A stretch of 64,000 nucleotides of DNA, from contig CAIVRI010000080.1 of assembly GCA_903908265.1 (NCBI GenBank), positions 117,569 through 181,568 of the forward strand, given 5' to 3'. Numbering within the stretch: position 1 is the stretch's first letter; each line of letters starts with the position of its first letter. A program made the position numbers and the translations under genes. This document shows positions 1 to 64,000 of the stretch, piece after piece. The stretch is from an uncultured Pseudomonadota bacterium. Lineage in GTDB: Bacteria; Pseudomonadota; Gammaproteobacteria; Steroidobacterales; Steroidobacteraceae. Below the pieces are notes generated by a model. The model ran no database searches, had not been told where the DNA came from, and saw nothing but the letters and a program-made list of their open reading frames with translations.

Positions 1-174
1 TACGGACAGTGGTCGGATGCGGGCGCTCTCACGGCCACGCAGCGTGCACAGAAGATCTGGCGGGAGACGCTAAATAACTTTGTGCCGCCACAGCGCGATC
101 CGGCGATCGTCGAGGCCATCGACGCCTTCGTGGCCCGCCGCAAGGAAGAAGGTGGGGCGCATCCGGTCAGTTGA
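1..174 (+). CDS. C-terminal fragment of a trimethylamine/glycine-betaine methyltransferase (MttB) family protein, truncated by window start
   Basis: Frame 1 is open from base 1 to TGA 172-174: YGQWSDAGALTATQRAQKIWRETLNNFVPPQRDPAIVEAIDAFVARRKEEGGAHPVS. Resembles the MttB-family C-terminus pattern (RA..IW...L..y.PP..DpaidEAl.aFvarrK). Absent from the ORF track because the start is outside the window. Confidence 0.65.
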   Translation, partial: YGQWSDAGALTATQRAQKIWRETLNNFVPPQRDPAIVEAIDAFVARRKEEGGAHPVS

Positions 175-234
175 GTGCGGTGACTGGGGCCTAGGGTGCC
201 TGTCTGAATAAACAAGCGATGAATAGAGGTCGAT

Positions 235-2646
235 ATGCGTAATCATGTGCAGGTCGTGGTGATCGGTGGTGGCGTGGTGGGTGCCAGCGTGCTCTACCAT
301 TTGACCAAAGCCGGCTGGAAAGACGTCATGCTGGTCGAGCGTGCGGAACTGACGTCGGGTTCAACGTGGCACGCCGCTGGCGGCATGCACACCGTCAACG
401 GCGACCCCAATGTTGCCAAGTTGCAGCAATACACCATCCAGTTGTATCGCGAGATCGAAAAGATCTCCGGTCAATCCTGCGGCGTGCACATCACCGGCGG
501 CATCATGCTGGCCGGCACGCCAGAGCGCCTCGATTGGCTAAAGATGGCCAAGGCCCGCGGCCGTTACCTCGGCATGGATCTCGAACTGATTTCGGTTGCT
601 GAAGCGAAGAAAATATTCCCACTCCTGGACGAAAAGCACTTCGTCGGGGCAATGTACGACCCCATCGAGGGCCATGTCGATCCGTACGGCGTCACCCACG
701 CCTATGCCAAGTCCGCGCAGATTGGCGGCGCTGAGATCATTCGCCAAAATCGGGTCGTTGACACCGTACAACGGGCCGATGGCAGCTGGGACGTGGTCAC
801 CGAGAAGGGCACAATCCACGCCGAGCACATTGTGAACGCCGGCGGTCTGTGGGCCCGTGAGGTCGGCCGGATGGCCGGACTCGAGTTGCCGATTCTCGCC
901 ATGGAACACCAGTACCTGATCACCGAGGATCTGCCTGAGTTCCAAGGGCAGAAGGAACAGCTGCACTGCATCGACTTCGAAGGCGAGATCTACATGCGCC
1001 AGGAACGCGGCGGCATGCTGATGGGTACCTACGAGCGCGCCGGTGTGCCCTGGTCACCGAAGACCACGCCGTGGGACTTCGGTCAGGATTTGCTAGAGAA
1101 CGATCTGGAGCGCATCGCGCCGTCGCTAGAGGTGGGCTTCCAACACTTCCCGCGGCTAGAAAATGCGGGCATCAAGAAGATCGTCAACGGCCCCTTCACC
1201 TTCGCGGCCGATGGCAACCCACTGATCGGCCCAGTACGTGGACTGAAGAACTACTGGGTGGCCTGTGGCGTGATGGCGGGCTTCAGCCAAGGCGGCGGCG
1301 TCGGCTTGGCACTGGCCGAGTGGATGATCAACGGCGACCCGGGTGCGGATATTTGGGGCATGGACGTGGCGCGCTATGGCGATTGGGCCACGCTCGCCTA
1401 TACCAATGCGAAGGTGCGCGAGAATTACTCGCGACGCTTCAGCATCCGCTTCCCGAATGAAGAATTGCCAGCCGGCCGACCGCTGCGCACAACGCCCATC
1501 TATGATCGTCTCGCCGCTGAAAATGCGGTGTTTGGTGATTATTGCGGTCTCGAGCATGCGCTTTGGTTCGCGCCCAAGGGCACGCCCGCGCACGAGGAAG
1601 TCACTTTCCGCCGTTCCAATGCACACGCGCATGTCGCGGCCGACTGCAGCGCGGTCCGTGCAGGCGCGGGGCTGCTCGAAATTTCCAACTACGGCAAATT
1701 CGAGGTCACCGGCCCGAAGGCGGCCGAATGGCTCGCCAAGGTCATGGCCAACCGCGTACCGGCGATCGGTCGAATGGTATTGACTCCGATGTTGAACGAA
1801 GCCGGTCGCCTGATCGGCGACTTTACGGTCGCTCGCCTCGGCGACGAGCACTTCTACTTGGTGGCCACCTATGCCGCTGAGGTCTATTACAGACGCTGGT
1901 TCGAGCGCAGCCTGCCACCCTCTGGTGTCACGGTACGGCCCTGTGCGATGGAGTACGCCGGTCTCTCAGTGGCCGGTCCCGCCGCACGCGAGATCCTGCA
2001 ACCGCTGATGTCGGAGGATCTGTCGACGGCGGCGTTCCCGTTCATGTCGTTCGGCCGCCGCGATGTGGGCATGATCCCAACGCTCATGGGTCGCGTCTCC
2101 TTCACCGGGGATATGGGCTATGAACTGTGGGTGACGAGCGATTACCAGCGCGCGTTGTATGACCTCCTGACCGCAGCAGGCAAGCCCCATGGGCTCAAGG
2201 TCATCGGTGGAAGGGCGCTCAACTCGATGCGTCTGGAAAAAGGCTTTGGCACCTGGGCACGCGAGTTCCGTCCGATCTACGGGCCTTATGAGGCCGGACT
2301 GGGCCGGTTCGTCGATCTGAAGAAGCCCGACTTTATTGGCCGCGCCGCCGCCGAGGCGGAGAAGGCGTCGGGCGGCGTGCGTCGCCTGATCACCCTGGAT
2401 ATCGATGCCAGCGACGCCGATGCGATCGGCGACGAACCGATCTTTCACGCAGGCAAGGTCGTCGGCTGGGTTACCTCGGGCGGCTATGGTCATACGACCC
2501 AAAAATCGCTAGCCATGGGTTATGTAGAGAAGGCCGTTGCCGATGAAATCACTGGCTTTGAGGTGGAGTTGATCGGTGAACGCCGCGCCGCCGTGCGCCT
2601 CGCCGAAGCTGCGTTCGATCCAAGCGGTAGCCGTATGCGGGCCTGA
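235..2646 (+). CDS. FAD-dependent oxidoreductase with C-terminal GcvT-like domain (dimethylglycine/sarcosine dehydrogenase family)
   Basis: N-terminal VVVIGGGVVGASVLYHLTKAGWKDVMLVERAELTSGSTWHAAGG (DAO fold); C-terminal aminomethyltransferase-type domain; ~800 aa as in DMGDH/SARDH. Confidence 0.85.
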   Translation: MRNHVQVVVIGGGVVGASVLYHLTKAGWKDVMLVERAELTSGSTWHAAGGMHTVNGDPNVAKLQQYTIQLYREIEKISGQSCGVHITGGIMLAGTPERLDWLKMAKARGRYLGMDLELISVAEAKKIFPLLDEKHFVGAMYDPIEGHVDPYGVTHAYAKSAQIGGAEIIRQNRVVDTVQRADGSWDVVTEKGTIHAEHIVNAGGLWAREVGRMAGLELPILAMEHQYLITEDLPEFQGQKEQLHCIDFEGEIYMRQERGGMLMGTYERAGVPWSPKTTPWDFGQDLLENDLERIAPSLEVGFQHFPRLENAGIKKIVNGPFTFAADGNPLIGPVRGLKNYWVACGVMAGFSQGGGVGLALAEWMINGDPGADIWGMDVARYGDWATLAYTNAKVRENYSRRFSIRFPNEELPAGRPLRTTPIYDRLAAENAVFGDYCGLEHALWFAPKGTPAHEEVTFRRSNAHAHVAADCSAVRAGAGLLEISNYGKFEVTGPKAAEWLAKVMANRVPAIGRMVLTPMLNEAGRLIGDFTVARLGDEHFYLVATYAAEVYYRRWFERSLPPSGVTVRPCAMEYAGLSVAGPAAREILQPLMSEDLSTAAFPFMSFGRRDVGMIPTLMGRVSFTGDMGYELWVTSDYQRALYDLLTAAGKPHGLKVIGGRALNSMRLEKGFGTWAREFRPIYGPYEAGLGRFVDLKKPDFIGRAAAEAEKASGGVRRLITLDIDASDADAIGDEPIFHAGKVVGWVTSGGYGHTTQKSLAMGYVEKAVADEITGFEVELIGERRAAVRLAEAAFDPSGSRMRA

Positions 2647-2724
2647 GTGTGCAGTGAGGACCGGCGCATCTTGACGCCGGTCCTCGGTCACACCGATAGT
2701 GCCTCCTCGCCCGGAGGATTCGGC

Positions 2725-4110
2725 ATGTCTCTGTCCGCTGCCACCATCACTGACTTGACCCAGCTAGTGGGCGTCGCACACGCGCGTAGCCACGCCGATC
2801 TGCAAACGCGCGATCCTGGCGTCGATTCTCATAATTTAGGCGCGGATCTCTGGCTGCGACCTGGCGACTGCGAGACGCTCGCGGGCGTGCTGCGGTATTG
2901 CCATGACCACCACATTCCAGTTGTCCCCCACGGGGGGCGTACGGGCCTCTCCGGTGGCGCGCAGAGCCAAGCGGGCGACGTGATCGTGTCTCTCGAGCGC
3001 TTTGACACCCTGGAAATTGACCCGATCAGTCGCACCGCCGTCGTGGGCGCCGGCGTGACGTTGGCGACTCTCGCCGCGGCCGCGGCGTGCCATGGCCTCT
3101 CGGCGGGCATCGATTTTGGTGCGCGCGAGTCTGCCAGTATTGGCGGCATGGTCTCCACCAATGCCGGCGGCATCTCCGCTTTCCGACATGGCACAGTGCG
3201 CGAACGCGTGCTGGGTCTGGAGGCCGTCCTGCCCGACGGTCGCCTCCTCAGTGAACTGGGCCAGGTCGTCAAACGCAACGAAGGCCTTGCCATCGAGCGC
3301 TTGCTCATCGGCGCAGAAGGCACGCTCGGGATCGTCACCCGGGTCGCCTTGGCACTCGTCGCGGTCGATGGCAGCGTCGGGACTGCGCTCGTGTCGGTAC
3401 CCGGTCTCGAGCAGGCCGCTGCACTCACGGCACGCGCCCTCGCACTACACGATGTGCAGGCAACAGCACTGGAAGTGATGTCGGGTAACCACGCCGCCGC
3501 GGTGTGTCAGGCACTGCAATTCGAGGACTTGAAACCACTGACGGCCGCGCCCTTTTTGATGCTCATCGAGCTGGCGGCCTCGACCCTAGCGGACGCAGAA
3601 GCGGCCCTGCTGCACCTGCTGGAAGGGGCGAGCGAAGACGCGCTGGCCCTCGATGCGGTCATCGCCCAAAACGAATCTCAACGGACCATCTTCTGGCGTG
3701 TACGCGAAGATTGGGCGGTGGATCGCGCCCGCCCGGGCGGCTTGTGGTACGACGTGTCGGTACCGCTGTCACGGGTCGCCGGTTATGTGCAGACGATCCG
3801 CGCCCGACTGACGCAACACGATCCCGCGCTAGAGTTGTACCTGCTGGGCCATCTGGCTGATGGCAATCTGCATGTGACGGTCAACGCAAGCGTCCCGATT
3901 ACCGCGCGTTATGACGAGATTGCCCTCCTCGTGACCGAGGGCCTCACGGAACTCGGCGGCTCCTATTCGGCTGAGCACGGCATCGGGCGGGAAAAGAAAT
4001 CCACCTTGGAGCGCTGGATGCACCCGACCAAACGCCGCTTGATGCAAGACATCAAGGCGCTCATCGATCCGCACCGGATCATGAACCCCGGCAAGGTCAT
4101 CCCCCGCTAA
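2725..4110 (+). CDS. FAD-binding oxidase, GlcD/D-lactate-dehydrogenase-like
   Basis: PCMH-type FAD domain (VPHGGRTGLSGGAQ) and C-terminal ...GGSYSAEHGIGREKK...MNPGKVIP. ATG 2725 is preceded by GGAGG; the longer ORF start at 2647 is less likely. Confidence 0.85.
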   Translation: MSLSAATITDLTQLVGVAHARSHADLQTRDPGVDSHNLGADLWLRPGDCETLAGVLRYCHDHHIPVVPHGGRTGLSGGAQSQAGDVIVSLERFDTLEIDPISRTAVVGAGVTLATLAAAAACHGLSAGIDFGARESASIGGMVSTNAGGISAFRHGTVRERVLGLEAVLPDGRLLSELGQVVKRNEGLAIERLLIGAEGTLGIVTRVALALVAVDGSVGTALVSVPGLEQAAALTARALALHDVQATALEVMSGNHAAAVCQALQFEDLKPLTAAPFLMLIELAASTLADAEAALLHLLEGASEDALALDAVIAQNESQRTIFWRVREDWAVDRARPGGLWYDVSVPLSRVAGYVQTIRARLTQHDPALELYLLGHLADGNLHVTVNASVPITARYDEIALLVTEGLTELGGSYSAEHGIGREKKSTLERWMHPTKRRLMQDIKALIDPHRIMNPGKVIPR

Positions 4111-4119
4111 GTCGCGTCG

Positions 4120-5358
4120 TCAGGCTTTCGCCCAATCGATCGGTTCGACTTTGGGCAATACCACCCAGTAACCGAACAGCCCGAGCAAGTTGATCAATCC
4201 GGCAATCGTGAACGCATAGTTGTAATTGCCGTAACGATGCACCAGATAGCCAGTCAGGGCGGGCGCAATGATGCCGGCCAAATTACCGCAAAAATTCTGA
4301 ATTCCAATCCAACGACCCGTTGCGGATGCACCGGCCATGATCTGACCGATCCCAAAGGTCCCCGGCGAAGACAATCCGAGGAAGACCTCGTAGACCAACA
4401 AGCAGCCGATCGAATACGCCGGTGGCAACAACACCATGCCGAGCATCGAAACCACCGACACGGCCTGACACAAGTTCATCATCAGTTTGTAGATCAACGT
4501 AGGCGAGCGGCCCTTACGGATCCATCGATCGGCATACCAGCCCGACAGCAGGGCGCAGATCGCATTGATGAAATATGCGCCGCCGAGCACCGCGGCCATC
4601 GATTCCATCGACAAATGGCGCACGTCCACCAGGTACAAGGGCATGAACGAGAGAATAAAGTACCAGTTGAAGTTACTCGCAAAGTGCCCGATCGAAGCGC
4701 CCCATAGACCGCGCTGGCGCAAGATCTGCCGGTAGGTCGGGCTGACCTGGGTGGACAGCCGCGTCACCACCGGGGCCACAGCGCGGGCTGAGAACCGTGC
4801 CCACGGCAGCAACCAGAGCAACGACGCGGCGCCAAAGCCAATGAACACAGCACGCCAGCCATATCGAGACATCAAGAGACCGCCGACGAAGGTACCAATC
4901 GCCGGGCCGATCAGATAGCCGAAACTGATCGTCCCGTTCGCCTTGCCGAGACTCTCGCGCGGTACATGGGTAGCAAGCAAGGCAGAACTAGCCGGAAAAA
5001 TGGCGCTCTCGGCAAGCCCTAGCAGGAGGCGCAATCCCAACAGCGCCGTGATGCTGGTGGCAAAGCCCGTAAAGAGTGTCGCGACCGACCATAGGGTCGC
5101 GCCAATGGCCAGCACCCGATGCGCACCAAAGCGCTCGGTGGCCCAACCGACCGGGATCATCGCCGCAACATAGGTCCAGTAGAACGCCGAAATCAGGTAC
5201 CCAATCTGCTCCTCGTCGAGGTGCAGTTGATCCTTGATCATCGGTGCCGAGGTGGCCAGGTTGCCGCGGTCCACGTAGTTGATGAACAGCGCGAGGGTCA
5301 GCAACCCGACCAGCATGCGAGGCGCGACCGACGGACGCGCTGCGTTTTCATTGGACAC
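4120..5358 (-). CDS. MFS transporter (anion:cation symporter-like)
   Basis: 12-TM type protein: FINYVDRGNLATSAPMIKDQL, GYLISAFYWTYVAAMIPVGW, 412 aa. Confidence 0.85.
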   Translation of the reverse strand: MSNENAARPSVAPRMLVGLLTLALFINYVDRGNLATSAPMIKDQLHLDEEQIGYLISAFYWTYVAAMIPVGWATERFGAHRVLAIGATLWSVATLFTGFATSITALLGLRLLLGLAESAIFPASSALLATHVPRESLGKANGTISFGYLIGPAIGTFVGGLLMSRYGWRAVFIGFGAASLLWLLPWARFSARAVAPVVTRLSTQVSPTYRQILRQRGLWGASIGHFASNFNWYFILSFMPLYLVDVRHLSMESMAAVLGGAYFINAICALLSGWYADRWIRKGRSPTLIYKLMMNLCQAVSVVSMLGMVLLPPAYSIGCLLVYEVFLGLSSPGTFGIGQIMAGASATGRWIGIQNFCGNLAGIIAPALTGYLVHRYGNYNYAFTIAGLINLLGLFGYWVVLPKVEPIDWAKA

Positions 5359-5425
5359 TTGTATACCCCCAGTCAGACCCGTCCGATGCTAACGGACGGG
5401 GGGCCCAGGCGCTACCAAGGACTGA

Positions 5426-6589
5426 TCAGCCGCCCAACGGGCGTAACAGGCTGCGCGAAATGATATGCCGCTGAATCTCGCTCGTGCCTTCCCAGATCCG
5501 CTCAATGCGCGCGTCGCGCCAAATCCGCTCGAGCGGCAGATCGGACATGAGACCCATACCCCCGTGGATCTGTAGCGCCTCATCGGCCACCATCGCGAGC
5601 ACTTCGGTCGCCTTGAGCTTGGCCATCGCCATATCCATATCGGTCGCCAACTGCTGATCAAATTTCCAGGCCGCATCGAGCGTCAAGAGCTCGGCTGCGC
5701 GCAATTCCATGGCCATATCCGCCAGTTTGAACGAAACACCCTGAAATTTGCCAATCTGCTGACCGAATTGTTTGCGCTCGACCGACCACTGCATGGCCAG
5801 ATCCAGCGCGCGTTCCGCCCGACCTAGGCAGGTCGCCGCCACCTGCAGACGGGTCGCACCAAGCCACGAGTTCGCGACTTCAAAGCCCTGATGCAACTGA
5901 CCCAAAATCTGCGACTGCGGCAAGCGGCAGTCGTTGAACTCGAGGATGCAATTGTTGTATCCCCGGTGCGAGACGTTCTTGTAGCCGGCGCGCACCTCAA
6001 AGCCGGGCGTGCCCTTATCGACCAGAAAGGCCGTAATCAGCTTTTTGGTGCCGCGGGCATTGGTTTCCTCGCCCGTGGCGGCGAACAAGATCACGAAATC
6101 GGCATGATCGGCGTGGCTGATAAAATGCTTGGTGCCATTGATGACGTAATCGCCACCCTTCTCCACCGCCGAGGTCTTCATGCCGCGCACGTCCGAGCCG
6201 GCACCCGGTTCGGTCATCGCTAGACAGTCCACACGCTCGCCCCGGACCGACGGGTAGAGATAGCGCTCGCGCTGTTCGCCTTCACACGCACACAGGATGT
6301 TGGACGGGCGCCCCACACAGTTGTAATGCAGGGCATAGCCGGTGCGACCGAGTTCTTTCTCGTACAGCACCCAAGTCAGCGTATCGAGACCGGCGCCACC
6401 GACGTCCTCTGGCATGTTGGCCGCGTACAAACCAGCCTCAATCGCCTTGGCCTTGAGCTCGGCATGCAGTTCCGGACGCAGGATTCCCGTTTCCTCGATC
6501 TCCTGCTCGTGCGGCATTAGCTCGTTCGTGACGAAGTCCCGGGTGGTCTTGACGATCAGGCTCTGTTCTTCGGTCATTCCAAAATGCAT
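5426..6589 (-). CDS. Acyl-CoA dehydrogenase
   Basis: CLAMTEPGAGSDV, RKQFGQQIGKFQ, QIHGGMGLMSDLPLERIWRDARIERIWEGTSEIQRHIISR. Confidence 0.9.
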   Translation of the reverse strand: MHFGMTEEQSLIVKTTRDFVTNELMPHEQEIEETGILRPELHAELKAKAIEAGLYAANMPEDVGGAGLDTLTWVLYEKELGRTGYALHYNCVGRPSNILCACEGEQRERYLYPSVRGERVDCLAMTEPGAGSDVRGMKTSAVEKGGDYVINGTKHFISHADHADFVILFAATGEETNARGTKKLITAFLVDKGTPGFEVRAGYKNVSHRGYNNCILEFNDCRLPQSQILGQLHQGFEVANSWLGATRLQVAATCLGRAERALDLAMQWSVERKQFGQQIGKFQGVSFKLADMAMELRAAELLTLDAAWKFDQQLATDMDMAMAKLKATEVLAMVADEALQIHGGMGLMSDLPLERIWRDARIERIWEGTSEIQRHIISRSLLRPLGG

Positions 6590-6603
6590 AACAATCCCCT
6601 GGT

Positions 6604-7266
6604 TCAGTGCCCGGTCGTGCGCGTCAGGCGACGAGCCGGTTGACGGTTATTCGTGGCAGTCGATTCGGCATGTGCCTGCTGCGCCCAACTACGCCAGAGC
6701 GACAGTTGTCGCTCCAACTGCGCCAGTTGCCGCTGTGCCGGCCACTCCTTGGGACTGATGAGGGCGCCCGCCGTCAGTCCATTCAGGAAAGTGGCGACGG
6801 CACGCAGCACTTCATCACGCAGGTCCTCATGCCACTCTGGCCATTCCGGCCAATGTTCCGACAGGCAGCGTCCATACAGGCGCGTGTACTCGCCATGGAC
6901 CCACGTGTTGATTTGCTTGAGGTGCGCATCGGCGGACATCTGACCCCAAAAGGCCATCCAGAAGGCGCTTTCGATGCTGCGCTGCGCATCCAGCGGGAGC
7001 GACTCCGCCAACACCACAAGCAGGCTCTCGCCGCGCCGCGCGGGTCGCACGAGGCGTTCCTCAATGCGGCGCAACATGAGCCGCAAGGCCGCGAGGATGA
7101 TCTCCTGCTTGGAATCAAAGTAGTGCGCGACCATGCCGGTCGTGTAGCCCGCTTCGCGCGCGATGCGTACTACAGTCGCCTTCTCAAAGCCATGCTCGGC
7201 GACCACGCGACAGGCGACGAGAGCGATCTCGTCGCGTCGTGCTGCGTGGTCGACAATTTTGGGCAC
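6604..7266 (-). CDS. TetR-family transcriptional regulator, BetI-like
   Basis: HTH region RDEIALVACRVVAEHGFEKATVVRIAREAGYTTGMVAHYFDSKQEII. Confidence 0.8.
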   Translation of the reverse strand: MPKIVDHAARRDEIALVACRVVAEHGFEKATVVRIAREAGYTTGMVAHYFDSKQEIILAALRLMLRRIEERLVRPARRGESLLVVLAESLPLDAQRSIESAFWMAFWGQMSADAHLKQINTWVHGEYTRLYGRCLSEHWPEWPEWHEDLRDEVLRAVATFLNGLTAGALISPKEWPAQRQLAQLERQLSLWRSWAQQAHAESTATNNRQPARRLTRTTGH

Positions 7267-7269
7267 TGC

Positions 7270-8754
7270 TCAGGCCTTGCGCATCGCAATGCCACGACCG
7301 ACTTCGACCGGGCGTGGGAGACTCGCGTGGGCGGCCTTCAGCTCGGCCACCTTCGCCGCCAGCGCCGCCGGGAACGGCGTCGCCTTGGCCGACTTCGCAT
7401 CCACGTGCAGGAACAGGTGCTCGCCCGTTGCCGCCACCGCGCCATCGGCGACACGGTGCAGACGGTGGAACAGCCACAGCCGCTTGTCGTCGGCATCCAT
7501 CACCTGTGTGGTGACGTAGAACAGGTCTCCTTGCTTCATTTCAGCGCGGAACCCCACCTTCATCTCCACCGTGTACGGAGCCTGACCTGCGGCCCGATAG
7601 GCCTCGTCGATACCGATCAGGCGGAACAGCGCATCCACCGCCTCACCAAAGACGTGCTGGTAGCGGTAATCAGTCATATGGCCGTTGTAATCGACCCATT
7701 CCGGGCTGACGGTACCGGCGAACAACTGGAGCGGCTGCGTCGGATCCTGCGCCGCCGGGTTGGCCCGCGCCGCAGCGTCATTGTACAAACGCGCATCGAG
7801 TGCATTCAGCGTAGCGCCAGCCCCAATATTGAAAGGCTTCAAGGACTGCTGCACGGCCACGAGGTAGTTATCGCGCAGGCGTTCCAATTCACGAATAGAG
7901 CGACCGTCTGCCTGTTCGGCCGTACCTTCGACCATGCGGTCAATCAGTTCCTCGGTCAGTTCGGGTGCTTCCAGCTTGGTCCACGGCCACTTCAGACACG
8001 GTCCAAACTGATGCAGCATGTGCCGCATGCCCGGCTCACCGCCGGCAAGATGATAGATCTGGTTGGTCCCCATCGCCGCCCAACGCAGACCAGGGCCGTA
8101 GATGATCGATTCGTCCAATTCGCGCGTCGTGGCCACGCCCTCGTTCACCATGTGCAAAATCTCGCGCCAGAGCGCTTCTTGCAGGCGATCGGTCAAATGT
8201 CCCGGCACTTCGCGACGCACACGCAACGCATGCATGCCGATGTAAGTGTAGAACTCAGCGGCCGCCTCAATGCTCGCGGACGCCGTCTGGGTGCCGCCGA
8301 CCAACTCGACCAAGGGCAGCAAATAGACCGGATTGAAGGGGTGACCGACGATCAAGCGCTCGGGCGCAATCATGTCCTTCTGCAGATCGCTCGGCATCAG
8401 TCCCGAGGTGCTAGAGGCAATGATGACGTCGGCCGGAGCGACCCGACTGACCTGCGCCAGAATGCGCTGCTTGAGCGGCAACTGCTCCGGGATATTCTCC
8501 TGAATGAAATCGACCTTGGCGGCCATTTCGTCGAGATTCGTGGTGAAGCTCAGTGTGCCGCGAGGCGGCAGGGGCGCGGAGGTCAAGCGAGCCAGGGCCG
8601 GCGCGGCATTCGCGACCGATTGGCGAATCCAGTCTTCCATTTCCGGCTTCACATCGGCGGCAATGACGTCGATACCGAAATGCATCGCACGCGCAGCCCA
8701 TCCCCCGCCAATCACACCGGTGCCCAGCAAGCCCAGCGTTTTCACCTGTCTCAT
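7270..8754 (-). CDS. L-carnitine dehydrogenase fused to a hotdog thioesterase domain (CDH-thioesterase type)
   Basis: LGLLGTGVIGGGWAARAMHFG Rossmann motif; HPFNPVYLLPLVELVGG and GPGLRWAAMGTNQIYHLAGGEPGMRHMLHQFGPCLKWPWTKL; C-terminal VSPEWVDYNGHMTDYRYQHVFGEAVDAL hotdog motif. ATG 8754 has GGAG upstream. Confidence 0.85.
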   Translation of the reverse strand: MRQVKTLGLLGTGVIGGGWAARAMHFGIDVIAADVKPEMEDWIRQSVANAAPALARLTSAPLPPRGTLSFTTNLDEMAAKVDFIQENIPEQLPLKQRILAQVSRVAPADVIIASSTSGLMPSDLQKDMIAPERLIVGHPFNPVYLLPLVELVGGTQTASASIEAAAEFYTYIGMHALRVRREVPGHLTDRLQEALWREILHMVNEGVATTRELDESIIYGPGLRWAAMGTNQIYHLAGGEPGMRHMLHQFGPCLKWPWTKLEAPELTEELIDRMVEGTAEQADGRSIRELERLRDNYLVAVQQSLKPFNIGAGATLNALDARLYNDAAARANPAAQDPTQPLQLFAGTVSPEWVDYNGHMTDYRYQHVFGEAVDALFRLIGIDEAYRAAGQAPYTVEMKVGFRAEMKQGDLFYVTTQVMDADDKRLWLFHRLHRVADGAVAATGEHLFLHVDAKSAKATPFPAALAAKVAELKAAHASLPRPVEVGRGIAMRKA

Positions 8755-8790
8755 ACCAATCTCCAGAGCAGCGCGCAGCCGCGCCTTTTT

Positions 8791-8830
8791 AATGTTCGGA
8801 CAATAATATAACAACCTCCCACGACGGCAA
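8791..8830 (-). promoter_or_regulatory. Predicted sigma70 promoter with overlapping quasi-palindromic operator upstream of the CDH-TetR-ACAD-MFS operon
   Basis: Minus strand: -35 TTGCCG (8830-8825), 16-nt spacer, -10 TATTAT (8808-8803); quasi-palindrome ATTGTCCGAACATT (8804-8791) overlaps the -10/+1 region. Confidence 0.5.
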
Positions 8831-8856
8831 GAGGGGGCTCACTTTGAGGACAGAGG

Positions 8857-8930
8857 GGCCGGAGAACCCGGCCACTCACCCGGCCGCAACCGGCCGGGTG
8901 AGGGTCGGTGGGCCCCGGACGGGACCCACC
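8857..8930. repeat. Three tandem GC-rich hairpins downstream of the TonB-dependent receptor gene
   Basis: 8857-8873 ggccgg/ccggcc; 8875-8902 ctcacccggcc-gcaacc-ggccgggtgag (11-bp perfect stem); 8907-8930 ggtgggcccc/gggacccacc (one mismatch). Confidence 0.8.
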
Positions 8931-8942
8931 GAATAGGCCAGT

Positions 8943-11558
8943 TCAGAACTTCTGGCCGAACTTCAGACCGATCGTGCGAGGCTGCACCGGAATCGAGTAC
9001 ACCTGATTACAAATGGTCTCCGTGCACTGCGCAAACCGGGTCAAGTCGGCTTTCGAGTCCAGCGCATTGTTGATGAACAAATCCCAGCTGATGCCATCCT
9101 TGGACATGCCCACTGAGAGATCCATCACGCCGTAAGCCGCAATTGCGCCCAAGTGTTGCTGATCCACTACGCGCAACTTCTGGGTCATCTCCGTCTGGTA
9201 GACGTAAGCCGCCTGCCAATAAGCCTCCCAGTTGTTGAGCGAGAACTCATAGCGACCCACCAGGTTGCCCTTGAACTTCGGTGAGGAAGGCATCCGCGTG
9301 CCGGCCGGCGCCAGAGGACCCGTGATGGAACTGCCGTCCGCATAGTTATTCACCTGATCCGGGCAATTCGTGACGCCTGCCTGACCACAGTAATTCACGG
9401 TCAGTTCGTCCTTCGGCAAGAAGGTCGTGTTGGCCGTCAAGGTGAAGTTCGAGGTCGCCGCCCATTGCAGCTCGGACTCGATACCGGTCGCCTTCGCCCC
9501 ACCGCCGTTGACGATGATCGTCAGGCTGTTGGGACCCAAGAATGCGAACTGGAAATCCCTCCAGTCTTCCTGGAACACGGCACCGTTCCACCGCAGACGA
9601 TGGCCAAACCACGTGGTCTTCCAGCCGATCTCCTTGTTGGTCAGGTAATCGGCCTGATAAGGCCCGATACCCGCCGCCGAGGTACGGTTCACACCGCCCG
9701 GTCGGAAGCCTTTGGAGTAGGTCGCATAGATCATCTTGTCGGCGTCGATCTTGTAGGTGAGATTGAAGCGCGGCGTGCTGCCGGACTGTTTCACCTCGCG
9801 ACTCAGGTTCGTGCAAGGCGCACCATGGAACGGATGGTAGGTCTCTAGTGCCGCATTGTAGAGAGGCTTCCACGGCGAGCTGGCAATTTCCGGATTGCCA
9901 TTCGCATCCAATACGTGACCGCCATCCGCATTGAGCGGACCACACTGCGACACACCCGTCTTCGACGAGAAGTTATTCGAGTAGCCGTAGAATCCTTCCA
10001 GACTATTGTCCGTCTTGAATAGGCGAATGCCGGCGCTGGCCGACAACTTCTTGGTGATGTCGTACGTCGCTTCACCGAAGATCGCCTTGTCGCGATCCAC
10101 GCGCTGCTGATTGGTCAGCCACACCGTATTGGCCCAGCCCGGAATCGAGATCGCGTCCGCAAGACCAGGGCCGCCAGTGCTCAACTCACCCGGCATGTAG
10201 TAACGCTCGTAAAAGGTGTGCGTCTGCCGTGCCACAAAGGCGCCGAACGTCGCCCGCAAGGGGTATTCCTTCGGCGTTGAGAAGCGCAGTTCGTTGCTCC
10301 ACTTATCGAAGGAGTGGTCACCGAGGACCTGCTGCGCCGGGTTAATCAAATGCCCCGCGTTGTCATAGAAATAGTTGCCCGATGCATAGTACTTGTCGTA
10401 GAAGAACGAGTAGTCGCTGTAGTCAGCGCCATGCACCTGGTGGCGCTTGAGGTACGCACCGGCGTACACCATATCGATGTTGCCGATCTTACCCTCGACG
10501 GTCAGCGAACTCTGCGTCCAAGACTCTTGGCCGGTTTCAGGCGCAAAGTGCGCAACCTTGAGAAAACCCACCGCCGGGTCATAACCGAAGAAGCCATTGG
10601 CGGTCATCGACTGACCCATGAACCCCGGGGTAATGACCCAGTTATCACCGATGGTGATGCGGGCCTGACCGCGAGCGCCGTAGGTATCAACTTCGTTGTA
10701 GTTGTCCTTGCGGAACGCGGCGTTGCTGGACGCGCCAGCGCCGATGGTGCCATTGCCGCCATTGGCCGCATCCCAGGAAGGATAGGTACGCACACCATTC
10801 ACGATGCCAGAACCGGCGACGCTGGTCCCTGCGACATTGGAAATAAAGCCCGCATCATGCTCGGCCCAACCCACGAGGCGCACCGCCGCCACCGGGCTGA
10901 GCGGCAAGTTCACGAACCCTTCCGCGACATAGCCGTTGCCGCCGTGTGCAACATTATTTAACTGCAGATCGTACCCGGAGGAAAACGCCTTCGGGTTCGG
11001 CTTGTTGGTGATGATGCGGATGGTACCGGCTTCGGAACTCGCGCCGTACAGGGTGCCCTGCGGCCCGGCGAGCACTTCCACCCGGTCGATGTCGTAGACG
11101 TGAATATCGAGCGTGCCGTCGATCATGGTTACCGACTGTTCGTCGAGGTAGGTACCCACGCTCGGCTGGGAGCCCGAATGGTTACCGTCGCCGCCCGAGT
11201 TAACGCCACGCATGTACACGTGGGTCGTCCCTGGCTGGCCGCTGTTACCTTGTCCATTCGAACGCGACATCTGCACGTTGGGCAAATACTTCACGTACGA
11301 GTCGAGGTTAACGATATGCAGTTCCGCCAACTTCTCGTTGCCGAGTGCCTGAATACTGATGGGAACGTCCTGTACGTTCTCGGCGCGCTTCTGTGCCGTC
11401 ACGACCACTTCTTCGAGCCCCCCCATCTGGCGCTCTTCGGCGGCGTAACTGACCGGGATGCCGGCCAAGATGCCCGAAATAGCCGCTGCAAGCGGCGCGT
11501 AACGCGCCAGCGACGAGCGGTCGCTAGGCACAACATTAGATCCATGCATACGTTTCAT
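8943..11558 (-). CDS. TonB-dependent outer-membrane receptor
   Basis: Signal-peptide-like N-terminus MKRMHGSNVVP...ISGILAGIPVSYAAEE, then LEEVVVTAQKRAENVQDVPISIQ, plug motif VEVLAGPQGTLYGASSEAGTIRIITNKP, C-terminal IGLKFGQKF. ATG 11558 has GAAGGGG upstream; ORF start 11600 is less likely. Confidence 0.9.
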   Translation of the reverse strand: MKRMHGSNVVPSDRSSLARYAPLAAAISGILAGIPVSYAAEERQMGGLEEVVVTAQKRAENVQDVPISIQALGNEKLAELHIVNLDSYVKYLPNVQMSRSNGQGNSGQPGTTHVYMRGVNSGGDGNHSGSQPSVGTYLDEQSVTMIDGTLDIHVYDIDRVEVLAGPQGTLYGASSEAGTIRIITNKPNPKAFSSGYDLQLNNVAHGGNGYVAEGFVNLPLSPVAAVRLVGWAEHDAGFISNVAGTSVAGSGIVNGVRTYPSWDAANGGNGTIGAGASSNAAFRKDNYNEVDTYGARGQARITIGDNWVITPGFMGQSMTANGFFGYDPAVGFLKVAHFAPETGQESWTQSSLTVEGKIGNIDMVYAGAYLKRHQVHGADYSDYSFFYDKYYASGNYFYDNAGHLINPAQQVLGDHSFDKWSNELRFSTPKEYPLRATFGAFVARQTHTFYERYYMPGELSTGGPGLADAISIPGWANTVWLTNQQRVDRDKAIFGEATYDITKKLSASAGIRLFKTDNSLEGFYGYSNNFSSKTGVSQCGPLNADGGHVLDANGNPEIASSPWKPLYNAALETYHPFHGAPCTNLSREVKQSGSTPRFNLTYKIDADKMIYATYSKGFRPGGVNRTSAAGIGPYQADYLTNKEIGWKTTWFGHRLRWNGAVFQEDWRDFQFAFLGPNSLTIIVNGGGAKATGIESELQWAATSNFTLTANTTFLPKDELTVNYCGQAGVTNCPDQVNNYADGSSITGPLAPAGTRMPSSPKFKGNLVGRYEFSLNNWEAYWQAAYVYQTEMTQKLRVVDQQHLGAIAAYGVMDLSVGMSKDGISWDLFINNALDSKADLTRFAQCTETICNQVYSIPVQPRTIGLKFGQKF

Positions 11559-11609
11559 TAACCAATTCCCCTTCTCTAAAAGTCTTTCAAAATTAAACAA
11601 CTAGGACAA

Positions 11610-13634
11610 TCACAATGCCGAGAATTCCGGCACCGACGGATACACATCCAGCACAGGACCCAACGCCATGCGTAACGGGTCTAGCCATGGTTCGTAATGG
11701 CGGAAATGGTCCACACCATCCCGATAAATTGGTTGGCGCACCTGCTCAGAACTCGCGGTACGCACTGCGCGCTCATTCTCGTAAAACCGCAGACAGCCCT
11801 CCTCGAAAGGCAACCCGCAGTAATCGAGCAGCCGGCGTACTTCGCCTTCGGTGTCGTCGATCATCTGTTCGTAGAACACGCGATGGATCCGACCCGGCAG
11901 CACGGTATCGAAGTGCGCTAATAAGGCCACGTAGTCGTGGTAGTAACGACCCACGTCCTCCAGCGAATAGGAGAAATTCTGTCCGCGCGCAAAGTGCTGC
12001 TTAAATGCAGAAAAACAACAGCCTAACGGATGACGTCTGGCATCGATGATCTTGGCGTTCGGTAGGATCAAATGGATCAGGCCGATATGCAGAAAATTGT
12101 TCGGCATCTTGTCAACGAAGAACGGTGCGGCGCTCTTGCGCTGAATGCGCGTCTGCGCAAGGTAACGCTCACCGAGCCCGCGCAACTCATCGTGGCTCAA
12201 GGTCTCCAGACAAGCCGGGTAGCGGTGCCCATCGCCACGGCCTGGGCGCCCGGTCAACTCGCGCGCAAAGGCGGTGATATCGGGCAGCTCCATCGTGCCT
12301 TCGACCTGCGAATGACTCGAGAGAATCTGCTCGATCAGCGTTGAACCGGCCCGCGGCAATCCGACGACGAAGATGGGGTCCGCTGCAACACAACCCGAAC
12401 CGCGGCGCTTTGAGACCAATTCCGCGGTAAAAACCTTCTGCACCCGCTGGGCATGCGCCGTCGTCTCGTCAGCGTCATAAGCCACCATCTGACGGCGGAT
12501 CTCGGCGCCTTGCGCGTAATGACGGAACGAGGCCTCGTAGTCACCTGCATCCTCCAACGCCTTACCCAATGCATACTCGAAATGCAGTCGGTGGTCCGCT
12601 GCAAGACTCTCGCCTGCAATAGCCAGTTGCATGGCCGCAATGTCCGCCTCCGAGAATCGGAACGTCTTGAGATTGGCGAGGCTCCAGTAGGCCTCACCCA
12701 ACTCGGCAGACAGGGCGATCGCATGGCGGTATGCACTGATGGCCTCGGCAAGCCGACGCGCCGTCTTGAGGGCGTGGCCATAACTTATCCAGATCTTTGC
12801 TTGATCCGGATATTCTTTCAGCATCGCGGCGTAGGCTTCCAGCGACTGGGAGTAATCGCCCAAATTCGCAGAGATCGCAGCCTTCAAATTGCGATAACTT
12901 GGATTGCGCGCTTCGATGGCCAGCAAGAGGTCAACCTGACTGAGCGCCAACTCAGACTTCGCCTGACGAAACAGCACCATCGCGTAGTTGTGTCGCGCAG
13001 CATGAAAACTGGGTGCCAACTCGAGGCAGCGCTCGAGCAAAGTCTGTGCATCGGCATAACGCCGCAAACGGGCACCCACTTCGGCGAGCATGCGCAGGGC
13101 GGCCACGTCCGTTGGGAACTCAGCGAGATGCTCACGCAGGAGCGACTCAGCGGTCGGCAACTCGTTAGCAACCAAGGCGTTGGCAGCGGCCATCAAACGC
13201 GGGTCGGCGTTAGCCGCCTTGAGGAAGCGCGCGCGCGCCTGATCGGCCTCCGCGGCTTGACCCGCGACATCGAGATGGTCCGCTAATTGTCGCCACGCAT
13301 CGGGCCTTTCCGGCGCCAGTTGCACCGCCCGACGCAACGCGGTCACTGCTTCCGCCACACGGTCGACCTGACCGAGGGTCACACCGTACTCTATTTGTGT
13401 ACCCGCTGAGCGGGTTTGCTCTTTCGCCAAGGGCTCGAGCACTGCGAGCGCGCCCGTTAAATCACCGAGCAGGCGCTTCGAGACGCCCAGCAAGAGCAAC
13501 GCGTGCGGGTGGCCGGGGACGACCTTCAGAATTTCCGACGCCTGCTCGGCCGCCATTTCCGGTTGCGCGCTCAACAGCCGCGTAGTGTGCTGCAGCGCAA
13601 CTTCCAAAGTGCCTATGGACTCCGATTGAGTCAA
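11610..13634 (-). CDS. Tetratricopeptide-repeat protein with C-terminal sulfotransferase domain
   Basis: N-terminal TPR-like repeats; C-terminal FVVGLPRAGSTLIEQILSSHSQVEGTMELPDI (PAPS-binding P-loop type) and RRHPLGCCFSAFKQHFARGQNFSY. Confidence 0.85.
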   Translation of the reverse strand: MTQSESIGTLEVALQHTTRLLSAQPEMAAEQASEILKVVPGHPHALLLLGVSKRLLGDLTGALAVLEPLAKEQTRSAGTQIEYGVTLGQVDRVAEAVTALRRAVQLAPERPDAWRQLADHLDVAGQAAEADQARARFLKAANADPRLMAAANALVANELPTAESLLREHLAEFPTDVAALRMLAEVGARLRRYADAQTLLERCLELAPSFHAARHNYAMVLFRQAKSELALSQVDLLLAIEARNPSYRNLKAAISANLGDYSQSLEAYAAMLKEYPDQAKIWISYGHALKTARRLAEAISAYRHAIALSAELGEAYWSLANLKTFRFSEADIAAMQLAIAGESLAADHRLHFEYALGKALEDAGDYEASFRHYAQGAEIRRQMVAYDADETTAHAQRVQKVFTAELVSKRRGSGCVAADPIFVVGLPRAGSTLIEQILSSHSQVEGTMELPDITAFARELTGRPGRGDGHRYPACLETLSHDELRGLGERYLAQTRIQRKSAAPFFVDKMPNNFLHIGLIHLILPNAKIIDARRHPLGCCFSAFKQHFARGQNFSYSLEDVGRYYHDYVALLAHFDTVLPGRIHRVFYEQMIDDTEGEVRRLLDYCGLPFEEGCLRFYENERAVRTASSEQVRQPIYRDGVDHFRHYEPWLDPLRMALGPVLDVYPSVPEFSAL

Positions 13635-13697
13635 CGAATACCCCTAGTCGCTTGCGGTACGCAACAGCCTTCGGACAGGACGCTCGCGTAATCGACA

Positions 13698-13726
13698 ATA
13701 AGACGCTGCACGCAACATTTTGTCAA
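13698..13726 (-). promoter_or_regulatory. Predicted sigma70 promoter for the TPR-sulfotransferase/TonB-receptor operon
   Basis: Minus strand TTGACA (13726-13721), 17-nt spacer, TCTTAT (13703-13698), upstream of the start codon at 13634. Confidence 0.5.
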
Positions 13727-13773
13727 TTATGCAACGCGACCAGCAGTCTGGGTATCACCTAAATAAACCCGTC

Positions 13774-13791
13774 TGTTGCCATATTGCAACA
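13774..13791. promoter_or_regulatory. Perfect inverted repeat TGTTGC-N6-GCAACA, candidate operator
   Basis: tgttgccatattgcaaca read directly; lies upstream of the predicted -35 of the TPR-sulfotransferase promoter. Confidence 0.35.
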
Positions 13792-14227
13792 AGTCGTTTT
13801 GTACTGGAGGACGCGCCCTGGCGGCGGTCGCGCGACCGATCGGCACAAGCCACAGCGCAGGGACTTTTCAAAGAGCCGGCAAGCGCTGCGAAGACCACCC
13901 CCACCGCACAGGCGCGTCGAAAGGCCTATCTCCTAGGGTAAATTTCCTTTAAATGCTGCAAAAAGACTTAATAATCTCTATAAAAACGCAATAATCTAAA
14001 AAATCATTCATCATTTTTCGCTGCTAACAGACTGAAAAATACGCCTGTGACCGACAGGTCCGGACAGAAACGCAGCCCTAAACCCCCCCCATGCAAGCGC
14101 ACAGCAATCCCATCCGTCATCCAACGTCGGCTGTCATCCAAAGCGCCCACGCCAGTACACACGACCGACCACCCACAGATCTACGGTCCGGTTGGGCTAG
14201 AATTCGAGCGTCATTAGGAATCCACGT

Positions 14228-15454
14228 ATGCCCTTGCTCCCCCGTCGTCGATCTGCTGCCACTACCGTCGGTCATGTCCGCATCGGCGCCGACGCGCCGA
14301 TCGTCGTCCAATCGATGACCAATACCGATACAGCAGACATCGATGGCACTGTCGCCCAAGTCCTGGCCCTAGCGCGGGCCGGATCCGAACTCGTGCGTAT
14401 TACCGTCAACGAAAAAGAAGCGGCAGCGGCGGTGCCCCACATCCGTGAAGCACTCGATCGGGCCGACTGTCACGTCCCCCTCATCGGTGACTTTCACTTC
14501 AACGGCCACCGACTGCTCAAGGACGAACCGGCCTGCGCCGCGGCGCTAGCGAAGTTGCGGATCAACCCCGGCAACGTGGGCCGTGGTGCAAAACGCGATA
14601 CCCAGTTCGCGGAGATGATTGAAATCGCCTGCCGCTATGAGAAGCCCGTCCGCATCGGCGTGAACTGGGGCAGTCTCGATCAGGACCTCGTGACCCGCAT
14701 GATGGATGAGAATGCCCAGCTGGCGCAGCCGCTAGAGGTCATGGATATCGTACGAGAAGCGACCGTCGTGTCCGCACTGGCCAGTGCGGCGCGCGCGCAA
14801 GCGTTAGGCCTCGCCCATGACCGCATCATTCTCTCGGCCAAAGTCAGCGGCGTGCAGGACTTGATCGTGATCTATCGCTCGTTAGCATCCCGCTGTGACT
14901 ACCCCTTGCATCTGGGTCTCACCGAAGCTGGCATGGGGTCCAAAGGGATCGTCGCCTCAGCAGCAGCCATGGCCGTACTGCTCCAAGAAGGGATCGGCGA
15001 CACGATCCGTATTTCGCTGACCCCGGAACCGGGCGGCGATCGCACCCGCGAGGTACTCGTCGCACAGGAACTCCTGCAAACCATGGGACTGCGCGCGTTC
15101 ACCCCAATGGTCACGAGTTGTCCCGGCTGCGGTCGCACCACAAGCACTTACTTTCAGGAACTGGCGGAGCGCATTCAACGACACCTGCGTGAACGGATGC
15201 CAACCTGGCGGGCAACCCACGAAGGCGTCGAAACCATGACCGTCGCCGTCATGGGTTGCGTCGTCAACGGGCCCGGCGAGAGCAAGCACGCGAGTATCGG
15301 CATCAGCCTACCCGGCACCGGCGAGCGGCCCGTCGCGCCCGTCTATGAGGATGGTGAAAAAACCGTCACGCTCAAAGGCGACCGCATTGCCGAGGACTTT
15401 CAAGAGTTGGTCGAAGCCTACGTCGTGCGCCGTTTCCGAGCGAGGGCCCTATGA
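14228..15454 (+). CDS. ispG: 4-hydroxy-3-methylbut-2-en-1-yl diphosphate synthase
   Basis: [77 protein letters not shown]. Confidence 0.95.
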
Positions 15455-15783
15455 GCACCGCATTAGCCGATCGGCACTGCCTACCTTGCGAGGGGGGCAT
15501 CGAGGCTATGACCGCCGAGGCTGCCCGTGCGAGCCTTACGGCGCTAGACCCGGCCTGGCGTCTCGACGAGAGCGGCCGCCAACTGCGGCGGGACTATCAA
15601 TTCCCGAACTTCCTGCGCACCATGAGTTTCGTGAACGCCGTCGCCCACATCGCCAATCTGGAAGACCACCATCCAGACCTTGCGGTCGGCTACAACTACT
15701 GTCGCGTCGTCTACACGACCCATGCCATTGATGGTCTGTCTGAGAATGACTTCATCTGTGCGGCCAAGATGGATCGCCTCTAA
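15451..15783 (+). CDS. phhB: 4a-hydroxytetrahydrobiopterin dehydratase (pterin-4a-carbinolamine dehydratase)
   Basis: [55 protein letters not shown]; start overlaps ispG stop (ATGA). Confidence 0.9.
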
Positions 15784-15786
15784 GAC

Positions 15787-16374
15787 CTAACGCAGACGAC
15801 GGCCGGCAAGGCGGGCGCGAAACGCCGAATACCCTGCAATCAAGAACCCCACAAAGAGCAGCATCGAAGCCAGTTCCAAGGCCTGCGCGCGTGGATCCAA
15901 CCAGTGCGCGACATTGCGTTGCAAGTCCGCCGCCCGTTGCGTATTCGCAGCCGCGTAACGCAAGGCATAACGGGCCGTAAGCAGTTCGGGCTTGCCCGCC
16001 ACATACAACCAATACGCGGCCGCCCCAACCACGACTGCCCCGAATGCAGGAACACCCATCGCAACGAGCAACCGGCTAGTCGGCGAGGCGCCCGCCATGC
16101 TCCGCTGGGCATACAACGACACCAGTCCGATCGCGATCAGCGGCAAGTCGTCCGCCAAGGAAGCGGCAGCGGCCCCGAACCACCACTGTGGCAATACCAA
16201 CCCGAGTACCGCAACCAGTGCGCCGGCCACCGCCCAGACCAAGGGCCCTGGCAAACGCGCATCGATACGCGTCCCAGAAACATTAGTGGCAACTGGTGCC
16301 TTCACCAACACAAAAACCAGTGCTGCGGCTACTGCCCAGACAATCGGCCCCGGCAACCCGGCAGCAAGACTCAT
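15787..16374 (-). CDS. Uncharacterised membrane protein with internal duplication
   Basis: 195-aa hydrophobic ORF overlapping the upstream Ubi-hydroxylase stop by 4 nt; LPGPIVWAVAAALV and LPGPLVWAVAGALV are a repeated unit. Confidence 0.6.
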   Translation of the reverse strand: MSLAAGLPGPIVWAVAAALVFVLVKAPVATNVSGTRIDARLPGPLVWAVAGALVAVLGLVLPQWWFGAAAASLADDLPLIAIGLVSLYAQRSMAGASPTSRLLVAMGVPAFGAVVVGAAAYWLYVAGKPELLTARYALRYAAANTQRAADLQRNVAHWLDPRAQALELASMLLFVGFLIAGYSAFRARLAGRRLR

Positions 16375-17567
16375 CCCAGTAGGGCCCGTGCGACCAAGTG
16401 TTGCTTGAGTGGCCCCAACCGTTGAGCGAGGCCGAGCAGTACGCGGCGCCCGCGGCGCACCAGGTCACGATCATCCGTGTAGACCCGATAGATCGTATCG
16501 AAGGCTGCACCAAACAGTGCGTTGTCCGCCCGTCGCGCGCGCGCATAGCGACCCAGCGGTCCGGGATCGCCGATATCAGCGCCCGCAGCACGCGCGGCCA
16601 CAATCTCTGCACTCAGCGCGAGCACATCGAGGAAGCCCTGATTGACGCCCTGCCCTGCCAACGGGTGTACAGCATGGGCCGCATCGCCCACGAGCACCAA
16701 GCGCGTCGTGGCGTAATGGGCTGCGTTGAATCGCCGCAATGGAAAGCCACAGCGCTCAGCAGCCACCGCAAGACGACCGAGTACCTGATCACTAGCCGCC
16801 GTCACGGCGGCGCCGAACGCCGCGTCATCTAGCAGCAGCAGCGCGTCAGCCTCTGCTGGCGGCAACGACCAGACCAAAGAGACCCGACCATCGGCCAGTG
16901 GCAGCAATGCCAAGGGTCCACCGGCCAAGAATCGCTGACGCGCCACACCTCCGTGGGATTTTTCCGCACGCAGGTGCGTCACCAGAGCGGTCTGCGGATA
17001 AGGCAGCGGCTCGCCGCCGAGCCCTGCCAAATGTCGCATCGGCGAATGTGCACCATCGGCCGCAACCACCAAAGAAGTGGTCACCTGCCGCTCACCCAGG
17101 TCCACGGTGGCCATCTCCCGATCGAGATGGAGACCCATGACCGGCGTACGCAACAGCGTGACCCCGAGCGCAATCGCCCGCTCGATCAGAGCCGCGGCAA
17201 CAGCTCGGTTCTCAATGAGATGACCCAGATCCGGTTCGCCCAGTTCGGCGGCATCAAAAATTAAAGTATTCGGCCCCCCGGCAACCTCTTGCGCATCCCA
17301 CACCATCATCCGTTCGTACGGAGCGGGTGACCGCGCCTGCAGCAGTGGCCAGGCCGCCACTTCCGTCAGCAACTGCTGACCGGCGCGAGAGACCGCAGAC
17401 ACCCGCACATCCAGCGGTTCCTGCGGCAGTGGCATGAGGGCAGGTCGTGGCTCGATCAAGGCAATGCGCAGACCACTCGCGTGACAGCGACTGGCTAACA
17501 AGGCCGCAAGCGCAGCGCCGACCATCCCGCCGCCACCAATTACTACGTCAAAATCGGGACGACTCAC
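16371..17567 (-). CDS. FAD-dependent ubiquinone biosynthesis hydroxylase (UbiH/UbiF/UbiI family)
   Basis: VIGGGGMVGAALAALLA, LVVAADGAHSPMR, LVLVGDAAHAVHPLAGQGVNQGFLDV. Confidence 0.85.
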   Translation of the reverse strand: MSRPDFDVVIGGGGMVGAALAALLASRCHASGLRIALIEPRPALMPLPQEPLDVRVSAVSRAGQQLLTEVAAWPLLQARSPAPYERMMVWDAQEVAGGPNTLIFDAAELGEPDLGHLIENRAVAAALIERAIALGVTLLRTPVMGLHLDREMATVDLGERQVTTSLVVAADGAHSPMRHLAGLGGEPLPYPQTALVTHLRAEKSHGGVARQRFLAGGPLALLPLADGRVSLVWSLPPAEADALLLLDDAAFGAAVTAASDQVLGRLAVAAERCGFPLRRFNAAHYATTRLVLVGDAAHAVHPLAGQGVNQGFLDVLALSAEIVAARAAGADIGDPGPLGRYARARRADNALFGAAFDTIYRVYTDDRDLVRRGRRVLLGLAQRLGPLKQHLVARALLG

Positions 17568-18808
17568 GGGAGGAGCCCTCGATCTGGCAACAGCGGCAAG
17601 CCGCGCGCAAGACGCGGCAGCCGACCGGCGAACCCCTGCGAGAGCCGCGACATCGCCGACTTGGCCGTAGGGCTCAAATCAAACAGTAGCAAACCCAAAC
17701 CCCGCGCAAAACGCACCGGAGCGAACCGGCTAGAGAACAAACGGACGAGGCCATCGGTGAAGCCGATGATGGCGTCACGGTCCCGGCGGCGCCATTGGGC
17801 GTACCGCGCCAAGACTGCTGCAGATCCCGGGTCTTGACCGAGCGTATCCGCCAGCACCTCCGCTAACGTGGCCGCATCGCGCAATCCCAAATTGAACCCT
17901 TGCCCGGCGATAGGGTGCATCCCCTGCGCGGCAGCGCCGATGATGGCGGTCCGCGGCGCTTCGGTGGCATCGGCTTTGATCAATGCGAGCGGATAGGCGT
18001 ACCGCTGGGAAATAGCGCGCAAGCGACCGAGCCGCCAGCCAAAGGCCTCCTGCAACTCGGCCAGAAAGGGCGCGTCATCGAGCGCAAGAATGCGGGTGGC
18101 CTCGCTCGGCTCTAGCGTCCAGATCAATCCCACGCGGCCATCTGGAATCGGCAACGCGGCAATCGGACCGGACGATGCAAAGCGTTCATACGCCACCTGT
18201 TGGTGGGCGCGGCCAGGAGTCGCCTGCGCGATCAGGGCCACTTGACCGTACTCTGTACTGGTAGCACCGACGCCGGCCCCTTCGCGCACGCGTGATGCGA
18301 TGCCATCGGCCGCAACCGCCAGTCGGGCACGGATCACGCGCCCATCCATCAGTGCAAGACGTGACCCCGAGGCATCCACCGTCGCCGTGACCACTACAGC
18401 CGGTGCCAACAGGGTCAAGCCGGTGACATGGCGTAATCTTCGCCAGAGCGCTCTCCCCATCACCCGATTTTCCGCGACAAACCCTAGCGCAGGGATCCCT
18501 TGCTCTGCGGCATCAATGACTGCAGAGCCGAAACGACCGCGCTCTGAAATATGGATCTTGGCAATCGCGGTGGCCTCACGCGCGATCTCTTCCCAGACGC
18601 CCAAGCCCTCGAACACCCGGCGCGAACCGTTGGATAAGGCCGTCGTGCGGGTATCAAAGCTCGGCTGGGCGTCATCCTCCGGCAGAACTGCCTCGACCAA
18701 GGTGATGGACAAGCCCAAACCACTCAACGCCAGCGCCAGGCTCGCACCGACCAGTCCACCGCCCACGATGGCGACGTCGCAGTCGTAATCGGCCGTGACT
18801 CCGCTCAT
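17564..18808 (-). CDS. ubiH: 2-octaprenyl-6-methoxyphenol hydroxylase
   Basis: DVAIVGGGLVGASLALALSGLGLSITLVEA, RLAVAADGIASRVREGAGV, AAQGMHPIAGQGFNLGLRDAATLAEVL; next to pepP. Confidence 0.88.
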   Translation of the reverse strand: MSGVTADYDCDVAIVGGGLVGASLALALSGLGLSITLVEAVLPEDDAQPSFDTRTTALSNGSRRVFEGLGVWEEIAREATAIAKIHISERGRFGSAVIDAAEQGIPALGFVAENRVMGRALWRRLRHVTGLTLLAPAVVVTATVDASGSRLALMDGRVIRARLAVAADGIASRVREGAGVGATSTEYGQVALIAQATPGRAHQQVAYERFASSGPIAALPIPDGRVGLIWTLEPSEATRILALDDAPFLAELQEAFGWRLGRLRAISQRYAYPLALIKADATEAPRTAIIGAAAQGMHPIAGQGFNLGLRDAATLAEVLADTLGQDPGSAAVLARYAQWRRRDRDAIIGFTDGLVRLFSSRFAPVRFARGLGLLLFDLSPTAKSAMSRLSQGFAGRLPRLARGLPLLPDRGLLP

Positions 18809-18818
18809 CAGCGCGCCC

Positions 18819-20135
18819 TCAGCCCGCCGCCATCAAACGCTCGATCGCATCCGGCGTCTTCGCCAACGCACCGGTCAGCACATCCGGCGTGTCACGGGTC
18901 ACGATCACATCGTCTTCGATGCGGATACCGATGCCGCGGAATTCCTTGGGGGCGCTAAGACAGGAGGGGGCCACGTAAATACCCGGCTCAACCGTCAGCG
19001 CCATACCCGGCTCGAGCACGCGCCACGCATCGCCCACTTTGTAGTCACCCACGTCATGCACATCGATCCCCAGCCAGTGACCGGTACGGTGCATGAACCA
19101 CTGCCGATACGCCCCCTCTTTAATAAGTTTACTGAGCTTCCCGGATAGAAACCCCAGGGATACCAATCCTTGCGTAATCGTCCGCACTGCGGCGTCGTGC
19201 GGGTCATTCCAGTGATTACCCGGACGGCATTGCGCGATCGCCGCCAATTGCGCCTCGAGCACCACCTCATACAAAGCGCGTTGGGCCGGGCTATAGCGTC
19301 CATTGACCGGGAAGGTCCGGGTGATGTCCGAGGCATAGCAATCTAATTCGCAGCCCGCATCGATCAGAACGAGGTCGCCGTCCCGCAGGGCTTGCGCATT
19401 CTCGCGGTAATGCAGGATGCAGGCATTGGTGCCGCCGCCCACTATGGGCTCATAGGCCGGCACACCATGGTTGCGGTGGAACTCGTGGACGATCTCCGCC
19501 GCCAACTGGTATTCGGTAACCCCCGGGGCGCACAGACGCATCGCCCGCTCGTGCGCAGTGACCGAGATGGCCGCAGCGCGCCGCATCGTGGCGATCTCCT
19601 CGCGGCTCTTGTAAAGCCGCATGTCATGTAGCAGATGGTCCAGCGCCACAAATTCCTGCGGGCTGTGCCGGCCGTGCTTGGCCTGCGCGCGCAGACCATT
19701 AACCCAGCCGATCACCCGCTGGTCGAACTCCGGATGCAGCCCCATGGTGTAGTACACGCGGGAGCGACTCTCCAGCAGCCCAGGCAGAATCTCATCGATG
19801 TCCGCGATCGGGAATGCATCATCCGCCCCATAGGTCGCTACCGCGCCCTCCGGGCCTGCACGCAGGCCATCCCACATTTCACGGGTCGCATCGCGGTCGC
19901 GCACAAAGAGAATGTACTCAGTCCCTGCCCGGTGCGGGAGCAGCACCGCCACCGCCTCCGGTTCCTGAAAGCCCGTCAGGAAGTAAAAGTCGCTGTCCTG
20001 ACGATAGGGGTACTCGGTATCGGCATTGCGCTTCACGATCGGCGCGGCCGGCAAGATCGCAATCGCATCACGGCCCATCATCCGCATCAATTGGCGGCGG
20101 CGCTTGGCAAACTCAGCCGGCTTCATCAACGCCAT
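18819..20135 (-). CDS. pepP: Xaa-Pro aminopeptidase (aminopeptidase P)
   Basis: MALMKPAEFAKRRRQLMRMMGRDAIAILPAAP; RQDSDFYFLTGFQEPEAV; metal-binding region VLIDAGCELDCYASDITRTFPVNG...HRTGHWLGIDVHDVG. ATG at 20135; the longer 20579 ORF start runs antisense through ygfB. Confidence 0.92.
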   Translation of the reverse strand: MALMKPAEFAKRRRQLMRMMGRDAIAILPAAPIVKRNADTEYPYRQDSDFYFLTGFQEPEAVAVLLPHRAGTEYILFVRDRDATREMWDGLRAGPEGAVATYGADDAFPIADIDEILPGLLESRSRVYYTMGLHPEFDQRVIGWVNGLRAQAKHGRHSPQEFVALDHLLHDMRLYKSREEIATMRRAAAISVTAHERAMRLCAPGVTEYQLAAEIVHEFHRNHGVPAYEPIVGGGTNACILHYRENAQALRDGDLVLIDAGCELDCYASDITRTFPVNGRYSPAQRALYEVVLEAQLAAIAQCRPGNHWNDPHDAAVRTITQGLVSLGFLSGKLSKLIKEGAYRQWFMHRTGHWLGIDVHDVGDYKVGDAWRVLEPGMALTVEPGIYVAPSCLSAPKEFRGIGIRIEDDVIVTRDTPDVLTGALAKTPDAIERLMAAG

Positions 20136-20667
20136 CTCCCCGGGGATCGACGAGTTCTTCGTGTACCAATTGCGCGCTGGCCCGCAGGTACTCCACCAGT
20201 TCTGCGTAAGAGGACTCACTGTCTTCCTCAGAATCCTCCTCGCCGATCGCGGCTTTGGCGATTTCGGCGAAGTCAGCCACGACCTCCCGCACCGTATCAG
20301 GCCAACCGGTCGAGGCGACGGGAACCGAACCCAGTCCAGCCATAAAGCCCGTGCACCATGCAGCCAACGCTGCGGCGCGCGCCTCCAGCGGCTCCTCGTC
20401 CCCCGGGAGAAGCGGCGAAAAGTCCATATCGGGCCCAGACATCTGTGCCGCCGTCTCTCGGCACAATGCGTTGAGCACCTCGCGGGCATGCAATGCCCGC
20501 TCGGGGGCCGCCGTATCGGACAGGATCTGGTCGATCCACTCATCCGGCCGGAAAATGAGGGAGGCGGCGATCGTGCCACTCAACGCACCATGGGCCTCGG
20601 CTGCGCCCAGGGCCACCCCGGCGCCGCCGAGGGCGGTCTCCAATTCATCATAGGTAACGGTCTGCAT
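20113..20667 (-). CDS. ygfB: UPF0149 family protein YgfB-like
   Basis: YDELETALGGAGVALGAAEAHGALSGTIAAS..., CTGFMAGLG; adjacent to pepP. Confidence 0.85.
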   Translation of the reverse strand: MQTVTYDELETALGGAGVALGAAEAHGALSGTIAASLIFRPDEWIDQILSDTAAPERALHAREVLNALCRETAAQMSGPDMDFSPLLPGDEEPLEARAAALAAWCTGFMAGLGSVPVASTGWPDTVREVVADFAEIAKAAIGEEDSEEDSESSYAELVEYLRASAQLVHEELVDPRGDGVDEAG

Positions 20668-20719
20668 CCGGTGATTCTAGCGCGTTGACCCTATCTAGGG
20701 CCGCGCCTATAGTGCGGCC

Positions 20720-20953
20720 ATGGCCGAAAATACGTCACCTACCGCTGCCGGACTAGAACTCAAGAAGCTGGAGAAGCGTCTTGCGGAGCTTATTTCGACG
20801 CTCGACCGCCTCAAGGAAGAGAATCGGTCCCTGAAAATTCGCCAGGAATCGCTCGCTACGGAGCGCGCGGCCCTCATGCAAAAGAATGAACAGGTTCGCG
20901 CCCGCGTTGAAGCCATGATTGGTCGGCTGAAGTCGATGGAGCACGGGACATGA
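20720..20953 (+). CDS. Small coiled-coil protein (TIGR02449/ZapB-like) upstream of zapA
   Basis: LKKLEKRLAELISTLDRLKEENRSLKIRQESLATERAALMQKNEQVRARVEAMIGRLKSME; overlaps zapA start. Confidence 0.8.
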   Translation: MAENTSPTAAGLELKKLEKRLAELISTLDRLKEENRSLKIRQESLATERAALMQKNEQVRARVEAMIGRLKSMEHGT

Positions 20954-21267
20954 GTGATCTGCCCGTCTCCCGCGTCTCGGTTCGGATCCTGGAAAAGGAA
21001 TACCAGTTCTCCTGCGCCCCGGACGAGCGGGCCGCATTGCTCGATTCGGCTGAATACCTGAACGGCGAGATGCGCAAGATCCGCGATACCGGCAAAGTCA
21101 TCGGCCTGGACCGTATCGCCGTCATGGCCGCACTCAACATGGCAAACGAGCTACTGAAATCGCGGGCTCGCGATGCTTCGCTGGATGTCGATGTGGTGCA
21201 AAAACTCCGGCACCTGCGCGAACAGGTCGATGCGGCGCTTGAGCGCGGCCAACAACTCGATCTCTGA
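20950..21267 (+). CDS. zapA: Cell division protein ZapA
   Basis: VSVRILEKEYQFSCAPDERAALLDSAEYLNGEMRKIRDTGKVIGLDRIAVMAALNMANELL. Confidence 0.9.
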   Translation: MSDLPVSRVSVRILEKEYQFSCAPDERAALLDSAEYLNGEMRKIRDTGKVIGLDRIAVMAALNMANELLKSRARDASLDVDVVQKLRHLREQVDAALERGQQLDL

Positions 21268-21334
21268 CAACTATTCTCGCGCTGCCGAGAAGTCCGTCAT
21301 TCTTTCCCGCCCCCTGATCGGTTAGTCTTCGCTC

Positions 21335-21524
21335 TGGCGCCGCCTGCGGTGTTCGACACGGGTCAAGACCTCCCGGCCCTAATTGCGTTACCCCGGGGCA
21401 TGTACTTGCACGGCCATTGAGCATGTCCGCCTCGTTGCGGAAAGCCTTAAGCCTGGCAGTACGCCCCACTTGTTGCTCCGGTCCGGGAGCAACGATTCGT
21501 GACGGCACAGGTGGACGGCGCCGC
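21335..21524 (+). ncRNA. ssrS: 6S RNA
   Basis: Located just after zapA (conserved site). Closing stem GGCGCCGCC(21336..)/GGCGCC(21517-21522), conserved GAGCATGT...GGAAAGCCTTAAG segment, 3' hairpin GTTGCTCC-GGTCCG-GGAGCAAC (21472-21493) analogous to the E. coli 6S 3' hairpin; ~190 nt. Confidence 0.85.
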
Positions 21525-21584
21525 CCTTTTCCCAATGGCCGACCCCATCGTCCGGACAGTCCGGCGATGGTGCGGGAGTAACCG

Positions 21585-22052
21585 ATGAAACATTGGCTGA
21601 TGAAGAGTGAGCCTTCGGTCTTCGGTATCGATGACCTGATGAAGGCACCCAAGAAACGTTCTGCTTGGGACGGCGTCCGCAACTATCAGGTCCGTAACAT
21701 GTTGCGCGACGAAATGCAGGTTGGAGACCTTGCCTTCTTTTATCACTCAAGCTGCGATGAACCTGGAATTTACGGGGTTATTCGCATTGTGAAAGAAGGC
21801 TATCCCGACCACACCGCATTCGACCCATCGCACGATCACTTCGATCCGAAGAGCAAGGCGAGCGACCCCACGTGGTTCATGGTCGATATTGAGTTCATCG
21901 AAAAATTCGAGCGGCCCGTGACGTTGGATAAGTTGCGCGTACATGTCGACAAGCTCTCGGACCTGTTGGTGTTGAAGCGTGGCAACCGACTTTCGATCAC
22001 GCCGTTAACGAATGCTGAATGGCGTTACATCGTGACCCTCGCGGCAAAGTGA
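21585..22052 (+). CDS. EVE-domain (PUA-like) protein
   Basis: MKHWLMKSEPSVFGIDDLMKAPKKRSAWDGVRNYQVRNMLRDEMQVGDLAFFYHSSCDEPGIYGVIRI. Confidence 0.92.
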   Translation: MKHWLMKSEPSVFGIDDLMKAPKKRSAWDGVRNYQVRNMLRDEMQVGDLAFFYHSSCDEPGIYGVIRIVKEGYPDHTAFDPSHDHFDPKSKASDPTWFMVDIEFIEKFERPVTLDKLRVHVDKLSDLLVLKRGNRLSITPLTNAEWRYIVTLAAK

Positions 22053-22097
22053 ATGGTCTTGATGCGTGGGTCGCTACCACATCAAAAAGGTAGTTGC

Positions 22098-22125
22098 TTG
22101 TAATTTAACTTTTTGTGTATATACT
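22098..22125 (+). promoter_or_regulatory. Predicted promoter of the lysine-rich micro-ORF
   Basis: TTGTAA (22098-22103), 16-nt spacer, TATACT (22120-22125). Confidence 0.5.
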
Positions 22126-22160
22126 CCGATCCCGGACTAACCCTTAATTGGAGAACTACT

Positions 22161-22226
22161 ATGGCGACTAAGAAGAAAGCTGCGAAGAAGAAGGCAACGA
22201 AGAAGAAGGCTGCTAAGAAGAAGTAA
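22161..22226 (+). CDS. 21-aa lysine-rich repetitive peptide MATKKKAAKKKATKKKAAKKK
   Basis: Direct translation; GGAG 6-8 nt upstream of ATG; flanked by a predicted promoter and a strong terminator. Below the ORF-track length cutoff. Confidence 0.65.
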   Translation: MATKKKAAKKKATKKKAAKKK

Positions 22227-22280
22227 GCCTTAGAAGTTGCCGGAGATGAAGGTCTCGACCCAACTCTCCTAAACTTCGCT

Positions 22281-22314
22281 GACTGTGCCCGCTTACGCGG
22301 GCACAGTCTTTTTT
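22281..22314 (+). terminator. Rho-independent terminator
   Basis: gactgtgcccgc-ttac-gcgggcacagtc followed by tttttt (12-bp perfect stem). Confidence 0.92.
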
Positions 22315-22383
22315 ACGTTCTGGAAATGCATTCAGCCAGCAATTACTACGCGGCTGAGATAAAGAAATACAGGGTTTTTTGCG

Positions 22384-23043
22384 ATGAAAAGCGATGACCT
22401 AAAGCGCCGCGTTGCCGAAGCGGCGATAGCGTACGTACCCGAGGGCTGCGTGCTCGGTGTCGGTACCGGATCGACGGTTAACCACTTCATCGCCGCTCTC
22501 GCCGACCGAAAGATAGAACTCGCCGGTGCGGTGTCTAGCTCCGAAGCCAGTGCGCGACTGCTGTCAGCGGCCGGCTACGAAGTGCTGGATCTCAACGCCA
22601 CCGGCGACCTCGAGGTCTACGTGGACGGCGCAGACGAATCAAATCGGCACCTGCACCTGATCAAGGGGGGTGGCGCGGCACTCACCCGAGAAAAAATTGT
22701 GGCCGCCGCTTCGCGGCGCTTCGTCTGCATCGTGGATCAATCCAAAGTGGTCGACGTCTTAGGCCGCTTCCCGTTACCGGTCGAAGTCATTCCAATGGCG
22801 CGATCGTATGTTGCCCGCCAATTGATCAAGCTCGGGGGACAACCGGTTTATCGCACCGGCGTGGTGACGGACAACGGCAACGTGATCGTGGATGTGCACA
22901 ACTTAGCTATCACCGATCCGAAGGGTCTTGAGGATGCAATCAACGGCATCGTCGGCGTAGTAGCCAATGGTCTGTTCGCACGTAGACCAGCCGATGTACT
23001 GCTGATCGGCACGCCCGATGGCGTACAGACTCTGACCGCCTAA
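22384..23043 (+). CDS. rpiA: Ribose-5-phosphate isomerase A
   Basis: [76 protein letters not shown]. Confidence 0.95.
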
Positions 23044-23957
23044 CCGCGTTTGGTTGGACTCGGCGCCTCGCCAAACAATGTGGCGAGGCGCTCATCCTTC
23101 TCGGTCCAGAGGCCGCCCAACCAGTCTTGGAAGCGGCCGCGGAATTCTCCATCCCCGACGTAATCGCCAGCCGCCTGCCGCAACGGCAGCGTGCGCCGCT
23201 GCACATCTACAACGATCGTGGGTAGCCGGCCGCAACACAGATCCCAGAACGTGGGGTTGCCCCCGGGGTAGACAATGGTCACGTCGACCATCTCGCGCAA
23301 AATCGGCCCCAGCGCCTCCATCACGAAGGCGATGCCGCCCGCCTTAGGACGCAATAGATGGCGGTAGGGCGACCGAGAGGCTTGCTGCTTTTCTGGAGTA
23401 AACCGGGTGCCTTCGACAAAGTTAATCACCGACGTGGGGTGATCCTGAAATTTAGCGCAGGCCCGCTGGGTTGCTTTGAGATCCGTGCCACGCAGTTGGG
23501 GGTTGCGCGCTAACTGGGCCTGGCTATAACGCTTCATGAACGGCATGTCGAGCGCCCACCAAGCCAGGCCCAGAACCGGCACCCATTTCAGCGAGTCTTT
23601 GATGAAGAACTTGAGGAACGGGATCCGCCGATTCAAGACGGTCTGCAATACGACGATATCAACCCATGAGCGGTGGTTTGCAATCACCAAGTACCAGCCA
23701 CTGCGACTGAGTCCGTCTAGACCCGAGACGTGCCAATCAACTTGCTGCGTCACGCCAATGAGCCAAGCGTTCACAGAGACCCAGCACTCGGCCAATCGAA
23801 TCAGCACCGCACTCACCAGCCGGCGAAACGGGGCCCAGGGCACCAGAATTTTTAAGACCGAAATCACCACAATGGGCACGCCGAAAGCGAGCGTGTTGGT
23901 GATAAACAAAGACATCAGTACGAGCCCACGCAGCGGACCCTTCGGCAATTTCGGCAC
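23040..23957 (-). CDS. 1-acyl-sn-glycerol-3-phosphate acyltransferase-like protein (YihG-type)
   Basis: [17 protein letters not shown] (H-x4-D), [16 protein letters not shown] start at 23957 with GGGAG upstream; start uncertain. Confidence 0.82.
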
Positions 23958-24012
23958 GTAGAAACTCCCGGCTATGCAGCGCTTATTGTGCGCCGAAGAC
24001 CGGCACAAAAGA

Positions 24013-24034
24013 CAAGGCCCGCTGACGCGGGCCT
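24013..24034 (-). terminator. Hairpin downstream of tRNA-Gln
   Basis: aaggcccgc-tgac-gcgggcctt perfect stem; minus strand continues GTCTTTTG. Confidence 0.7.
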
Positions 24035-24042
24035 TGACGTTG

Positions 24043-24116
24043 TGGCTGGGGAACTAGGATTCGAACCTAGATTGACGGAGTCAGAGTCCGCTGTCCTACC
24101 GTTAGACGATTCCCCA
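24043..24116 (-). tRNA. tRNA-Gln (anticodon CTG), CCA encoded
   Basis: Minus strand TGGGGAATCGTCTAACGGTAGGACAGCGGACTCTGACTCCGTCAATCTAGGTTCGAATCCTAGTTCCCCAGCCA; acceptor TGGGGAA/TTCCCCA, loop CTCTGAC, T-loop GTTCGAATC. Confidence 0.95.
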
Positions 24117-24146
24117 ATATTTGGAATCGACTTCCTATCGCAGCTA

Positions 24147-24192
24147 GACCGGTCCAGCGGAGACCGGTCCGTCGGGTCCAAAAACCCGACGG
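24147..24192 (-). terminator. Tandem hairpins downstream of rpsI
   Basis: gaccggtc...gaccggtc (24147-24169) and ccgtcgggt-ccaaaa-acccgacgg (24169-24192). Confidence 0.6.
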
Positions 24193-24206
24193 AACCCGCG
24201 AACGGT

Positions 24207-24596
24207 TTAACGCTTCGAGAACTGAGGCGCGCGACGCGCTTTACGACGGCCGACCTTCTTACGCTCGACTTCACGAGCGTCACGGGTCACAAAGCCGGCG
24301 ATGCGCAGCGGCTTACGCAGCGTTTCGTCGTACTCGAGCAATGCGCGCGTAATGCCGTGACGGATCGCGCCGGCCTGGCCGGTGATACCACCGCCATCCA
24401 CTGCGACTTTAACGTCAAAGCGGGCTGCCATCTGGACGAGTTCCAGCGGCTGGCGAACAATCATGCGGCCGGTTTCACGACCGAAGAATTCTTCGATCGA
24501 ACGGTCGTTGATAGTGATCTTGCCCGAACCGGGCGAGAGATGGACGCGGGCCGTCGAAGTTTTGCGGCGGCCGGTGCCGTAATACGTGGTGGACAT
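24207..24596 (-). CDS. rpsI: 30S ribosomal protein S9
   Basis: [38 protein letters not shown] ... [19 protein letters not shown]. Confidence 0.97.
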
Positions 24597-24622
24597 GGTC
24601 TTACCTTGCAGAATGCGGGGCT

Positions 24623-25054
24623 TCAGGCGAGTTCAACAGCCTGGGGCTGCTGCGCCGTATGGGGATGCTGTCCCCCCGCGTACACGTGCAGCTTCTTGAA
24701 CATCTTACGACCGAGCGGGCCCTTGGGCAGCATGCCCTTGACCGCGATTTCGATCGCCCGTTCCGGGTGCTCCGCCAGCATCTTGCCGAGCGTAACGCTC
24801 TTGATGCCGCCGATAGCGCCAGTGTGATGGAAGTAAAGTTTGTCAGTGAGCTTCGCGCCCGTCACCGCGATCTTCTCGCAATTGACGACAATAATATTGT
24901 CGCCGCAATCAACGTGCGGGGTGTACGAAGGCTTGTGCTTGCCGCGCAGGCGAACGGCTAGAGCCGTGGCGAGGCGACCGAGCGTCTTTCCAGACGCGTC
25001 AACGACGAGCCAATCGCGGCGCACCGTCTGTGAATTTTCGAAAACCGTGTTCAT
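24623..25054 (-). CDS. rplM: 50S ribosomal protein L13
   Basis: [58 protein letters not shown]; start corrected to 25054 (143 aa). Confidence 0.96.
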
Positions 25055-25175
25055 GGAATACTCAGAGCTGTCGGACCGGCGAAAGACCGCGAATTGTACG
25101 GGGTTTTCCTGCGCTTGCAAAGGGTGTCGGCAACTCGCAATCCAAAAGACCGCCAAGAGGTAATAATGTACAGCC

Positions 25176-25829
25176 ATGACTGATCCCTTGCGCACCCAAT
25201 CTCCGTTAGACCGGCTTATTTCCGTTGCAGATCATGCGCTTAAGAGCGCATTTGGCTGCCCGCCGGCCTCCGGCAGACCCACCCCAGCCCCCCATAGTGG
25301 CGCGACCACAGCGCTCAACGGGGCCGAAAAACGCCATGCGGCGGGCTTGATGCGCGTCAATCACGCCGGTGAAATCGCGGCCCAAGCGCTGTATCACGGC
25401 CAGGCTCTGGTTGCCGCCGACCCCGCGGTACGTGCGTTTCTGCTCAGCGCCGCTCGTGAAGAGGGCGATCATCTCGTCTGGTGCGCTGAGCGACTGCGCG
25501 ATCTGGGGGCCAAACCCAGCGTATTCGGGCCCCTCTGGTATGGCGGCTCCGTACTGATCGGGGCGATGGCTGGACTCGCCGGCGATGCCATCAGCCTCGG
25601 GTTCATCGCCGAAACCGAGCGCCAGGTTGAGGGCCATATAGAGAGTCACCTGCAAAACCTGCCGGCAGCAGACGACGCCAGTCGCGCCGTACTTCTGCAG
25701 ATGAAATCTGACGAGGCGGCACACCGCCAGCACGCGTTAGACCGGGGTGGCGAAACACTACCGGGTCCTGTGCAAACGTTGATGCGCGGCACAGCCAAGA
25801 TAATGACCACCAGCGCTTATTGGCTGTGA
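25176..25829 (+). CDS. coq7: Demethoxyubiquinone hydroxylase (Coq7 family)
   Basis: [62 protein letters not shown] (di-iron E..ExxH motifs). Confidence 0.92.
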
Positions 25830-25846
25830 CAAAGACGCCACAACGG

Positions 25847-25875
25847 TTGCCACCGTCATGATTATGTTCTATATC
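25847..25875 (+). promoter_or_regulatory. Predicted promoter of the crp/clp-like gene
   Basis: TTGCCA (25847-25852), 17-nt spacer, TATATC (25870-25875). Confidence 0.45.
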
Positions 25876-25911
25876 TTCTGGAGTTAAGTTAACAACTCAG
25901 GAATCGGCAAA

Positions 25912-26622
25912 ATGGACGATCAGGTCAAACTCATCGGGGACGTTCCGGCGATCAATCGCTTCCTGAGCTATTGCCGCATTCGCTCGGTGCCTTCCAAGAC
26001 CGTGCTCATTCACGCCGGTGATCTGCCGGATGTCCTCTACTACATCATCAGCGGCTCGGTCGAAGTGATGATTGAGGACGAGGAAGGCAACGAGATGGTT
26101 TTGGCCTACCTCTCCCGAGGACAGTTCTTCGGTGAGATGGGCCTGTTCAGCGAGGGCTCCACGCGCAGCGCCTGGGTCCGCACGCGTCAGGCCTGCGAAC
26201 TGGCAGAAATGACCTACGCGCGTTTCCGGCAAATCGCCGCGGAAAGCCCAGGGCTAATTTTCGAACTCGCCACGCAGCTCGCCACGCGCCTGGACCGGAC
26301 CAACAAGAAGTTAGGGGATCTGGCCTTCGTGGACGTGATCGGCCGTGTCGCGCACGCGATCATGGACCTGTGCGGCGAACCCGATGCGATGACGCACCCG
26401 CAGGGCATGCAAATCAAGGTCAGTCGGCAAGAGTTGTCGCGCTTGGTCGGCTGCTCGCGCGAGATGGCCGGGCGTGTGCTCAAGACGCTTGAGGAACAAG
26501 GTCTGTTGAAGGCCACCGGCAAGACCGTTGTCGTGTTCGGCGCGCGCCCGAAAACGCGCCGCCCAACCGTCGTGCCCACCAAGGAAATGCGCGAAAAAAT
26601 CGGCCGCAACCGCGCCGACTAA
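25912..26622 (+). CDS. crp: CRP/FNR-family global regulator (Crp/Clp-like)
   Basis: cNMP fold LYYIISGSVEVMIEDEEGNEMVLAYLSRGQFFGEMGLF and HTH KVSRQELSRLVGCSREMAGRVLKTLEEQGLL. Confidence 0.92.
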   Translation: MDDQVKLIGDVPAINRFLSYCRIRSVPSKTVLIHAGDLPDVLYYIISGSVEVMIEDEEGNEMVLAYLSRGQFFGEMGLFSEGSTRSAWVRTRQACELAEMTYARFRQIAAESPGLIFELATQLATRLDRTNKKLGDLAFVDVIGRVAHAIMDLCGEPDAMTHPQGMQIKVSRQELSRLVGCSREMAGRVLKTLEEQGLLKATGKTVVVFGARPKTRRPTVVPTKEMREKIGRNRAD

Positions 26623-26625
26623 ACG

Positions 26626-27306
26626 TCAGCGACTCGCCGTCGCCGCGGTAATTTCGGCGCGCATCGCCGCAATGATCGTGGCGTAATCTGCAGCGCCGAA
26701 GATGGCAGAGCCGGCCACAAACGTGTCCGCGCCTGCCGCAGCGATAGCACCGATATTGTCGGCCTTCACGCCGCCGTCCACTTCCAAGCGAATTTCCCGA
26801 CCTGAAGCGCTGATGCGCTCGCGAATGCGACGCAATTTCTCTAGCGTATGGGGAATGAATTTCTGGCCCCCGAAGCCCGGATTCACCGACATCACCAAAA
26901 TCATGTCGAGCTTATCCAGCACATGATCCAAGACCGACAGCGGTGTTGCCGGATTCAACACAAGCCCCGGGCGACAACCGAGCTCGCGAATCATGCCCAG
27001 CGTACGATCCACGTGTTCAGAGGCTTCTGGATGGAAAGTAATCCAGGTCGCGCCCGCAGCGGCAAAGTCCGGGATGATTCGATCAACCGGCTTGACCATG
27101 AGATGCACGTCGATGGGGGCGGTGATGCCGTACTTGCGCAACGCCTCACACACTAACGGACCGATCGTCAGATTCGGAACGTAATGATTGTCCATGACGT
27201 CGAAATGGACCATGTCCGCACCGGCTGCCAATACGGCGGCGACGTCGTCACCAAGCCGACCAAAATCAGCGGATAGAATCGAAGGAGCAATGTGCGGCTT
27301 CAGCAT
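26626..27306 (-). CDS. rpe: Ribulose-phosphate 3-epimerase
   Basis: [66 protein letters not shown]. Confidence 0.96.
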
Positions 27307-27328
27307 GGCGACTAACGTAGCCCGTGTA

Positions 27329-27739
27329 TTAGCGCCCTGAAAGCAGATGAGCGACGGCTACGAGGGCGTCTACGCCGCCGTCCATCATGTAGTGTACAGG
27401 TGTTTCACCCTTAAACGGCGCCTCGCGGCGAGGCTCATGGATCCACTGAAAGGCGCGCTCGCCAGCGACCCCATTCTTGGACAGTGCAGCCTGAATACCG
27501 GTGACGATCTGGATGCGCTTCTGCTGCGCTGGCGTCAGCCGCGGGCCTTGCCCCACCCGATACCGTCTGAGCACCGCGCTCGAGGGGCACCGCAGCAGTT
27601 TGCACTGCTGAATCTCGGAGAGTTCCCAAGCATCTGCGACGCGAAAAAACGCCGATAACGCCACGGGCAGTGGCGCTGACGGGGTAGCAACCGCTTCAAC
27701 GGATCCGGCGATCTTCGGCAATAACTTCGTAGGCTTCAC
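27329..27739 (-). CDS. Xre/MbcA/ParS-type (DUF2384-like) antitoxin-like protein, no partner toxin seen
   Basis: C-terminus [40 protein letters not shown] resembles MbcA/ParS toxin-binding domain; N-terminal helical DNA-binding-like region. Confidence 0.65.
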
Positions 27740-28475
27740 GGATACGCTGCGTCTTTTCCTTGGCGAGATCCTGCATCGACTCGGGCAATCCCCGAGCGAC
27801 GAGTTTATCGGGATGATTCTCGCTCATCAGGCGACGATACGCCTTCTTGACGTCCGCGTCTGTTGCAGACTGCGAGATTCCCAAAACGCTATACGCCTGC
27901 TGCAGGTCCATCGCCCCTGTTCGTGCAGAGCCTGCGGCCCCTGCGCAGGCCTGCTGACGCAATAACGCCTCTAACCCGCTGATTTGTGGATCTGCAAAAC
28001 CAAGACGCCGGCCAATCTCCGCAATCACGCGTCGCCGACCGCCTTCAAGGCCATCACCCGCCAAGGCCGCCCGCATCTGGATCTCAAGGAAAAAACCGAG
28101 CAAATCGGGTCTGCCTGCGCAAACTTGGATCAGGCGTGCAATCTCCGCATCGACCGGATAGTCACCTTGTTTGCCGCGGGTAAACGCCCGGATTGCGCGC
28201 GAAACATGCTCCGCATCGAAATGTAGGCCCTGCATGATGGTGCGAGCCGCAGAAATTTCAGACTCTGAAATTCGGCCATCGGACTTGGCGATGAAGCCCA
28301 TTACGGCAAAAACGGCGTCGAAAAAGAAACTCTGAAAATCACCGATAGAGGCTTTATTTGCCGGCGATTCGGCTGCTGTATCGAGAGAATGACCGATGAA
28401 CACGCCCAATGCCGCACCGACCGGCCCACCCGCCAACCCGATCAATCCGCCGACAACCTTACCAATCCAGCGCAT
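27696..28475 (-). CDS. djlA: DjlA-like co-chaperone (TerB domain + C-terminal J domain)
   Basis: MRWIGKVVGGLIGLAGGPVGAALGVFIGHSLD; C-terminal [63 protein letters not shown]. Start taken at 28475. Confidence 0.88.
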   Translation of the reverse strand: MRWIGKVVGGLIGLAGGPVGAALGVFIGHSLDTAAESPANKASIGDFQSFFFDAVFAVMGFIAKSDGRISESEISAARTIMQGLHFDAEHVSRAIRAFTRGKQGDYPVDAEIARLIQVCAGRPDLLGFFLEIQMRAALAGDGLEGGRRRVIAEIGRRLGFADPQISGLEALLRQQACAGAAGSARTGAMDLQQAYSVLGISQSATDADVKKAYRRLMSENHPDKLVARGLPESMQDLAKEKTQRIREAYEVIAEDRRIR

Positions 28476-28567
28476 CCGTTCCTTGACCCTGCTTTCCAAC
28501 GATTGCCAAAATACAGACCCGTGACGGCCCTCGCCGTGCATGGTAGCAGCGAGGCGAACGAACTCCC

Positions 28568-29497
28568 ATGAACTCCCCGGCCCACACCCCTGTCTTCGAG
28601 ACCGCCCTGAAGGGCCTGACGCGCATCCATCGCGGCAAGGTACGTGACGTCTATGCGCTCGACGAGGCGCACATGCTGATCGTGACGACCGACCGGCTTT
28701 CCGCCTTCGACGTGGTGCTGCCGGACCCGATCCCGGAAAAGGGTCGGGTGCTGACGCAGATCTCAAATTTCTGGTTTGAGAAAACCAGCCACATCGTGCG
28801 CAACCATCTGACCGGCCGCTCGCTGGAAGAGTTCGTATCCGACCCTAGCGACCGCGCCTTGTTGGCAGGTCGCGCCATTGTGGTGCAACGCCTAAAAGCG
28901 CTGCCCGTGGAGGCAGTGGTCCGTGGCTATGTGATCGGTGGTGGCTGGAAGGAATATCAAAGCACCGGTGGTATCTGCGGCATCACACTGCCGACGGGAC
29001 TACGCATGGCCGATCGCTTGCCCGAGCCGATCTTCACGCCGGCCACGAAAGCCGCCGTCGGCGAGCACGATGAGAATGTGTCCTTTGCGGTAGTCGCCGC
29101 GCAGATCGGCACCGCGCGAGCCGAGGAAGTGCGCCGCACGTCACTCGCCTTGTATGCCTATGCGGCCGAACACGCGCGCCAACGCGGCCTCATTATTGCC
29201 GATACCAAGTTTGAGTTCGGTCTCGACACCGAAGACCGCTTGGTGTTGATGGATGAAATTCTCACGCCCGACTCATCGCGCTTCTGGCCTGCAGACCGCT
29301 ATCAGCCCGGCCAGAACCCGCCATCCTTTGACAAGCAATACGTGCGCGATTACCTGGAGACACTGGACTGGAACAAGAAGGCACCAGGACCTGCGCTCCC
29401 TGTAGAGATCATTCGCCGCACAACGGAAAACTATCTCGAAGCGCTGCGACGTCTCACCGCTGAGATCAGCCCAACACAGCTTGCGCCGCATGCGTAA
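28568..29497 (+). CDS. purC: Phosphoribosylaminoimidazole-succinocarboxamide synthase
   Basis: HRGKVRDVYALDEAHMLIVTTDRLSAFDVVLPDPIPEKGRVLTQIS, VLMDEILTPDSSRFWP. Confidence 0.95.
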   Translation: MNSPAHTPVFETALKGLTRIHRGKVRDVYALDEAHMLIVTTDRLSAFDVVLPDPIPEKGRVLTQISNFWFEKTSHIVRNHLTGRSLEEFVSDPSDRALLAGRAIVVQRLKALPVEAVVRGYVIGGGWKEYQSTGGICGITLPTGLRMADRLPEPIFTPATKAAVGEHDENVSFAVVAAQIGTARAEEVRRTSLALYAYAAEHARQRGLIIADTKFEFGLDTEDRLVLMDEILTPDSSRFWPADRYQPGQNPPSFDKQYVRDYLETLDWNKKAPGPALPVEIIRRTTENYLEALRRLTAEISPTQLAPHA

Positions 29498-29515
29498 AGT
29501 CAACCATCCAGCCGC

Positions 29516-30841
29516 ATGATTCCGACGCTCGCCACCATCGAGACGGCACTCTTCAGAGCGACACCCGCACGCTTTGGCCGCTTCGGCGCCAGTCTGCGAC
29601 GGCTCGTACGGTTCATTTGGGCGATTGGGCGCGACTTGGCCACTGGCGATCTCAACTTGCGCGCCGTCGGTCTGGTCTACACCTCCTTACTCTCCACTGT
29701 GCCACTGTGCGCGTTCAGCTTCTCGGTCCTCAAAGGGCTTGGGTTCCAACACAATCTCGCTCCACTGCTAGCGGAATTCTTCCGCCCGCTGGGCGACCGA
29801 AGCGACGAAGTCGCCAATCGGATCGTGGTATTTGTGGACCACATGAAAGGCGGCGTGGTCGGATCCCTTGGCCTCGCCTTTCTCGTTTGGACCGCCGTAT
29901 CTGTGGTTCAGAAGGTCGAGGACGCCTGCAATCATATTTGGCATATCGCACGCCCCAGAAGCTTAGGGCGACGCTTTGGCGAGTACGTCGGCATCCTTGT
30001 GGTTGGCCCCATCGTTGTGGCGACGACTTTAGGCCTCGTGACATCCATCAGCGGCAGTCCACTCGTCGCACAACTGATGGCGTCGCCTGCGACGGCGTGG
30101 ATCGGCACATTAACTAGCGCCGCGACCCCCGTGATCGCCGGCACACTGGGCTTTGGCTTTCTCTATGGCTTCCTGCCCAACACGCGGGTCACCCCGCGTG
30201 CAGCACTCGGTGCCGCACTGGCCGCCTCGATTGTCTGGGTTGCGGCCAGCTATGGCTTTACCCTGGTACTCAGTTACTCCAAGCAAATGGTGGCGGTTTA
30301 CGCTGGCTTTTCGATCGTCTTGGTCGCGCTGATGTGGCTCTGGTTGAACTGGTTGATCCTGCTCACCGGTTCATTACTTGCGTTTTATTTGCAGCACCCT
30401 GAGTACCTTCGGTCTGGACAACGCGACGTTGTCGCGACGGCTCGGCTACGCGAACAACTCGCGCTGGCCATCATGGTGGTAGTCACCCGCGCGTTTACGC
30501 ACGGGGGTCGCACCAATGCAGCCTCCCTCGCACAAACACTGGACATTCCCTCGATCGCACTACAGCCGATCATTGAGGCGCTAGAGACGGCCGGTCTGTT
30601 GGAAACGACGCTACGAGAGCAACTGGTGCCCGGCAAAGACCCAGCCGCAATCCATTTAGATGAAATCGTGTTGGCGATTCGAGATGCCGGCTCGGGACGC
30701 GCCATCGCACTGGTCGAGGCCAGCATGCCGGGCGTCGTCCGTGTGGTCGGTCAGGGCATCGATAATGCCATTCGCACGGCACTGGGCAACCAAACGCTCG
30801 CCGCCCTCGCGGCCGAGGTCAATGCGGCATCAAACGACTGA
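29516..30841 (+). CDS. YihY/BrkB family inner membrane protein
   Basis: LVYTSLLSTVPLCAFSFSVLKGLG, multi-TM, YGFLPNTRVTPRAALGAALAASIVW, LLAFYLQHPEYL; C-terminal soluble extension. Confidence 0.9.
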   Translation: MIPTLATIETALFRATPARFGRFGASLRRLVRFIWAIGRDLATGDLNLRAVGLVYTSLLSTVPLCAFSFSVLKGLGFQHNLAPLLAEFFRPLGDRSDEVANRIVVFVDHMKGGVVGSLGLAFLVWTAVSVVQKVEDACNHIWHIARPRSLGRRFGEYVGILVVGPIVVATTLGLVTSISGSPLVAQLMASPATAWIGTLTSAATPVIAGTLGFGFLYGFLPNTRVTPRAALGAALAASIVWVAASYGFTLVLSYSKQMVAVYAGFSIVLVALMWLWLNWLILLTGSLLAFYLQHPEYLRSGQRDVVATARLREQLALAIMVVVTRAFTHGGRTNAASLAQTLDIPSIALQPIIEALETAGLLETTLREQLVPGKDPAAIHLDEIVLAIRDAGSGRAIALVEASMPGVVRVVGQGIDNAIRTALGNQTLAALAAEVNAASND

Positions 30842-32176
30842 TCCGTCGCCGGCGACGGTCATCTCCGCCACCAGAATAGACCCCGTCTGAACCGCACCGC
30901 GCACATCCACGTCGCTACCAACGGCCACCAGATCGCGATACATCTGCCGCAGATTGCCCGCAATAGTCACTTCGTTAACGGGATAGGCGATCTCGCCGCC
31001 TTCTACCCAGAAACCGGTTGCGCCGCGTGAATAATCGCCCGTCACGCCATTGACGCCCTGCCCCATCAGTTCGGTGACGACGAGGCCACGACCCATACGC
31101 CGCAACAACCCGGCGTAGTCTTCCGCGCCCGAATGGACGATCAGATTATGGACGCCCCCGGCGTTGCCCGTGGTGGACAGCCCTAATTTGCGCGCCGAAT
31201 ACGTATCGAGAATGTAGCCGTCCACAGTGCCGGCCTGGACCAGTTCGCGGTCCTTGGTGCGACATCCTTCGGCATCAAAAGGGGCACTGCCCAACGCACC
31301 CTGCAAGTGCGGTCGCTCAGAGACCGAAAAGAAGGACGGAAAAATCGTTTCTCCGGCAGCGTCCAGCAAGAACGAGCTGCGCCGATACTGCGCACCACCG
31401 CGTATCGCACCAAGAAAATGCCCGAGCAAGCCACGAGCAAGCTCTGGCACGTACAGCACGGGCACCCGCACTGTGGCGATGCGACGTGCCCCTAGGCGCG
31501 CCACCGTGCGCTCTGCAGCCCTACGACCGATGGCCGCAGCGGCCTCGAGCATCTGGGGGTCGCGTGCGGCGCTGTACCAGTAATCCCGTTCCTGCTGCTC
31601 ACCCTGCTGCCCCATCACGACGCAACTGACACTGGCGTAGGTCGAGGGATACCCGGCGATAAAGCCCTGCGTATTACCGTACACACGCTCGGCGGAATGC
31701 GCGCTAATCGATGCCCCTTCTGAATTCGTGATGCGCGGATCGACCGCGAGTGCGGCCGCCTCACACGCCCGTGCCAACTCGATCGCCCGTTCCGCGTCGA
31801 TATCCCAAGGATGACTCAGCGCCAGATCCGGGATGCTCGTGGCTAGCGTGGCCGCATCCGGCAAGCCCGCGTACGGATCCTCGGCGGTAAATCGCGCAAT
31901 GGATACCGCCTTACGCACGGTATCGGCAATCGCCGCCCAGGATAGATCGCCGGTGGAGGCCGAACCCTTGCGCTGTCCCACGTAGGCCGTTATTCCCATA
32001 CCCCGGTTACGGTGATGCTCTAGCGTTTCGACCTCCCCTAAGCGGACGGTCACGGACAAACCCGTGTCGACACTGACCCCTACATCGGCCGCGGTCGCGC
32101 CGACCGCGCCGGCTTCGGCAAGGGCGCGCTCGACGAGGACGGACAGTTGATCCGCGGAGGGGGTGCGTTGCGTCAT
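30830..32176 (-). CDS. pmbA: TldE/PmbA metalloprotease-family protein
   Basis: TVRLGEVETLEHHRNRGMGITAYVGQRKGSASTGDLS, GVTGDYSRGATGFWVEGGEIAYPVNEVTIAGNL. Start MTQRTPSADQ at 32176; convergent overlap with yihY. Confidence 0.92.
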   Translation of the reverse strand: MTQRTPSADQLSVLVERALAEAGAVGATAADVGVSVDTGLSVTVRLGEVETLEHHRNRGMGITAYVGQRKGSASTGDLSWAAIADTVRKAVSIARFTAEDPYAGLPDAATLATSIPDLALSHPWDIDAERAIELARACEAAALAVDPRITNSEGASISAHSAERVYGNTQGFIAGYPSTYASVSCVVMGQQGEQQERDYWYSAARDPQMLEAAAAIGRRAAERTVARLGARRIATVRVPVLYVPELARGLLGHFLGAIRGGAQYRRSSFLLDAAGETIFPSFFSVSERPHLQGALGSAPFDAEGCRTKDRELVQAGTVDGYILDTYSARKLGLSTTGNAGGVHNLIVHSGAEDYAGLLRRMGRGLVVTELMGQGVNGVTGDYSRGATGFWVEGGEIAYPVNEVTIAGNLRQMYRDLVAVGSDVDVRGAVQTGSILVAEMTVAGDGSVV

Positions 32177-32225
32177 AAACGTGACCGACGGAGGATAGAA
32201 AACCCATTCTAGGCTAGGATAGGGC

Positions 32226-32750
32226 ATGACGGCAGAACACGACTTCGAATACCAAGCTGAACGGCCCAATAAGAGTCAGTTAAAGCGGGACGCTGAGGAC
32301 ATGAAACGTCTCGGCGACGCACTGGTTCGAATGGCACCGGCGGATCTTGAGCGGATCGAACTCCCAGAGAAGCTGCGCGATGCCATTGAGCTGGCGCGGC
32401 GCATCTCCGCGCATGGGGGCGCAGCCCGCCAACGCCAACTCATCGGCAAGCTGCTGCGCAAGTACGACGCCCAAGCCATCCTGGCCGCCATCGAGACCAA
32501 GGCACTGGACGAACGGCTACAGGCCCGCGAATTCCATCGCCTCGAGACCTGGCGTAACCGCTTGATTGAGGAGGGCAACCCGGCGATCGAAGCACTGCTC
32601 ACTGCCCACCCCCATCTCGATGCCAGCCACGTGCGCTTGCTGGTGGGCACGGCCCAGCACGAAGCCGCGCGCGGCCGCCCGCCAGCGGCGTCCCGCGAAC
32701 TGTTCCGTTGGCTACGTGAGGCTCTCGCAGAAGTGCCTCCTGACGCGTAA
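32226..32750 (+). CDS. darP: DUF615 family ribosome-associated protein YjgA (DarP)
   Basis: [47 protein letters not shown]; divergent to pmbA. Confidence 0.9.
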
Positions 32751-32760
32751 TATTCAGCCT

Positions 32761-33255
32761 ATGCAAGTACTTGTTGGCATCATCATGGGGTCATCGTCGG
32801 ACTGGGAGACGATGCGCCCAGCCGCCGAAACACTCAGCAAACTCGGTATCCCGCACGAGACGCGCATTATCTCGGCGCACCGGACACCAGATCTCTTGTT
32901 CGAGTACGCCTCGACGGCGCAATCGCGCGGTCTGGAAATCATCATCGCCGGGGCCGGCGGTGCCGCCCATCTGCCGGGGATGACGGCTGCCAAGACCTTA
33001 CTCCCAGTCCTCGGCGTCCCGGTCCAGTCCAAAACGCTGTCCGGCATCGATTCGCTGCTGTCGATCGCCCAAATGCCGGCCGGCATTCCGGTAGGCACCT
33101 TGGCCATTGGCCCCGCGGGCGCCACCAATGCCGCGCTCTTGGCCGCTGCGATGCTGGCGAATAAATACCCCGCTTTCGGCAGCGCGCTCGAAGCCTTCCG
33201 GGCGGCGCAAACGGCCGCTGTCCTAGAGCGCGGGGACCCGAGCGTCGCCTCGTGA
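32761..33255 (+). CDS. purE: N5-carboxyaminoimidazole ribonucleotide mutase
   Basis: [74 protein letters not shown] 32761. Confidence 0.96.
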
Positions 33256-34337
33256 GGATTGGGATCATCGGGGCAGGGCAACTCGGTCGCATGTTGGCAG
33301 AGGCCGGACACCCTCTGGGTCTGGAATTTCGCTTCTACGACCGCAGCGCCGATACGCCAGGCGGACAAGTCGCACCAATTGTCACCGGTGAATTTGAAGA
33401 TCACGAAAAACTAGCCGCATTCGCCCGCGGCTGCGATGTGGTCACCTTCGATTGGGAAAATGTCCCCGTGGCCTCGCTGTTGCCCATCGCCAAGCGTATC
33501 CCGGTCTACCCGCAGCCCGAATTCTTAGCGATCGCACAGGATCGCCTGTTAGAGAAGACACTGTTCCGCGACCTCGGCATCCCAACCCCACCATTCGCAC
33601 CGGTCGACCTGCGCTATGACTTGGAATGCGCGCTGGAGCGCATCGGGGCACCGGGCATCCTCAAGACGCGACGTTTGGGTTACGACGGCAAAGGCCAAGC
33701 CCGCATCATGCAACGGGCCGCTGCGGGCGCCGCGTTTGCATCGTTAGGCGGGCAGTCGCTGATCTATGAGAGCTTTGTGCGCTTCTCGCGTGAAGTCTCC
33801 ATGATCGCAGCGCGCAGTGCGGCCGGCAAAATCGTGTACTACCCACTGTCCGAGAACGTCCATGCCAGTGGCATTTTGGACGAAACGCGGGCGCCTGCTC
33901 GCTACCCGGCGCTCGAGCGACAGGCCCGCCGGCACATGCGCGCTATCCTCGAGCGATTCAAGTACGTCGGCATTCTCGCGGTGGAGTTCTTTGTCGACAA
34001 AGGCGTGCTGCTCGCCAATGAGATGGCGCCACGCGTGCATAACTCCGGCCACTGGACGATTGAGGGCGCCGTCTCCAGTCAGTTTGAAAACCATTTGCGC
34101 GCCATTGCCGGTTTACCACTGGGCTGCACCGACGCACGTGGTCACTCTGCGATGGTTAATTTTGTCGGCGCAATGCCCTCCCGCGAACGCGCATTGGCCG
34201 TACCAGGACTGCACTGGCATGATTACGGCAAGCGCGAGGCGCGTCCGGGGCGCAAACTGGGCCATGCAACCGTTGTCGCGGCAACCGCCAAACAACGAGA
34301 TTTGTTATTGCGCCGAGCGCGACGACTGAAAGGGTAA
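33252..34337 (+). CDS. purK: 5-(carboxyamino)imidazole ribonucleotide synthase
   Basis: [45 protein letters not shown]-type motif, [18 protein letters not shown]. Confidence 0.95.
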
Positions 34338-34388
34338 GAACGATGCACGCCCGCTTGGTAACCCGCTTGCGTGCCTAAGACCTACCAG

Positions 34389-34420
34389 CCTGCCCGCCTG
34401 CCCGCCTGCCTGCCTGCCTG
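34389..34420 (+). repeat. Tetranucleotide repeat (CCYG)x8
   Basis: cctg cccg cctg cccg cctg cctg cctg cctg, immediately upstream of the FHA-ATPase gene. Confidence 0.9.
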
Positions 34421-34438
34421 CCCTGGCAGACTACCCTG

Positions 34439-35692
34439 ATGTATCTGCAACGGTTTGGACTCAAGATGCTGCCGTTCCGGCTGAGCCCGGATGTGGCATT
34501 TCTGTTCCCGTCGGCGAATCATTTGGCAGCCACCGAGTCACTGCGCCGGGTAGCCGCCGGTCGCGGCGGCATCACCGTACTGACCGGACCGGCAGGCGCA
34601 GGCAAGACCACGCTGATCGAGCGCCTGCTGCTCGACGTGCCCACCACGACCGCCGTCGCCCGACTACACCACGGCTTACCGTCAACCATTGCCCTGCTAC
34701 AAGGCTTGCTGGTGCAGTTCGGCTATGCCCCCTACCACCTGACGCGAGCGGAGTTGGCTTCGGCCCTGCACACCTTCGTGGCCGAGCGCGAACACGCGCA
34801 GCAACATACCTTGGTCGTCATTGATGAAGCGCAGCGGTTAAGCAACGCAGGCTTGGCCGAACTGCTCGGCGACCTGACCCCGGAAATGACACGACTCGCC
34901 GTGCTGTTGGTTGGTGACCCATCCTTACATGAACGGATCCGGGATGCCGAGATCGTGCCATCCCATGCACCACGAGTGGGGCATATCGAACTGTCCCCGC
35001 TACGCCCCGATGAACTGGTCGGCTACCTAGAGCATCGACTCCTCACCGCCGGCGCAACAGATCGGCAGATATTTGAGGACACCGCGGTGGATCTGCTGAT
35101 GCGAGTCACCGGGGGGCTGCCAAAATTCATCAACAAGCTGGCGGATGGGGCACTGGCAGCGGCGTTTGATCAAAACCGCAACACGGTGCAAACCGAAGAC
35201 GTCCTGAGCGCAGCCCGACTCCTTGGAGAGATTGAAACCAGTCAACGTCGCTATGGCGGCTGGACCCCTGCAGCGGTTGCGCAACCGGCCGCCTCGTCGG
35301 ATGAAACGGTACCCGACACTGCGGGAGAAGCTACGGCCGAGCCCCTTGCCGAACTCTCCCAAACGGCTGATGCCGCAACTGCCATCGCGCCACGCTGGCG
35401 GCTGCGACTACAGAGCAAAGGCGCCGCGTTGCGCACCATGACGATCTCGACGGGCGACTTCTATATCGGTCGTTCCCGAGAGAACGACCTGCAGATTGAA
35501 TCCCGTTATATCAGCCGTCGACACTGCCGGCTTACAGTCCAACCAGACCGGCTGACCATCGAGGATCTCGACAGCACGAACGGCCTCAAACTACGCGGCG
35601 AACCCATCTGGAAAGATGCCCTGCAGGATGGCGACGTCGTACACATCGGCATCCACGAACTGCACTTTGAAAGGGTGGACCCCGAGCGCTAG
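34439..35692 (+). CDS. ExeA-like AAA ATPase with C-terminal FHA domain
   Basis: Walker A TVLTGPAGAGKTTLIERLL, Walker B LVVIDEAQRLS; C-terminal FYIGRSRENDLQIESRYISRRHCRLTVQPDRLTIEDLDSTNGLKLRG. Confidence 0.85.
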   Translation: MYLQRFGLKMLPFRLSPDVAFLFPSANHLAATESLRRVAAGRGGITVLTGPAGAGKTTLIERLLLDVPTTTAVARLHHGLPSTIALLQGLLVQFGYAPYHLTRAELASALHTFVAEREHAQQHTLVVIDEAQRLSNAGLAELLGDLTPEMTRLAVLLVGDPSLHERIRDAEIVPSHAPRVGHIELSPLRPDELVGYLEHRLLTAGATDRQIFEDTAVDLLMRVTGGLPKFINKLADGALAAAFDQNRNTVQTEDVLSAARLLGEIETSQRRYGGWTPAAVAQPAASSDETVPDTAGEATAEPLAELSQTADAATAIAPRWRLRLQSKGAALRTMTISTGDFYIGRSRENDLQIESRYISRRHCRLTVQPDRLTIEDLDSTNGLKLRGEPIWKDALQDGDVVHIGIHELHFERVDPER

Positions 35693-35693
35693 C

Positions 35694-37178
35694 TCAGCCG
35701 GTACCGCCGACCGTTAATCCATCGATGCGCATGGTCGGCAAACCAACGCCCACGGGGATGGTCTGCCCTTCCTTACCGCAAATACCCACCCCGGCATCGA
35801 TCTTCAGATCGTTGCCGAGCATCGTGACCCGCTGCAGCACTTCAGGGCCTGAGCCAATCAACGAAGCACCCTTGACCGGCTGGGTAATGCGACCGTCCTC
35901 AATCAGGTAGGCCTCACTGGTCGAGAAGACAAATTTGCCACTCGTTGTATCGACCTGCCCACCACCAAAATTGACGGCATAGAGGCCGCGCTCGACGGAA
36001 CGCACAATTTCTTCAGGATCATGTGGCCCAGGCAGCATGTAGGTATTGGTCATCCGCGGCAGGGTGGCATGCGCGAAGGACTCACGCCGGCCGTTACCAG
36101 TAGACCCAGCGCCCATCAGACGCCCGTTCAGACGATCCTGCATATAGCCTTTCAAGACACCGCCCTCAATGAGGGTCGTGCAGCGCGTAGGCGTGCCTTC
36201 ATCATCGATGCTGAGTGAACCGCGACGACGCTCGAGCGTGCCGTCGTCGACCACCGTGCACAGGGCGCTGGCGACCTTCTCCCCCATCCGGCCAGAAAAC
36301 GCCGAAGTGCCCTTGCGATTGAAATCACCCTCCAGCGGATGCCCGACCGCTTCATGCAACATGACCCCAGGCCATCCACTGGCAAGCACCACTGTCATGG
36401 TACCGGCGGGCGCGGGCACCGCTTGCAGATTCACGCTAGCGGCATGAATCGCCTGGCGAGGCAGATCCGCCACGTCCGGATGACGGAGCAACTCATCGAG
36501 CGAGTAGCGCCCGCCCATACCCACATAACCCTGCTCGCGGCGCCCACCAGACTCCAGAATCACGGAGATATTCACCCGTACCAGCGGCCGCACATCCGCG
36601 GCAAGTACGCCGCGTGAGTTCACGACCAGCACGATCTCATACGAACCCGAGAGGCTGGCCATCACCTGCTGTACCCGCGAATCCGCAGCGCGCGCAGCCC
36701 GATCCAACGACTGCAGGAACTCCACCTTGTCGGTGTCGGCCAGCGAGATGATCGGGTCTAAGGGGCGATACAGCCGCGTCGCCGCGATAGGCGCTCCCAC
36801 CCGAATGCCCGCAGCGCCAGGGTGCGCCAACGTACCACCGTGGCGCACAATCGCCCGCGCGGCACGTGCCGCCTCCATCAGGGCCACCTCACCAATCTCA
36901 TCGGAGTAGGCCAAGCCGGTCTTTTCACCGGCCATCGCGCGCACGCCGACCCCCTGATCGATGCTGTGGGATCCGTCCTTCACGATGCCATCTTCCAGCG
37001 ACCACGCCTCTTCACGTGACCACTGAAAATACAGTTCTGCTTCGTCCAAGGCATGCTCATGCATGTAGCCGAGCACGCTCTCTAGCCGGGGCACCGACAG
37101 GCCCGCGGGCAACAAAATGGCATCGTGTGCAAGTTGGTACGGATCAATGTCAGTCACAGCGTTCAATTCGAACCTCAC
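35694..37178 (-). CDS. tldD: TldD metalloprotease-family protein
   Basis: [39 protein letters not shown] (HEAVGH), [33 protein letters not shown]. Confidence 0.95.
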
Positions 37179-37996
37179 GCGTCAAGGACGCGATTTGATA
37201 GGGCAGGAAACTCGACTCGGACACGTCGCAGGGCATCAAGATCCACGTTCGCCGTGATAACCCCACTGCCGCGGGGAAGCCGCTGTAAGACACGGCCCCA
37301 AGGGTCTATAGCGATGGTATCACCGTAGGTCTCCCGTCCATTGGGATGCACGCCAGATTGTGCCGCAGCGAAGACGTAGCTCAGATTTTCGATCGCGCGG
37401 GCCCGCAATAGCGTCGCCCAGTGGGCCCGACCGGTGGGTACGGTGAAAGCGGCCGGCATGACCAGAATCTGCGCGCCCGCCGTTACCAGGCGACGGTACA
37501 ACTCCGGAAACCGCATGTCGTAGCAAACCGAGAGCCCGACGCACCCGATCGGCGTGTCCACGGTAACCACCTGCCTGCCCGGCGCGACGTGCGCACTCTC
37601 GCGATAACTTTCACCTGGCTTGCCCGGCACGTCGACGTCGAACAAATGCATTTTGTCGTACCGAGCGACGCACTGACCGGCAGGGTCGTACACCAAGGTC
37701 GAGTTGGTGACACGCCCATCCTCCGCCTCGCTGCGCAGGGGCTGGGTGCCACCGATCAGCGTAATGCCATGGCGAACAGCTGCCGCCGCCAGGAAGTCCT
37801 GGGTTGGGCCACTCCCTGGCACCTCGGCAATATCGCGCTTATCGCTATCGCGGCGACCGATGAAATTGAAATTCTCAGGCAGCAGCACTACCGCCGCCCC
37901 GCGCTCGGCCGCCTGTGCAATGAGCGGCTGCGCGATGGCGAGATTCGCTCCCACATCCGGACCCGAGGTCATCTGTACCGCTGCAAAAACACCCAT
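37175..37996 (-). CDS. Carbon-nitrogen hydrolase (nitrilase superfamily, Nit-like)
   Basis: [73 protein letters not shown] (E-K-C site). Confidence 0.9.
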
Positions 37997-38006
37997 TCGT
38001 CAATCC

Positions 38007-41000
38007 TCAGTCGCGTGGTTCGGTTGGTGCGACAACATCCGTCGCCAAGGGCGGCGCGTCGGTGGCTTCGGGCGCGGCGTCGGCAACGGGTGCCTTGCCC
38101 GTCACATCGCGCGCGGCCGTCGCGCCGATCCGTTCAATGATTGGCTTGTCCCAGCCACCGGTGATCCGATAGTACCCACGGGCCATGCCGCCGAGCGGTT
38201 CCTTGAAGACGGACGAGAACAGCAGCAGTGCCGCGCCGATCGCCGGGCCCGCGGCCAGTACCCCGGCGGCGGCGAGCGGTCCGCTGACGTGGCCGGTGAT
38301 CTTGGCTGTCTGGTCATAGTCGCGCGCCAAAAGTCCCGTGCGCCCCACAATCCCTATCTCCGCCGCCGGGCCTTTCAGGATCAAGTTTTGCGTGTAGGCA
38401 TTACCGCCATTAAAGGCGAAATCGCCGCGAATATGATCGAAAGCGAAGCCCTTGTCGGTCAAATCGGAAAAATCGAGTGTCAGTCGACGCGGCAGGGCGG
38501 CAATCGATAGCAAGCCCAGGACGCGACCCGCACCCGGGCTGACACCCAACACCTGCCCTTGCTCAACCTCCAGTTTTACATTGCCCGTCGCGCGCGCGAA
38601 CAGACCAATATCTAGGCTACCAGGCCAGCCGAGTGCCCCCGTTGCGTGGGCCCGCTTGCCCGTCAAGGTTTGCTGAAACCCCCATGCGTTCAAGGTGTCT
38701 TGGAAGTCCGTGCTGTCGAACACAAAATTTAGCGTGCTCGATTGGCCTGACTGGGTCTTGATCCAACTGCCCTTGGCCGTTGCTTCGAAGGAATTGCCAT
38801 GCAAGGCGGCATGATCGAGTACCAGACCATCCGGTCCGCGCGACAACACCGCATCCAGCGAACCAAAGCGGCGCTTCTGCACTTCCAGATTGCGCACTTT
38901 GATCAGAATGGGCGGCAGTTGTGTGGGATCGGTCTCTTCCACCTCGGCAGTGGGCTCCCCATCGGCATGCTCGCCCAAGAGCAAGCGATCCATGTCAAAA
39001 ATCAGCGGGGCCTCGCCGCGTAACTCATAGGGCACCGTGATCAAACCGCGCGCCGCAGGGCCTTCAACGGCGACTCGCCAAGCACCATCATGCGCGCCGA
39101 GCGCCAATGAGACGTCGGGGAAGCGAAAACCAAAGATCGTGAAGTGATCCACGACCAGCGTGCTGCCCGACAGAATATCGGCGATCGCACTGCTGGCTTG
39201 CTGCCGGAGACGAACCCGCAGCCAGGCCGATAAATCATAGTCGGGCAGTCGACCATCGAGCCAAACACCGGGCCCCTCGCGCAGCAACGGGGCGCCCGGA
39301 CCGAAGTGAACACTGCCACGCAGCAACCGCAGCGCGTCATCCGCATCGGCACGCCACTCAAATACCGCACCATCGCGACCCAATTCAGAGTGGAGTGTCA
39401 CCCCAAGCGGTCGCACCGCCTCCAGCTTCATGCCAGGCGGGACCGCCTGATCCCTACTGACCGGAAAATCGATAGCGACCTCTAGATGCAACAAGCGTTG
39501 CGCGTCCACCGCTTTATACAGCGGCACGGGAAACGCCGATGACAAGCCGGCGAGTGTGGACTGCAACTGCACCACGCCGGTCCCCCAGCGCGTCTCCACT
39601 TCATGCGGTATGACCGTCCTATCAGGCGCTGCGTCTGCCGGCAAAGGATCGGGTGGTGGTTGCCATTCGAGCCGAGGGAACCGCGCCGACAAGGTCCAGT
39701 CCGTCGCGCCGCCAATCCACTCCCCATGATCGATGCCTAAGGCGGACTGTACTTGCTCCCCTAATACCTTGCCTTCACCGATGACCGTCAGCGTGCGTTC
39801 AGGTCCGCGGGAGCCGACCGTCTTTGCGTGGAATTTCGCCGGGCCACCCAACACGGTAGCGGTCAACTTCGGCACGGTCACGTCCCGATTGTGGATCAAG
39901 ACGCTGCCTGTTACGTCACGCGCCGGCTCATCCAAGCCGGGCACTTTGATCTGTGCATGTTCCAAGCGGGCTTCGACCGCGACGAGACGGTCTGCGAAGT
40001 GGCGCAAGGGCAGCACCAACTTCAGGTCGCCACTCATCGGGCCCTTGCCACCGAGCTGCATAAAAATGGGGCCGAGCTTAGGCCCCACCATTGATGCCTG
40101 TAGATACGCCAGCGCATCCCGTACATCGCCATCTAGTTTGGCGTCGGCAGTCAGTTCTGCCTCCTTAAAGTCCTGCATGGCCGCTACCCCTTCACGAATG
40201 GTCATGCCATGCACATGCCCCTCGCGGGCGTGCGCCGTGAAGCCGCTATTCTTGAACTCGACATTGCCCGAGAGGTCCTCCAGTTCACCAAACTCCGGGT
40301 GAAACCGCAGGCGCAGATGTTCATACGTGTACGCGATCCGGAACAATCCGCCCCCCTCTCGGAAGGGAAAGCGCGTCAAATCCCCAGACAACTCTGCGCG
40401 TCCGTCCGGCACCACCCCGGCCAAAAACGCATGATCGAGCCAATCCATGGTCAGTGGCGGAATCTTCTTGCTGGGTAGGTAAACAGGGGCGTTGACGGCA
40501 TGAATGCCGCCAAACCGAAAATCAAGATCGACATTCGAAGGCGTTTGCGGATCAGTCGGCAGAAACAGACGCACATGACCTTCGGCATGGGCGCCCAGGG
40601 ACGCCAGTGACACCTCGGTCAACGCAAAGCGCCAACCATCGGGCTTCCACGCCACCGCAAAATTGGACTGCAAGTGCTCGAGCGGAACCGGCGCGCGCAT
40701 CGCCCGGGCAAGATCCAGTGTGAAGGCCGACGAATGCAGTTCACCCGTCGCATGGTCCCCGGCGCCGGCAATGGAGCCGGACAGACCGGTCATGCCCGGA
40801 ATAGCCTCAAACGCCCCGATGCCGATATCACGCAAACGTGCGCCGCCATCGATCCGCCAGCCCCGCGCCAGATCATGCGTGACTGCAAGATCAACGCTAT
40901 TCAATTGACCACGGGGCGACAAAGCCAAGCCGATGTCCCGCATTCGGCCTTCCGGCAACAGCGAGGCCAGCGCGCCCAAAGCATCGAGATGCACCGAAGG

Positions 41001-42032
41001 CGAGCGCAAACGAAACACGCGACCATCGGCGGCATCCGGTGAGAAACGAAACTCAAACTCACCGCGCCGCCAGGGTTCTCGGCCCGCATCAATGGTGATG
41101 TCTGTGCCTTTGGCGCTCCACCCTCGGCCCTCCCGATCAACGGTGATGGTGCCGTTGAGTGCCGCAAACTTCGGCACCAAAGTGCCCTCAGGTGCAGGCC
41201 CGGCGACCTCGCTCAGCGCCAAGCGCGCAGCGAGGTGATTCACCAAAGAGCCTTGGCCGGAGACCGCAGCCGACAGATCGCCGTGCCCTGACAAGCGCTC
41301 CGTCCAGCGCGGCAGCAGCGCGGTCCAGCCAGCCAGAGAGGCTTTTTGTAAGGTCAGATGGCTGCTCCAGCGCAACTGTGCCGGCGCTGCCAAATCACCC
41401 TCCAAAGAAATGTCCGCACCCACGCGAGACGCCAAGGTCTCTGGCAGACGCACCTGCGCCGACAAACGCAATGCGGTTGGATCTCGCTCAAGATCCATGG
41501 CCACATGATCGACCTTCCACGGCGTTTCTTCGGTGCGCAGATCGCGGACGGTCACCGTACTGTTCTCTATACGCACATGACCGATAGGCACCTGGTCCAG
41601 CGGAATGTGGGTGTCGTCATCCGACATCGGCCCGCCGCGCAACTCAATGCCATTCGGAGTGAGAAATAGGTAAAGACGCGCACCATCGAGTACGACTCTT
41701 CCCGACATCAGACGTAACGTGCGCAACGCGCGCCAAAAATCTATGCCGACACGACCAGAGTGTGCAGAAACGACCGCGTTGTGTTGCCCTTTCAGGGTGA
41801 TGCTGGCGTTCGTGAAGACCAGTTCAGGCCCATACAGACCGAGTCGCGCGGTCAGCGTGTCATAGGAAAAACGCAGGCCCGTCAGTGCCTCGACGCGCGC
41901 CACCAACTGCGGCGCAAGCTCGGGCGACCGGGCCAGCCACAGATCCAAACCGACCACGGCAGCACCCAGCAGCAGGATGAGCACCGCTAGCCCGATCGAA
42001 AACCATTTGGCGATCTGTCTCTTCCGGGACAT
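38007..42032 (-). CDS. yhdP: YhdP family (AsmA/DUF3971-like) large envelope protein
   Basis: 1341 aa, N-terminal TM anchor; C-terminal LGVSPGAGRVLGLLSIAALPRRLTLDFSDLTDKGFAFDHIRGDFAFNGGNAYTQNLILKGPAAEIGIVGRTGL; between tldD/nit and rng. Confidence 0.9.
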   Translation of the reverse strand: MSRKRQIAKWFSIGLAVLILLLGAAVVGLDLWLARSPELAPQLVARVEALTGLRFSYDTLTARLGLYGPELVFTNASITLKGQHNAVVSAHSGRVGIDFWRALRTLRLMSGRVVLDGARLYLFLTPNGIELRGGPMSDDDTHIPLDQVPIGHVRIENSTVTVRDLRTEETPWKVDHVAMDLERDPTALRLSAQVRLPETLASRVGADISLEGDLAAPAQLRWSSHLTLQKASLAGWTALLPRWTERLSGHGDLSAAVSGQGSLVNHLAARLALSEVAGPAPEGTLVPKFAALNGTITVDREGRGWSAKGTDITIDAGREPWRRGEFEFRFSPDAADGRVFRLRSPSVHLDALGALASLLPEGRMRDIGLALSPRGQLNSVDLAVTHDLARGWRIDGGARLRDIGIGAFEAIPGMTGLSGSIAGAGDHATGELHSSAFTLDLARAMRAPVPLEHLQSNFAVAWKPDGWRFALTEVSLASLGAHAEGHVRLFLPTDPQTPSNVDLDFRFGGIHAVNAPVYLPSKKIPPLTMDWLDHAFLAGVVPDGRAELSGDLTRFPFREGGGLFRIAYTYEHLRLRFHPEFGELEDLSGNVEFKNSGFTAHAREGHVHGMTIREGVAAMQDFKEAELTADAKLDGDVRDALAYLQASMVGPKLGPIFMQLGGKGPMSGDLKLVLPLRHFADRLVAVEARLEHAQIKVPGLDEPARDVTGSVLIHNRDVTVPKLTATVLGGPAKFHAKTVGSRGPERTLTVIGEGKVLGEQVQSALGIDHGEWIGGATDWTLSARFPRLEWQPPPDPLPADAAPDRTVIPHEVETRWGTGVVQLQSTLAGLSSAFPVPLYKAVDAQRLLHLEVAIDFPVSRDQAVPPGMKLEAVRPLGVTLHSELGRDGAVFEWRADADDALRLLRGSVHFGPGAPLLREGPGVWLDGRLPDYDLSAWLRVRLRQQASSAIADILSGSTLVVDHFTIFGFRFPDVSLALGAHDGAWRVAVEGPAARGLITVPYELRGEAPLIFDMDRLLLGEHADGEPTAEVEETDPTQLPPILIKVRNLEVQKRRFGSLDAVLSRGPDGLVLDHAALHGNSFEATAKGSWIKTQSGQSSTLNFVFDSTDFQDTLNAWGFQQTLTGKRAHATGALGWPGSLDIGLFARATGNVKLEVEQGQVLGVSPGAGRVLGLLSIAALPRRLTLDFSDLTDKGFAFDHIRGDFAFNGGNAYTQNLILKGPAAEIGIVGRTGLLARDYDQTAKITGHVSGPLAAAGVLAAGPAIGAALLLFSSVFKEPLGGMARGYYRITGGWDKPIIERIGATAARDVTGKAPVADAAPEATDAPPLATDVVAPTEPRD

Positions 42033-42039
42033 ACAGGAC

Positions 42040-43506
42040 CTAGAGAAGAACCACGTCGTACTGATCTTCAGAATAAAGGGCCTCGGTCTGCAGCCGGATC
42101 GGCTTACCCACTAGCACCTCCAACTCACCCAATGCCGCAGATTCTTCGTCCAGTAGCAACTCGATCACGTCTTGATGCGCAAGCACCATCAAACCCTGCA
42201 CCTCGAACTGCCTAGACTGCCGCAGCGTTTCTCTGAAGATTTCATACACGACGGTCTCTGCGGTCTTTACAAAGCGACGTCCCGCACAGGTCGGGCAGGC
42301 CTGGCACAACAGGTGTTCGAGACTCTCGCGCGTGCGTTTGCGCGTCATCTCGACCAGACCGAGTGGCGACACGGACGAAATCTGCGTGCGCGAATGATCC
42401 GTCGCAAGGCTTTTTTCCAGCGCCTGCAAGACTTGGCGACGGTGATCTTCATCAGTCATGTCGATAAAGTCGATGATGATGATACCGCCCAGGTTCCTCA
42501 GCCGTAATTGCCGAGCGATTGCCACAGCGGCCTCGAGATTGGTCCGGAAGATCGTATCCTCCAGATTGCGATTGCCGACAAAAGCGCCGGTATTGACGTC
42601 AATCGTGGTCATCGCCTCGGTCTGATCGATGACCAGAGAGCCGCCAGATTTCAGAGGCACCTTGCGATCCAGCGCCTTCTGTATCTCGTCCTCGACACCG
42701 TACAGATCGAGGATCGGTCGGTTGCCGCGATACAGTTCGATCTTCTCCATGCTCTCTGGCATGAATACACGCGCAAATTCGAGCATGCGCGCATGGGCTG
42801 AGGGCGCATCGACTTGCACCCGTTCAACGCCACGACCCAACAGATCGCGCAACATACGCACGTCTAGCGGCAGGTCCTCGTGCACGAGCCCACCGGACGG
42901 AGCGCGAAAACCGGTTTCTGAACAGACCTGCCATAGACGTCGCAAGAACAGCATATCGGCACGCAGAGCATCCGGATCAATCCCCTCGGCCACCGTGCGC
43001 ACGATATAACCGCCGGGATGCTCGGTGGCCAAGCCCTCGAGCGCACTGCGCAAACGCGTCCGTTCCGTTTCGTCCTCAATCCGCGCCGAGACACCCACGC
43101 CTTGGCCTTGCGGCATATAGACCAGAAAACGTGAAGGCAAGGTAATGAAAGTAGTGAGTCGCGCGCCTTTGGTACCGAGGGGGTCTTTCAGCACTTGCAC
43201 CAAGAGCTCATCACCCTCCGTCACAGCGGCACGGATATCATCAGCCGGCGGCGTCTCGAACACAGCGCCTACATCATCCCGACGGGCAATATCAGAGACG
43301 TGCAAAAACGCCGTGCGCTCCAAGCCCACATCGATAAACGCCGCCTGCATACCCGGCAACACGCGTGAAACACGGCCTTTGTAAATGTTGCCGGTAATCC
43401 CACGACGATTGGCGCGCTCGATATAAACTTCTTGCAGTACGCCGTTTTCGAGAAAAGCCGCTCGGCTCTCACGAGGCGTTACATTGACGAGTATTTCCGC
43501 TGTCAC
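42040..43506 (-). CDS. rng: Ribonuclease G
   Basis: EILVNVTPRESRAAFLENGVLQEVYIERANRRGITGNIYKGRVSRVLPGMQAAFIDVG, EAMTTIDVNTGAFVG, IIIIDFIDM. GTG start at 43506 overlapping the maf stop. Confidence 0.93.
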   Translation of the reverse strand: MTAEILVNVTPRESRAAFLENGVLQEVYIERANRRGITGNIYKGRVSRVLPGMQAAFIDVGLERTAFLHVSDIARRDDVGAVFETPPADDIRAAVTEGDELLVQVLKDPLGTKGARLTTFITLPSRFLVYMPQGQGVGVSARIEDETERTRLRSALEGLATEHPGGYIVRTVAEGIDPDALRADMLFLRRLWQVCSETGFRAPSGGLVHEDLPLDVRMLRDLLGRGVERVQVDAPSAHARMLEFARVFMPESMEKIELYRGNRPILDLYGVEDEIQKALDRKVPLKSGGSLVIDQTEAMTTIDVNTGAFVGNRNLEDTIFRTNLEAAVAIARQLRLRNLGGIIIIDFIDMTDEDHRRQVLQALEKSLATDHSRTQISSVSPLGLVEMTRKRTRESLEHLLCQACPTCAGRRFVKTAETVVYEIFRETLRQSRQFEVQGLMVLAHQDVIELLLDEESAALGELEVLVGKPIRLQTEALYSEDQYDVVLL

Positions 43507-44108
43507 GCATCTGCTCCCATCTGCCACATCGGCACACCGGCGGCTCTGAGTAGATCGGCCGTCTGTGCGAGCGGCAAACCCATCACACCAGAATAACTGC
43601 CTTCGAGGCGCGTAATGAATGCCGCCGCAAGGCCCTGCACGGCGTAACCACCGGCCTTGCCCAACGGTTCCCCCGTACACCAGTAGCGCAACTGCTCGGC
43701 CGCCTCTAGGGGCCGGAACGTCACGAGCGTCTCCGACAAGGCCGCCGATCGCCCCGCACGGGTTTGCAGCGCGACCGCTGTCAGGACCCGGTGGGTTCGG
43801 CCCGAAAGCGCGCCGAGCATGGCCAGTCCCTCGCTTTGATCCCGGGGTTTGCCAAAGAGTTCCGCGTCCAACACAACCACCGTATCCGCGGCCAGGACGG
43901 GCAGCCCGGCTGAGCGTTCCCAAGCCACGGCGGCTTTGGCGGCGGTCACCCGCGTCACGTAGGTCACCGGGTCTTCGCCACCCTGCCGCGCCTCGTCGAT
44001 ATCGGCAGGCCGGACCACGTGCGGCACGCCGATCTGACCGAGCAATTCGGCACGGCGGGGCGAGGCAGAGGCCAAAACGAGGACAGGCGTCATAGGGGGG
44101 TCAAACAC
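43503..44108 (-). CDS. maf: Maf-family nucleoside triphosphate pyrophosphatase
   Basis: VLVLASASPRRAELLGQIG, VLAADTVVVLDAELFGKP, Y(S)GVMGLPL; start possibly the second Met (MTPVLV). Confidence 0.93.
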   Translation of the reverse strand: MFDPPMTPVLVLASASPRRAELLGQIGVPHVVRPADIDEARQGGEDPVTYVTRVTAAKAAVAWERSAGLPVLAADTVVVLDAELFGKPRDQSEGLAMLGALSGRTHRVLTAVALQTRAGRSAALSETLVTFRPLEAAEQLRYWCTGEPLGKAGGYAVQGLAAAFITRLEGSYSGVMGLPLAQTADLLRAAGVPMWQMGADA

Positions 44109-44189
44109 GGCGGCGGTAGAACCTGCAGCATAACGTGCCGCCCCGCACCCCGCCGAGTTGAGATCCGGTCACCAGACGGCGACACCCGC

Positions 44190-44660
44190 TCATTCGCGGT
44201 GATACGGGTGCCCTTTGAGCAGGCTGATCGCCCGGTACAACTGTTCCGCCAACAGGATCCGCACGATCCCGTGGGGAAAGGTCAGTGCCGACAGGGAGAG
44301 CCGCTCATCGGCACGCGCCAAGACCGGCGCCGCCAGGCCATCCGGCCCACCGATCAGAAACACCACATCCCGCCCATCGCGCTGGCGGGTGGCCCACCAA
44401 CGCGACAACGCCGGGGTATCAATGGCTCGACCAGTGACGTCCAACGCCACGACCCACGCGCCCTTCGGGATCGCCGCGAGCATCCGCTCGCCTTCCTTCT
44501 GCATCGCGCGTTCCTGCGACCCCTGCGCGGTGCCACGGGTGACCGCCACCTCCACCAGTTCGATGGGCGCCTCGGCCGTCAGACGCCGCGCATACTCCTG
44601 GTAACCCGCTTCGATCCAAGCGGGCAGCCGCGTGCCCGCTGCGACGAGCTTGAGCCGCAT
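44190..44660 (-). CDS. rlmH: 23S rRNA (pseudouridine1915-N3)-methyltransferase RlmH
   Basis: MRLKLVAAGTRLPAWIEAGYQEYARRL, VVALDVTGRAIDTPALSRWW, DVVFLIGGPDGLA, HGIVRILLAEQLYRA; start 44660. Confidence 0.93.
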   Translation of the reverse strand: MRLKLVAAGTRLPAWIEAGYQEYARRLTAEAPIELVEVAVTRGTAQGSQERAMQKEGERMLAAIPKGAWVVALDVTGRAIDTPALSRWWATRQRDGRDVVFLIGGPDGLAAPVLARADERLSLSALTFPHGIVRILLAEQLYRAISLLKGHPYHRE

Positions 44661-44664
44661 TGGC

Positions 44665-45228
44665 TCAGGACGCCGAGTCGCGCTCCGACGAGCGGACGTC
44701 CCAGAGCTTTTCAAGGGCGTAGAACTCGCGAACCCGCGGCAGCATCACGTGCACGATCACGTCGCCGAGATCGACGAGAACCCACTCGCCTTCGCGCTCG
44801 CCCTCCACGCCCAAGGTGCGGTAACCCGCCGCACGGGCGCGTTCTTGCACCCGAGTAGCCAAGGATTTCACGTGGCGATCGGAGGTGCCGGAGGCCACCA
44901 CGATCGTATCGGCGATGTCGGTCACACCGCGCACATCGAGCACGGTGATGTGTTGACCCTTCATTTCGTCCAGCGCGAGCGCCGCCAACTGACCGAGGCC
45001 GGGCTTCACGGGCGCCTTCGCCGCTGCGGCCTTGCGCGGTGCGCTGGTCTTTTTAACGACCGGCTTCGCCGCGGCCTTTTTAGGAGCCGGCGCAGCCGAT
45101 TTGCGCACCGCCTTTTTGGCAGCAGGGCGGGTCGCCGTCTTGCTGGACGTCTTGGTGGGCGCACGGGTCACAAACTTGGTTGCAGCCTTGGTTACGGCCT
45201 TTTTCTTAGCAGATTTAACAGCAGTCAT
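44665..45228 (-). CDS. rsfS: Ribosome silencing factor RsfS with Lys/Ala-rich N-terminal extension
   Basis: C-terminal RsfS domain ALDEMKGQHITVLDVRGVTDIADTIVVASGTSDRHVKSLATRVQERA..GEREGEWVLVDLGDVIVHVM; first ~75 aa are K/A/P/T rich. Confidence 0.92.
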   Translation of the reverse strand: MTAVKSAKKKAVTKAATKFVTRAPTKTSSKTATRPAAKKAVRKSAAPAPKKAAAKPVVKKTSAPRKAAAAKAPVKPGLGQLAALALDEMKGQHITVLDVRGVTDIADTIVVASGTSDRHVKSLATRVQERARAAGYRTLGVEGEREGEWVLVDLGDVIVHVMLPRVREFYALEKLWDVRSSERDSAS

Positions 45229-45929
45229 CCTCTTCCCAGTTCCTTCCGGGCATAACAGCCCGTTTCCAAAATGATACGCCGTACGCCCTCAGGCATGAGG
45301 TAGCGTGGATCTCGCCCGGCGCCAATCAGCGCGCGAACATCGGTAGAAGAAATCTCCAGTTGCGTCACGGCATGAATATAGATCCGGCCAGCCCTTTGTT
45401 CGTGCAGTTCACGGACAGTGCCCGTGCCATGGTCGACCAACAATTCGCCTAGTGGCCCCAGGGTCGGCGCATTCCAACCGGGCCGATGCGCGACCACGAG
45501 ATGACCTAAGTGCAGCAACTCGCGCCAACGGTGCCACTGCGGCAAGCCGAGGAAGGCATCCATGCCGATGATCAGGCACAGCGGGCGTTCGGGAAACTCC
45601 GCCCGCAATTCGGCCAGCGTCTCGATCGAATAGGACGGGCTGGTCTTGCGGATCTCACGATCATCTACGGTGAAACCTGGCTGACCGATCACCGCGGCCC
45701 GCACCATGGCCAGGCGCTGCTCGTTATCGGCGATCGTGCCGGCCCGATGCGGCGGGCTGCCCGCCGGCATGAAACGGATCTCCGGCAGGCGCAGGATCTC
45801 TAAGAGCTCATACGCAGTGCGCAGATGGCCGTAGTGGATCGGATCGAAGGTGCCGCCAAAGATACCCATTGGCCCAGACGGCGCATTCCCATTCGCAATG
45901 CTGGTGGCAGACGAAGTCGACATCGTCAT
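45225..45929 (-). CDS. nadD: Nicotinate-nucleotide adenylyltransferase
   Basis: MGIFGGTFDPIHYGHLRTAYELLEIL, PSYSIETLAELRAEFPERPLCLIIGMDAFLGLPQWHRWREL; start at 45929 or 45923. Confidence 0.93.
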   Translation of the reverse strand: MTMSTSSATSIANGNAPSGPMGIFGGTFDPIHYGHLRTAYELLEILRLPEIRFMPAGSPPHRAGTIADNEQRLAMVRAAVIGQPGFTVDDREIRKTSPSYSIETLAELRAEFPERPLCLIIGMDAFLGLPQWHRWRELLHLGHLVVAHRPGWNAPTLGPLGELLVDHGTGTVRELHEQRAGRIYIHAVTQLEISSTDVRALIGAGRDPRYLMPEGVRRIILETGCYARKELGRG

Positions 45930-46939
45930 CAGCCTGACCGATTTCGCGGCGCTATGCAAAATTCCGTGGCAATGCGGGTCACTTCACCCCAAGCCTCACC
46001 TTTTCCGGCCCCTTTGGTCAGCCCATCCGCCCGTGCTGCCGCCGTGAGCAATTCCAGCGCCAAAGCCCGCGGCACCCGCTGCGCCGCTCGGGCCAGCAAC
46101 CCGGTCCGACGCCGGCCGCCGCGACGCAAACGCAACGGTCCCTGGTAATTGGGACTGCCGGTCCACTGCAGGACGGAGCGGATCTCCTCGGCAATGCACC
46201 ACAACACCAGGGGCAGGCCCTCGCCGTCGGCGGCCAATCCATCGAGAATTCGTACCGTGCGGGCCGTATCCCCGGCCAACAGCGCTTCGCTGAGCTGAAA
46301 CACATGGTAACGGGCGCTATTGGCCACTGAATCGGCCACAACCTCGGCGGAAATGGGTCCCGGACCGGCCAGCAGACGCAGCAACTCCATCTCCTGATGG
46401 GCCGCGACCAAGTTGCCCTCGCAACGCTCCGCCAACAGTTGCACGGCATCCGCTTGCGGCTCGAGGCCAATCCGCCGCATCCGACCCTCCAGCCAACCGG
46501 GCAGTTGCTCTGGCATCAGCTGATCGGCATCCAGGCAATGTCCCCGTTGTTCGAACGCTTTGACCCACGCATTGGAACGGTCGTTGAATTCGATCTTGTC
46601 GGTAATCACCAGTAGCAACACGTCCGGCGAGGGGTCCTCCAGCGCAGCCACCAGGGCCCGCGCGCCTTCGATGCCCGGCTTGGGGCTCAGCAGCCGCAGT
46701 TCGACGATCCGCCGCTCCGCAAATAGCGACAGCGCACGCAAGGAGGCATGTAGTTCTGCCCAGTCAAAGCTCCGCTCAACGAAGTGGACCTCCCGGCCGG
46801 TGTAACCGGCCGCCCGCGCCCGCGTCCGGATCGCATCACAAGCCTCGCCAACCAGCAGTGGCTCGTCGCCTGCCACCAGCCAAGCCGCGACAGGAGGGCC
46901 TTCGAGTGTGCGCGCCAACGTTTCCGGGACCAGGCGCAT
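45929..46939 (-). CDS. holA: DNA polymerase III subunit delta
   Basis: WLVAGDEPLLVGEACDAIRTRARAAGYTGREVHFVERSFDWAEL; HolA-type length and lptE/nadD neighbourhood. Confidence 0.9.
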   Translation of the reverse strand: MRLVPETLARTLEGPPVAAWLVAGDEPLLVGEACDAIRTRARAAGYTGREVHFVERSFDWAELHASLRALSLFAERRIVELRLLSPKPGIEGARALVAALEDPSPDVLLLVITDKIEFNDRSNAWVKAFEQRGHCLDADQLMPEQLPGWLEGRMRRIGLEPQADAVQLLAERCEGNLVAAHQEMELLRLLAGPGPISAEVVADSVANSARYHVFQLSEALLAGDTARTVRILDGLAADGEGLPLVLWCIAEEIRSVLQWTGSPNYQGPLRLRRGGRRRTGLLARAAQRVPRALALELLTAAARADGLTKGAGKGEAWGEVTRIATEFCIAPRNRSG

Positions 46940-48531
46940 CAGTGAGCCGAATTGGTCCGAATAAACGCGCCGGTGCTCTGCGAGAGCGCTGCCAACGACG
47001 GCTCGTTCAGATACACCATGTGACCGGCCTGATAGAAGCGCATCGAAATATTGGCGGCCAGCGTGTCTGGGATGGGCAAATGGTTCAGTTCGTATACGGC
47101 ACTGAAATATGGCGTCGCCAAATCGTAATAGCCGCCGTGCATGAGCACCTTCAGATTAGGATTCAGCTTCATGGCAGCCGCCAGATCGGGCAATACATTC
47201 GGCGCCTGCGCTTGTTTTTCCTGCGTGCCCGGTGGGGCATGCAAAGCGTCCCACGAAGGCAAACCGCCCATGTACTTGTAACTACGCCCCTCACCAAAAT
47301 GCAGATCGCGACGCACGTAATCGTTGAACAACGCCACGTAAGGCGGTGCGATCGAGGCAATCATCGGATCGTAACTGGCCTCACGCCCAACCGGGTCCAT
47401 GGCCGGGCCGGTGTAGCGTGTATCGACTCGACCGGCGATGTTGTCCCCGAGCAGCTGCTGCGTGAACATCCCCACGTTGAGGCGTAAATTCGCCTTCTCA
47501 AGATACTCCGGCGCTATACCCGTGTAGTCATGCAATTTCGCGACCAGCGCACGGCGGCGCGCAGCCGACAAGGTCCGACCAGCGACCAACGCCGGCAGAT
47601 ACTCCTCCAGCGCAAAACGCTCGACTTCAGCCAAGAACGGCTCTAGCGCCTCCGGACGATTAGCCAGCTTGTGGTGATACCACGCCGTCGCCGCAAAGGT
47701 TGGCAACGCCAGCGCATAGGGCTGTTCTGTGCCAGGATTCATCTCCGGGTTATCGGAGTTGTTGTCATACGAAAGGATCTGCGAGAGCAACACCACGCCA
47801 TTCAGTTCAACCGCCCGTGCGGTCAGCATGTGTGCCAACACCGCGGAGCGGGTGGTCCCGTAGCTTTCACCGAACAAGAACTTCGGTGAATTCCAACGAC
47901 CGTGCGTCGACAAGAACTTCATAATGAATTGCGTGAAGGCACGGGCATCCTCGTCCACACCGAGGAACGCTTTTTCTTTGTCCGCACCGCGCAGGTAACC
48001 AAAGCCGGTGGCCGGCGCATCAATGAACACCAGATCCGAGTCGGTCAGCAGCGTGTAGGCATTGTCGACTAGGCGATAAGGCGCCGCCGCGCCATGCGCG
48101 GCGTCGGCGGCCACCGCCCGCTTCGGCCCAAAGGCGCCCATGTGCAGCCAAATCGTGGCCGAGCCCGGGCCACCGTTGTAAATGAAGGTGATCGGTCGCC
48201 GCGCATCGGCTTCCTTGCCGAGGAAATAGCCGACATAGGACATCGCTGCGGTCGGCGCGACGGGGGGCGCCTTTTCGCCGGCCGGGACCGGATCGGCCTC
48301 CATCGGATCCTTGACCGCAACCACCAGCAAGCCCGCCTCCGCCTGATAACCCAGCGTCCGGCCCCCCACCGTGATCGTGCCCGAGGACTTAGCAACCTCA
48401 TCCGCCGAGACCGTCACCGCGGTATTGGCCACAGCCGCCAGGGTCGCATTATCGGCCGCAGCAACCGAGACCACCGCCATCAGGACCAAGACAAACAAGG
48501 GGGGCAGTCGACGCATGATGCGAAACCTCAA
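46939..48531 (-). CDS. S10 family serine carboxypeptidase-like protein
   Basis: PITFIYNGGPGSATIWLHMGAFGPK, DAPATGFGYL, KFLFGESYGTTRSAVLAHML (GESYG), C-terminal QAGHMVYL. Confidence 0.9.
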   Translation of the reverse strand: MRFRIMRRLPPLFVLVLMAVVSVAAADNATLAAVANTAVTVSADEVAKSSGTITVGGRTLGYQAEAGLLVVAVKDPMEADPVPAGEKAPPVAPTAAMSYVGYFLGKEADARRPITFIYNGGPGSATIWLHMGAFGPKRAVAADAAHGAAAPYRLVDNAYTLLTDSDLVFIDAPATGFGYLRGADKEKAFLGVDEDARAFTQFIMKFLSTHGRWNSPKFLFGESYGTTRSAVLAHMLTARAVELNGVVLLSQILSYDNNSDNPEMNPGTEQPYALALPTFAATAWYHHKLANRPEALEPFLAEVERFALEEYLPALVAGRTLSAARRRALVAKLHDYTGIAPEYLEKANLRLNVGMFTQQLLGDNIAGRVDTRYTGPAMDPVGREASYDPMIASIAPPYVALFNDYVRRDLHFGEGRSYKYMGGLPSWDALHAPPGTQEKQAQAPNVLPDLAAAMKLNPNLKVLMHGGYYDLATPYFSAVYELNHLPIPDTLAANISMRFYQAGHMVYLNEPSLAALSQSTGAFIRTNSAH

Positions 48532-48587
48532 GGTCAGCAGGAATGGGGCAGTCTCACACCGTCACGGGGGTACGGCAAGCCGCTTGG

Positions 48588-49421
48588 TCAGGGATGCGCG
48601 ACCCGCAAAGCGGCGAGTCGCTCGCACAACAGTTGGGTCCCCTGCAGCAGGCGAGGCCCCATCCGGTTCACCAGATCAGGGTCGAGCGCAATGACCGCAC
48701 CCGTTCGCAACGCCACCGGCGGCACACGGGCGTTCCAACGCCGCAGCCAATCGGCATTTTCCGCCACCGTACCCGTCAGCACGAGAACGTCCGGGTGACG
48801 GGCCAACACCGCTTCTTCGTCCACCGCCACCGCACTCAGTGTTTGCTCTGCAAAAATATTATCGGCGCCACAAACCTGCAGCATCTCGGTCGCCACGTGA
48901 TGCCCACCCAAAGTGAACAGCGGCGCGCTCCACACCTGCCAGAAGACGCGCAAGTGGCGTGCGCCGCTGTAGCGATTGCGTAACGCGGCCAGTTCCCTGC
49001 GCCATCGCGCCGCTTCTGCATCCGCGATCGGGGCGGTGCCAAACAAGCGCCCGAGGCGCTCCAAAGACGCAGGCACGTCCTCCAGTGCATGCTGTTCCAG
49101 CGCCAGGGAAGACACGTGCAACCGTGTAATCAGCGCGTGTTCGGACGCCGGCTGTCCATCACCCCACTCGAGCACCAGATCCGGTTGCAGAGCGAGCAAC
49201 CGTTCGGCATCGATATGCTGCACGTCGCCGATACGTGGAATGCGCCGCGCAGCGGCAGGGTAATCGCTGGTATCCAGCGTCCCGACGATGCGATCTCCCG
49301 CACCGGCCGCAAACACCAGTTCGGTCAGGTGCGGCGCTAAGGTCACGATGCGCTGCGGCGCCACGGTCGCCGCTCTCGCTAGCAACGGCAGCAGCACTAA
49401 CAGGCACAGCGTGCGTCTCAC
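48588..49421 (-). CDS. BtuF-like helical-backbone metal/cobalamin-binding protein
   Basis: Signal peptide; RIVTLAPHLTELVFAAGAGDRIVGTLDTSDYPAAARRIPRIGDVQHIDAERLLALQPDLVLEW. Confidence 0.85.
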   Translation of the reverse strand: MRRTLCLLVLLPLLARAATVAPQRIVTLAPHLTELVFAAGAGDRIVGTLDTSDYPAAARRIPRIGDVQHIDAERLLALQPDLVLEWGDGQPASEHALITRLHVSSLALEQHALEDVPASLERLGRLFGTAPIADAEAARWRRELAALRNRYSGARHLRVFWQVWSAPLFTLGGHHVATEMLQVCGADNIFAEQTLSAVAVDEEAVLARHPDVLVLTGTVAENADWLRRWNARVPPVALRTGAVIALDPDLVNRMGPRLLQGTQLLCERLAALRVAHP

Positions 49422-50290
49422 GGCAGTGTGCGCACGAATTGCGCGACCCGATCCAGCATCGCGTCACCGTGCCGATAGGGCCTGGCCAAACGCCGCAAGA
49501 CCGTCGAGTGATCGTCCTGGTCAAGCAGCAGGGTTTCCACCGGCACGCCCGCCGCGCGCAGCCGTTCGGCGAGCGCCGTGGCATTACGCGGAGCCACCGT
49601 AGTGTCTGCCAGCCCTTGCACTAACAAGGCCGGCGCACTGGCCGCAGAGACAAAATTCACTGGCTGCGAGGCCGCATACAGAGCCGGCGGGCCGAAGTAG
49701 TCCTTTAGATACTCTTCCTTCAGCGGCAAGAAGTCGTACGGGCCGGCGAGGCCTACAAAGCCGCGCACCGGCTGCGCAGCACGCTTGGACATGCGCTGCG
49801 GATCGAGCGCAATCAGGGCGGCCAATTCTGCGCCGGCCGAATGGCCCATCAGCACCACATGATGACTATCACCGCCGAAACGCACCGCTTCACGCTCCGC
49901 ACAGGCCACAGCGTCGGCCACATCGTCCAATGATTCCGGCAGATGCGCCTCGGGGTACAGGCGATAGTTAATGACCGCCACCACGACACCCTGCTCGGCA
50001 AGCGCTGAACCCACGAAACGATAAAGATCCTTGGAACCGGAATTCCAACTACCCCCATGCACAAACACAACCACAGGCCGGGGTTGCGCGGCCGCGATCG
50101 CGGGACCATACAGATCCAGTCGCTGCCGCGGTAACGGGCCATAGACCACATCGTGATCAACACGCACAGCCCCATTGACGAGGTCGGCGCTGCTGGCCAG
50201 TCGCAACAATCCATTGCTGGTGCACGCCGGTAGCGTAGCGATGCAGAGCAATGCAACCACTGGCCTTAAACCAAACAATAATTTATTCAT
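49418..50290 (-). CDS. Alpha/beta hydrolase (carboxylesterase-like)
   Basis: RPVVVFVHGGSWNSGSKDLYRFVGSALAEQGVVVAVINYRLYPEA, VVLMGHSAGAELAALIALDP. Confidence 0.88.
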   Translation of the reverse strand: MNKLLFGLRPVVALLCIATLPACTSNGLLRLASSADLVNGAVRVDHDVVYGPLPRQRLDLYGPAIAAAQPRPVVVFVHGGSWNSGSKDLYRFVGSALAEQGVVVAVINYRLYPEAHLPESLDDVADAVACAEREAVRFGGDSHHVVLMGHSAGAELAALIALDPQRMSKRAAQPVRGFVGLAGPYDFLPLKEEYLKDYFGPPALYAASQPVNFVSAASAPALLVQGLADTTVAPRNATALAERLRAAGVPVETLLLDQDDHSTVLRRLARPYRHGDAMLDRVAQFVRTLP

Positions 50291-50783
50291 GACCGCATCC
50301 GATAAGTAGGCCGGCCGGCGCTATCAACCAATCCATGACCGCGCAGCCACACACGCTCCGCATCCGTATCTTTGTCGAACCAGGCGCGCGTCGACCCTAA
50401 ACGAAAGGTATATCCCCACGCATCCATATCAGCCATCAAGCGCTCGGCACCGACGCCGGGCAACTCTTTGGCCAGACAGATCTGCAAATAACACACCGCA
50501 TTTTCTTCGTCATAGTCGCCGCCGGCATCGGTGACCAGACCGCTACGGCGATCGGCATCCATGCACGCCGTATGACAGGCCTCATGCAGCGCGGAATGCA
50601 CAGGCGTATCACCGCGCACATACACCGTCTGGCCCAAAATACCCGCCTCCGGCGCCCCCCAGTAACTACCCGGAATTGCATGCCCATCGGGCACCAGTTC
50701 CATGCGCAAGCCGAAGCGTTCGCACAGTGCTGCCAAGGGAGTAACGCCGATCTCGGCGACCGCCAGCACCGCCGATACTGCGC

Positions 50784-50787
<4 letters not shown>
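50287..50787 (-). CDS. Uncharacterised protein with HEXXH motif (putative zincin-like)
   Basis: VHSALHEACHTACMDADRR...DYDEENAVCYLQICLAKEL; start/stop overlap neighbours by 4 nt. Confidence 0.65.
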
Positions 50788-55130
<4,343 letters not shown>

Positions 55131-55200
55131 GGCGAGACCCCGAAGCGGAGGAAAGGCTGCAGTTTAACCGAGCGCGCACCACGCGCCCCCGCGCATCTTC

Positions 55201-56700
55201 TCAGTGCGCCCGACGACGCCAAAAAGCGAGCAGCAGCAACAGCGCCGACAAAAGCAAGACCGGGGCGTTGCCAAAGCGCGCATAGGGGGTCAACCCCGTG
55301 CGGGCCTCCACCGTGCCCTCCAGAACCGTCGGCAGGAATTGCGGGCTACGCGCAACGATGCGCCCCTGCGGGTCAATAAAGGCAGTAATGCCCGTACTGG
55401 TCGCACGCATAAGCCAGCGGCCCGCTTCCAGCGCCCGCATCCGCGTGATTTCTAAATGTTGGTGCGGGGCTGACGACTCGCCAAACCACGCGTCATTGCT
55501 GACGTTGACCAACAGCGTCGCCTCCCGCAACACGGCCAACTGCTCAGCCGCATACGCATCCTCATAGCAAATCGTCGCCCCGATACGCTCACCCGCAGCC
55601 CTAAGTGCAGGCTGATCCGCATCGCCCGGGATGAAGTCGACATAAAAGAGGTCCAGCCCATGCATCCAGCCGCGCACGAATTCTGGTACGGGGAAAAACT
55701 CGCCAAAGGGAACCAAGCGCCGCTTGTAGTACCAGGTCTCCGACGCACTGAGCGCAACCAGTCCATTGCGGTAGCCGGCTCGCTCGGTGTCGTAGCGAAT
55801 CAGCCCCAGCAACAAATCACTATGCCGTGCCTGCGCCTGCCGGTAGAGACCCTCCAAATACGGCACGGCCTCGTGATAGAGCACCGGCAACGCCGACTCC
55901 GGCCACACGATCAAATCATGTCCCAGCGCTTTTTCGGTCAGTGCGCGATACACCGCAAAGGTCCGCTCCCGGTGCTCAGCCTCCCACTTCTCATCTTGCG
56001 CGATTGCGCCCTGCACGAGCGCCACGCTGTGAAAGCGTCCTGTGGCAACGGTGAACTGCCGTGATGCCAGCCATGCGCCGAGGCCAAACACACCGGCTAC
56101 CAACAGCACCAGACCCCAGCGCCGGGCACGCGCCCCATCAACCCACGCTAGCAGCGCAGCCGCCAAAAACGCCACGAGCAAACTCACGCCATACACACCA
56201 ACCAGTGGCACGAACCCTGACAGCGGCGTATCCAGCGTCGCGTAGCCCAACCCGAGCCACGGAAACCCCGACAGAAACCACCCGCGCGCCCACTCCAGCA
56301 GAACCCAACCCGCGGGCAAGGCCAACCACTCCCGTCGTCGTCGCGACCGGGGCAGGAAGGTCATCGAAACCGCGCCCAGCAGTGCCGGATAGCAACCCAT
56401 GATCGCGACCAGTCCGAGCAACAGGACCACCGCAATGGACGCAGGGGCATGCGCGACCGTATGCACGCTGTGATACACCCAATACGTCCCCGCCAAGAAC
56501 AGGCCTGCACCAAAAGCAAAGCCAACCACTGCGGCACGCCGCGGCGACAGATCGCGCCACAACCAAAATAGGATTGCCAAAGTCACCGGCGCCAGCAATC
56601 GGATCATGCAGGGTGCATACGCCAAAGAGTGCAGCGCACCAGCCAAAAATGCGACCACTACTGCAAAGCGACGCATGAGCGCGGCGACGCGCTGCATCAA
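55201..56700 (-). CDS. lnt: Apolipoprotein N-acyltransferase
   Basis: Multi-TM N-terminus; DLIVWPESALPVLYHE, RLVPFGEFFPVPEFVR, ICYEDAYAAEQ, NVSNDAWFGESSAPHQHLEITRMRALEAGRWLMRATSTGITAFIDPQG. Confidence 0.95.
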   Translation of the reverse strand: MMQRVAALMRRFAVVVAFLAGALHSLAYAPCMIRLLAPVTLAILFWLWRDLSPRRAAVVGFAFGAGLFLAGTYWVYHSVHTVAHAPASIAVVLLLGLVAIMGCYPALLGAVSMTFLPRSRRRREWLALPAGWVLLEWARGWFLSGFPWLGLGYATLDTPLSGFVPLVGVYGVSLLVAFLAAALLAWVDGARARRWGLVLLVAGVFGLGAWLASRQFTVATGRFHSVALVQGAIAQDEKWEAEHRERTFAVYRALTEKALGHDLIVWPESALPVLYHEAVPYLEGLYRQAQARHSDLLLGLIRYDTERAGYRNGLVALSASETWYYKRRLVPFGEFFPVPEFVRGWMHGLDLFYVDFIPGDADQPALRAAGERIGATICYEDAYAAEQLAVLREATLLVNVSNDAWFGESSAPHQHLEITRMRALEAGRWLMRATSTGITAFIDPQGRIVARSPQFLPTVLEGTVEARTGLTPYARFGNAPVLLLSALLLLLAFWRRRAH

Positions 56701-57557
56701 TCGTCCGCTGGTGGCGGCGAGATCACTCTCGACGTCAACACCTTAAGAGACTCGATGCGCCGGTGCGAAACCCGCACCGCCTTGAATTCAAAATCGCCAA
56801 TCTGAATCACGTCACCACGCCGCGGCAAGCGGCCGAAAGTCCGCGAAACCAGTCCGCCGATCGTGTCGCAATCATCATCTGCCAGCGTTGCACCAAAGTA
56901 CTCATTGAAGTCCTCGATGCGGGTCAACGCCTGGACCGTGTACTCGCACTCCCGGTCGCAACGGATCGCCTGCTCGTCATCGGTATCATGTTCATCGGCA
57001 ATATCACCAACGATCTGCTCGATCACATCTTCAATCGTGACGAGCCCAGCGACACCGCCATACTCATCCACAACGATCGCCATATGATTATGATTCTTAC
57101 GAAATTCGCGCAGCAAGACATTGAGTCGCTTGCTCTCGGGCACAAAAATAGCCGGCCGAACAAACTCTCGTATCTCAAACTCTTGGCCGACATTCTCAAC
57201 GAAGTGTCGGAGCAAATCCTTGGCCAAGAGGATACCCACGACCTCATCGCGATCCTCACCCAGCACCGGAAAGCGCGAGTGCCCGGACTCGACAACCGCC
57301 GCCAGCAAAGCCGCCGGCGCATCGTCGCGACCAACAACAGCCATCATCGAGCGCGCGACCATAATGTCGCGCACTTTCAATTCGCCGACCGCAAGCACCC
57401 CCTCGAGCATGTCAAACGAGTCCGCGTCAAAGAGACCCCGCTCGCTGGCCTCACGCAACTCTTCGACCACATCTTCACGATCCTGCGGCTCATCCGAAAA
57501 CTGTTGCAACACACGCTGCAACCAACCGGGCCGCAATGGCCCGCGTGATTCACTCAT
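56697..57557 (-). CDS. corC: CorC/YbeX family protein (CBS pair + transporter-associated domain)
   Basis: VRDIMVARSMMAVVGRDDAPAALLAAVVESGHSRFPV, NHMAIVVDEYGGVAGLVTIEDVIEQIVGDI. Confidence 0.93.
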   Translation of the reverse strand: MSESRGPLRPGWLQRVLQQFSDEPQDREDVVEELREASERGLFDADSFDMLEGVLAVGELKVRDIMVARSMMAVVGRDDAPAALLAAVVESGHSRFPVLGEDRDEVVGILLAKDLLRHFVENVGQEFEIREFVRPAIFVPESKRLNVLLREFRKNHNHMAIVVDEYGGVAGLVTIEDVIEQIVGDIADEHDTDDEQAIRCDRECEYTVQALTRIEDFNEYFGATLADDDCDTIGGLVSRTFGRLPRRGDVIQIGDFEFKAVRVSHRRIESLKVLTSRVISPPPADD

Positions 57558-58023
57558 CACTCTCACCCCGATACGGATCTTCGAATCCCAACACTTTTAG
57601 GACTCGCTTTTCACGGCGTTCCATCCGGACTGCCTCATCGTTCTGCTCATGGTCATACCCGAGCAGATGTAGTGTGCCATGCACAACCATGTGCGCCCAA
57701 TGCGCTGCAAGGGTCTTGCTCTGCTCACGAGCCTCCCGTGCCACAACTCGCGCGCAGATCACAATGTCCCCTAAAAGCTTGGACTCCCCTTGCAACGCAC
57801 CGGCAGGCACCTCCGCAGGGAAGCTCAACACATTGGTGGGCTTGGGTTTACCGCGATACTGCCGGTTCAATTTCTGGCTTTCGAGTGGCGTCACAATGCG
57901 CACCGACACGGTCGCGTCACGACCTTTAGCCCCCGCCGCAGCGTCCGCCCACGTCCGAATTAGACGCGCCGAAGGCACCCAGGGGTTGCGGGTGCCGTAG
58001 GCGACATCGGCGATGAGAGTCAC
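57550..58023 (-). CDS. ybeY: Endoribonuclease YbeY
   Basis: LNRQYRGKPKPTNVLSFP, HMVVHGTLHLLGYDHEQNDEAVRMERREKRVL. Confidence 0.95.
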   Translation of the reverse strand: MTLIADVAYGTRNPWVPSARLIRTWADAAAGAKGRDATVSVRIVTPLESQKLNRQYRGKPKPTNVLSFPAEVPAGALQGESKLLGDIVICARVVAREAREQSKTLAAHWAHMVVHGTLHLLGYDHEQNDEAVRMERREKRVLKVLGFEDPYRGESDE

Positions 58024-58979
58024 TGCCCGTCCCCAGCGCGCTCGTAGGCCTGGACGATCCGCTGCACCAGCGGATGGCGCACAACATCCATCGAACTGAA
58101 CCGAGTGAATGCAACACCGGCTACGCCATCAAGCACATCCATCACATGGCGCAGACCGGACATCCGGTGGTGCGGCAGATCGGTCTGGGTCACGTCCCCG
58201 GTGACGACTGCCTTGGAACCAAAGCCGATGCGAGTCAGGAACATTTTCATCTGCTCGACCGTGGTGTTTTGCGCCTCGTCGAGAATGATGAAGGCATCGT
58301 TCAGGGTGCGGCCACGCATAAACGCAAGCGGCGCAATCTCGATCACGTGACGCTCGATCAGACGCGACACTTTGTCGTAGCCGAGCATTTCGTACAGCGC
58401 GTCATACATGGGGCGCAGATACGGGTCGACTTTTTGGTTGAGATCACCCGGCAAAAAACCCAAGCGCTCACCCGCCTCGACCGCAGGCCGCACCAGAATG
58501 ATGCGCCGCACTCGATCGGTCTGCAGCGCCTCCACTGCACAGGCGACGGCCAGGTAAGTCTTGCCCGTACCAGCCGGACCAATACCAAACGTGAGGTCCT
58601 CGGTACGAATGGCGGCGAGATAAGCGACTTGGTTGGCGCCACGGCCACGAATGTGCCCACGGTGGGTGGCGACTTTGACTTCACCGTGATCGGCGTCTTC
58701 GTCGGATATTTCCGTCGACATACCCCGTTCTTGGATGGCCAGATGCACGTCCTGTGGCGTCACGCGACGACCACGGCTCGCGTGCAGTTGCTCGAGAATC
58801 CGTCCTGCATCAACCGCACGCGCGCCGTCGATACGAAACACGTTACTACGACGGTGAATGGTGACCTCAAGCCTCGACTCGATCTGCCGCAGATGCTCAT
58901 CGAGCGGGCCGCACAGCACCGCAAGTCGCTCATTGTCCGACGGCGTCAGTACGAGTTCGCAGGTCGTGGGCGCGTTCAC
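58020..58979 (-). CDS. ybeZ: PhoH-like protein YbeZ
   Basis: [104 protein letters not shown]. Confidence 0.95.
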
Positions 58980-60313
58980 AAAGGCGCCATGACAAGTCGC
59001 CCACGCAGTGAGTTTGGCATGGCTTCGGTGACCATCACGTTGGCAAATTGGTTCAAATATTCGCAGGGCGCATCGAAATTAACCCAACGATTGCACTCAG
59101 TCCGACCCGAAAGTTGGCTGGAATCCCGACGGGCATGCCGTTCCACCAGTACACGCACCACCTGACCCACCAAGGCGCGATTGCGCTCACGGGCAAACTC
59201 GTTGATGCGCGCTTGTAAGCGCTCAAGACGCGCTTGTTTAACCTCTGGAGAAACATCGTCAGGCAATGAGGCGGCTGGGGTTCCCGGGCGCCGGCTATAG
59301 ATAAAGCTGAAACTTTGATCGAAGCGAATGTCCTCAATCAACTGCATGGTGGCCTCGAAGTCCCGTTCCGTTTCGCCGGGAAAGCCGACGATAAAATCAG
59401 AGGAGATGACGATGTCGGGCCGTACCGCACGTAAGCGACGGATTTTTTGCTTGAATTCCAGCGCGGTATACCGCCGTTTCATCGCCGTGAGTATCCGGTC
59501 TGAACCCGACTGCACGGGCAAGTGCAGGTGATCGACCAGCTTTGGAACCCGTCCGTAGACCTCGATTAATCGATCCGAGAAATCCATCGGGTGCGAGGTC
59601 GTGTAACGGATCCGCTCAATGCCCTCGATCTGCGCGACATGCTCAATTAGAAGGGCGAGATCCGCAGGCTCACCGTCATCCATCAAGCCGTCATAGCCGT
59701 TGACGTTTTGACCGAGGAGCGTGATTTCACGGACCTGTTGACGAGCAAGTGCGCCCACCTCGGCGAGGACCTGCGACAAGGGCCGGCTGATTTCCTCACC
59801 CCGCGTATAAGGCACGACACAAAAACTGCAGTACTTGCTACAGCCTTCCATAATCGATACGAATGCGGTGGCTGCCGTGCGCTCTGCCGGCACTGGTAAC
59901 AGGTCGAACTTCTCGTTCTCTGGAAAGGAAACGTCCACCTGCGGCCGACCGGTCTGCCGCACCCGGGCCAGCAGCGCCGGCAGGCGATGCAGCGTCTGCG
60001 GGCCAAAGACCACATCCACAAAAGGGACCCGTTCGAGCATCGCTTCGCCTTCTTGGCTGGCGACACAGCCGCCCACGCCGATCAGCAATCCGGGCCGTCG
60101 TTGCTTGAGTTCGGCGTACACGCCAAGATGGGAATAGACCTTTTCTTCGGCTTTCTCGCGGATAGAACAGGTGTTCAGCAAGATGACGTCCGCCTGTGCG
60201 GGATCCTCAGTGATTTCCAGACCCTCAGCGGCCTTGAGCGCGTCCACCATTCGGGTGGAATCGTACTCGTTCATCTGGCAGCCGAAGGTCTTGAGGTAGA
60301 GGTAACCGGACAT
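58976..60313 (-). CDS. miaB: tRNA-2-methylthio-N6-dimethylallyladenosine synthase
   Basis: [63 protein letters not shown]. Confidence 0.96.
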
Positions 60314-60430
60314 GGGATCGGGGTGACTCGGAAGAGAGTTCAGAATAAATCGGCAAGGCCCGGACGGACAGGCTCCCCCACCAAGGAGGCACCGTTTAGT
60401 GTTTAAACAGCCAGAACCAAGAACCGGTGA

Positions 60431-60898
60431 TCAGAACGGGATGTCATCGTCGAATGGTTCCGGTGCTGGGCCTTGGTTGAAGGTATCGGGCGCACCGCCG
60501 CGCGGGCTGCCGCCGCCGCCGCCACCACCGCCCGCACCTCCAGCGCTGCCGCCGCCGGCACGACCACCCAACATCTGCAGCTCGTTCGCAACAATCTCCG
60601 TGGAATACCGGTCTGCGCCACTGGCCTTGTCCTGCCACTTGCGGGTGCGCAACTTACCCTCCACGTAGACCTGCGAGCCCTTGCGCAGGTATTCGGCGGC
60701 GATTTCGGCAAGCCGGTCGAAAAAAACAACCGTATGCCACTCGGTGGCCTCTTTCTGCTCACCGGTCTGCTTGTCGCGCCAACTGTCCGAGGTGGCGATC
60801 CGGACGTTGGTTACTGCCTTACCGCTCGGCATGGCCCGCGTCTCCGGATCCTGTCCGAGATTGCCCACCAAAATAACCTTGTTAATGCCCCGCGCCAT
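60431..60898 (-). CDS. ssb: Single-stranded DNA-binding protein
   Basis: [60 protein letters not shown]; Gly-rich linker; acidic tip [10 protein letters not shown]. Start 60898. Confidence 0.96.
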
Positions 60899-61024
60899 GG
60901 ACTGCTCCTTCGTTCGATTAGAGGGACGAACCGCCGCCCCACCACTGCATTTTGGGAGATTGTACAGCGCCCTCCGACACACCGTATGCTGACTATTTAG
61001 CCTCTTTGTCTAGAAAGTCGCGTC

Positions 61025-62224
61025 TCAGGCCCGCCCCGGACGGATCGCAAACAACCATGGCAGCGCTAGCAGCGCGGCACCGCCAAACACCGCGGGGAGG
61101 CCCCAAGGGCTGGCGTACAGCAGAGGCGCGGCTAGCCCCCCGGCAAAAGCACCCAGAAACTGCGCCGTCGCGAATACGCCTAAGGCCGCACCCCGCAATT
61201 CGGCCGGCGCCGACTGCGACAAGCGGGCGGGCACCCGGGCCTCCAGATAATTGAAGGCGGCAAAGAACACCACCATCGTCGCCGCCAGGCCCCAATAACC
61301 GTGATGAGTGACGACCAGTGCGGCTAGAGCCAGCCCAATTAAAACAACCCCAAGACGCATAACCGCCACGGGCGACCCGGAGCGCTCACTGGCAAGCACG
61401 AGGGGCACCGTCAGCGGTACGGAGCCGAGGAACACCCAAAGATACGTCTTCCAGTGCTGCGCCAAGGGAATCCCCAACCCGTCGGCCAGGGCATGCGGGA
61501 CCCCCACGAAGGCGGACGTCAGCATAAAATTCAACACAAACATGCCCACGTAGTACGGCACCAGCGTGCGGGTGAACGCCATCGCAAAGGGCGGGCGCGC
61601 GACGCTACGCCGCACCTGCAGTGCATCGGCCGCCGCCTTCGGCACCACGGTATGCAACAAAAGCAGACAGAGGGTGGCCAACACGGCCATCGCCCAAAAA
61701 ATACCGCGCACACCGATCGCCGCCTCCAGCGGCGGTGCCGCAACCAGGGAGACGACGAAAGAGCCGCCAATACTGATGCCAATCAGCGCCATCGCACGAG
61801 TCCGAATCTCGGGCCGGGTCAGATCGGCGAGCAAGGCCGAGACGGGACCTGAGATCGCCCCGGCGCCCTGCACCATCCGGGCGAGGATGATGCCCTCGAT
61901 GCCCGTCGCGAAGCCACCGATCACGGAGCCGGCCGCGTACAGGACAAGGCCGACGGTAATGACACCGCGACGCCCATACCGATCTGACAGCAGACCAAAG
62001 GGAATCTGCAAAATCGCCTGCGTCAGTCCGTAAGCCCCCATCGCCAATCCAATTTTTGCGGGCGTCGCCCCGGCCAGGCCCGTGGTGTACAGCGCAAGCA
62101 CCGGCAGCAACAGAAACAATCCCAACATACGTGCCGCGTAGATCGACGACAGCGATCCGAGCGCGCGCCGCTCTAGCGGCAGCAGAGCAAGGCGAGGGGG
62201 GCGGGTTTTCGGCAAGTCGTCCAT
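61025..62224 (-). CDS. MFS transporter
   Basis: SLSSIYAARMLGLFLLLPVLALYTTGLAGATPAKIGLAMGAYGLTQAILQIPFGLLSDRYGRRGVITVGL; start 62224. Confidence 0.88.
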   Translation of the reverse strand: MDDLPKTRPPRLALLPLERRALGSLSSIYAARMLGLFLLLPVLALYTTGLAGATPAKIGLAMGAYGLTQAILQIPFGLLSDRYGRRGVITVGLVLYAAGSVIGGFATGIEGIILARMVQGAGAISGPVSALLADLTRPEIRTRAMALIGISIGGSFVVSLVAAPPLEAAIGVRGIFWAMAVLATLCLLLLHTVVPKAAADALQVRRSVARPPFAMAFTRTLVPYYVGMFVLNFMLTSAFVGVPHALADGLGIPLAQHWKTYLWVFLGSVPLTVPLVLASERSGSPVAVMRLGVVLIGLALAALVVTHHGYWGLAATMVVFFAAFNYLEARVPARLSQSAPAELRGAALGVFATAQFLGAFAGGLAAPLLYASPWGLPAVFGGAALLALPWLFAIRPGRA

Positions 62225-62297
62225 GAGAATCCTGAATCGGCCGGGCGTCGACGAATGGTATTCTAGCGGATTGCGTAATTTTTCCCGAGTTTGAGCC

Positions 62298-64000
62298 ATG
62301 GCAGACATTCGAATCCGCGGCGCGCGGACCCACAACCTCAAGAGCATTGACCTGGAGCTGCCGCGCGATCGGCTGATTGTGTTCACCGGTTTATCCGGTT
62401 CCGGCAAGTCCTCGCTCGCCTTCGACACCATCTATGCCGAGGGGCAGCGACGCTACGTCGAATCGCTGTCGGCCTACGCCCGGCAATTTCTGTCGATGAT
62501 GGAGAAACCGGACGTCGATTCGATTGAGGGACTTTCCCCCGCTATTTCAATTGAGCAGAAGTCGACCTCACACAACCCACGCTCAACCGTCGCAACCGTC
62601 ACCGAGATCTACGACTACTTGCGTCTACTGTATGCGCGGGCCGGCACCCCACGCTGCCCAGACCATCACCTCGATCTGGCAGCACAGACGGTCAGCCAGA
62701 TGGTCGATCAGGTCATGGAACTTCCTGAAGGAACACCGCTGTTCCTGTTGGCCCCCGTGGTCAAAGATCGTAAGGGTGAACACGTCCAAGTGCTCGATGA
62801 ACTGAAAGGCAAAGGCTTCGTTCGCGCGCGCGTGGATGGCAAGGTCATCGAACTCGACGATCCGCCGTCATTGGATCTGCGGCGCAAACATACCGTCGAG
62901 GCGGTGGTTGACCGCTTCAAAGTACGTCCAGACATCGGACAACGCCTTGCAGAGAGTTTTGAAACTGCGCTGCGCCTAGGCAGCGGCATGGCAAAGGTGT
63001 CTTTCTTGGAGCAGCCAGACCGCGAGGATCTGGTCTTCTCCGACAAGTTTGCTTGCAATGTATGCGGCTGGTCTCTGCCTGAACTGGAACCGAGGGTCTT
63101 CTCGTTCAACAACCCAGCGGGTGCCTGCCCGACCTGCGATGGGCTCGGCGTAAAGCAGTTCTTCGATCCCGCCCGAGTCGTGACGCAACCACACCTGTCA
63201 CTGGCAGCGGGCGCCATACGCGGTTGGGATCGTCGGAACGCTTATTACTTCACGATGATTCACTCGCTCGCCAAACACTACAAATTCGATATTGAGGATA
63301 CGTGGACCTCACTGCCCGAATCCGCTCAACAGGTTCTGCTGCACGGCAGTGGCACCGACGCAATCGAATTTCGCTATTACGATGGTCGCGGTGCGATGAC
63401 CCGCAAACGGCATGTGTTCGAGGGCATTCTGCCCAACCTCGAGCGTCGCTATCGCGAGACCGATTCAATGATGGTAAGAGAGGAACTGTCCAAGTACCTC
63501 GGCAGCAAGCCATGCCCTGATTGTGGTGGCACTCGACTCAATGTGGCTGCCCGCAATGTATTCGTTGCCGGCAGCAATATCGCGACGGTCACCGGACTCT
63601 CCGTTGGCCGCGCACTGGCCTTCTTTCAGACTCTCACACTGCCCGGCTGGCGCGGCACCATCGCGGTAAAGATTGTCAAAGAGATTCACGACCGTCTAGG
63701 ATTTTTGTCCAATGTCGGTCTCGACTATCTCACGCTAGACCGTAGTGCCGAGACGCTGTCCGGTGGTGAAGCCCAGCGCATTCGACTGGCCAGCCAAGTG
63801 GGGTCCGGACTGGTCGGCGTGATGTACATCCTCGACGAGCCCTCGATTGGTCTGCACCAGCGCGACAACCAACGGTTGCTCGATACGCTCGTACACCTGC
63901 GCGATCTGGGCAATACCGTAATTGTGGTCGAGCACGATGAAGATGCGATCCGACAGGCCGACTACGTCGTCGACCTCGGCCCAGGCGCCGGCGTGCACGG
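62298..64000 (+). CDS. uvrA: Excinuclease ABC subunit A, N-terminal part (truncated by window end)
   Basis: ATG 62298: [64 protein letters not shown]; later [38 protein letters not shown]. Not in the ORF track because no stop lies in the window. Confidence 0.97.

Follow-up and report, generated by a model that had tools for sequence, protein, structure and literature searches.

In Steroidobacteraceae, a very short gene directly upstream of rpiA encodes a lysine-rich repeat peptide. It is probably the shortest version, shared by the whole family, of a histone H1-like gene that occurs across the order, and its product is presumed to bind polyanions. The gene was analysed within a contig stretch of 64,000 nucleotides (the window), in which the micro-ORF MATKKKAAKKKATKKKAAKKK sits between an EVE-domain gene and rpiA. 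The encoded 21-mer contains 12 lysines among its 21 residues and no acidic residues. The gene is strictly conserved and kept throughout the family, and it lies below the usual annotation length limits; no description of it was found in literature searches.

The micro-gene and its control signals

The initial annotation had described a free-standing gene for a 21-aa repeat peptide, likened to a minimal histone H1 tail that lacks the globular domain, and had given it its own promoter-like sequence, Shine–Dalgarno sequence and 12-bp-stem terminator within ~220 bp. This unit was recovered at 22098–22314, from the promoter to the T-tract (Table 1), and both its signals and its reading frame proved to be conserved in the family. 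By sequence alone, the scan matches are only modestly above shuffled controls, with two promoters found versus 1.1 expected and four terminators versus 1.7 expected. It is conservation in the genus and the family, not the scans, that puts the feature far beyond chance.

In the family alignment (52 loci), upstream conservation is highest in CTTGCTTG, and the invariant core is TGTATATACT...CGGA(C/T)TAA; TGTATATACT is invariant in 52 of the 52 loci, and the promoter and leader together comprise 25 invariant columns. The promoter scan matched TTGTAA-16-TATACT at 22098–22125, and its TTGTAA hexamer overlaps the conserved block without being the best conserved part of it; the hexamer assignment within the block is putative. 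Transcription would be expected to start near CGGACTAAC, and the CGGACTAACCC leader lies at or just past the expected start site. The terminator stem (22281–22308) consists of 12 pairs, nine of them GC, with a four-base loop followed by TTTTTT, and a terminator-type stem is found in 111 of the 121 unique family loci. A 37-aa ORF from an in-frame upstream TTG (22113) was rejected because this start falls inside the promoter block.

Table 1. Features of the micro-gene locus in the window, and three long-form genes from sister families
Feature	Position or locus	Strand	Basis or remark
zapA	20950–21267		Upstream neighbour; named from its own sequence, without a profile
6S RNA (ssrS)	21338–21521	+	Rfam RF00013, 76.1 bits; between zapA and the EVE gene
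EVE-domain protein gene	21585–22052	+	Pfam EVE PF01878, E 1.1e-52; upstream synteny marker
Promoter block	22090–22125	+	TTGCTTG at 22094–22100; TGTATATACT ends at 22125; scan match, alignment and model R1
Leader CGGACTAACCC	22133–22143	+	CGGAYTAA invariant in family alignment
Shine–Dalgarno GGAGA	22150–22154	+	6 nt before ATG; GGAG invariant in 52/52 aligned loci
Micro-ORF MATKKKAAKKKATKKKAAKKK	22161–22226	+	ATG to TAA, 21 aa; family-wide conservation; pN/pS well below 1
3'UTR	22227–22280	+	Variable length; small genus-level stem, paired changes in 11 sequences
Intrinsic terminator GACTGTGCCCGC-TTAC-GCGGGCACAGTC + TTTTTT	22281–22314	+	Terminator scan; family conservation
rpiA, ribose 5-phosphate isomerase A	22384–23043	+	Pfam PF06026, E 8.5e-59; downstream synteny marker
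Long form MATKKKSRKKASKRKVAKKRKVTRKK...	L199		169 aa
Long form MATKKRASKKKVASKKK...	L181		150 aa
Long form MAKKPSKKKTSRKKKATTKRR...	L204		195 aa

The gene order is also maintained. Wherever the flanking sequence of a family locus is long enough, rpiA is the next gene, 64–396 nt downstream of the micro-ORF, while zapA lies ~0.8–1.7 kb upstream, usually with the EVE gene in between. Genus g19 (L040–L056) has a zapA-to-micro-ORF interval without an EVE match and keeps the micro-ORF and rpiA. The gap between zapA and the EVE gene is ~500 nt larger in most relatives than in the window (21267–21585); at L185 it contains an ORF (153–779) resembling 5-formyltetrahydrofolate cyclo-ligase, which is absent from the window's locus. 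The 6S RNA is also present in L110, L061, L026 and L242.

Conservation of the gene and selection on the peptide

As MATKKKAAKKKATKKKAAKKK is too short and of too low complexity for protein searches, the gene was traced through DNA, pattern and synteny searches; a protein-level search of the genome itself with the 21-mer gave no match. A DNA search with a 271-bp query over the unit matched all 14 other genomes of the same genus (E 4e-40 to 4e-91) and, with lower scores, most Steroidobacteraceae genomes. The pattern TATATACTN{3,9}CGGAYTAA was found in 143 of the 396 genomes of the order, all of them Steroidobacteraceae, and a manual table count gave 143/171 family genomes versus 0/225 other genomes of the order; the reversed control pattern had no matches in the 396 genomes. 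Several family genomes lacking the exact pattern still match via the DNA search or the rpiA locus. Named carriers include Steroidobacter agaridevorans, Peristeroidobacter soli and P. agariperforans.

The 170 family loci, 121 of them unique, yield 87 distinct ORF DNAs and 32 peptides. Across the unique loci the peptides are 14–30 residues long and end in a lysine run; those listed are built of KKKAA/KKKA units without D or E, and the common forms (MAKAKKKAAKKKAAKKK, MAKAKKKAKKKAAKKK, MAAKAKKAKKKVAKKKAAKKK and MATKAKKSAKKKGGKKKAAKKK) are ~55–65% lysine. Variation falls mostly at third codon positions, and the identical 21-mer is encoded by 14 different DNAs. In each length class of the family alignments pN/pS is 0.00–0.36, and over about 20 genera its values remain well below 1, whereas in the +1 and +2 control frames of the same alignments non-synonymous change is not far below synonymous change. 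The stop codon varies (TAA 81, TAG 28 and TGA 12 among the 121 unique loci) while its position is kept; the ORF ranges from 14 to 30 codons with the lysine tail always in frame, and the leader measures 31–41 nt, irrespective of frame. These observations show that the peptide, rather than the RNA alone, is under purifying selection. Two checks that the initial annotation had proposed, a search for conserved KKK micro-ORFs near rpiA in relatives and a comparison of synonymous with non-synonymous change, both favour a coding unit, and its refuting condition, a frame that is not kept in close relatives, clearly does not apply.

The same annotation had allowed that the ~180-nt RNA might itself be the product. 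In that case the unit would yield a small regulatory RNA ending at the terminator, and its KKK codons would be no more than a purine-rich stretch. The compact layout, from a promoter of its own to a terminator, would suit such an RNA, as would a genus-level stem in the 3'UTR, in which four pairs show double-sided (compensatory) change among 11 sequences. Nevertheless, an RNA product is very unlikely, given the third-position variation, the stop codons swapped in place and the length changes that stay in frame. Moreover, the 3'UTR is only 5–26 nt long in many relatives, and sister families hold a long ORF instead. As structure, only the terminator and the small genus-level stem are conserved, and a search of Rfam with the unit gave no match, with matches at a chance level only under a relaxed threshold.

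Long H1-like orthologues and the evolution of length

Other families of the order have the gene for an (A/T/V)KKK-repeat H1-like protein, mostly of 75–200 aa, in the slot upstream of rpiA. The promoter and leader of these long-form genes, CTTGCTGGAA...TTGTATATACTC...CGGACACCCTGACACGGAGA...ATG, are recognizably like those of the micro-gene, with related leaders of the types CGGACACCC and CGGTTAACCC. Most of the long-form genes shown end in GTGCCCGC...GCGGGCAC or a near variant, and the GTGCCCGC terminator arm is common to them and the micro-gene. The micro-gene thus has what characterizes the order-wide gene: the rpiA slot, the promoter and leader, a Lys-rich repeat ORF and a GTGCCCGC-type terminator.

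The relationship was assessed with R1, a sequence-only model of the promoter and leader of 52 micro-genes from which the repetitive coding part was left out. In the genome under study, R1 has a single match, the micro-gene itself (22090–22158). Beyond it, the model matches 54 loci belonging to other families or to g11, an outlying genus of the same family (E 5e-13 to 3e-3), and a Lys/Arg-rich ORF follows each of these 54 loci. An automated check of these loci and of one weaker match outside the order recorded a Lys-rich ORF after 54 of the 55 R1 matches; the ORF after the remaining match, L280, begins MAKRPASKKRKK. R1 missed nine loci of the order in which a K-rich ORF precedes rpiA (L187, L191, L193, L201, L256, L263, L264, L270 and L277). 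Outside the order, R1 matched none of 137 genomes of the class, and a K-rich ORF upstream of rpiA was found in one of 28 class loci, the slot usually being empty.

Because a model restricted to the promoter and leader finds both, the micro-ORF and the long H1-like genes are best regarded as orthologues, and the possibility that the K-rich ORFs near rpiA are unrelated, convergent sequences was rejected on the same ground. The description of the micro-gene as H1-like holds for the peptide gene, but had overlooked its long orthologue in the sister families. At L228, from a distant family outside the order (f46), an EVE gene, a 74-aa Lys/Arg-rich ORF and rpiA follow one another, with a weak R1 match (E 0.012); this arrangement may stem from common descent or from transfer. 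No K-rich ORF is present directly upstream of rpiA in L202 and L283 (f12), L196 and L285 (f13) or L194 (f6), where the gene may have been lost or relocated.

The order of a Lys-rich short ORF, a terminator and a gene that is always rpiA also resembles that of a lysine-sensing leader peptide, in which ribosome stalling on Lys codons would control terminator read-through into rpiA. This reading is extremely improbable. In sister families the slot, with the same promoter type and terminator, holds proteins of mostly 75–200 aa, and rpiA does not belong to a lysine pathway. Inspection by eye of the window's 3'UTR revealed no complement to the terminator arm, and hence no antiterminator partner for the terminator/antiterminator switch controlling a pathway gene that marks an attenuator leader. 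The Lys codons are, moreover, AAG-biased (1112 AAG versus 213 AAA in the family loci); the window's micro-ORF contains 11 AAG and one AAA, and AAG makes up 69% in nine neighbouring genes.

Shortening appears to have occurred more than once. In a tree of RpiA, the short forms of genera g43 and g45 (family f15) group in a supported clade with the long-form genera of f15 and are separate from the window's family, around which the tree is too poorly resolved to tell a derived from an ancestral short form. Since these short forms nest with f15 long forms, apart from Steroidobacteraceae, the length of the gene has changed repeatedly, with short forms arising separately in f15. A further case is found in genus g63, where the long H1-like gene at L239 (990–1103) is interrupted at codon 38 by a single in-frame TAG, after which the K-rich part continues intact, while its sister form at L236 is 141 aa; this TAG may represent shortening under way or an assembly error.

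Recurrent shortening, together with the interrupted long form in g63, could be taken to mean that the micro-gene is a decaying, now functionless relic of a longer H1-like gene. Such decay is highly improbable in view of a pN/pS well below 1 over about 20 genera and of the 25 invariant promoter and leader columns, and no K-rich remnant is found downstream of the micro-ORF in the window. A functional gene in its minimal form is the reading that we retain. The result is a natural series of lengths, from ~200 to 14 residues, of one orthologous H1-like gene that keeps a single set of control signals, which allows a direct test of the minimum length of a functional H1-type tail.

Proposed function and relation to known lysine-rich proteins

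By analogy with known lysine-rich repeat proteins, the peptide is most likely an unfolded polycation of small size that would neutralize and coat a polyanion, with nucleic acid as the most probable one. It would be made from its own promoter, stay unfolded and bind polyanions (DNA, RNA and possibly polyphosphate) through charge, not sequence. The long forms would have the same role with many linked charge blocks and could thereby bridge or compact nucleic acid, while the short form would serve as a counter-ion or as a coating. Nucleic-acid binding by the 21-mer is plausible, and it may be too weak a binder for the role of a nucleoid protein.

One further idea is that the 14–30-residue peptide is more than a shortened DNA coat, namely a distinct stoichiometric nucleoprotein component, e.g. 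a ribosome- or RNA-polymerase/6S-associated polycation. Within the order, an H1-like repeat protein would then have been pared at least twice to one functional charge block; we give this a small chance. Partnership with a specific machine (the ribosome, RNA polymerase or 6S RNA), as opposed to general polyanion binding, is likewise unlikely. The peptide is indeed very small, basic and strictly conserved, has its own conserved promoter, adjoins ssrS in the family loci tested and resembles small basic ribosomal peptides in size and charge. However, the number and spacing of its repeats differ among genera, unlike those of a docked subunit, and the proximity to 6S RNA reflects the ordinary zapA–ssrS neighbourhood. 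General polyanion binding remains the favoured role.

Among described proteins, the closest in kind are bacterial H1-like proteins. Hc2 condenses DNA and binds RNA, and its length varies through repeat gain and loss (PMC2848022). The KPAA-repeat peptides of AlgP bind DNA in vitro, and AlgP associates with polyphosphate granules (PMC9239181). The 21-mer has no Pfam or NCBIfam match, as expected at such a length, and does not reach the cut-off of the Hc2 family profile (PF07382/NF038052). As in Hc2, its sequence is made up of short lysine-rich repeats in tandem and lacks acidic residues, but at 14–30 aa (121 unique loci) the peptides fall short of the about 150–240 aa of that family. The PF07382 cut-off was passed at the rpiA-linked long gene in two genomes only (G060 and G076), and low-complexity sequence can match this profile by composition; in six genomes of the window's own genus, no PF07382 match to a second, long H1-like gene was found.

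Hc2/HctB of Chlamydia (PF07382; 165–237 aa) and BpH1 of Bordetella (182–206 aa) share with the gene described here Lys-rich, pentamer-type repeats with Ala, Thr or Val and a variable length. The micro-gene differs from them in its denser lysine (KKK blocks), its genomic slot and a short form without a profile match. The C-terminal KPAA domains of AlgP and PhaF from Pseudomonas are likewise disordered Lys/Ala repeats; however, these tails contain Pro and are joined to an N-terminal domain, whereas the micro-peptide is free-standing, and the descriptions of AlgP and PhaF do not include the rpiA slot. Stand-alone basic proteins of similar size, about 25 aa, are known from the ribosome, namely bTHX and eL41. 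Their sequences are fixed and include Arg and aromatic residues, in contrast to the variable-length Lys/Ala repeat of the peptide described here.
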